NCBI GenBank assembly: GCA_030041415.1
Contig: JASHNX010000038.1
Coordinates: forward strand, 1-32,182
DNA: 32,182 nt
Reading direction: 5' to 3'
From: Candidatus Sulfotelmatobacter sp.
Lineage (GTDB): Bacteria > Acidobacteriota > Terriglobia > Terriglobales > Acidobacteriaceae
Shown here in pieces: positions 1 to 32,182 of this stretch. Every line of letters begins with the position of its first letter. The stretch's first letter is position 1. The notes beneath the pieces are model-generated. The model had not been told where the DNA came from, did no database searches, and saw only the letters and a program-made list of their open reading frames with translations. The translations under genes and the position numbers were made by a program.

Positions 1-711
1 TCCATATGTTGAGGCAATCTCTTCGAGGATCACCGCAGTCTTGGCTAGATGTTCGCGCAGCGCATTTGCCAGCGTCCGCGCGCTCCATAGAAACATTCCG
101 CTGTTCCAGAAATAATTTCCTGCGGCCACAAAGGTTGCCGCTTTCTCCGCATCCGGCTTTTCCGTGAATCGCCGCACCCGCAGTGCAATCGGCGCCCCTG
201 GTTGCGAATGGCCGGTCGCTGCTCCCGCCTCGATATAACCGTAGCCGGTTTCCGGACGCGTTGGCCGAATGCCGAGCACGACAATATTCTCGCCCGCGGC
301 TGCGACCTCGATTCCTCGCTTGATAGTTGCGGCGAACGCCTTTGGATTGGCAATGACATGATCGGAGGGAAACATTCCGATCACCGCATCCGGATGCTCT
401 CGCAACAGTAGAAACGCTGCCAGCCCAATCGCGGGCGCGCTGTTTCGCCCAACCGGTTCGGCCAGCACTTGCGTCTTCGGCAACGCTGGAAGCTGCTTCA
501 GGATTGCGGGGCGAGAATCTTCGTTCGTGACCACCCAAAACCGCCGCGCCGGAGCCAACGGGAGCAAGCGCGTCACGGTCTGCTGAATCATCGTCTGGTT
601 GCCGTCGAGCGCCAACAATTGCTTCGCACGCTTCCTGCGGCTCAGAGGCCAAAAGCGCGTGCCGCGCCCACCCGCCAGAATCACCGGATAAAAGTTTGCG
701 TTCTTTCCCAC
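1..711 (-). CDS. manC: Mannose-1-phosphate guanylyltransferase, 3' end cut by the window
   Basis: This enzyme makes GDP-mannose from mannose-1-phosphate and GTP in the cytoplasm. Reading the minus strand from 711 gives an uninterrupted frame that runs off the window at base 1. It opens with the nucleotidyltransferase signature VILAGGRGTRFWPLSRR (about residues 10-26). Later come the family motifs EPVGRNSAPAIGLAA, MFPSDHVI and RPETGYGYIE, then FTEKPD and NYFWNSGMF. The chosen start is GTG at 709-711, nine codons before the signature, because the upstream frame stays open without a better candidate. It lies about 20 bp downstream of the manA stop, so the two mannose genes are almost certainly co-transcribed. 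About 237 residues are visible; the rest of the catalytic domain is outside. A bifunctional PMI-GMP enzyme is unlikely because a separate isomerase sits next door. Confidence 0.93.
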   Translation of the reverse strand, partial: MGKNANFYPVILAGGRGTRFWPLSRRKRAKQLLALDGNQTMIQQTVTRLLPLAPARRFWVVTNEDSRPAILKQLPALPKTQVLAEPVGRNSAPAIGLAAFLLLREHPDAVIGMFPSDHVIANPKAFAATIKRGIEVAAAGENIVVLGIRPTRPETGYGYIEAGAATGHSQPGAPIALRVRRFTEKPDAEKAATFVAAGNYFWNSGMFLWSARTLANALREHLAKTAVILEEIASTYG

Positions 712-730
712 GTTCTCAAAATTCCGCCTG

Positions 731-1732
731 CTAAATTCGCGTCTCCGGTTCGGGCAGCTGTGAACCCGGCACCCGCGATCGCAGAAATTCCAATGTCCAC
801 TGCGGGGTCACGGTGAATTGTTCCGCGCACGCCGGAACCACCACAGCGTCGCCTTTTGCCATCGCAACCGCCTCGGTTCCTGCCGCCTGTACAATCCCGC
901 AGCCTTCCAGCGCCACCAGAATCTGCGCCGAAGATTTACCCGAATCGTCACATGTGCTCAAGGCCTGGGGCTCCGTCAACTCAAACATGTCGACCACAAA
1001 ATAAGGAGCTGCCACCAACTCGCCGCGACGACTCTTTCCGCCGCTCATCTGCGTTGGCCCCGGCCTCACCACTTTTCCTGAGCCTGCTTTTAACTTCACC
1101 GCCGCCAGTCCATCTTTTAGGTGAAGTTCGCGCGGCCGACCATAATCATACAAACGATACGTCGTGTCCGATTGCTGCTGCGTTTCTACGATCACCGACC
1201 CCGGCCCTAGCGTGTGCACCGTTCCGCCTGCCACATAAATCATGTCGCCCGAATAAACATTCAGCCAGTTCAGCAGCTCCTCTGCACGCTGCTGGTGAAT
1301 CGCTTCTTCCAGTTGCGCAACACTCGCTCCGTTCTTCAATCCTAAAGCGATTTGCGCTCCCGGCTTCGCGTGTGCCACGTACCAGCACTCGGTTTTGCCC
1401 CACGGCTCACCCACCTTCAGTGCTTGCGCATCATCAGGATGAACCTGCACCGAAAGCTTTTCGTGCGGAAAAAGAAATTTTGCGAGCAGTGGAAATCGGC
1501 CCGGATCGCGGGCCGCATTCCCAACCAGTTCCCGCTCATATTTTGTGCTGACCTCGGCCAGGCTCTGTCCGGCCAGCGGCCCGTTGGCAACTTTGCAATT
1601 GTCACCGGTCAGCCATGCCTCGCCAATCTTTTCGCTGAATTTCTGGTTCGGATAAACCGGCGAAAGATCGTACGTGCCCCACGGCCGCGGATCGAACCCG
1701 GGAACCATCCGCAATGGATATAACTCGCCCAT
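731..1732 (-). CDS. manA: Class I mannose-6-phosphate isomerase
   Basis: It interconverts fructose-6-phosphate and mannose-6-phosphate and feeds the GDP-mannose enzyme encoded just downstream. The 333-residue length fits the short bacterial type I family. The N-terminal ELYPLRMVPGFDPRPWG resembles the family start. The cupin metal site is visible: SVQVHPDD (Gln96, His98), GKTECWYV (Glu115) and the TVHTLGPG loop (His173). The ETQQQSDTTYRLYDYGR stretch (about 183-199) is also typical. The start is the ATG at 1730-1732; no good Shine-Dalgarno is visible there. A terminator for the upstream aminotransferase lies only 11-38 bp upstream, so this pair needs either read-through or a promoter squeezed into about 50 bp. 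Confidence 0.95.
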   Translation of the reverse strand: MGELYPLRMVPGFDPRPWGTYDLSPVYPNQKFSEKIGEAWLTGDNCKVANGPLAGQSLAEVSTKYERELVGNAARDPGRFPLLAKFLFPHEKLSVQVHPDDAQALKVGEPWGKTECWYVAHAKPGAQIALGLKNGASVAQLEEAIHQQRAEELLNWLNVYSGDMIYVAGGTVHTLGPGSVIVETQQQSDTTYRLYDYGRPRELHLKDGLAAVKLKAGSGKVVRPGPTQMSGGKSRRGELVAAPYFVVDMFELTEPQALSTCDDSGKSSAQILVALEGCGIVQAAGTEAVAMAKGDAVVVPACAEQFTVTPQWTLEFLRSRVPGSQLPEPETRI

Positions 1733-1742
1733 CGAAATGACT

Positions 1743-1777
1743 ACAAAAAAAGGCCGTTCAAGAAGGACGGCCTTTCA
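1743..1777 (-). terminator. Rho-independent terminator after the aminotransferase
   Basis: A 9-bp perfect stem (1749-1757 pairing with 1767-1775; AAAGGCCGT against ACGGCCTTT) with a 9-nt loop is followed, on the minus strand, by a run of seven T. The orientation ends the coaD-aminotransferase transcript (stop codon at 1811) before manA. Confidence 0.85.
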
Positions 1778-1810
1778 GAAATGAAATGTTGCCGCATTAT
1801 CCTGCGACGC

Positions 1811-3007
1811 CTAGAGCGCGGCAAAGAACTTCCTCATTCTTTCGAGACCTCGGTCGAGTTCCGCCTTGGTCGTCGCATACGAAACTCGAATGTGTTCTGC
1901 CGTTCCGAATCCTTCGCCCGGAACTGTGGCTACGTGGGCTTCGCGCAACAGCTTTCCCGCAACATCGGAAGCTGACCGCATGCCGCCTCGCCCAAAAAAC
2001 GCCGAAATATTCGGATACGCATAGAACGCGCCCTCCGGCATCGTGCACGTCACTCCCCGGATCGCGCGCAGTCCTTTTACCACGTGATCGCGCAATTCGA
2101 TGTATTCGTTGCGCATTTTTCCCACGCATTCCTGCGGCCCTTTCAACGCAGCGATAGCGGCTCTCTGCACAATCGACGTCGGATTCGAAGTCGACTGGCT
2201 CTGCAACTTCGCCATCGCGCTGATCACCGCAGCCGGACCCAGTGCGTAACCCAATCGCCATCCGGTCATGGCATAGGTTTTCGAAAGCGACCCCAAAACT
2301 ACAATCCGGTCTCTCAGTTCGCGCAGCGATCCCACCGAAAAAGTCTTTCCCGTGTAATTCAGATAAACGTAGCATTCATCCGAGAGCACCCAGATTCCGC
2401 GCTCGTGTGCGAGCCGCGCAACCTCTGTCAAATCCTGCGCGCTCATCACTGCACCTGACGGATTCGAAGGCGAATTCAAAATGATAGCTCTTGTTCGTGG
2501 CGTGATAAGTCTCGCGATCATCTCCGCCGTCACGCGAAACCCCTCGGATTCGTGGGTCTCCAGTAAAACGCATTCCCCGCCCGCATAGCGGACAATATCT
2601 TTGAACGAAACCCAGTACGGCACAGGCAGAATCACTTCGTCTCCGTGATCCACCAGCACTTGAATCGCATTGAACAGCGCATTCTTCCCGCCGGTGCAGG
2701 CTATCGTTTCCTCGCGCCGGTAATCCGAATCGAAATCGACGGCATGACGGTGCACGATCGCGTCGCGCAGTTCCGGTATTCCCGGCACCGCCGTATATTT
2801 CGTGAAGTTTGCGTGAATCGCACCAATCCCCGCATCTTTAATATGCTGCGGTGTCGCGAAATGCGGCTCGCCGGCGCCGAAATCGACCACATCGATTCCC
2901 TGAGCACGCAGTTTGTCGGCTTCGGCCACCACCGCCATCGTCGCCGATGGTTGAATCCGGTTGATGCGATCGGTAAGGCGCAGTGCTTCTGTTGTTGCGG
3001 TTGTCAT
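1811..3007 (-). CDS. Class I PLP-dependent aminotransferase (aspartate aminotransferase-like)
   Basis: This is a fold-type I aminotransferase of 398 residues, close to the gamma subgroup of aspartate aminotransferases. Visible PLP-site elements are GAGEPHF (about 44-50), the TGGKNALF loop (105-112), NSPSNPSG (178-185), SDECY (209-213), and the Schiff-base lysine Lys243 in SLSKTYAMTGWRLGYALGP. A C-terminal Arg in HIRVSYA probably binds the substrate carboxylate. The ATG at 3005-3007 overlaps the end of coaD by 4 bp (ATGA arrangement), so translation is probably coupled to coaD. A strong terminator follows at 1743-1777. The exact donor (aspartate, or another amino acid) cannot be read from the sequence. 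Confidence 0.9.
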   Translation of the reverse strand: MTTATTEALRLTDRINRIQPSATMAVVAEADKLRAQGIDVVDFGAGEPHFATPQHIKDAGIGAIHANFTKYTAVPGIPELRDAIVHRHAVDFDSDYRREETIACTGGKNALFNAIQVLVDHGDEVILPVPYWVSFKDIVRYAGGECVLLETHESEGFRVTAEMIARLITPRTRAIILNSPSNPSGAVMSAQDLTEVARLAHERGIWVLSDECYVYLNYTGKTFSVGSLRELRDRIVVLGSLSKTYAMTGWRLGYALGPAAVISAMAKLQSQSTSNPTSIVQRAAIAALKGPQECVGKMRNEYIELRDHVVKGLRAIRGVTCTMPEGAFYAYPNISAFFGRGGMRSASDVAGKLLREAHVATVPGEGFGTAEHIRVSYATTKAELDRGLERMRKFFAAL

Positions 3008-3585
3008 GCCTTCTTTTTCCTTTTCCTCTCTCTGCGATCCAGTTCGCTTCCGCCAATTGGCTCGGCGAATTCCACGCTCCGAACGTCGCGCAGCTTGTAC
3101 GCGGGATCAAGTTTTTCCCGCAGCTTCTCTTCGACGATTTCCGGAACCAACCCCTTCACCGGCCCGCCGGCCTGCGCCACTTCCCGCACCAGCCGCGAAC
3201 TGACATAAGAATATTTGTCCGCCGGCATCATGAAAACGGTTTCCAGCGTGGGCTCGAGCTTGCGGTTCATCAGAGCCATCTGCAGTTCGTATTCGTAATC
3301 GCTAATCGCCCGGATGCCGCGCAGAATGCAGGTTCCCTCGATAGACTTCGCGTACTCGACCGTCAGCCCGTCAAACGTGTCGATGCGCACATTTCTCAAA
3401 TGCGCTGTGAGTTCGCGCAGCATCTCCAGCCGCTCGGCCACGCTGAACATGGGGCTCTTCTCCGAGTTCCGCAGGATCGCGACGACTAACTCTTCGAAAA
3501 TCTTTGCCCCCCGCTCGATCAGATCGAGGTGCCCGTTGGTGGGAGGATCAAATGACCCAGGATAGATGGCAAGCCCTTTGTGCAA
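3004..3585 (-). CDS. coaD: Pantetheine-phosphate adenylyltransferase (coenzyme A biosynthesis)
   Basis: CoaD transfers AMP from ATP to 4'-phosphopantetheine, the next-to-last step of CoA synthesis. The N-terminal YPGSFDPPTNGHLDLI (8-23) contains the (T/H)xGH nucleotidyltransferase motif (Thr16-His19). LRGIRAISDYEYELQMALMN (88-107) and YSYVSSRLVREVA (125-137) are the other two family blocks. The family normally ends near residue 160. Here the protein continues to 193 with a tail rich in Lys, Arg and Glu, ending RRERKRKKKA. The stop overlaps the start of the downstream aminotransferase by 4 bp. Identity is secure; the role of the basic tail is unknown. Confidence 0.95.
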   Translation of the reverse strand: MHKGLAIYPGSFDPPTNGHLDLIERGAKIFEELVVAILRNSEKSPMFSVAERLEMLRELTAHLRNVRIDTFDGLTVEYAKSIEGTCILRGIRAISDYEYELQMALMNRKLEPTLETVFMMPADKYSYVSSRLVREVAQAGGPVKGLVPEIVEEKLREKLDPAYKLRDVRSVEFAEPIGGSELDRRERKRKKKA

Positions 3586-3674
3586 TGGTCCTCAGCGCAG
3601 CGAAATGCGGTAGCCACATTCTAAGCGGCGAGAACGGGGATAGCAATTAGTAGAATTGCCGCTTGCGCGTTCCG

Positions 3675-4397
3675 CTATGCTGGCGTGCACGCACTGGACC
3701 GGGCAGGAGGCCTGCGTGGCAGAAACGGCAAGGCCCCAAGAATTAGGGCGAGCCCTGGCACCATCGTCCAGTTGACCATGGCGAGGACGAAGTAAATAGG
3801 GTGCTGCCTCACGACAGTATTCTTGTCGATCACGAGGCTGACGGGTAACACAAAGCAGAAAATGCAGAGCATGACAATCGAAGGAAACAGGCTGGCCGCG
3901 ATGCAAGCGAATCGTGTCCCGCCGGCGCGTCTTGAAAGGTACGCTCCAGCGGCGCCGCACAACGGCAACAGAATCCACCAGCAGAGATAGATGACGTCGA
4001 CCTGGTCTTTCCACCAGAAAGTTGGCCGGAATCCGGCCATCCGCTCCAGGGTCAACAGCAAGGTCGGGCGCCACACGGTGAGGCGCTGCAAGATCATCAG
4101 CAGAATCGAAGCCGTGCTGAAAGCCACCAAACCGGGTAGCCACAGTATCCTTGAACGGCGGTTCATGGGATCCTCCCTGCGCTTGCTGCGCGTTATGTTT
4201 CCGACCAGTCTCGGCCAATCCGGCGCTTCATCCAAAGTGAGGCGATGAGCGTCAGCTTCAATCATGCCTTGAGCGAGGAACTGTTCGTACCGATCTTCGA
4301 GATGGTCCGCCAGTTCAGCGACCACTTCTTTTTGCGCGGACGCGTCAAGATCGATGCCCTTGAGATGGGAAACGACTACAGCCTTCCAGTCAGGCAC
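3675..4397 (-). CDS. HAAS-domain membrane protein paired with a PadR regulator
   Basis: This is a 240-residue protein with no enzymatic motif. Residues 1-75 form a charged helical region (KEVVAELADHLEDRYEQFLAQG) typical of the HAAS domain, often encoded next to PadR-type regulators. Four hydrophobic segments follow at about 85-104, 133-154, 163-190 and 200-226, so it is an integral membrane protein. The ATG at 4395-4397 overlaps the end of padR by 8 bp, which implies one operon with coupled translation. It may be a sensor or partner of the regulator, or a small permease; the sequence does not decide. It ends 89 bp before the coaD start on the same strand. Confidence 0.75.
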   Translation of the reverse strand: MPDWKAVVVSHLKGIDLDASAQKEVVAELADHLEDRYEQFLAQGMIEADAHRLTLDEAPDWPRLVGNITRSKRREDPMNRRSRILWLPGLVAFSTASILLMILQRLTVWRPTLLLTLERMAGFRPTFWWKDQVDVIYLCWWILLPLCGAAGAYLSRRAGGTRFACIAASLFPSIVMLCIFCFVLPVSLVIDKNTVVRQHPIYFVLAMVNWTMVPGLALILGALPFLPRRPPARSSACTPA

Positions 4398-4731
4398 GAC
4401 TCACCCCCGCAAGCTGATCGAGAGCCAGAAAAAAGGCGTGCCATTCGCGCCGCAACGGGGCAAGTTGCTTTTTGCCCTCAGGCGTGAGCCGGTAATAACG
4501 GCGGTCGCGACCCTCCTGGTTCGCTTCCCAGCGCGCACTAAGCCAGCCGCGATTCTCCAGTTCGTAGAGCATGGGGTAAAGCGATGCAAGAGTGAAGCGA
4601 AGAGCGCCGCCACTGTTTTCCTCAATAAGGCGGCAGATTTCGAAGCCGTAAAGGGGATGTTGGTCAAGCAACGCCAGGATGGCCAACTCGGCGCTGCCAC
4701 GGGCAATTTTCGATGAAATCGGTTTTCTCAT
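4390..4731 (-). CDS. PadR-family transcriptional regulator
   Basis: This is a 113-residue DNA-binding protein of the PadR type. The winged helix is clear: GSAELAILALLDQHPLYGFEI (12-32), then LRFTLASLYPMLYELENRGWL (44-64) containing the recognition helix, and the wing with RDRRYYRLTPEGKKQL (74-89). Compact PadR proteins of this size usually act as repressors that dimerise through the C-terminal helix. It is the first gene of a two-gene operon with the overlapping HAAS-domain protein. A 30-bp dyad (4737-4766) begins five bases upstream of the start codon and probably is its own operator. The ligand is unknown. Confidence 0.92.
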   Translation of the reverse strand: MRKPISSKIARGSAELAILALLDQHPLYGFEICRLIEENSGGALRFTLASLYPMLYELENRGWLSARWEANQEGRDRRYYRLTPEGKKQLAPLRREWHAFFLALDQLAGVSRA

Positions 4732-4736
4732 GACGA

Positions 4737-4766
4737 ATGCAGGAATCCTATATAGGAACCCTGCAT
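4737..4766 (-). promoter_or_regulatory. 30-bp dyad, probable PadR operator and promoter
   Basis: Outer arms ATGCAGG (4737-4743) and CCTGCAT (4760-4766) flank a perfect inner palindrome CCTATATAGG (4747-4756); the whole is centred at 4751/4752. The inner palindrome includes a TATATA that can serve as the minus-strand -10 box, leaving roughly a 10-nt leader before the padR ATG at 4731. Repressor binding would block transcription directly. The outer arms resemble the ATGTA/TACAT half-sites reported for PadR proteins. Function is inferred. Confidence 0.65.
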
Positions 4767-4814
4767 TGGTCGACAGTACGGAAGTGTAATACCGGAGATG
4801 ACCGGTGGCTGGTG

Positions 4815-5918
4815 CTAGCGGCGTGCGGCGACAATCGGCGCCTTCACCGCATCGGTTCCCGTGGGCATAGTGGCGACTTTGCCCTGAGCCGGTGCCTGGA
4901 CCCCATTCGTCGGTTGTGCCTGCGCCGCAGTCAGTCCCATCGACTTCCGGACTTCGGCATCCATCTTCGCCATGACGTCTTTATTGTCTTTCAGGAATTG
5001 CCGCGCGTTCTCGCGCCCCTGCCCGATCCGCTCACCCTTGTAGCTGAACCATGATCCCGATTTCTCAACCACATTATTGTTCACTGCCAGGTCAAGCAGG
5101 TCGCCCTCGCGGGAAATGCCTTCTCCATAAAGAATGTCGAACTCTGCCTCGCGGAATGGCGCTGCCACTTTATTCTTCACCACTTTGATCTTCGTCCGCG
5201 ACCCGATCACCACGTCGCCTTCCTTCACTGCTGCGATTCGCCGGATATCCACCCGCACCGACGAATAAAACTTCAGCGCGCGCCCGCCCGTGGTCGTCTC
5301 CGGATTGCCGAACATCACCCCGATCTTTTCGCGAATCTGGTTGATGAATACCAGGCAGGTCCGCGACTTCGAAACCGTTCCCGTCAGCTTGCGCAGCGCC
5401 TGCGACATCAACCGCGCCTGCAACCCCATGTGGCTGTCGCCCATCTCGCCATCCAATTCGGCTTTCGGCACCAGCGCTGCCACCGAATCCACCACCAGCA
5501 CGTCAATCGCATTCGAGCGCACCAGCGCTTCGGTGATCTCGAGCGCCTGCTCGCCGTAATCCGGTTGCGACACCAGCAAATTGTCCACATCGACGCCCAA
5601 CTTTTTCGCGTAAGAGGGATCGAGTGCGTGCTCGGCATCCACAAACGCCGCCATGCCTCCCGATTTTTGCGCCTCTGCAATCACCTGCAGCGTGATCGTC
5701 GTCTTGCCAGACGATTCCGGGCCAAACACTTCGATCACCCGCCCGCGTGGAAACCCGCCCACTCCCAGCGCGGCGTCAAACGAAATCGACCCCGTCGAAA
5801 TCACCGAGATCGGCACAATCGCTTCCTTCGACCCCAGCCGCATGATCGAGCCTTTGCCGAACTGCTTTTCGATTTGCGAAACTGCCAGGTCGATCGCCTT
5901 GCCGCGTTCATCCGCCAT
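4815..5918 (-). CDS. recA: Recombinase A
   Basis: RecA forms ATP-dependent filaments on single-stranded DNA, catalyses strand exchange, and triggers SOS-type repressor self-cleavage. The 367-residue protein carries the Walker A motif GPESSGKT (66-73), the catalytic Glu96 in DAEHALD, Walker [10 protein letters not shown] (141-149), the L1/L2 loop regions ([37 protein letters not shown]) and the C-terminal domain with [15 protein letters not shown]. The last 40 residues are a low-complexity Ala/Pro/Gln/Thr tail rather than the acidic tail of E. coli RecA. The start is the ATG at 5916-5918 with GGAG about 10 nt upstream. A TATAAT at 5966-5971 (minus strand) probably drives it. Confidence 0.98.
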
Positions 5919-5965
5919 GGGAGTGTGGCTCCTTCAGTGTCAAAAAAATTGCTGCTCTGCGCCGG

Positions 5966-5994
5966 ATTATACATAGATACGCGAGCGAATAAAA
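5966..5994 (-). promoter_or_regulatory. Probable recA promoter
   Basis: On the minus strand a perfect -10 TATAAT (5966-5971) sits 17 bp from a weak -35 TTTTAT (5989-5994), giving a leader of about 40 nt. No obvious LexA-type dyad was recognised over it. Confidence 0.5.
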
Positions 5995-6069
5995 GGAGAA
6001 AGCGGAAATTTCCGTGGAAAAAGTCCCAAAACCGAACCGGACTGCTCAACCTCTTTTATAGTGTTTCCC

Positions 6070-7053
6070 ATGCCCACGCCCGAAAAAGCGCTCATCGCAG
6101 AAATTCGCCGCGGCGTTACTCGCGCAAAAAACTCCGCCATCCGCACCGGAATCGGCGACGATTGCGCGATCCTGCGTTTACCCTCCGCTTCGAAAAAGTC
6201 CGTCGACACTCTCATCACTACCGACTTCACTCTCGAAAACGTTCACTTCCGTCGCAACTGGCACTCCCCCGAATCGGTCGGTCACCGCTGCCTCACCCGC
6301 GGCCTCAGCGATATCGCTGCCATGGGCGGAGATCCTTTCGCCGCTTTTCTCTCGCTTGCCCTGCCGCGCGACGTCTCGCAGAGCTGGGTTCGCCGCTTCA
6401 TCTCGAGCCTGCTTGCTCTCGCACAGAAATACTCAGTGACCCTTGCTGGCGGTGACACTGCCGAATCACCCTCGGGCATCCTCGCCGATATCGTCGTTCT
6501 CGGAACCGTGCCCCGCGGCAAAGCTCTCCTGCGCTCCGGCGCACGGCAGGGAGATCATATCTATGTCAGCGGAAAACTCGGTGGCTCAGCCGCCGCAGTT
6601 CTGGCTATGCAGAAAAAACCAGATCGGAAATTGAATCTCCGCGACTATCCGCGCCATTTTTTCCCCGACCCGCGAATCGAACTCGGCCGCACCCTCCGCC
6701 AAAGAAATCTCGCCTCCGCCATGATCGATACCAGCGACGGTCTCTCCACCGACTTAGCTCATATTTGCGAGGAAAGCAGCGTGGGAGCCGAGCTCGAATC
6801 CGATGCCATTCCCCGAGCGAGCGTCGGCAAGCCTGTGCACGAAGTCGATCTTTCGCTCGCCCTCCACGGTGGCGAAGATTACGAACTGCTCTTCACCGCC
6901 CCACGCGGCAAACGGATTCCTTCGCAAATTGCCGGCATACCAATCACGCAGATCGGTCACATCACCCGTCGCCCGGGTATTTTTCTGACGGATCCAGACG
7001 GAGTCCGCCTCAAACTCAGGCCTCAAGGCTGGGAGCACTTCCGGAAGGCATAG
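6070..7053 (+). CDS. thiL: Thiamine-monophosphate kinase
   Basis: ThiL phosphorylates thiamine monophosphate to the active cofactor thiamine diphosphate. The ATP- and Mg-binding motifs of the PurM/ThiL fold are present: GIGDDCAIL near the N-terminus, TTDFTLENVHFRR, the LSDIAAMGGDP helix, AGGDTAESP, DTSDGLSTDLAHI and HGGEDYELLFTA. The length of 327 residues is usual. An in-frame GTG at 6061 would add three residues, but it lies inside a TATAGT -10 box (6057-6062) and no Shine-Dalgarno precedes either codon. ATG 6070 is therefore preferred and the mRNA may be leaderless. The gene is divergent from recA, with about 150 bp shared between them. Confidence 0.94.
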   Translation: MPTPEKALIAEIRRGVTRAKNSAIRTGIGDDCAILRLPSASKKSVDTLITTDFTLENVHFRRNWHSPESVGHRCLTRGLSDIAAMGGDPFAAFLSLALPRDVSQSWVRRFISSLLALAQKYSVTLAGGDTAESPSGILADIVVLGTVPRGKALLRSGARQGDHIYVSGKLGGSAAAVLAMQKKPDRKLNLRDYPRHFFPDPRIELGRTLRQRNLASAMIDTSDGLSTDLAHICEESSVGAELESDAIPRASVGKPVHEVDLSLALHGGEDYELLFTAPRGKRIPSQIAGIPITQIGHITRRPGIFLTDPDGVRLKLRPQGWEHFRKA

Positions 7054-7121
7054 GTACTTTCGTTACCCGTTTCCAGGAATCGCTCTAGGGTTCCGCCAAA
7101 AATCGGGAGTAGATTCGAGGC

Positions 7122-7763
7122 ATGTCGCTCTCCCAAAGCAACTCGCCCCGGTTCGTATCAGTCGCGCTTGTCGCGTTGACGATGACGATCGCTGCCGCAT
7201 TCCCGGTTTTCGCCGCCGACAAGAAGCCTGCGCCTCCGCCGCCGGCACACGCGCAATCGCCGGTGCCCGCGGTTACGAATGACTACGTACACAAAGAGTT
7301 TGGCGACAATTGTGCGCTGCTTCCTGGCATCGGGCAATTCGTCGGCGATCTCGATGGAGACGGTATCGATGACCTTGTTCTCGCGGCCCGCTGCAAGAAC
7401 CCCATGGCCGACCAGGGCGAATATGGTTTTCGCGTATTGGATCCCTATGACACCTATTTCGGGTACGGCAATGTGAAGGTTACCTCGGGCTTCGTGACCG
7501 AACAGCCCGAGCGCAAAGGCATAGTCCTTCTAATCGTCCACGGAGTCGGACCAGAGGCATGGCGCTCCGATAAGGAAAAGCCCAAATTTCTCCTCATCAA
7601 TCTGTCCTTTACCGCAGTAAGCGTAAAACGCGTGGTCCTCAAGAAAAGAACCCTTCTAGGCATCTACATGGAAGAGGAAGGGGAAGGCGAACAGATGTCC
7701 TCGGTCGTCTTCTGGGACGGAAAGAAATACCGCTACGAGTCACTCGGCTCGACGATGGAATAA
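7122..7763 (+). CDS. Secreted protein with one FG-GAP/calcium-loop motif, function unknown
   Basis: This is a 213-residue protein that I cannot assign to a named family. Residues 1-31 form a signal peptide (hydrophobic VSVALVALTMTIAAAFPVFA, cleavage after AFA or nearby), followed by a Pro/Ala-rich linker (about 32-50). The sequence GDLDGDGIDDLVLAARC (about 74-90) is a single calcium-binding loop of the FG-GAP/dockerin kind. The remainder looks like a beta-rich globular domain ending YRYESLGSTME. It follows thiL by 68 bp on the same strand and precedes a STAS gene that has its own promoter. It is probably periplasmic or surface-exposed. Confidence 0.7.
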   Translation: MSLSQSNSPRFVSVALVALTMTIAAAFPVFAADKKPAPPPPAHAQSPVPAVTNDYVHKEFGDNCALLPGIGQFVGDLDGDGIDDLVLAARCKNPMADQGEYGFRVLDPYDTYFGYGNVKVTSGFVTEQPERKGIVLLIVHGVGPEAWRSDKEKPKFLLINLSFTAVSVKRVVLKKRTLLGIYMEEEGEGEQMSSVVFWDGKKYRYESLGSTME

Positions 7764-7784
7764 GTAACCAGCCAGCGACTCCCA

Positions 7785-7813
7785 TTGACTTGCCCGGTGT
7801 CACCCACTAACAT
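7785..7813 (+). promoter_or_regulatory. Probable promoter of the STAS-domain gene
   Basis: TTGACT (7785-7790) and TAACAT (7808-7813) are separated by exactly 17 bp; the expected start near 7820 leaves a leader of about 17 nt that contains GCGGGAA in front of the GTG start at 7837. Confidence 0.55.
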
Positions 7814-7836
7814 GGCGCTCGCTGCGGGAATTCAGC

Positions 7837-8196
7837 GTGAGCTTCAATATCACAGCGCGCGAAGTCAGCCACGTCACGATTCTTGATGTGACCGGCCGTA
7901 TCACGCTCGGCCATGAAACTGAGCGCCTGCGCGACTCGATTCGCGCTCTGATTGCCGCCGGAAAAAAGAAAATCGTCCTCAACCTCGAGCAGGTTGATTT
8001 CATCGACTCTTCCGGAGTCGGAGAGCTGGTCAGCAGCTTCACCGCCGTCCGCAACGCCGGCGGCGACCTCAAGCTCCTCAACCTCACCAAAAAAGTTCAC
8101 GATATCCTGAACGTCACCAAGCTCTACACCGTCTTCGACATCAAAGATGACGAGTTTACCGCGGTAAAATCCTTCGACTATTTCTTCGCCAAGTAG
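7837..8196 (+). CDS. STAS-domain anti-sigma factor antagonist
   Basis: This is a 119-residue single STAS domain of the SpoIIAA/RsbV type. Such proteins bind an anti-sigma factor kinase and are switched off by phosphorylation of a conserved serine. The site is visible as QVDFIDSSGVGEL (52-64), with the phospho-acceptor Ser at 58 or 59. The beta-strand VTILDVTGRITLG (13-25) and the C-terminal LYTVFDIKDDEFTAVKSF also fit. The start is GTG 7837, preceded by a GCGGGAA Shine-Dalgarno. No kinase or sigma factor is encoded nearby, so its partners lie elsewhere. A role in a two-component-like polarity or stress switch is equally possible. Confidence 0.88.
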   Translation: MSFNITAREVSHVTILDVTGRITLGHETERLRDSIRALIAAGKKKIVLNLEQVDFIDSSGVGELVSSFTAVRNAGGDLKLLNLTKKVHDILNVTKLYTVFDIKDDEFTAVKSFDYFFAK

Positions 8197-8280
8197 TTCT
8201 GACCAAACCTTGGCAGCCCGGACCCGGCAGAACGCCGCCGACGGCAAAGAGAGGAGTCTGCTTTCCAGGAAGCCCCTGTG

Positions 8281-8610
8281 TCAGTAGTCTTCGCCTTTGC
8301 TCGCATACGCTTTCACTTTTCCATCCACCGAGACAGCGACATACTTGTGCGTCTCGGGATCCATGAACTGCACCACCTGGTGTTTTTCTCGTGCCAGTTG
8401 TCCCCAGTGGCTGGGCTTTTCGGGATTCTGCTCGATCGCTTCCAGCAATTGTCCGTTCGCCCGGAACTCTACCATCCGCAATCGCGCGCGGCCAATTCGT
8501 TTCACCCGGGCTATCTGCTCGTCCAAAATGACTTCTTCTGCGCCCATCAACTGCTTCGCCACAGAAGCGAAGATTTCTTTTCTTCCAGTCGATGTTTTCC
8601 CACTTGTCAT
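8281..8610 (-). CDS. Uncharacterised small protein
   Basis: This is a 109-residue reading frame that I do not recognise. It is hydrophilic, with no signal peptide or membrane segment. It has a basic N-terminal half (EQIARVKRIGRARLRMVEF) and an acidic/aromatic C-terminal half containing HQVVQFMDPETHKYVAVSVDGKVKAYASKG, which looks like a beta-hairpin pair. It runs convergently toward the STAS gene with an 84-bp gap. Amino acid composition and the absence of a competing frame support coding. No function is proposed. Confidence 0.6.
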   Translation of the reverse strand: MTSGKTSTGRKEIFASVAKQLMGAEEVILDEQIARVKRIGRARLRMVEFRANGQLLEAIEQNPEKPSHWGQLAREKHQVVQFMDPETHKYVAVSVDGKVKAYASKGEDY

Positions 8611-8623
8611 CGAAGATCTTGTG

Positions 8624-8836
8624 CTACCGCTTAATCATAAGGTGCATAACGTCCTCTGCGCTCCACCATTTACTGATTTGAGTCTTATCGATTTCAATTC
8701 GGGATTTTCGTAACACAATAAAACCCGGCGCGAGGAGTGCCGCAATTTCTCGGAACGCATAGGCAAATTGAGTGCCCTTGAGCGAAGTTGAGAAGCGCGC
8801 GGAAGAAGGAACATGCATCATCGCCGCGCGCCCCAT
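8624..8836 (-). CDS. Doubtful small reading frame
   Basis: A 70-codon open frame fills most of the 273-bp gap between the genes ending at 8884 and starting at 8610. Its product would be weakly hydrophobic in the middle (FREIAALLAPGFIVL, about 29-43) and basic at the end (HLMIKR). It ends 13 bp before the next gene on the same strand. Local base composition is less GC-rich than the neighbours, no Shine-Dalgarno is evident, and I recognise no family. It could equally be non-coding leader DNA. Confidence 0.2.
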   Translation of the reverse strand: MGRAAMMHVPSSARFSTSLKGTQFAYAFREIAALLAPGFIVLRKSRIEIDKTQISKWWSAEDVMHLMIKR

Positions 8837-8883
8837 GTTCTACCCGTGGAAGTCAAAGGTCTCGACAGCTACGTAATTCGCCC

Positions 8884-9336
8884 CTACTCGATTTTCGAGC
8901 AGTGGTTCGACAGCCCCTTCCAGCTTGCGCCCGCTTTGACTGCCGTCATGCTGCAGATGATGGTTCGCGCGCGATGCTGGCCCTCAATCACGGCGTCATA
9001 GCTTTCTTTGAAACGCGCCAACCCGACGCTTCCGACAACATCGGTCTGCACATCGCTGATGTCACTCTTCGTGAACTTATTGTTTGCCGGATCGTTCGCA
9101 TCCTTGATCAATTGCGCTTTCGGAATCCACACTCCAAAGCTCGTGCCTTCGACGTAGGCGTCGGACAAATTCGCTTCCATCCACTTGGCGTCATTGTCGG
9201 TCTGCGCTTTGTTGGCCTCTGCGACCCATTTTTCGAACGATGCTTTGGAAGCCCCTCCCATACTCTGTTTCTGAGCGGCAGCTCCCGCAACGATGAGACA
9301 CACTACGCAAACTGCAACTGCGACACGCTTCTTCAT
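8884..9336 (-). CDS. Secreted NTF2-like (SnoaL/DUF4440-type) protein
   Basis: This is a 150-residue protein with a clear signal peptide (MKKRVAVAVCVVCLIVAGAAAQ, cleavage near residue 21). The mature part has the order of an NTF2/SnoaL cone fold: an N-terminal helix (FEKWVAEANKAQTDNDAKWMEANLSDAYVEG, about 34-64), a strand-helix PKAQLIKDANDP, then SDVQTDVVGSVGLARFKESYDAV and a C-terminal strand pair (WKGLSNHCSKI). These domains commonly serve as small binding or enzyme scaffolds; the ligand here is unknown. The ATG is preceded by AGGAG at good spacing. A 17-bp palindrome lies about 100 bp upstream. Confidence 0.72.
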   Translation of the reverse strand: MKKRVAVAVCVVCLIVAGAAAQKQSMGGASKASFEKWVAEANKAQTDNDAKWMEANLSDAYVEGTSFGVWIPKAQLIKDANDPANNKFTKSDISDVQTDVVGSVGLARFKESYDAVIEGQHRARTIICSMTAVKAGASWKGLSNHCSKIE

Positions 9337-9431
9337 AAGCTCTCCTGTTTATTGAATTGTTTCCGAAGCTTGGGCCCAGGGTGAGTAGAACGTTCGGGGC
9401 GCGTACTCACAACCAATCGTCCTGCGGCAGA

Positions 9432-9448
9432 AAGGCTGTCACAGCCTT
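9432..9448. promoter_or_regulatory. 17-bp palindrome, possible operator
   Basis: AAGGCTGT and ACAGCCTT form perfect 8-bp arms around one central base. It lies in the otherwise empty 9337-9619 gap, about 100 bp upstream of the secreted NTF2-like gene on the minus strand. It could bind a dimeric regulator or be a cruciform-prone extragenic palindrome. Nothing else is recognisable in this 283-bp gap. Confidence 0.35.
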
Positions 9449-9619
9449 GATATGAAGTCAAGCACCGACGGAGCGGTCGCCAAAAAGACGTGCCTGGAGA
9501 AACTGGGTAGGTCGTGCCGCGCCTGGTTGGAATTCTTCAGCAAAGGCGGCCAGCAACAATCGGCCGGAAATTTAGCCGCTCGCTTTTTCCCTTTCCTTAG
9601 GCTTCGGCGGAGGTCGAAT

Positions 9620-9931
9620 TCAGCGCGCATCGCGCGCTTCGTAATGGCGGACGAACGGTGTTCGTTGTTCTTCGGCAAAATAACGATCGTCTTCTGGATA
9701 GTAAACCGCGCGCTCAGGGTCGGGTCCAGCGAAGCGCCGCACCGCTTCCATACTCTCCCACAGGGTCACGAGCACGTAATCGGTAGCATCTCCAACTTCT
9801 CGCGTGAGGACGAGCACATCTTTGAAGCCTTCAGTCCCTCTGTATTCCTTCAACCCGGTTTGTTCCAGATACGACATATATGCCTTGCCCATCCCGGGTC
9901 GTGTTTGCCCCTGCCAGATTCTTGCGATCAT
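9620..9931 (-). CDS. Antibiotic-biosynthesis-monooxygenase (ABM) fold protein
   Basis: This is a 103-residue protein of the dimeric alpha+beta barrel (ABM) family. It opens MIARIWQGQTRPG, followed by the helix KAYMSYLEQTGLKEY and the strand pattern KDVLVLTREVGDATDYVLVTLWESMEAVRRFAG, which is typical of the fold. The C-terminal part (ERAVYYPEDDRYF) matches a group of soil-bacterial ABM proteins of unknown substrate. These are cofactor-poor oxygenases or stress proteins. It follows parB on the same strand with a 131-bp gap, and has an ACGGGGATC ribosome-binding region in front of the ATG. Confidence 0.8.
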   Translation of the reverse strand: MIARIWQGQTRPGMGKAYMSYLEQTGLKEYRGTEGFKDVLVLTREVGDATDYVLVTLWESMEAVRRFAGPDPERAVYYPEDDRYFAEEQRTPFVRHYEARDAR

Positions 9932-10062
9932 GATCCCCGTTCCCTACAGCGGCGGCGATGTCGGCGCTCATCCTGCACTTCGTCGAAAAAGATTTCCCAG
10001 TTACCCACTATTTCATGCGCCTTTGGCGTGAGTGGGAACGAGTCGTAAGTAGGCTATATCTA

Positions 10063-11133
10063 TTAGCTATTACTTCCTTTTCTCACTATATCCACCACGC
10101 GCTCGTAATCGTCGATGCTGCCGTATTCGATTACAATCGAGCCATGGCCTTTCTGGTCCTTGATCCTTACGCGCACGCCCAATAACTTTTGCATCTCTTC
10201 CTGTGCAGCCAGCACATTCGGATCAACCCATCGCGCGCCTCCCGATTGCGCAGTCGGCCCGGGGACTACAGGCAATCCGTTCAACTTCGCGATTCGTTCT
10301 TTGAGGCCGCCCCAGTTCAATCCGCCGCGCAGAAGATCTTCCGCGACCTGAGAGACATGCGCCGGATTCTCAAGCGACAGCAGTTCTCTTGCTTCGCTGA
10401 AGCCGATTCGCCCGAGCGCGACGTATTCGCGCAGCTCCGCCGGCAGCCGCAGCAGCCGCATGTAGTTCGCCACTGACTCACGCGACACGCCAATCCGCTG
10501 CGCAATCTGGGCTTGCGTTAGGTTGAACTCCTGGCTCAGCACGCGGTAAGCTTCTGCTTGCTCGATCGGATTCAAATCCTCCCGCACCACATTTTCGAGG
10601 ACAGTCATCTCCGCCGCCTGCTGTGGCGACAACCGACGTACTATCGCCGGAATCGTTTCCTTGCCCGCCATCCTCGAAGCGCGCAGGCGCCGCTCGCCGA
10701 GGACCAGGATGTAACGCCCGTTCTCTGCAGCCGGACGCACCACCACTGGCTGAACGACTCCATGCTCTTGTATCGAGTCCCTTAACTCAATCATTTCTTG
10801 CTCGTTGAAGGCCGCACGCGTCTGATAAGGGTTTTTCTCAATGAGGTCGATCGCCAAGTTCAAAATTACGTCGCGAGTTTCTGCATGGGCGACCTTAGTG
10901 TCTTCGGCAACCGTCATGATCGTCTCGGCAGTAGTCGCCGGAGCATCAGTGGCAGTCTCTATTGCCGGAACGCCTGCTCGGGCAGCTTGAGTGACGCTGC
11001 TGCTCGACGCGACGACCCGCGGACCCGGAAGCAACGAATCGAGCCCGCGGCCTAGAGCTCGCCTTTTTTCTGGCTTTTCTTCTTTCTTCTCTGGTGCTGC
11101 TGTCGTCAAGTTCTGCATGGCTGCCGTGGTCAT
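10063..11133 (-). CDS. parB: ParB chromosome-partitioning protein (CTPase)
   Basis: ParB binds parS, loads as a CTP-dependent sliding clamp and recruits ParA and SMC. The start at ATG 11131-11133 follows GAGGA at 7-8 nt and gives 356 residues; the open frame continues upstream but would overlap parA. Visible parts are the ParA-stimulating peptide KRRALGRGLDSLLP (23-36), a 45-residue Ala/Thr/Val linker, NPYQTRAAFN (101-110), the CTP-binding motif GERRLRASRMAG (146-157), ENVVREDLNPIEQAEAY (180-196), and the helix-turn-helix LTQAQIAQRIGVSRESVANYMRLL. The C-terminal dimerisation segment ends in GSIVIEYGSIDDYERVV. It lies 55 bp downstream of parA in one operon. Confidence 0.96.
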   Translation of the reverse strand: MTTAAMQNLTTAAPEKKEEKPEKRRALGRGLDSLLPGPRVVASSSSVTQAARAGVPAIETATDAPATTAETIMTVAEDTKVAHAETRDVILNLAIDLIEKNPYQTRAAFNEQEMIELRDSIQEHGVVQPVVVRPAAENGRYILVLGERRLRASRMAGKETIPAIVRRLSPQQAAEMTVLENVVREDLNPIEQAEAYRVLSQEFNLTQAQIAQRIGVSRESVANYMRLLRLPAELREYVALGRIGFSEARELLSLENPAHVSQVAEDLLRGGLNWGGLKERIAKLNGLPVVPGPTAQSGGARWVDPNVLAAQEEMQKLLGVRVRIKDQKGHGSIVIEYGSIDDYERVVDIVRKGSNS

Positions 11134-11188
11134 GGGTTTTTCCTCGGTACTGCTTGTTCGATCTAGTTTTGCTCGGCCAATTCTTACA

Positions 11189-11989
11189 TCACGCGCTGAT
11201 CGCTGAAGTTGCCTGTTCGGCCGCAGCCAAATGTCTGCCGATAATCTCTTTCGCCAGACGGATATAGCTCTCTGCACCCTTCGACCGCGGATCGTAAGCC
11301 AGAGCCGGTTTGCCATGGCTTGGCGCTTCGGCGAGTCGTATGTTCCGCGGAATGCTCGCCGCGCAGAGCTTTTCCCCAAAGAATCTCTTCAACTCCGCAA
11401 TCACCTGCTGCGCTAGGTTGGTACGCTCGTCGAGCATGGTCAGCACGACACCTTCAAGCTCCAACCCTGGATTCAGCGCAGCTCGAATCCGTCCAATCGT
11501 GTCGAGCAGTTCGCTGATTCCTTCTAGCGCAAAGTATTCCGCCTGCATGGGTATCAAAACCGAGTCGGAAGCCACCAGCGCATTCAGCGTCAGCAAATCG
11601 AGCGCGGGCGGACAATCGAGCACGATGTATTGAAATCGATCGCGCAAACTGGAGAGCGCATCCAAGAGCCGAAACTCGCGGCGGTCGGCGGTGACCAATT
11701 CAATGTTGGCCCCGATCAAATTCTTGTGCGAAGGAATGAGCCATAACTGTTCAAGTTCGGTCGCAAGGAGCGATTCCTCCGCTCCGGCAGCTCCCATCAG
11801 CAAGTGGTAGATCGAAATCCGCTCTGCATCTTTGGCAACGCCGAGGCCGCTCGAGGCATTCGCCTGAGGATCGACGTCGATGAGCAGAGTGTTGACTTCT
11901 GCGGCGGCAAATGAAGCGGCAAGATTGATCGCGGTCGTAGTTTTCCCTACGCCGCCCTTCTGGTTGGCAATAGCAATAACGCGTCCCAT
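11189..11989 (-). CDS. parA: ParA chromosome-partitioning ATPase
   Basis: ParA binds DNA nonspecifically when ATP-bound and moves ParB-parS complexes. The 266-residue protein starts MGRVIAIANQKGGVGKTTTA, with the deviant Walker A KGGVGKTT (11-18). LLIDVDPQANASSGLG and YIVLDCPPALDLLTLNAL (Walker B region) follow, then IPMQAEYFALEGISELL. The frame is open for another 64 codons upstream to 12181, but that part runs through palindromes and resembles no family member, so ATG 11989 is used. No clear Shine-Dalgarno precedes it. Two parS-like palindromes lie 106-170 bp upstream. It is encoded between rsmG and parB. Confidence 0.96.
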   Translation of the reverse strand: MGRVIAIANQKGGVGKTTTAINLAASFAAAEVNTLLIDVDPQANASSGLGVAKDAERISIYHLLMGAAGAEESLLATELEQLWLIPSHKNLIGANIELVTADRREFRLLDALSSLRDRFQYIVLDCPPALDLLTLNALVASDSVLIPMQAEYFALEGISELLDTIGRIRAALNPGLELEGVVLTMLDERTNLAQQVIAELKRFFGEKLCAASIPRNIRLAEAPSHGKPALAYDPRSKGAESYIRLAKEIIGRHLAAAEQATSAISA

Positions 11990-12094
11990 AGATTTTTGGG
12001 GAATCGAGAGCCTAAGCAGAATAATGCGGTCAAGATTTCGATTGCAATGACGAACCGCTGTGAACATTCGGAATTTGTGTGCAAAACAGGTTCG

Positions 12095-12114
12095 AATGTT
12101 CCAACTGGAACATT
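12095..12114. promoter_or_regulatory. parS-like palindrome, site 1
   Basis: AATGTTCCAACTGGAACATT has perfect 9-bp arms around a central AC. Its 16-bp core (12097-12112) matches canonical parS TGTTTCACGTGAAACA at 12 of 16 positions, and the changes are symmetric. It lies about 105 bp upstream of parA. Function as a ParB site is inferred. Confidence 0.6.
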
Positions 12115-12155
12115 GGTTGTGCCTGGAGTCGACGGCCCGGCGTACGTTAAGAACG

Positions 12156-12175
12156 AATGTTCCAGTTGGAACAAT
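12156..12175. promoter_or_regulatory. parS-like palindrome, site 2
   Basis: The core TGTTCCAGTTGGAACA (12158-12173) is the exact reverse complement of the site 1 core, and both sites are preceded by CGAA on the plus strand. The centres are 61 bp apart, close to six helical turns. A CAATT-ATC-AATTG repeat abuts it (12172-12184). Confidence 0.6.
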
Positions 12176-12340
12176 TATCAATTGTAAGAGTTGGCTAATG
12201 CTTCAATATAGAAATCCATTCCTGTCATACAGGGATAGAAACCGGCGCACATCTTCCACTTTTACGACGAATGAGTGAACCTTTTGAGTTTGCAGCTGTC
12301 GAAAAACTCTAATGAACGAGATCTACTTCCCACTTGTTAA

Positions 12341-13012
12341 CTATCGTGGTTCCTTAGTTCCAATCAGCAGAAGACGCGAGTCAGACATCGGAATCGGACT
12401 CGGATCAAGCCAGCGAAAATAGGTAAGCGTCGATTTCGCCAATCCAACCTGGGACGATGAGATCAACAATGCTAGGCGCCCTCGGGGCCGAACCAAGTTT
12501 GCCGCTATCAACAGTGTGTCGCTAAATCGTTCGACGGCTCGCAGCGTGGCAATATCGAATGATGCTGCCGTCGCCTTTTCGGCTCGAGCATTCTCGACAT
12601 TCACATCCGACAATCGCAAAGCTCGGGAGACTTCGCGAAGAAACACCGCTTTCTTCTGGTTCGATTCGAAGAGAGTAAGGGAGATTTCCCGCGCCCACAG
12701 TTTGATCGGAGTTCCAGGAAAGCCGGCTCCGGATCCCACGTCGGCCAGGCTGATCTGATGAGCCGAATCCGCCGAGCGCTTGGCTTGAGATCGCTCTGGA
12801 AACAAATGCCGTGCCGCGAAGAAAGACTCCCCAAAGTGCCGCGTCACGATTTGCGCGTGATCGCGGACAGCGGTCAAGTTAATGCGCGCGTTCCACCGCA
12901 GGAGTAGATCGATGTACGTCGATATATCTGCTAGATCGTTGTCGCCGAGCCTCTGCCCGTCAGGATCTCCGAAGAATGGCGTCAGTAGCTCGGCAATGCG
13001 CGCGGTGTTCAT
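12341..13012 (-). CDS. rsmG: 16S rRNA (guanine-527-N7)-methyltransferase
   Basis: RsmG (GidB) methylates G527 of 16S rRNA; its loss causes low-level streptomycin resistance in many bacteria. From the ATG at 13010-13012 it has 223 residues. Visible motifs are LLLRWNARINLTAVRD, then HFGESFF, the S-adenosylmethionine-binding loop ADVGSGAGFPGTPIKLW, the acidic FESNQKKAVFLREVSRALRL, and RAVERF near the C-terminal half. An ATG at 13051 would add 13 residues; 13012 is preferred because it gives the usual distance to the core and keeps the promoter of the divergent regulator free. Its place next to parA and parB is the classical gene order. Confidence 0.93.
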   Translation of the reverse strand: MNTARIAELLTPFFGDPDGQRLGDNDLADISTYIDLLLRWNARINLTAVRDHAQIVTRHFGESFFAARHLFPERSQAKRSADSAHQISLADVGSGAGFPGTPIKLWAREISLTLFESNQKKAVFLREVSRALRLSDVNVENARAEKATAASFDIATLRAVERFSDTLLIAANLVRPRGRLALLISSSQVGLAKSTLTYFRWLDPSPIPMSDSRLLLIGTKEPR

Positions 13013-13071
13013 CGGCCCCTGGATTTTAGTTGGGACAATTTCGCTTGTCATCCCGGCTTTGCCATCCGAGC

Positions 13072-13101
13072 TTGACAATATATCTATGCATTCTGTAGAT
13101 T
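13072..13101 (+). promoter_or_regulatory. Promoter and overlapping dyad of the GbsR-type regulator
   Basis: A perfect -35 TTGACA (13072-13077) is followed after 18 bp by TAGATT (13096-13101). The inverted repeat ATCTA (13082-13086) / TAGAT (13096-13100), spaced by 9 bp, lies across the spacer and -10 box, as expected of an autoregulatory operator. A start near 13108 would put the translation start at ATG 13125. Confidence 0.5.
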
Positions 13102-13124
13102 CTGTCATAACTGAAAGTATCGAC

Positions 13125-13658
13125 ATGGCCAGCCTGACCGGAGTGCAGAAGCAGTACATCCTTCACTGGGGCGAGATGGGCACGCGCTGGGGCATCAATC
13201 GCACCGTCGCGCAGATTCACGCCTTGCTCTATCTCTCGCCCCGGCCGTTGCCTGCCGAAGAAATTGCCGAGACCTTAAGCGTTGCTCGCTCAAATGTGAG
13301 CACCTCGATTCGCGAGCTGGAAACCTGGGGCATTGTGCGGGCCGTGCACGTACTGGGCGACCGGCGCGAGCATTATGAGTCGATGAAAGATGTGTGGGAA
13401 ATGTTCCGCCTGGTGGTGGAGCAGCGCAAGCGGCGCGAGATCGATCCCACGCGCGAGATGTTGCGGCGAAGCTTGGAGGAACTGGATCCGAAAGAAGCCG
13501 GAGCGGAATTTACCCGCGAGCGCATCGCCGCCATGGCCGGTTTTTTCGATGCAGTGACCGAACTGCACGACGAAATGAAGCGCCTCCCGACCGGCACCGT
13601 GCGCAAACTGCTGCGCCTGGGCGCCAAGGTGAGCGCGAAGAGAAAGAGCGGACGGTAG
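13125..13658 (+). CDS. GbsR/MarR-family transcriptional regulator
   Basis: This is a 177-residue winged-helix regulator. ILHWGEMGTRWGINRTVAQIHALLYLSPRPL (about 12-42) is the conserved GbsR N-terminal block, and the DNA-binding part is EEIAETLSVARSNVSTSIRELETWGIVRAV. The C-terminal half is a long charged helix region (EVDPTREMLRR-like, then AAMAGFFDAVTELHDEMKRL) for dimerisation. Related proteins sense osmolyte precursors or drugs; the ligand here is unknown. An in-frame ATG at 13086 sits inside the promoter, and the family usually starts just before the conserved block, so 13125 is chosen. It is divergent from rsmG. The C-terminal tail is very basic (GAKVSAKRKSGR). Confidence 0.82.
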   Translation: MASLTGVQKQYILHWGEMGTRWGINRTVAQIHALLYLSPRPLPAEEIAETLSVARSNVSTSIRELETWGIVRAVHVLGDRREHYESMKDVWEMFRLVVEQRKRREIDPTREMLRRSLEELDPKEAGAEFTRERIAAMAGFFDAVTELHDEMKRLPTGTVRKLLRLGAKVSAKRKSGR

Positions 13659-13764
13659 CTTCCTCCGCGCTAAAACGCAGGCACCCAAGCGCATATTCCC
13701 AGGCTGTAGAATTATCACCTGAGCTGTGGGCCGCATTTCGTTTGTCCGCGTAAGGGCGTGTTTT

Positions 13765-14472
13765 ATGTCTCCTCGCAAGCAGCGCTTTTTCACGACGCTC
13801 GCCACGATCATCTTCCTCGCAGTTATCGGAACGGCCAACCCCTTCAGCACCGAGGTTGGGGCAGCCAGCGCCGAGAGCAATGGGCGAACGAAAGTTTTTG
13901 TTCCAGTCCAAGCTTTTGATTCCATCCAATCGCGGAATGCCCGGAATCTCGGCCCTGGAAAGTTGCTGGTGGCGAGCCGCGGCCTGGCCGATCCGCTTTT
14001 CGCTAGAACCGTGATCCTTCTGCTTCGCTATGACGAGCAGGGAGTTCTCGGGTTGGTCCTCAACCGGCGCACGGATGTCCCACTCTCACGAGTACTCGAT
14101 CTCAAGGCGGCAAAAAGCCGTTCCGACGCCGTCTATCTCGGCGGTCCAGTGGGGCGATCGGCGGCGTTTGGATTGCTGCGCTCGCCCAGCAAGGTCGAAG
14201 GAGCTGAGAACATCTTCGGCGAAGTTTACCTGATTTCCGACAGGGCTCTCTTTGAACGAACGATCTCGGCCCAGCCCAACCCTGGCGTTTTTCACGTTTA
14301 TCTGGGATACGCCGGATGGACCGAACAACAATTGCAGAACGAAGTGGAATTAGGGGCATGGTTCGTTTTTCCCGGTGATGCGGCGACGATATTCAATTCA
14401 GATCCGGATTCTTTGTGGCCGCGAATGATTTCCAAAACAGAATTGCAGTTCGCAAAGAGTGAAAACTTCTGA
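13765..14472 (+). CDS. YqgE/AlgH-family protein (UPF0301) with an N-terminal export signal
   Basis: The domain from about residue 64 onward is a YqgE/AlgH (DUF179) domain: GPGKLLVASRGLADPLFARTV, then VLGLVLNRRTDVPLSRVL, AVYLGGPVGRSAAFGLLRS, VYLISDRALFERTISA and VYLGYAGWTEQQLQNEVELG. The molecular function of the family is not settled. Unusually, this copy has a basic N-terminus and a hydrophobic stretch (FTTLATIIFLAVIGTANPFS, about 9-28), so it looks exported or membrane-anchored, while family members are normally cytoplasmic and near 187 residues. The ATG at 13765 has AAGGG about 9 nt upstream and gives 235 residues. It follows the GbsR-type gene by 106 bp. Confidence 0.85.
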   Translation: MSPRKQRFFTTLATIIFLAVIGTANPFSTEVGAASAESNGRTKVFVPVQAFDSIQSRNARNLGPGKLLVASRGLADPLFARTVILLLRYDEQGVLGLVLNRRTDVPLSRVLDLKAAKSRSDAVYLGGPVGRSAAFGLLRSPSKVEGAENIFGEVYLISDRALFERTISAQPNPGVFHVYLGYAGWTEQQLQNEVELGAWFVFPGDAATIFNSDPDSLWPRMISKTELQFAKSENF

Positions 14473-14593
14473 CGTTCAGTCGAGTTGGTTCCGGTAGCGG
14501 AACGGTTTCAGGTGCGTTCTGCTTTGGGTTGCAATTCGTACATCGCTGTAGACCTGTCGCTCATTCTTGACTTACACGGATCAAAGGTGCGCC

Positions 14594-15199
14594 ATGAAAT
14601 TGTCGGTGTTCTGCGGAGTGAGCGTCGATGGTTTTCTAGCCCGGCCCGACGATACGCTCGATTTCCTGCGTACGGGTGAGCGGGAACCACACGGGTTCGA
14701 GGAATTTTATGGCGGCGTGGATGTCGTCGTGATCGGGCGCAAAACCTTCGAAGTTGTGCTGACTTTCGGGAAGTGGGTCTATGGCAAGAAGCCCGTCGTT
14801 GTGCTGAGCAGCCGTCCAATTGATCTCTCGCCGGTCAAGGGAGGAGTAGTCGAACAGATGGCGGGCGAGCCGGCCGCGATTGTTGAGCGCTTAAGAGAAC
14901 GCGGATTCAAACACGCTTATATAGACGGCGGCATCACGATTCAGCGATTCCTCGCGGCAGGATTGATCGACCGGCTGGTCATCACGCGCGTCCCCGTATT
15001 AATCGGAGAAGGCATCCCGCTGTTCGGCTCGTTGGAGCGCGACATCGATCTTCGCCACGTCGCGACCCGCTGCTATGGTCGTGGACTTGTGCAGAGTGAA
15101 TACGCAATTGGCCCTTCCATGCGCCCCCGGGCTCGCAAGAAAAGGGCGCCGAAGCGGCGCAAAAGAGTTTCGCCCGGTCCGAAGCCACGATCAGGCTGA
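14594..15199 (+). CDS. Dihydrofolate reductase/RibD C-terminal-fold reductase
   Basis: This is a 201-residue NAD(P)H-dependent reductase fold of the RibD-C/DHFR family. Evidence is the N-terminal SVFCGVSVDGFLARPDDTLDFL, followed by DVVVIGRKTFEVVLTF, KPVVVLSSRPID, FKHAYIDGGITIQRFLAAGL and LVITRVPVLIGEGIPLFG. It lacks the deaminase domain of true RibD. Such stand-alone proteins are common in soil bacteria and their substrates are mostly unknown, so neither folate nor riboflavin metabolism is claimed. The C-terminus (about 176-201) is a very basic tail of Arg and Lys. ATG 14594 follows AAAGGT at good spacing; a start nine codons earlier is possible but lacks a ribosome-binding site. Confidence 0.85.
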   Translation: MKLSVFCGVSVDGFLARPDDTLDFLRTGEREPHGFEEFYGGVDVVVIGRKTFEVVLTFGKWVYGKKPVVVLSSRPIDLSPVKGGVVEQMAGEPAAIVERLRERGFKHAYIDGGITIQRFLAAGLIDRLVITRVPVLIGEGIPLFGSLERDIDLRHVATRCYGRGLVQSEYAIGPSMRPRARKKRAPKRRKRVSPGPKPRSG

Positions 15200-15411
15200 G
15201 AATCGAGGGCGCAAATTCAAACAAGGTTGCCCGATCCAAATTCGTTTCTTTCCGGCGTAGAGCGGGTAGCTCGGTCTGATCTGGCGCCTTCATTCAGTCT
15301 CCAATGGCAGCGCCTTAGTAAAAACGCGAGAGGATGGGACGCTGGATACGTGGTAGAATCCGCCAAATCTGAGGTCCCCCTGCCCAGTGGGAGTTAGCAG
15401 CGGAGTTCGTC

Positions 15412-17151
15412 ATGACCCTCCCGTCCTCGTTCCGACCCCACCGAGCGCATTTCACCGCGCTGGCTCTGGTTTGCTTTGCTGGAGTTGCGGCTCCCGCGCG
15501 GGCCCAGTTTGAGACGCGAGCCAGAACTGCGTTTCCTCAGGGGGCGTTCAGCATGGCGCTTGGCGATTTCAACAACGACGGGATTCTCGATGTCGTCATG
15601 ACAACGGGCAACGGCTTTTCTGTAGCTCTCGGCAACGGGGACGGCACCTTTCAGCCGCCGGTTACGACCCGAACACAGCTCTCCTACTCGCTTGCGGTTG
15701 CCGACTTCAACAACGACGGCAATCTGGACATCGTGGTGGCCAATGAAAATGGGAGCCCCAGCACAGTGAGCGTGTACTTGGGGAATGGGGACGGGACCTT
15801 TCAGCCGCCGATCAACTCGGATACCACCGACTACAACGAGTTTGTTGCTGTCGGCGATTTTAACAATGACGGAAAGATGGACATTGTGGTCATCGAAAAT
15901 CCCTACATCAGCGTGCTGCTGGGCAACGGCGACGGGACCTTTCAGCCGCCGAGCAACAACGATTCGTTTGTCGGCGCACACTGGCTGGCGGTTGCCGATT
16001 TCAACAACGATCGCAACCTTGATGTCGTCGTGACTGGATACTTCGGCACGGGGGACAGCATTGGTGTGCTGTTGGGAAACGGCAACGGGACGCTGCAGGA
16101 TTCCATCACGCAGGACATCGAATACGTGCCCGCCACGGTGGCTGCCGGTGACCTGAACGGTGACGGCAAGATGGACGCAGTTTTGGGCTACGACCTTGGT
16201 GGCGTTGCTGTCTTTCTCGGAAACGGGGACGGGACTCTTCACCCGCCGGTGAACTACGACACCACAGGGATTGGGAACGGAAAGGTCGTCGTCAGCGATC
16301 TAAATCTAGATGGCAAGCTAGATGTGGCAGTCCCCAGCGCTGGTCTAGGCTCGGCGGAGGGCTTCGACGTCCTCTGGGGAAATGGAGATGGCACCTTGCA
16401 GGCCGCGCAGTTTTTCTCGGTTGGCGACTACACTGGGCTCCCGGCCGTGGGCGACTTAAATGCGGATGGTCTGCCGGACCTCGTTTTTGGGACCGATGTC
16501 GGCGTAGTGTCAGCGCTGAATACCGGGGTGGTGAGCTTTTCGCCTAGCACTGCCCCCCTGACCTTTCCCGTCCAGGTGATTGATACCACCAGTGCGAAAC
16601 AAACGGTGAATCTGACGAACAGCGGGTCGAAACCGCTCTCGATTAGTTCGGTGAGTGTATCAGGCGAGTTTCAGATGAGCACGACCTGCCGCAAGTCGCT
16701 GGCCAGTGGGGCGGATTGCGCAATTAATGCCTTGTTCAAGCCCACAAGCGCAGGCAGCCTCTCTGGATTGATCACGATTGTCGACAGCGCGTCATCGAAG
16801 CCGCAGTTTATTGAGCTGTCGGGCACCGCAACAGTTGTGAAGGTCTCGCCCAGCAGCCTGAACTTTGGCGACCAGAAGGTCGGGACGAAAAGCAAACCGC
16901 AGATTGTAACTGCAAAGAACGTGGGAAGCGTGGGGATCACGTTTAGTAGTGTTGGGGTGACTGCGCGGCAAACGGACTTTTCTTCAACTGATAACTGCAC
17001 GGGGCGCACAATCGAACCCGGCGCCAGTTGCGAGGTTTCGGTTGTCTTCGATCCAACAGAAACGGGCGCGCGCAGCGCGGATCTCTACTTCAACCTGCCG
17101 AAGGGCTCGATCGGGCCCGCGCCCGTGGCGCTTTGGGGCACCGGCAACTAA
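15412..17151 (+). CDS. Secreted seven-repeat FG-GAP/VCBS propeller with C-terminal Hydin-like domains
   Basis: This is a 579-residue secreted protein. A signal peptide covers about 1-32 (ALALVCFAGVAAPARA, cleavage before QFETR). Seven FG-GAP/VCBS repeats follow, each with a calcium loop such as GDFNNDGILDVV, ADFNNDGNLDIV, GDLNGDGKMDAV or GDLNADGLPDLV, alternating with LGNGDGTFQPP-type turns. Seven repeats should make one closed beta-propeller (about 35-375). The C-terminal 200 residues contain two immunoglobulin-like ASPM-SPD2-Hydin units (VNLTNSGSKPLSISSVSVSGEF; KVSPSSLNFGDQKVGTKS) with paired cysteines. No catalytic site or sortase signal is seen. It is probably a surface or periplasmic binding protein. 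GGAG lies 6 nt before the ATG. Confidence 0.88.
   Translation: MTLPSSFRPHRAHFTALALVCFAGVAAPARAQFETRARTAFPQGAFSMALGDFNNDGILDVVMTTGNGFSVALGNGDGTFQPPVTTRTQLSYSLAVADFNNDGNLDIVVANENGSPSTVSVYLGNGDGTFQPPINSDTTDYNEFVAVGDFNNDGKMDIVVIENPYISVLLGNGDGTFQPPSNNDSFVGAHWLAVADFNNDRNLDVVVTGYFGTGDSIGVLLGNGNGTLQDSITQDIEYVPATVAAGDLNGDGKMDAVLGYDLGGVAVFLGNGDGTLHPPVNYDTTGIGNGKVVVSDLNLDGKLDVAVPSAGLGSAEGFDVLWGNGDGTLQAAQFFSVGDYTGLPAVGDLNADGLPDLVFGTDVGVVSALNTGVVSFSPSTAPLTFPVQVIDTTSAKQTVNLTNSGSKPLSISSVSVSGEFQMSTTCRKSLASGADCAINALFKPTSAGSLSGLITIVDSASSKPQFIELSGTATVVKVSPSSLNFGDQKVGTKSKPQIVTAKNVGSVGITFSSVGVTARQTDFSSTDNCTGRTIEPGASCEVSVVFDPTETGARSADLYFNLPKGSIGPAPVALWGTGN
15641..15960 (+). repeat. Near-identical coding repeats in the propeller gene
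   Basis: The segment encoding NGDGTFQPP recurs almost unchanged at about 15637, 15785 and 15925 (each GGGGACGG or GGCGACGG followed by (C/A)CCTTTCAGCCGCCG), with weaker copies later in the gene. The spacing follows the propeller blades. Conservation at DNA level suggests recent duplication or gene conversion between blades. Confidence 0.7.
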
Positions 17152-17228
17152 ACGCATACGCCGTGAAGTATCTCCTAGGGTCGGCCTAGGCTAGCGCTCA
17201 ACCGCTCCCTCGGTGATAATTTGACACT

Positions 17229-17915
17229 ATGAGCACGACGGATACGGTGGGTGAGAAGAAAGTCTGGGTAACGCTCGGCGGTCTGCCGCTGAGCATGCAT
17301 TTCGATTGGCCATTTCATCATTCAACGTCGGGAGCCGATTTTTGGGTCTTGCACACGGACATTCGTGTGGAGGGTTCCGACGGGCTGCATGCGCTGGTCT
17401 CGGTCAACTTGTCGGCAACAGTGCGCGAAGTGCTGCCCTCCCTTGAGCGAAGAGATGCAGAAGCTCCAGTGGTGAACGCCTTGCGCAAGGAGGTCGATCG
17501 CAACCAGATCGAATTTGCGAAGCAGGGAAAGCTCCTGCCGGTCGCCTTTTCCAGCCGGCATTACGATTTCAAGCGAGAGAAGTGGGTGTTCGGCAAAGCC
17601 AGCGACGATGTGATCGCGACATTTCTCGAGAGGAAAGTTTATTGGCAGACAAAGGTGAATTCCTCGGCTGCGCTGGCCGCCGATTCAGAGGGAATCTGGA
17701 TTGCCGATCCTGCCGAGGCGCAATATCTCGAAACCTCGTCCGAACATCTGATTGAGGTTGCGGGACGCCTGCTCGCCGCCGACGGCCTATTGCGTATGAC
17801 CGGCGAATGGGCTGAGGCGACTGCCGGACTGATGGGGCGCGGCGAAGAGTTTGAAGGGGTAATGCGCAATGCGTTGGAAGAAGTCGAGAAGAAACGCGTA
17901 TTTGAACGCGGATAA
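17229..17915 (+). CDS. Uncharacterised cytoplasmic protein
   Basis: This is a 228-residue protein I do not recognise. It has no signal peptide or membrane segment. The N-terminal half is beta-rich (KVWVTLGGLPLSMHFDWPFHH, then ADFWVLHTDIRVEGSDGLHALVSVNLSATV). The C-terminal half is helical and acidic (AEAQYLETSSEHLIEVAGRLLAADGLLRM; EEFEGVMRNALEEVEKKRVF). The start ATG 17229 has no Shine-Dalgarno, but GATAAT lies 8 nt upstream (17215-17220), which suggests a leaderless transcript. It follows the propeller gene by 77 bp and precedes a secreted protein that has its own -10 box. No function is proposed. Confidence 0.7.
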   Translation: MSTTDTVGEKKVWVTLGGLPLSMHFDWPFHHSTSGADFWVLHTDIRVEGSDGLHALVSVNLSATVREVLPSLERRDAEAPVVNALRKEVDRNQIEFAKQGKLLPVAFSSRHYDFKREKWVFGKASDDVIATFLERKVYWQTKVNSSAALAADSEGIWIADPAEAQYLETSSEHLIEVAGRLLAADGLLRMTGEWAEATAGLMGRGEEFEGVMRNALEEVEKKRVFERG

Positions 17916-18028
17916 GCCTGCGCTCTTTATGTTTTTGCTTGTGGGCAAACCCGCGACTTTTTGGCCGCTCTGAAGCTATAATCAAGCCTCCGCAGTTTCG
18001 CGCAATCGCCGTTTAAGGATGGCTAGCC

Positions 18029-18586
18029 ATGCGCCCTCTCGTCGCGAAAGTTTTTCTCGCCGCCTTCCTGAGTTTGATTTTCATCGCTCCCGCCTACTGC
18101 CAAATGGATTTTCAAGACAGTAAATCGGGGGTCACGCTTTCACTGCCCGCAGGCTGGACATGGAACAACCTCATCAACGATCGAGACGAGCAGACGAGCT
18201 TTGTGGTTTTTCGAGATGCCGGGTCAGGGATCGAGTTGAAGTTGTACGTACACATCCTGGTCCCGCCGGAAGCGATAACCCCGGCAGAAAAGATGAACCG
18301 GAGGCTCTTGAAACAGGCGGAAGCGAAGGTCAGACAGCGGACCAGAGAAGGTTACGAGAACTACCGCCTGCGCGAGAGCAGTCTGGCTTTGCACACGATC
18401 AACGGACGAACCGGGCTGACGTGGGTTGCGGATTACACCGATCACGGCCGCAACATGATTGAGTATTTCGCGCGGGTTCGGAGCGAGAATACCAACGCTC
18501 TGTTCTTCGAGCGGATGGCGCCTGAGCGACTTGAGGACTTCAAGGCCAAGGTCGATCCCATAATCGACACGCTGCAGATTCCATAG
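18029..18586 (+). CDS. Secreted PsbP/DUF1795-like protein
   Basis: This is a 185-residue protein with a signal peptide (MRPLVAKVFLAAFLSLIFIA, cleavage after AYC near residue 24). The mature part begins with FQDSKSGVTLSLPAGWTWN (about 28-46), the usual first strand of PsbP/Mog1/DUF1795-fold proteins. Strand-turn elements follow (SFVVFRDAGSGIELKLYVHI; HTINGRTGLTWVADY; RNMIEYFARVRSENTNALFF), then a final helix (LEDFKAKVDPIIDTLQI). Such proteins are often lipoprotein-like or periplasmic factors of unknown role. A TATAAT at 17977-17982 and AAGGA 8-9 nt before the ATG support an independent transcript. Fold assignment is by pattern only. Confidence 0.7.
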   Translation: MRPLVAKVFLAAFLSLIFIAPAYCQMDFQDSKSGVTLSLPAGWTWNNLINDRDEQTSFVVFRDAGSGIELKLYVHILVPPEAITPAEKMNRRLLKQAEAKVRQRTREGYENYRLRESSLALHTINGRTGLTWVADYTDHGRNMIEYFARVRSENTNALFFERMAPERLEDFKAKVDPIIDTLQIP

Positions 18587-18620
18587 GCGGAGCATTTTGC
18601 AGGGTTCGGTCTTCTCCGCC

Positions 18621-19538
18621 TCAGCTCTCGCGCTGAAAACGGTAGCGTCCCAACCTTTCGTGAGCAACGGCTTCGGCGACTTTCAGAAACGCCCGCGCCG
18701 CGTGGGAAAGCCCGGCTTCTTTGCGATAGATCAAACGCAGCTTACGCTGCACGTGAAGTTCGCGCACCGGAATGCGCACCAGTTCGCCCCGCGCCACTTC
18801 CGTTTCCACGCTGATTTCCGGCATCAGGGCAACGCCGTTTCCCATCGCGACAAATTGTTTGATGGCCTGCAGCGTGGGCAGTTCGAGATCCATGTGCAGC
18901 GGGGTCTTGTACTTCTGAAATGTCTGCAGAACTTTTTCACGGTAAGGCGACGAAACGATGTGCGCCACGAACGACTCCGCTCCGAGCTGCCGGATGCTGA
19001 CCTCTTTTGCCGAGGCTAGAGGATGGCTGGGAGGAACAACCAGCACCAGCTCATCCAGATAAGCGACGATGGAATGCAACCGCGACTCCTCTGGTTTATA
19101 AGAGAGCACGCCCAGTTCGGCGCTGTGCTGCAAAACCTCATCCGGAATGCGGCTGCCGAGCGAGCGCTGCACGGTTATCTTGATCATGGGGTGCAACCGC
19201 CGGAATTCGGCCAGCACCGGCAGCAGGTAGAGGGCGGTGAATTCGTTGGCCGCGATCACCAGCTTGCCTTTCTGCAACTCCCGCAATTCGGTCAGCGACT
19301 CTTGCGCGTCGCGGCGCAGGTTGAGCAATTTTTCGGCGTACTCGAACAATACTTGGCCGGCGTCGGTCAAGACCCCCTCGCGCGAGGAACGGTCAAACAG
19401 CGGTTCACCGAGTTCATCCTCCAGCTTGCGGATGGTCTGGCTGACCGCCGACTGCGTGCGGTAAAGCTTTTCGGCCGCGCGAGAAAAACGGTGCTCGCGA
19501 GCAACCGCCAAAAAGACTTCCAGTTGAGAAAGCTCCAT
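18621..19538 (-). CDS. LysR-family transcriptional regulator, divergent from leuA
   Basis: This is a 305-residue LysR-type regulator. The N-terminal winged helix is textbook: MELSQLEVFLAVAREHRFSR, then AAEKLYRTQSAVSQTIRKLE (about 21-40), followed by the linker helix. Residues 90-295 form the periplasmic-binding-protein-like effector domain (GKLVIAANEFTALYLLPVLAEF; SFVAHIVSSPYREKVLQTF; QFVAMGNGVALMPEI). Its divergence from leuA with a 152-bp shared region suggests that it controls leucine synthesis and itself. The effector would then be a pathway intermediate such as isopropylmalate, but this is inference. The identity of the family is certain; the target is not. Confidence 0.95.
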   Translation of the reverse strand: MELSQLEVFLAVAREHRFSRAAEKLYRTQSAVSQTIRKLEDELGEPLFDRSSREGVLTDAGQVLFEYAEKLLNLRRDAQESLTELRELQKGKLVIAANEFTALYLLPVLAEFRRLHPMIKITVQRSLGSRIPDEVLQHSAELGVLSYKPEESRLHSIVAYLDELVLVVPPSHPLASAKEVSIRQLGAESFVAHIVSSPYREKVLQTFQKYKTPLHMDLELPTLQAIKQFVAMGNGVALMPEISVETEVARGELVRIPVRELHVQRKLRLIYRKEAGLSHAARAFLKVAEAVAHERLGRYRFQRES

Positions 19539-19690
19539 TTTATTGTCCTAATACGAACTTAAGAATTGATTAGTGTGGCTTATTATAGCAGCATGACTAA
19601 TAATGACTAAATAATTATAAGTTTTGCTTCAGTGCTGCCGATCCGTAGCATAAAGAGTTCACTTGTTCATTTTCTTTCGAAGGAATCGAC
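19539..19690. promoter_or_regulatory. Divergent LysR/leuA control region
   Basis: The 152-bp region is AT-rich. It contains ATGACTAA twice in direct repeat exactly 10 bp apart (19593-19600 and 19603-19610), a dyad CTAAT (19548-19552) / ATTAG (19569-19573), and a minus-strand TATAAT (19582-19587) for the LysR gene. A plausible leuA promoter is TTGCTT (19624-19629)/TAGCAT (19646-19651). GAAGGA precedes the leuA ATG. I saw no leader peptide or T-box. Confidence 0.6.
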
Positions 19691-21039
<1,349 letters not shown>

Positions 21040-21046
<7 letters not shown>

Positions 21047-21070
21047 TTTCTCGTCTCAATGTATAGTTTC
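21040..21070 (+). repeat. 11-bp direct repeat at the end of leuA
   Basis: TGTATAGTTTC occurs at 21040-21050, across the leuA stop codon, and again at 21060-21070. The period is 20 bp. It could be a replication-slippage scar. Confidence 0.6.
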
Positions 21071-21095
21071 ACTTCGTTGGGGCGGGTTCTTCGCG

Positions 21096-21461
21096 ATGGG
21101 CGATTCCAATCCGGCATCCGTGCGCTTCGAATGCAGCCAGCCGATCTTGCGTGTGGAAGATATGGCAGCCAGCCTGCGCTTCTATGTCGATCAGCTTGGT
21201 TTTAAGAACGCTCCCTGGGGCACAGACGAATTCACCAGTGTGAACCGCGACGGGGCAGGCATTTACCTATGTCGCGGCGGCCAGGGTAAGGGCCAGGCCT
21301 GGATTTGGGTCGGCGTGGAAGATGTCGAGAGGTTGCAGGAAGAATATAAGGCCCGCGGCGTGGCGATTCGTATGCCGCCAACGAACTATCCGTGGGCGCT
21401 CGAAATGCAGATTCAAGATCCCGACGGCAACGTGATTCGCTTTGGTTCGGAGCCGAAGTGA
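21096..21461 (+). CDS. VOC-superfamily (glyoxalase/bleomycin-resistance-type) protein
   Basis: This is a 121-residue single-unit vicinal-oxygen-chelate protein. It shows QPILRVEDMAASLRFYVDQLGF near the start, a FTSVNRDGAGIYLCRGGQG strand pair, the linker helix VEDVERLQEEYKARGV, and ALEMQIQDPDGNVIRFGSEPK at the end, with the metal-ligand Glu/Asp positions of the family. The substrate is unknown; detoxification or antibiotic binding is typical. It lies between leuA and leuB on the same strand and may be co-transcribed. ATG 21096 is used; a frame-compatible ATG at 21039 overlaps leuA but its extra 19 residues look unlike the family. Confidence 0.85.
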   Translation: MGDSNPASVRFECSQPILRVEDMAASLRFYVDQLGFKNAPWGTDEFTSVNRDGAGIYLCRGGQGKGQAWIWVGVEDVERLQEEYKARGVAIRMPPTNYPWALEMQIQDPDGNVIRFGSEPK

Positions 21462-21506
21462 GCGCGGATGATCCAACCGCAATTTCCGCGATAAACTAAC
21501 TCGCGC

Positions 21507-22595
21507 ATGCATCTGAATCTCACAATTCTTCCCGGCGACGGCATCGGTCCGGAAGTCACTCATCAGGCGGTTCTCGTGCTCGAAGCCGTGGCCGGTGCAT
21601 TCGGCCACAAGCTTCACCTGCAACACAAAAACGTGGGCGGCGCCGCGCTGGCGGTGGCGAACGACCCTCTGCCGCCTGATACGCTGCGGGCGTGCCTCGA
21701 TTCTTCCGCGGTCTTGCTCGGAGCCGTGGGAAGCCCAGCGTTCGATAAGAATCTGAATCATCTTCGGCCGGAAGCAGGCCTGCTGCGTCTCCGTCGCGAA
21801 CTCGGCGCCTACGCGAACTTACGGCCTGCAATCTGTTTTGCCCCTATCGAAGATTGTTCGCCGCTGCGCGCCGACGTGGTCCGCGGTACTGACATCATGA
21901 TTGTTCGCGAGCTGCTCGGCGGACTTTATTTCGGCGAGCCGCGTTCCATCACCGGCACGCTTGGCCAACGCCTCGCCATCAACACGATGACCTATGGCGA
22001 GCCGGAAATCGACCGCATAGCCCGCGTCGCTTTTGGGTTAGCGGCGAAGCGGCGCAATAAAGTTTTGTCGGTCGACAAGGCGAACGTTCTCGAGTGTTCG
22101 CGCCTGTGGCGCGAGGTGGTCACGCGTTGTGCCAAAGATTTTCCCGGCGTTCAGCTCTCGCACATGTATGTCGATTCTGCCGCCATGTCGCTGGTGCAGC
22201 AGCCGCAAAACTTCGACGTTGTACTCACCGAAAATATGTTTGGCGATATTTTGTCCGACCAGGCAGGTGCGATCGTCGGTTCGCTGGGGCTGCTTGCCTC
22301 GGCCAGCATCGGCGGCAAAGTTGGATTATATGAGCCGGTGCACGGTTCGGCGCCGACCATTGCGGGAAAGGGAATCGCGAATCCTTTGGGAGCGATTCTT
22401 TCCGCAGCCATGCTCTTGCGTTATTCGTTTCAACTCGAGCGGGAAGCCGCCTGCATCGAAAATGCCGTCGGCTATGTGCTCGAAAACGGCGCTAGAACCG
22501 CAGATCTTGCGCGTGCGGGGCAAACTTCAGTCTCGACTTCAGAAATGGGAAGGAAAGTGGTCGAGGCGATGAAGCCTTCTGCCGTTGCAGCGTAG
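21507..22595 (+). CDS. leuB: 3-isopropylmalate dehydrogenase
   Basis: LeuB oxidises and decarboxylates 3-isopropylmalate with NAD+, the third enzymatic stage of leucine synthesis. The 362-residue protein begins LTILPGDGIGPEVTHQAVLVL. It contains LLGAVGSPAFD, the substrate arginines in LLRLRRELGAYANLRPA, VRELLGGLYFGEPR, DKANVLECSRLWREV and TENMFGDILSDQAGAI (metal-binding aspartates). It ends with the NAD-binding LYEPVHGSAPTIAGKGIANPLG. It is the usual length. The gap of 45 bp after the VOC gene fits one operon leuA-VOC-leuB. leuC and leuD are not in the window. Confidence 0.97.
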   Translation: MHLNLTILPGDGIGPEVTHQAVLVLEAVAGAFGHKLHLQHKNVGGAALAVANDPLPPDTLRACLDSSAVLLGAVGSPAFDKNLNHLRPEAGLLRLRRELGAYANLRPAICFAPIEDCSPLRADVVRGTDIMIVRELLGGLYFGEPRSITGTLGQRLAINTMTYGEPEIDRIARVAFGLAAKRRNKVLSVDKANVLECSRLWREVVTRCAKDFPGVQLSHMYVDSAAMSLVQQPQNFDVVLTENMFGDILSDQAGAIVGSLGLLASASIGGKVGLYEPVHGSAPTIAGKGIANPLGAILSAAMLLRYSFQLEREAACIENAVGYVLENGARTADLARAGQTSVSTSEMGRKVVEAMKPSAVAA

Positions 22596-22623
22596 GGCGT
22601 TTGTCAATGCGGCTGCAGGACGT

Positions 22624-23412
22624 TTACGGCTGCGGCCCCGGCTCGCTGAGGGTCTTAACCGGCTGTGCAGCGGCCGCTGGCAAGGCAGGGCGGCCGCTGT
22701 ATTTCCCGACCAGACTATTCCAGCGAATGCGTAGCATCTCCTGAAACATTCGCCCGCCGTCGATCAAAGGATTAATGCGCGTTCCGCCCACATGTCCCCA
22801 ACGTACCGGAACTTCCTTTACGCGGAACCCAAACTTGCGCGCCAGGAAAAGAATCTCCGGATCGAACCCCCAGCGCTCGATCTGTTGCAACGGCAGAATG
22901 GTCTGCGCGGCGGTGCGCCTAAACGCCTTGAATCCGCATTGCGTGTCTTTAAACTGCAGGCCCAGGACGATCCGGTTCAATGCGTTGAAGATTCTTCCAA
23001 AGAATTGCCGGTGAAGCGACTGCCGCGTAGTCTGCAACTCGGCCTGTAGCCAGCGCGAGCCGATGGCGATATCCGCGCCTTCCGCGATCGCCCGCAACAG
23101 CTTCGGCATTTCTTCAATCGGCGACGAAAGATCGGCGTCGCTGAACACGATCACTTCTCCGTGCGCCTTCAGCATGCCATTGCGAACGCTGTATCCTTTG
23201 CCACGATTGCCGCAGTTTTCCACTAAATGCAATTGCGGGTTAGTTTCCGCAAACCGGCGAACGATTTCGGCTGTATTGTCACGCGAACCGTCGTTCACGA
23301 CAATGATTTCCGCATCCCAGCCCTGCTGGCGAACGTATGCCAAAACCTTCTCGAGCGTCGGCGCGAGGCGCTTGCCTTCGTTGTAGGCCGGGATGACGAT
23401 GCTGTAGTTCAT
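22624..23412 (-). CDS. Family 2 glycosyltransferase (dolichyl-phosphate sugar synthase-like)
   Basis: This is a 262-residue GT-A-fold glycosyltransferase. It starts MNYSIVIPAYNEGKRLAPTL, with the nucleotide-binding VVNDGSRDNTAEIV (38-51) and the metal-binding Asp-Ala-Asp (92-94) in FSDADLSSP. CGFKAFRR (about 170-177) and ERWGFDPEILFLARKFGF follow, which resemble dolichyl/polyprenyl-phosphate glucosyl- or mannosyltransferases. No membrane segments follow, so it is the soluble catalytic type. The upstream open frame continues 38 codons to 23526, but that part is unlike the family and ATG 23412 is chosen. It is convergent to leuB (28-bp gap) and downstream of an HD-GYP regulator. It probably makes polyprenyl-phosphate sugars for the envelope. 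Confidence 0.88.
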   Translation of the reverse strand: MNYSIVIPAYNEGKRLAPTLEKVLAYVRQQGWDAEIIVVNDGSRDNTAEIVRRFAETNPQLHLVENCGNRGKGYSVRNGMLKAHGEVIVFSDADLSSPIEEMPKLLRAIAEGADIAIGSRWLQAELQTTRQSLHRQFFGRIFNALNRIVLGLQFKDTQCGFKAFRRTAAQTILPLQQIERWGFDPEILFLARKFGFRVKEVPVRWGHVGGTRINPLIDGGRMFQEMLRIRWNSLVGKYSGRPALPAAAAQPVKTLSEPGPQP

Positions 23413-23559
23413 GGTTCGAATCGAACACCCAGTACGGAACCCAGTTTCGCCGCACGGAACGATTAGGATGTTGCCCGTCTCCGAGTCGTTGCCTGCTAAA
23501 ATCGCTGCGCCATTGTACGTCCCCACACCCGCAAAAGGGAGAGGCCAGTCGAATAGCCC

Positions 23560-24624
23560 TCACGCTGCGCTTTGCTGCAGAGCCAACATGCTGAAGAATT
23601 CGTCGACCAGCTCGGCATCCCACAAGCCCTGGCGGGCTTCTTCGCGCATGGTTTGCGCAGCCTGTTCGTGCGATTGCGCTGGCTTATAAGGCCTGGCTGT
23701 GCGCAAGGCATCGTAGACGTCAACCACCTGCAAAATGCGGGGCAGAAGCGGAATTTCGTTCCCGCGTAGTCCATCCGGATAGCCCGACCCGTTCATGTGT
23801 TCGTGGTGATGCCGGATGATCGGCAGCACCAGGCGCAGCGATTTCAGAGGCCGGCAAATATTCTCTCCGGTAATGGGATGCAGGCGCATGATTTCCCATT
23901 CCTTCACCGTTAAATCGCTGCCCTTTTTTAGAATCGCATCCGGCACTGCGATCTTTCCCAGATCGTGCAAGAAACCGCCGCGGCGCAACGCAACGATCGA
24001 ATCGTGATCCAGGCCCAAATGCCTCCCAAGGCCCGCCGCACCTTCGGCTAGCCGCTCACAATGTCCCTCCGTGTATGGGTCGCGGCCTTCGACGATCAAT
24101 CCCAGCGTGCACAAAACCGAATCCACGGTTTCCAGTTCGTCCGTAAATTCCTTCACCCGCAGAAGCGATTTGACTCGAGCTTTCAACTCTTCGGCCAGCA
24201 CAGGCTTGTTCAAAAAATCGTCGGCGCCAGCTTCGATGCCGCGAACCTTATCGGTACTGTCGGTCAGGCCCGTGATCAGAACAAAAGGAATAAGGCGCGT
24301 CGCCGGATCGCTCTTCAAATCGCGGCAAAACTCGTAGCCAGATTTTCCCGGCATTCTTACATCGGAGAGAATGAGGTCCGGCGGTTGGCGGTGAACTTCC
24401 GCCTCGGCTTGCTGCGCATCGGTCGCAGTCACAACATCATAGCCGCTCATCGTCAGGAGTTGGTTCATCAGGTCGGCAATCGTGGGCTGATCATCGACCA
24501 CCAGAATTCTGGCAGGACGGCGCACCGGGGACTGGCTGGCCATATCCTCTTTAGAACCCGAATCTGCTTCGGAAGTTCCGGCCCTCAGACTGTGGCCTAC
24601 ATGAAACTCGGGGGAAATGCTCAT
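23560..24624 (-). CDS. Response regulator with HD-GYP phosphodiesterase domain
   Basis: HD-GYP proteins hydrolyse cyclic di-GMP. The 354-residue protein has a receiver domain at about 38-155 (ILVVDDQPTIADLM; phospho-acceptor Asp88 in LILSDVRMPG; Lys140 in FLNKPV). The HD-GYP domain spans about 165-345, with GRDPYTEGHCERLAEGAAGLG, HDLGKIAVPDAIL (220-232), HPITGENI, and HHEHMNGSGYPDGLRG (about 273-288), where the GYP triad reads Gly-Tyr-Pro. VVDVYDALRTARPYKPA completes the site, so it is likely active. AAGGG lies 6 nt before the ATG. No cognate sensor kinase is encoded here. A start at 24543 (Met28) is possible. Confidence 0.94.
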   Translation of the reverse strand: MSISPEFHVGHSLRAGTSEADSGSKEDMASQSPVRRPARILVVDDQPTIADLMNQLLTMSGYDVVTATDAQQAEAEVHRQPPDLILSDVRMPGKSGYEFCRDLKSDPATRLIPFVLITGLTDSTDKVRGIEAGADDFLNKPVLAEELKARVKSLLRVKEFTDELETVDSVLCTLGLIVEGRDPYTEGHCERLAEGAAGLGRHLGLDHDSIVALRRGGFLHDLGKIAVPDAILKKGSDLTVKEWEIMRLHPITGENICRPLKSLRLVLPIIRHHHEHMNGSGYPDGLRGNEIPLLPRILQVVDVYDALRTARPYKPAQSHEQAAQTMREEARQGLWDAELVDEFFSMLALQQSAA

Positions 24625-24828
24625 CGGAACCCTTGCACAATTTTACTGCAAAGAGGAAAGCAGATGAACGGGCAAATGGACTTCGCACGGGCGGAAAAAT
24701 CACGCTTTCGGAGCGCCGGTCTCATCGCCAACCTCGAGTATTCCCTACTTGGGATTTCTGCCGCGAATTCGTGTAATCCGTATCCTATGACCTTGCCTTT
24801 CACTTGACTGCATGCTTAAGCTCGGCGC

Positions 24829-25542
24829 ATGTTGAGCATATTGCGCCGTTCTCGGGTCGCGCCGGTTTTCATGCTTTTCCTGTTTGTTGCATCAAACATC
24901 AGTGCCGCGACAAATCACGTTATTGCTTTCGGAAAATGGAATACCGTTCCTTACGTTGCCGATTCTGCCGGGTCGCCGCAAAATAAAGCCCTCACGCTGA
25001 AAATCCGCCCCCTGCTGGTCGACGGCCAGGTCAAAGAGTTTACTTTTGGCCCGACGCACGATGTCACCGACCGGATTCTTGTGGTGCAGCGAGCTTTTCG
25101 TATTAACGACAATCTGCCCCAGGATCCGCCGGCGGTTCCTCATTGGCAATGGCAGCAAGGCGGATGGCTCCTGGTCGATCGAGTCACCGGCCACATTTCG
25201 CCGGTGAACCTCCCTGACTTTGATGCCGCGTCCTCGGTTGTGAGTTGGTATCGCGACTACGCAGCTTATTGGGGGACTTCAGATGACGGCAAGGTCTATG
25301 CGGTCGTGGCTGAAATCAATCATCGCAAGCCGGTCGTGAAAATGCTTCCCGGGGGGAAACCGGCAAGAAACGGCCAGGATTCCGGCGGTGCGGATTGCCG
25401 CTGCCCCACACCGGAGTGGCAAAGATCGCCTCCGCGGGTAACCTTTGAAGTCAATCCATCAGCGAAGAGGACTTACGTGATTCGCGGGCATGCTGGTGAT
25501 CTGCTTACAGGCGAAGAAGCCGAGGAAGAAGCTTCAAAATAA
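24829..25542 (+). CDS. Secreted protein, function unknown
   Basis: This is a 237-residue protein without a family I recognise. A signal peptide is clear (RVAPVFMLFLFVASNISA, cleavage around residue 26). The mature part is beta-rich (HVIAFGKWNTVPYVADSAG; KALTLKIRPLLVDGQVKEFTFG; DRILVVQRAFRINDNL). There is a conserved-looking WQWQQGGWLLVDRVTGHISPVN segment and YRDYAAYWGTSDDGKVYAVV. Near the C-terminus a Cys-x-Cys pair (DCRCPTPEW) occurs, and the end is acidic (EEAEEEASK). The 204-bp divergent gap to the HD-GYP gene contains both promoters, but no strong boxes were found. It is probably periplasmic. Confidence 0.7.
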   Translation: MLSILRRSRVAPVFMLFLFVASNISAATNHVIAFGKWNTVPYVADSAGSPQNKALTLKIRPLLVDGQVKEFTFGPTHDVTDRILVVQRAFRINDNLPQDPPAVPHWQWQQGGWLLVDRVTGHISPVNLPDFDAASSVVSWYRDYAAYWGTSDDGKVYAVVAEINHRKPVVKMLPGGKPARNGQDSGGADCRCPTPEWQRSPPRVTFEVNPSAKRTYVIRGHAGDLLTGEEAEEEASK

Positions 25543-25583
25543 GTACGCAACGCACCGCGAACAGTTGACACACCCTCATTCCA

Positions 25584-26531
25584 CTAACCTGTTTCACCTA
25601 CCGTTATTTCTTCCTGGGGCGTCCTCTTCTCAACCTTGGCGCCGGTCACCAGAACCACTGAGAGCACCACGATGATGCTGCCCACCCCGATGAAACGATC
25701 CACGCGCTCGTGCAGAACCAGCCAGCCGAGAAACACGGCGATTACCGGATTGACATACGCATAAGTCGAGACCTTCGACGTGGGAACATGCTTCAGCAGC
25801 CAGATGTAAGCTGTGTACCCGATCCACGACCCGCAAACGACGAGATAGAGCACCGCGCCGAGGCTGCGGCTGGTCCAGATGACCTGAGGGAAATCTCCCA
25901 CGACAAAAGCCAGAAGAAAACTTGCAGCGCCCGCCACGGTCATTTGCCACGCGGTGGCGCTGAAGATATCCATACCCGACTGCCAGCGCTTCGAGAGGAC
26001 TGACCCCAAAGCCCACAGAAATGAGCCGCCGAGCAGGCTAATGCACGAGAACAACTCGCGGCGTCCCATTTCCGAAGTCACCTGCAACTCCGGCCAGAAC
26101 AGAACAAGCAACCCCACGATTCCCAGCGCCAGCCCGGCTTTTCCCTGCGCCGAAATGCGGTGATGTCCGAGCAGCAACGAATCCAAAACGAGAAACCAGA
26201 GGGGCGTCACCGAGATGATCATCGCCGCCAGTCCACTCGGAACGGTAAGCTCGGCCCACGATAACGTCAGATTGCCGCCCATCAGCAGCAGCACGCCCAC
26301 AATCCCGGCCAGCGCGATCTGCCGCGCCGGATACCACACCCGCCTCTTCATCAGCGCGCAAACCACCAGCATTACCACGCCCGCAATCGAGAACCGCACC
26401 GCACACATCAGCGCCGGAGGAATGCTCTCGACGGCAATATCGATGGCAAGGTAGGTAGATCCCCAAAGCAAATAGACGAGAGCGAACGCCACAATCACTG
26501 CAAACCGGCTTGGATGCTCTTGGGAAGCCAT
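25584..26531 (-). CDS. EamA-family drug/metabolite transporter
   Basis: This is a 315-residue inner-membrane transporter of the 10-helix DMT superfamily, YedA-like. Two EamA repeats are visible: residues about 10-150 (ALVYLLWGSTYLAIDIAVESIP with the WGS motif, LMCAVRFSIAGVVMLVV, GNLTLSWAELTVPSGLAAMI, VTPLWFLVLDSLL) and about 160-300 (LFSCISLLGGSFLWALGSVL, WIGYTAYIWLLKHVPTSKV, YVNPVIAVFLGWLVLHERV). Such proteins export amino acids or other metabolites; the substrate is not evident. The C-terminal tail is short and charged. It is transcribed convergently with the secreted-protein gene ending at 25542. Confidence 0.93.
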   Translation of the reverse strand: MASQEHPSRFAVIVAFALVYLLWGSTYLAIDIAVESIPPALMCAVRFSIAGVVMLVVCALMKRRVWYPARQIALAGIVGVLLLMGGNLTLSWAELTVPSGLAAMIISVTPLWFLVLDSLLLGHHRISAQGKAGLALGIVGLLVLFWPELQVTSEMGRRELFSCISLLGGSFLWALGSVLSKRWQSGMDIFSATAWQMTVAGAASFLLAFVVGDFPQVIWTSRSLGAVLYLVVCGSWIGYTAYIWLLKHVPTSKVSTYAYVNPVIAVFLGWLVLHERVDRFIGVGSIIVVLSVVLVTGAKVEKRTPQEEITVGETG

Positions 26532-26651
26532 GGAAGAGGAAGATCAAAAGATTATCAGACTTGGCTCGGTGCCATGTTTCTGGCAAATTACTTCCAAAGC
26601 GGACCGTTACCAAAGGAGCAAAAGGGGGTTCTCACGGATTGAACCGCAAGC

Positions 26652-26657
26652 TATAAT
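26652..26657 (+). promoter_or_regulatory. -10 box in front of a possible small gene
   Basis: TATAAT (26652-26657), with TTCTCA (26629-26634) 17 bp upstream as a fair -35, gives a start near 26664, just before the ATG at 26667. Confidence 0.5.
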
Positions 26658-26666
26658 GGATAAGCG

Positions 26667-26816
26667 ATGTCGACAGTAAGCGATGCTGTGCAACGTATCC
26701 AATTCGTGCTATCGGCAGCCCTCGCGGGCGAACTCGCACCTTCCCGAGTGCTGGCTGCACTGTCTCGTGTGTCCGCGTCGTTATCGGGCAAACCTTCCTT
26801 CCCGCCTGCGTCCTAG
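26667..26816 (+). CDS. Possible 49-residue small protein
   Basis: This short frame in the 425-bp gap between the transporter and the class III aminotransferase encodes MSTVSDAVQRIQFVLSAALA followed by 29 more residues ending GKPSFPPAS. It has a mildly amphipathic or hydrophobic helix (about 8-38), Ala/Ser/Leu-rich, and no family I recognise. In support, a TATAAT promoter and a GGATAAG element sit right before the ATG. Against it, the frame is short, and conservation cannot be judged here. The rest of the gap (26817-26956) shows only the ribosome-binding site of the aminotransferase. A small RNA from the same promoter is an alternative. Confidence 0.35.
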   Translation: MSTVSDAVQRIQFVLSAALAGELAPSRVLAALSRVSASLSGKPSFPPAS

Positions 26817-26956
26817 CCTCTTCGGCAGCGACTAGTTTTTATCCCTCAGCAATTCTTCTCATCTCTGCGTGCGCTTGAACCAGAGCCGCGCGTTTTGAGA
26901 TCGCGCGCCACTGACAACCCGCAGACTGCGAACTGACAGCTGCCACGGAGGATTCC

Positions 26957-28345
26957 ATGATGACCAAAACCATGACCGCCACTGCTCCCGAGAAGAACGC
27001 CACTGGGTCCGCCGCCGGACCGAAGATCAAAACCGCTCTCCCCGGGCCGAACGCAAAACGCGTGCTCGCCGGCGATCAAAAAGTCATTTCGCCCTCGTAT
27101 ACGCGTTCCTATCCGCTGGTCGCCAAAAGCGGACGCGGCATCGTCGTCACCGACGTCGACGGCAACGAGTTCTACGATTTTTCCGCCGGCATCGCCGTGG
27201 TTTCCACCGGCCATTGCCATCCCGAGGTCGTCGCCGCCATGCAGAAGCAAGCGGGTGAACTGATTCACATGTCGGGCACGGATTTCTATTACGAGAGCAT
27301 GGTGCAGCTCGCCGAGCGCTTGTCGAAGATTGCTCCCATGCCCGGCCCACACAAGATCTACTATGGAAACTCCGGTGCCGAGGCCATCGAGTGCGCGATG
27401 AAACTCGCCAGGTATCACACCAAGAGACAGAACATCATCGCGTTCTTCGGAGCATTCCACGGACGCACCATGGGCGCGCTCTCTTTGACGGCTTCCAAGC
27501 CGCAGCAGCGCCGCCGCTTCGCGCCACTCGTTCCCGGCGTGACGCACATTCCCTATCCGGATCTTTATCGGGGACGCAAAGATGCTGCCCAAGATCCAGA
27601 TGTCTTTGCCCTGAGCTGCGCGCGCTACATCGAAGACAAGCTTTTCAGGACCACGCTGCCTCCAGAAGAAGTCGCGGCAATTTTCGTTGAGCCGGTGCAG
27701 GGTGAAGGAGGCTATGTAGTTGCTCCTTCCATCTTCATGCAGGAGCTGCGGCGCATCTGCGACCGCCACGGCATCATGCTGGTTCTAGACGAAGTGCAGA
27801 GCGGCGTCGGCCGCACCGGCAAGTGGTGGGCCGTGCAACACAGCGGTGTTGAGCCGGACATGATCTGCATCGCCAAAGGCATCGCCTCGGGCATGCCGCT
27901 GGGCATCACGCTTACGCGATCCGAGATTATGGATTGGGTTCCCGGGTCGCACGCCTCGACCTTCGGTGGCAATCCGGTCTGCATCGCCGCGGCACTGGCG
28001 ACGCTCGATGTCATCGAGAAAGAACATTTGCTCGAGCGCTCGGCAGAAGTCGGTGCGCACATGCTGACGCGAATGACAGACTGGCCGTCGAAGCTGAAGC
28101 TCGTGGGCGATGTTCGCGGCCGGGGATTGATGATCGGCGTCGATATTGTGAAAGACAAGGCGACAAAAGAATACGCGGCTGCTGAGCGCGATTTGATTGT
28201 CGAGAAGGCGTTCGAGCACGGCGTGCTCTTCCTCGGCTGCGGCCCGAGCTCGATTCGCCTCTGCCCGCCGCTGGTGGTAACGAAAGAGCAAGCCGACGTT
28301 GCCATGGACGTGCTGGAAGAGTGCATTCGGGAAGTCGGCAAGTAG
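26957..28345 (+). CDS. Class III aminotransferase (4-aminobutyrate/acetylornithine type)
   Basis: This is a PLP-dependent class III (omega) aminotransferase of 462 residues. It has DGNEFYDFSAGIAVVSTGHCHP (68-89), YYGNSGAEAIECAMKLAR (135-152), FHGRTMGALSLT (168-179), EPVQGEGGYV (245-254), LVLDEVQSGVGRTGKWW (275-291, Asp278), and the Schiff-base Lys307 in CIAKGIASGMPLG, then STFGGNPV. The first 40 residues are an Ala/Thr/Gly-rich extension. Relatives transaminate 4-aminobutyrate, acetylornithine, or branched-chain and other amino acids, and motif reading cannot separate these. GGAGG lies 5 nt before the ATG. A strong 12-bp hairpin follows the gene. Confidence 0.92.
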   Translation: MMTKTMTATAPEKNATGSAAGPKIKTALPGPNAKRVLAGDQKVISPSYTRSYPLVAKSGRGIVVTDVDGNEFYDFSAGIAVVSTGHCHPEVVAAMQKQAGELIHMSGTDFYYESMVQLAERLSKIAPMPGPHKIYYGNSGAEAIECAMKLARYHTKRQNIIAFFGAFHGRTMGALSLTASKPQQRRRFAPLVPGVTHIPYPDLYRGRKDAAQDPDVFALSCARYIEDKLFRTTLPPEEVAAIFVEPVQGEGGYVVAPSIFMQELRRICDRHGIMLVLDEVQSGVGRTGKWWAVQHSGVEPDMICIAKGIASGMPLGITLTRSEIMDWVPGSHASTFGGNPVCIAAALATLDVIEKEHLLERSAEVGAHMLTRMTDWPSKLKLVGDVRGRGLMIGVDIVKDKATKEYAAAERDLIVEKAFEHGVLFLGCGPSSIRLCPPLVVTKEQADVAMDVLEECIREVGK

Positions 28346-28361
28346 TTGTCTTGTGAACGTC

Positions 28362-28392
28362 CCCACTCAAGCCAGAGGCGGGCTTGAGTGGG
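28362..28392. repeat. Extragenic palindrome after the aminotransferase
   Basis: CCCACTCAAGCC (28362-28373) and GGCTTGAGTGGG (28381-28392) are perfect 12-bp arms around a 7-nt loop. There is no following T-run, so it is either a hairpin that protects the mRNA end or a member of an interspersed REP-like family. Confidence 0.65.
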
Positions 28393-28510
28393 CTACTTGC
28401 CCTTCGCCAAATTCAGGCGAAAGCGTCGGGCAACATGTGTTTTCCAATTCGGGAAAGCCCCTATCAAATTTCCAACAGATTCCTGTAGGTGAGGACTGAA
28501 GCTGAGTACA

Positions 28511-29008
28511 GTGGTCACAGATATTACTGTGTCCTTCGGTCCATCTTTCCGTCGCAAGCTCGCCGGCCTTCCCACGCAAACCATTATTCGCTTCCTCGAC
28601 TGGCTTGCCGAGCATACACTTCCACCGGAAAAAATCGCTGCTCACCAGCGAACCGGACGCCGAGGCGAAGAAGCTGCTTATTTTTATCTAAGAAAACTCG
28701 GCTACATCATGGTTGCGCGCAACTTCCGGTCGCCACGCTGCCGTGGAGAAATCGACCTGATCGGATGGCAGGAAGACGTGCTGTGCTTCATCGAGGTGAA
28801 AACCCGCACCACGCGCGACGTGAAACCGGGCGAAGCGGCTGTGGATGAGCATAAGCGCCGGCAGATCGCCGCGGTTGCGCGAGAGTACCTGCGCCTCTTT
28901 CCACTTTCGTGCCAGTGGAGATTCGATGTGGTCAGCGTATACTATGACGAATCGCAAGCCAGCCGGCCGCAGATTGAAGTATTTCGTAACGCCTCCCTAA
29001 AGGGGTAG
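28511..29008 (+). CDS. YraN/UPF0102 endonuclease-fold protein
   Basis: This is a 165-residue protein whose core (about 44-165) is a UPF0102 (YraN) domain with restriction-endonuclease-like fold. Visible are GRRGEEAAYFYLRKLGYIMV (49-68), then the catalytic-type Glu-Asp and Glu-x-Lys pattern in RCRGEIDLIGWQEDV and CFIEVKTRT, and the C-terminal WRFDVVSVYYD. The cellular role is not settled; related genes are often near 16S rRNA methyltransferase RsmI. The start at GTG 28511 adds about 45 residues compared with typical members of 120, and has no strong ribosome-binding site, so the true start may be inside. It is followed by galT within about 41 bp. Confidence 0.85.
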   Translation: MVTDITVSFGPSFRRKLAGLPTQTIIRFLDWLAEHTLPPEKIAAHQRTGRRGEEAAYFYLRKLGYIMVARNFRSPRCRGEIDLIGWQEDVLCFIEVKTRTTRDVKPGEAAVDEHKRRQIAAVAREYLRLFPLSCQWRFDVVSVYYDESQASRPQIEVFRNASLKG

Positions 29009-29049
29009 AATCAAAAATTCGTCCATTCTAATCATTGAGGTTGGGAGAA

Positions 29050-30090
29050 GTGCCTGAGCTTAGAAAAGATCCGATTGTTGGCCGCTGGGTCATTATTTCC
29101 ACCGACCGCGCCAAACGTCCCACAGACTTCGCGCGCGAGAACGTTAAATTGAAGGGCGGCTTTTGCCCCTTCTGTTACGGAAACGAAAGCAAGACTCCCC
29201 CAGAGATTCAGGCATATCGGCCGGGTTCGAACGGCGGACCGGCTTCGCAACGCGACACTCCGGGATGGACTGTCCGCGTGGTGCCGAACAAGTTTCCGGC
29301 ATTAGGCATCGAAGGCAATCTCAACCGGCAGGCCGAAGGCATGTTCGACCGCATGAACGGCATCGGGGCGCATGAAGTCATCATTGAAACTCCAGATCAC
29401 AATGCGAGCCTGGCCACTTTGCCGCCGAAGCGCATTGAAGATGTTCTGTGGACTTTCCGCGACCGCATCCTCGATCTGAAAAAAGACCGGCGCTTCAAAT
29501 ACATTCTGCTGTTCAAAAATCACGGCGAAGCAGCTGGTGCTTCGCTCGAACACGCGCACTCGCAATTGATCGCGCTACCGATTCTGCCCATCAACGTGAC
29601 GCAGGAACTGGAAGGCGCGAAGCAATACTTTCTTTACAAAGAGCGCTGCGTCTTCTGCGACATTCTGCGGCAGGAAATGGAGAGCGGAACGAGAGTAGTG
29701 GCCGAGAACGAAAACTTCCTCACCGTTGCGCCGTATGCGCCGCGATTTCCGTTCGAGACGTGGATTTTGCCGAAGCAGCATGAGTCAGCGTTTGAAAATT
29801 CTTCGTCGCACATGTTCGAGAACCTGGCGAAGGCGCTGAAGACGCTGCTGATCAAGGCTGACCGGGTGCTGGATAATCCTCCGTACAACCTGGTAATTCA
29901 TACTTCGCCGGCGCAGGACCCGACCAACGACCACTATCACTGGCACATCGAGTTCATGCCGAAGCTGACCAAGACGGCGGGATTCGAATGGGGAACGGGC
30001 TTCTACATTAATCCGACGCCACCGGAAGAAGCAGCGAAATTTCTGCGCGAGGCCAGCGTGGAAGAGCCGGTTCCGGCGACAGTGGGATAA
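29050..30090 (+). CDS. galT: Galactose-1-phosphate uridylyltransferase
   Basis: GalT exchanges UMP between UDP-glucose and galactose-1-phosphate. The 346-residue protein, taken from GTG 29050, starts with PELRKDPIVGRWVIISTDRA, as many bacterial GalT proteins do. GAGG lies 9 nt upstream. A TTG at 29035 would add five residues. CPFC (39-42) is a metal-binding cysteine pair. The His-x-His active site is in EHAHSQLIALPILP (about 172-185), and a second pair is in YHWHIEFMPKL near the C-terminus. CVFC is a further cysteine pair. The gene may form an operon with the preceding YraN gene. Related enzymes may use other sugar phosphates, so specificity is inferred. Confidence 0.93.
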   Translation: MPELRKDPIVGRWVIISTDRAKRPTDFARENVKLKGGFCPFCYGNESKTPPEIQAYRPGSNGGPASQRDTPGWTVRVVPNKFPALGIEGNLNRQAEGMFDRMNGIGAHEVIIETPDHNASLATLPPKRIEDVLWTFRDRILDLKKDRRFKYILLFKNHGEAAGASLEHAHSQLIALPILPINVTQELEGAKQYFLYKERCVFCDILRQEMESGTRVVAENENFLTVAPYAPRFPFETWILPKQHESAFENSSSHMFENLAKALKTLLIKADRVLDNPPYNLVIHTSPAQDPTNDHYHWHIEFMPKLTKTAGFEWGTGFYINPTPPEEAAKFLREASVEEPVPATVG

Positions 30091-30115
30091 AAGTTGTCCG
30101 TCTAAACTAAGCCGG

Positions 30116-30152
30116 TGGGTGGCCCACCCAGCACGGTTTTGGTGGGCTGGGG
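30116..30152. repeat. GC-rich extragenic palindromes after galT
   Basis: TGGGTGG (30116-30122) and CCACCCA (30124-30130) are perfect 7-bp arms around one base. A second, overlapping pair CCCACC (30123-30128)/GGTGGG (30141-30146) follows, so alternative hairpins are possible. The sequence shares the CCCAC/GTGGG theme of the palindrome at 28362. Confidence 0.55.
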
Positions 30153-30211
30153 ACATTTTTCGCGGAACCTGATTCGCCTTGTGAGCATCGAACCGATAGC
30201 TCACTCCTTCT

Positions 30212-30793
30212 ATGAAGTCCCTCGATGAATACCTAGGCGACGCCGAAGTCGCACACGGACATCTCTGCGCAGGACAAGTGCTTGGCGTGCGGCTGGCGAT
30301 GCTGGGTCTCAAAAAGCTGGGCATTGACGATCCGCAGGGGAAGGATCGAAAAAGACTGGTGACCTTCGTTGAGATCGACCGCTGCGCGACCGATGCGGTT
30401 GCTGTCGTGACTGGCTGCCGGCTAGGAAAGCGGGCGCTGAAATTCCGCGATTGGGGAAAGGTCGCGGCTACGTTCGTCGATGTGAGCAACGGAAAAGCCA
30501 TCCGAATCGCGGCTAAAGAATCGTCGAAAGCACTGGCATGCGAGAAGCACCCGGAAATCGAAGACAAGAATCAGCAGCAGATGCTGGCGTATCGCGAAAT
30601 CAGCGATGACGATCTGTTTAGCTGCCAGTGGGTGAAGGTTGAGCTTCCGGCGGAGGAATTTCCCGGCTACAAGGGCGAAAGAATCGTATGCGAGGAGTGC
30701 GGTGAAGGGATCAACTTTCGCCGCGAAGTGCGTGTGAAGGGACGCGTGTTGTGCCGGGCTTGTGCGGGAGAACGGTATTACGAGCCGGTATGA
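30212..30793 (+). CDS. FmdE-like protein with C-terminal zinc ribbon
   Basis: This is a 193-residue protein of the FmdE family (formylmethanofuran dehydrogenase subunit E). Typical features are the N-terminal AHGHLCAGQVLGVRLA (His15, His17, Cys19), DRCATDAVAVVTGCRLGKR, the core LFSCQWVKVELP, and a C-terminal zinc ribbon with Cys160, Cys163, Cys181 and Cys184. In methanogens the protein belongs to a tungsten or molybdenum dehydrogenase. In bacteria the family is often found alone and its role is unclear, so methanofuran metabolism is not claimed. No other subunits of such an enzyme are encoded nearby. It is convergent with gatA (10 bp apart). Confidence 0.88.
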   Translation: MKSLDEYLGDAEVAHGHLCAGQVLGVRLAMLGLKKLGIDDPQGKDRKRLVTFVEIDRCATDAVAVVTGCRLGKRALKFRDWGKVAATFVDVSNGKAIRIAAKESSKALACEKHPEIEDKNQQQMLAYREISDDDLFSCQWVKVELPAEEFPGYKGERIVCEECGEGINFRREVRVKGRVLCRACAGERYYEPV

Positions 30794-30802
30794 GACGCGA
30801 CG

Positions 30803-32182
30803 TTAATGCGCGAATTGTTCGTAGGCGTGGGCCAGACGCAGAATCGTGCCTTCGTCAAAATGCTTCCCTAGGATCTGCAGGCCGATCGGCAACTTTTCTT
30901 TCGTTTCGCCACAGGGAATTGAAATACCCGGAATGCCGGCGAGATCGGCAGTCACCGTGTAAATATCTGCCAAATACATCGCCAGCGGATCGTTCGATTT
31001 TTCGCCGAGACGAAATGCGGCAGTCGGGCTAGTGGGCGTGACAATCGCATCGACTTTCGTGAATGCTTCTTCGAAGTCGCGCGCCAGCAGCGTGCGGACT
31101 TTCTGCGCCTTCAGGTAGTACGCATCGTAATATCCTGCGCTGAGCACGTAGGTGCCGAGCATGATGCGGCGCTTCACTTCGGCTCCGAAACTTTCGTCGC
31201 GGCTGCGCCGGTACATTTCTGAAAGGGACTTTACGCCGCGGGCGCGAAAGCTGTAGCGCACGCCGTCGTAGCGGGCGAGATTGGAAGAGGCTTCCGCAGT
31301 CGCGATCACATAATAAGTTGGGATTGCGTACGGTGTGTGGGGCAACGACACGGGGATGATTTCGCAGCCCAGGGCCTTGAGCTTGTCGATGGCCGATTCG
31401 ACAGCGTGGCGGACTTCATCGTCGAGGCCCTCGCCGAAATATTCTTTTGCGATCCCAAGCTTCAGGCCATGAACGGGCTTTTCGAGTTCGGCGACGTAAT
31501 CGGGAACTGGCACGTCGGCGGAGGTCGAATCCATGGGATCGCGCCCGGCAATAGCTCGCAGAATCGTAGCCGCGTCTTTCACATTCTTTGTCAGTGGTCC
31601 GATGTGATCGAGCGACGAGGCAAACGCGATCAGGCCGTAGCGCGAAACGCGGCCGTAAGTTGGCATCAGCCCGACGACGCCGCAGAAAGATGCGGGTTGA
31701 CGAATCGATCCGCCGGTGTCGGATCCGAGGGCGGCGATCGCCATGTCGGCGGCGACAGCGGCGGCGGAACCGCCGGACGAGCCTCCGGGGACACGAGAGA
31801 GATCGCGGGGATTGCGCACGGGATGAAATGCGGAGTTTTCGTTCGATGAACCCATGGCGAATTCATCGCAGTTGGTTTTGCCGAGAACTACGGCGCCGGC
31901 GGATTCCATGCGCGCGGCGGCGGTGCAATCGTAGGGAGGGATATATTTTTCGAGGCTCTTTGAACCGGCAGTGGTGCGAATGCCGCGCGTCGACATGACA
32001 TCTTTGATCGCAACTGGTACTCCGGCGAGCGGCGGCAGCGGCTTGCCTTCGGCTGCGAGGCGATCCATCCGATCGGCCTGCTCGAGCGCTTTCTCCTTGC
32101 AAAGAGTCAGATATGCGCCGATCTCTCCATCTTTTTTTTCAATCTTCGCGTAGTGCTCTTCGGCAAGCGCAAGCGCCGTGGT
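30803..32182 (-). CDS. gatA: Aspartyl/glutamyl-tRNA amidotransferase subunit A, 5' end outside the window
   Basis: GatA is the amidase subunit of the GatCAB complex, which converts misacylated Glu-tRNA(Gln) or Asp-tRNA(Asn). The frame is open from the stop at 30803-30805 to the window end, so the start codon is beyond base 32182. The ATG at 32068 is internal: the 38 codons before it continue the family ([20 protein letters not shown]). The Ser-cis-Ser-Lys amidase site is visible in [14 protein letters not shown] (catalytic Lys) and [20 protein letters not shown], followed by [17 protein letters not shown] and [20 protein letters not shown]. The C-terminal half includes TPTSPTAAF and [14 protein letters not shown]. 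459 residues are visible, so only a few are missing. gatB and gatC are not in the window. Confidence 0.96.

Follow-up and report, generated by a model that had tools for sequence, protein, structure and literature searches.

In published accounts the parS site of chromosomal partition systems is highly conserved and marks such systems faithfully (PMC7022226, PMC5450999). Among its known forms is TGTTCCACGTGGAACA, tabulated for Pseudomonas and, with a final G, for Myxococcus (PMC7022226). When the canonical chromosomal parS of Burkholderia c1 was scanned, every change abolished binding in vitro except those at positions 1/16 and 5/12 (PMC5450999). On the protein side, the report of Jalal et al. 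places K171 and R204 (Caulobacter numbering, used throughout unless stated) among the parS contacts common to ParB and Noc, assigns to residue 201 the reading of parS position 6 in Noc-type variants and gives R173 and G201 as absolutely conserved in ParB (PMC7383237). The selection data given there allow S, C or T at residue 201 for parS-specific binding, alanine not being named, and K at residue 184 is called permissive (PMC7383237).

The locus analysed here lies in a window of 32,182 nucleotides (the whole stretch of DNA that was analysed) from Candidatus Sulfotelmatobacter sp., in which two palindromes stand in front of parA. These are very probably the chromosomal parS of this Sulfotelmatobacter-type bacterium, in a centre-degenerate form read by the neighbouring ParB. 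No description of the parS of this lineage was found in the open-licence literature, as judged by titles and the starts of abstracts.

Two palindromes between rsmG and parA

The gap between rsmG and parA holds two perfect 16-bp palindromes of the form TGTTCCA-NN-TGGAACA with AC or GT in the middle: site 1, TGTTCCAACTGGAACA, at 12097-12112, which is parA-proximal and lies at -108 to -123 from the parA start codon, and site 2, TGTTCCAGTTGGAACA, at 12158-12173, both listed without a strand. They start 61 bp apart and show no mismatch, as had originally been predicted, and their 4-bp centres are AACT and AGTT. CGAA directly precedes both on the + strand, also as predicted, but is no fixed flank, since of 176 flanks taken from dispersed sites of five relatives, 139 have AA or AG directly before the site. 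A chance origin was rejected: TGTTCCN4GGAACA occurs twice in the window and in 0 of 100 dinucleotide shuffles of it, and a reversed control pattern gave no match in the genome.

The product of parA (11189-11989, minus strand) is a Walker ATPase of 266 aa (Pfam AAA_31, 1.8e-60), and its gene directly adjoins parB (10063-11118, minus strand), as in chromosomal ParABS. ParB, of 351 aa, has the regular chromosomal architecture of ParB_N, HTH_ParB and ParB_C (N-terminal domain 2e-27, HTH 7.2e-27, C-terminal dimerisation domain 8.9e-9, all Pfam), closely resembles solved Spo0J/ParB structures (best E 6.9e-42) and is the one ParB-type match in the window genome. It contains the stretches GERRLRA and LENVVRE, which we take to be CTP-binding motifs. 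Upstream of the sites lies rsmG (gidB; 12341-13012, minus strand; Pfam GidB, 6e-35). Between site 2 and rsmG (12250-12340), AAGTGGNA-type motifs are found that recur in this region of several genus sequences, and further along the window, at 15412-17151, a protein with FG-GAP repeats and HYDIN/ASH-like Ig domains is encoded.

Throughout the assembly of the window genome (4.8 Mb, 350 contigs, 95.56% complete), TGTTCCANNTGGAACA at up to one mismatch matches sites 1 and 2 only, and the reversed control pattern matches nowhere. Canonical parS, whose presence elsewhere in the same genome the original prediction had set against a centromere, was found at up to one mismatch nowhere in the whole assembly. 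At up to two mismatches, TGTTYCACGTGRAACA is found at seven places, namely sites 1 and 2 and five others, all with exactly two mismatches.

Relative to TGTTTCACGTGAAACA the window sites differ at four positions, 5/12 and 8/9, which agrees with the four symmetric differences first noticed; however, two of the four are ordinary parS variation, given that TGTTCCACGTGGAACA is already known as a parS form, and only the central two bases are unusual. Set against the Burkholderia c1 scan, the variation of the lineage thus falls on central positions at which a canonical ParB accepted no change, and its T5C is a change of the tolerated kind. The abolition of binding by central changes for the canonical Burkholderia c1 ParB in vitro (PMC5450999) weighs against the parS reading.

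The parA-side position in relatives and the loss of the ACGT centre

Candidatus Sulfotelmatobacter and other Terriglobia MAGs supply the named relatives of the window ParB, and parB regions were taken from 40 of the 48 relatives with a ParB match (G002, G009, G042, G046, G047, G048, G050 and G054 were left out). Counting the window, 26 same-genus ParB regions were compared: 24 have at least one TGTTCC-N4-GGAACA site upstream of parA, with rsmG next upstream on the same strand, and of the remaining two, G018 has three sites just past the first stretch read and G019 lies on a truncated contig. In G018 (L065) parA and parB are about 4 kb apart, unlike in the other same-genus loci examined. Sites with an ACGT centre stand upstream of parA in 14 of 15 genomes of sister families or of the wider class (G051 has none there), and rsmG is next upstream in 12 of these 15 regions, two of the other three being short. 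Given ACGT sites and rsmG at the equivalent place in the sister groups, the window sites occupy the place of canonical parS.

When 72 named ParBs, the window ParB and 10 outgroups were aligned and placed on a tree, the degenerate-centre genomes formed a clade of 31 ParB rows including the window, with support of 100/100, composed of 29 degenerate, one mixed and one truncated and nested among relatives with ACGT sites. A TGTTYC-N4-GRAACA site lies upstream of parA in 29 of the 30 named clade genomes, the exception (L188) being a truncated contig, and these 29 genomes hold 100 intact-arm sites, one of them with ACGT (L199). Read towards parA, the clade sites show 42 different centres. Among the other relatives, 34 of 40 genomes have such sites and ACGT is found in 64 of 79; as the count took only sites with both outer arms intact, arm changes are invisible in it, and an earlier count was looser. 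In the six other genomes with no counted site, the sequence in front of parA is short or missing (L200, L232, L234, L236) or the arms are altered (L203, L225), and L235 and L238, two of the 72 named loci in which parB has no adjoining parA, are in neither group. Mapped on the tree, the degenerate label has to change four times, with L195 and L216 degenerate outside the clade and L199 carrying an ACGT site inside it. Many of the named loci L167-L190 come from the same assemblies as the G-numbered relatives, so the same-genus and clade counts are not independent.

Within the clade the normally fixed parS centre has thus given way to a variable, species-specific one, with the outer arms kept. The window sites accordingly descend from parS by such a replacement of the fixed core, because the change of centre is clade-wide and ACGT sites stand at the same place in sister families. 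The divergence specific to the lineage, which the original prediction had proposed, holds across the clade; the 4-bp centre is, however, degenerate throughout it rather than one new AC/GT centre. The ParB encoded beside parA would load on TGTTCC-N4-GGAACA, presumably still reading the outer bases of each arm, and the complex would then work with ParA, and presumably SMC, in segregation of the origin. A lineage-specific centromere for the ParB next door, as first proposed, is supported at the level of sequence by the place of the sites, by their being the sole copies, by the clade-wide change of centre and by the matching centres of dispersed sites in relatives.

An alignment of the region upstream of parA (23 regions, the window and 22 relatives) shows a conserved order of blocks: proximal site, two CACA repeats, a promoter-like pair TTG...TAT.CT and the parA start codon. 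In the window the inferred parA promoter has its -35, TTGCAA, at 12042-12047 (TTG invariant in the alignment) and its -10, TATTCT, at 12018-12023 (TAT.CT invariant), both on the minus strand and separated by an 18-bp spacer. The direct repeat TTTTGCACA...CACAGC (12059-12086, minus strand), of invariant or near-invariant columns, lies between site 1 and this promoter, and CACA-type direct repeats of the same kind are found at orthologous places in relatives. The mirror half-site that had been noticed facing site 1, GAACATTCG at 12062-12070 on the + strand, does exist and overlaps a conserved CACA repeat, but it occurs at that position in 1 of 23 aligned regions, the window's own, and the block it lies in carries a CACARC stretch in 18 of 22 relatives; as a third site it was rejected for want of conservation.

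This arrangement bears on the possibility that the sites are operators of parA transcription, bound by ParB, ParA or another factor, and not a centromere. A TGTTYC-N4-GRAACA site is held at -117 to -130 from the parA start, next to the conserved promoter block, in 24 of the 30 named clade relatives (the window being outside the 30), as would suit an operator. This reading is nevertheless very unlikely for several reasons: first, with the -35 at 12042-12047, a gap of about 50 bp lies between it and site 1 further upstream, so that neither site overlaps or abuts the core promoter as a classical repressor site would. Second, further sites in the relatives extend past -600 from parA. Third, ACGT parS occupies the parA-side place in the sister groups, and fourth, the intergenic site clusters found elsewhere in relatives are biased to the 3' ends of genes, as given below. 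The operator alternative raised in the original prediction is therefore the weaker one, both sites lying upstream of the conserved parA promoter, and repression of parA by ParB spreading is possible as a second role of the sites.

In genomes of the TGCA/TTAA type (L066, L067, L070, L072, L074, L075), TTTTCCACAG directly abuts a site upstream of parA; we take this stretch to be DnaA-box-like.

Dispersed copies in the genomes of relatives

Across 37 genomes of the genus, 318 TGTTCCN4GGAACA sites were found, parA-side sites included, against four matches of the reversed control. At least five sites are present in 21 of the 37 genomes and none in three, the highest number being 51 in G030, and the window genome has two, both on the parA side. 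Random scatter of the motif, which the original prediction had set against a centromere, was thus seen in part, with up to 51 copies in some relatives, but those examined lie almost exclusively between genes, and their centre follows the local one. Dozens of genome-wide copies in some relatives, many in interspersed repeats, are unlike an origin-restricted parS and weigh against the parS reading.

The pairing of dispersed with parA-side centres was examined in 11 genomes, with 45 of the 46 dispersed G030 sites included and the parA-side sites of G071, G076, G085, G087 and G093 recognised by spacing; G023 (partial site list), G026 (no parB), G065 (four sites, three of them ACGT) and genomes with few or unlisted sites were left out. 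For the six non-ACGT genomes the true pairing was the best of 720, and G025 alone has dispersed centres that fit the parA-side sites of G030 better than its own. Most dispersed sites of the five ACGT-type relatives match TGTTCCACGTGGAACA exactly. From species to species the centre thus differs, but it is coherent within most genomes tested.

A crude gene caller gave the gene context of 62 clusters, two of them at edges, at 60 loci from five genomes. Only 2 of the 62 fall inside called genes, though about 69% of the sequence was called coding, and 38 of 58 intergenic clusters have a gene 3' end as the nearest, against 40% of background positions. A promoter-operator regulon was rejected for the dispersed sites on account of this bias. 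Copies that are centre-matched, intergenic and biased to 3' ends speak for a common reader of the dispersed and parA-side sites, which would then not be promoter operators.

Repeated intergenic stretches harbour many of the dispersed sites, which there often form pairs spaced 24-36 bp. One interspersed element, about 186 bp long, has the palindrome at its beginning and includes AAGTTGTTGATTC, GTCTACTAAAGTAGAC and a promoter-like TTGACA...TATAAG sequence, its parts varying by copy (G013 L127, L130-L134, L136 and L140; G030 L108, L120, L143 and L146; G025 L166; G035 L162), and no consistent downstream gene was apparent among the ORFs inspected, nor did the copies searched match any Rfam family. 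In G030, which has 28 clusters among the 50 places listed, palindrome pairs or triplets mostly 26 bp start to start occur at L109, L112, L116, L122, L123 and L126, with GTACRTAC-type palindromes nearby. Known RNA families were rejected as an account of the repeats, Rfam giving a tRNA and a group I intron only over 11 loci and the window; a group I intron match lies near one dispersed site of G018 (L153:2730-2931). GC skew in 20 sampled 20-kb stretches of the G018 contig C4 gave no placement of origin or terminus.

The repeats raise the possibility that some unrelated DNA-binding protein is the reader of the palindrome, or that it is part of an interspersed repeat family of which a member also came to lie near parA. 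The sites of G030, G013, G018 and G035 in repeated intergenic stretches, such as the element of about 186 bp with a site at its end, would agree with this, as would the numbers of up to 51 copies per genome. Such an origin is nonetheless highly improbable, given that the window assembly holds the two parA-side copies only, that sister groups have ACGT parS at the parA-side position, that dispersed copies in the five ACGT-type relatives are mostly of the exact parS form and that 29 of 30 clade genomes retain intact-arm sites upstream of parA. The dispersed copies may also be considered compatible with parS: in many-copy relatives, ParB could use them in a second, Noc-like role in chromosome organisation or the guidance of division. 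The genome-wide, nearly all intergenic, centre-matched copies would suit such a role, which is unlikely and does not apply to the window genome with its two copies. A doubtful, if conceivable, extension is that ParB has lost its fixed readout of the centre, that the core, freed by this, drifts by species and that in many species the site has since multiplied to tens of intergenic copies, making the segregation protein a genome-wide, Noc-like organiser of the chromosome with a self-consistent, species-specific address code.

ParB residues at the interface and comparison with known systems

Returning to the sites as parS read by the neighbouring ParB, the residues at the interface were compared. 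Q162, G170, R173 and N178 are kept in 72/72 named relatives, whereas K171 is kept in 0/72 and G201 in 0/71 with a residue there; residue 201 is S in 61, A in 8, D in one and T in one, and residue 204 is R in 58 and K in 13. All 15 outgroups keep G201 and 14 of them K171, and G053, the outgroup with no K171, has canonical parS. Position 6 of the site belongs to the degenerate positions in this lineage. Loss of K171 and G201 was rejected as the cause of the loss of the centre: the replacement is just as full in relatives keeping ACGT (the named Terriglobia ParB loci L191-L238, most with ACGT parS), so that, extending beyond the clade, it is probably the earlier event and can at most have allowed the centre to be lost afterwards. 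Residue 184 is K or R in 28/28 clade members compared and in 15/15 near relatives with ACGT or mixed sites, and residue 179 is Y in the clade members compared. More columns of the DNA-binding domain change on the branch to the degenerate clade, for example 203, 230, 248 and 268 in window-ParB numbering. The 11 clade genomes with K204 have mainly T at the first centre base, as have L177 and L189 with R204; this pattern tracks one subclade and is therefore no independent evidence. None of the residues compared appears to explain the loss of the centre.

The tree suggests an ordered series in which K171 and G201 were replaced in a wide group with parS unchanged, ACGT was then lost in one clade and species-specific centres followed. 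With such a series, naturally occurring ParB-parS pairs would be available to test how an essential interface between protein and DNA can shift while segregation stays intact, and searches with an ACGT consensus will miss the centromeres of this lineage.

Among known systems, the many sites recall half-parS binding in Pseudomonas aeruginosa, where many ParB contacts lie outside oriC; there, however, single arms GTTCCAC or GTTTCAC are bound (PMC10419367), and here full palindromes form the putative ParB sites, with 2 of 62 clusters inside called genes. Noc and its NBS (TATTTCCCGGGAAATA) of Firmicutes are alike in that a ParB relative has a changed residue 201 and in that sites are spread over the genome in some relatives. 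Noc, in contrast, has Q173 and R201, with permissive K179/K184 (PMC7383237), whereas R173 is found here in 72/72 and residue 201 is never R, being S or A in 69/71 named relatives; furthermore, NBS changes site position 1, and the window sites keep the G of position 1. The parS families of Burkholderiales secondary replicons (Bsr) are likewise diverged 16-bp palindromes, read by diverged ParBs, but they keep the central CG and lie on secondary chromosomes or plasmids (PMC5450999), whereas here the central CG is lost and the ParB is the only one found in the genome. With the parS of chromosomal ParABS, TGTTNCACGTGAAACA and TGTTCCACGTGGAACA (Bacillus, Caulobacter, Pseudomonas, Myxococcus), the window sites share a 16-bp palindrome, several copies beside parAB and standard ParA and ParB domains, the outer arms being those of Pseudomonas and Myxococcus parS. 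They differ in a variable, species-specific N4 centre, in a ParB with neither K171 nor G201 and in the many genome-wide copies of some relatives. In summary, the sites would not be plain chromosomal parS but a variant of it, since the outer arms TGTTYC/GRAACA, the 16-bp palindrome, the several copies, the domains of ParB with parA beside its gene and the position shared with canonical parS of relatives are all present and only the central ACGT, which is part of the consensus, is absent.
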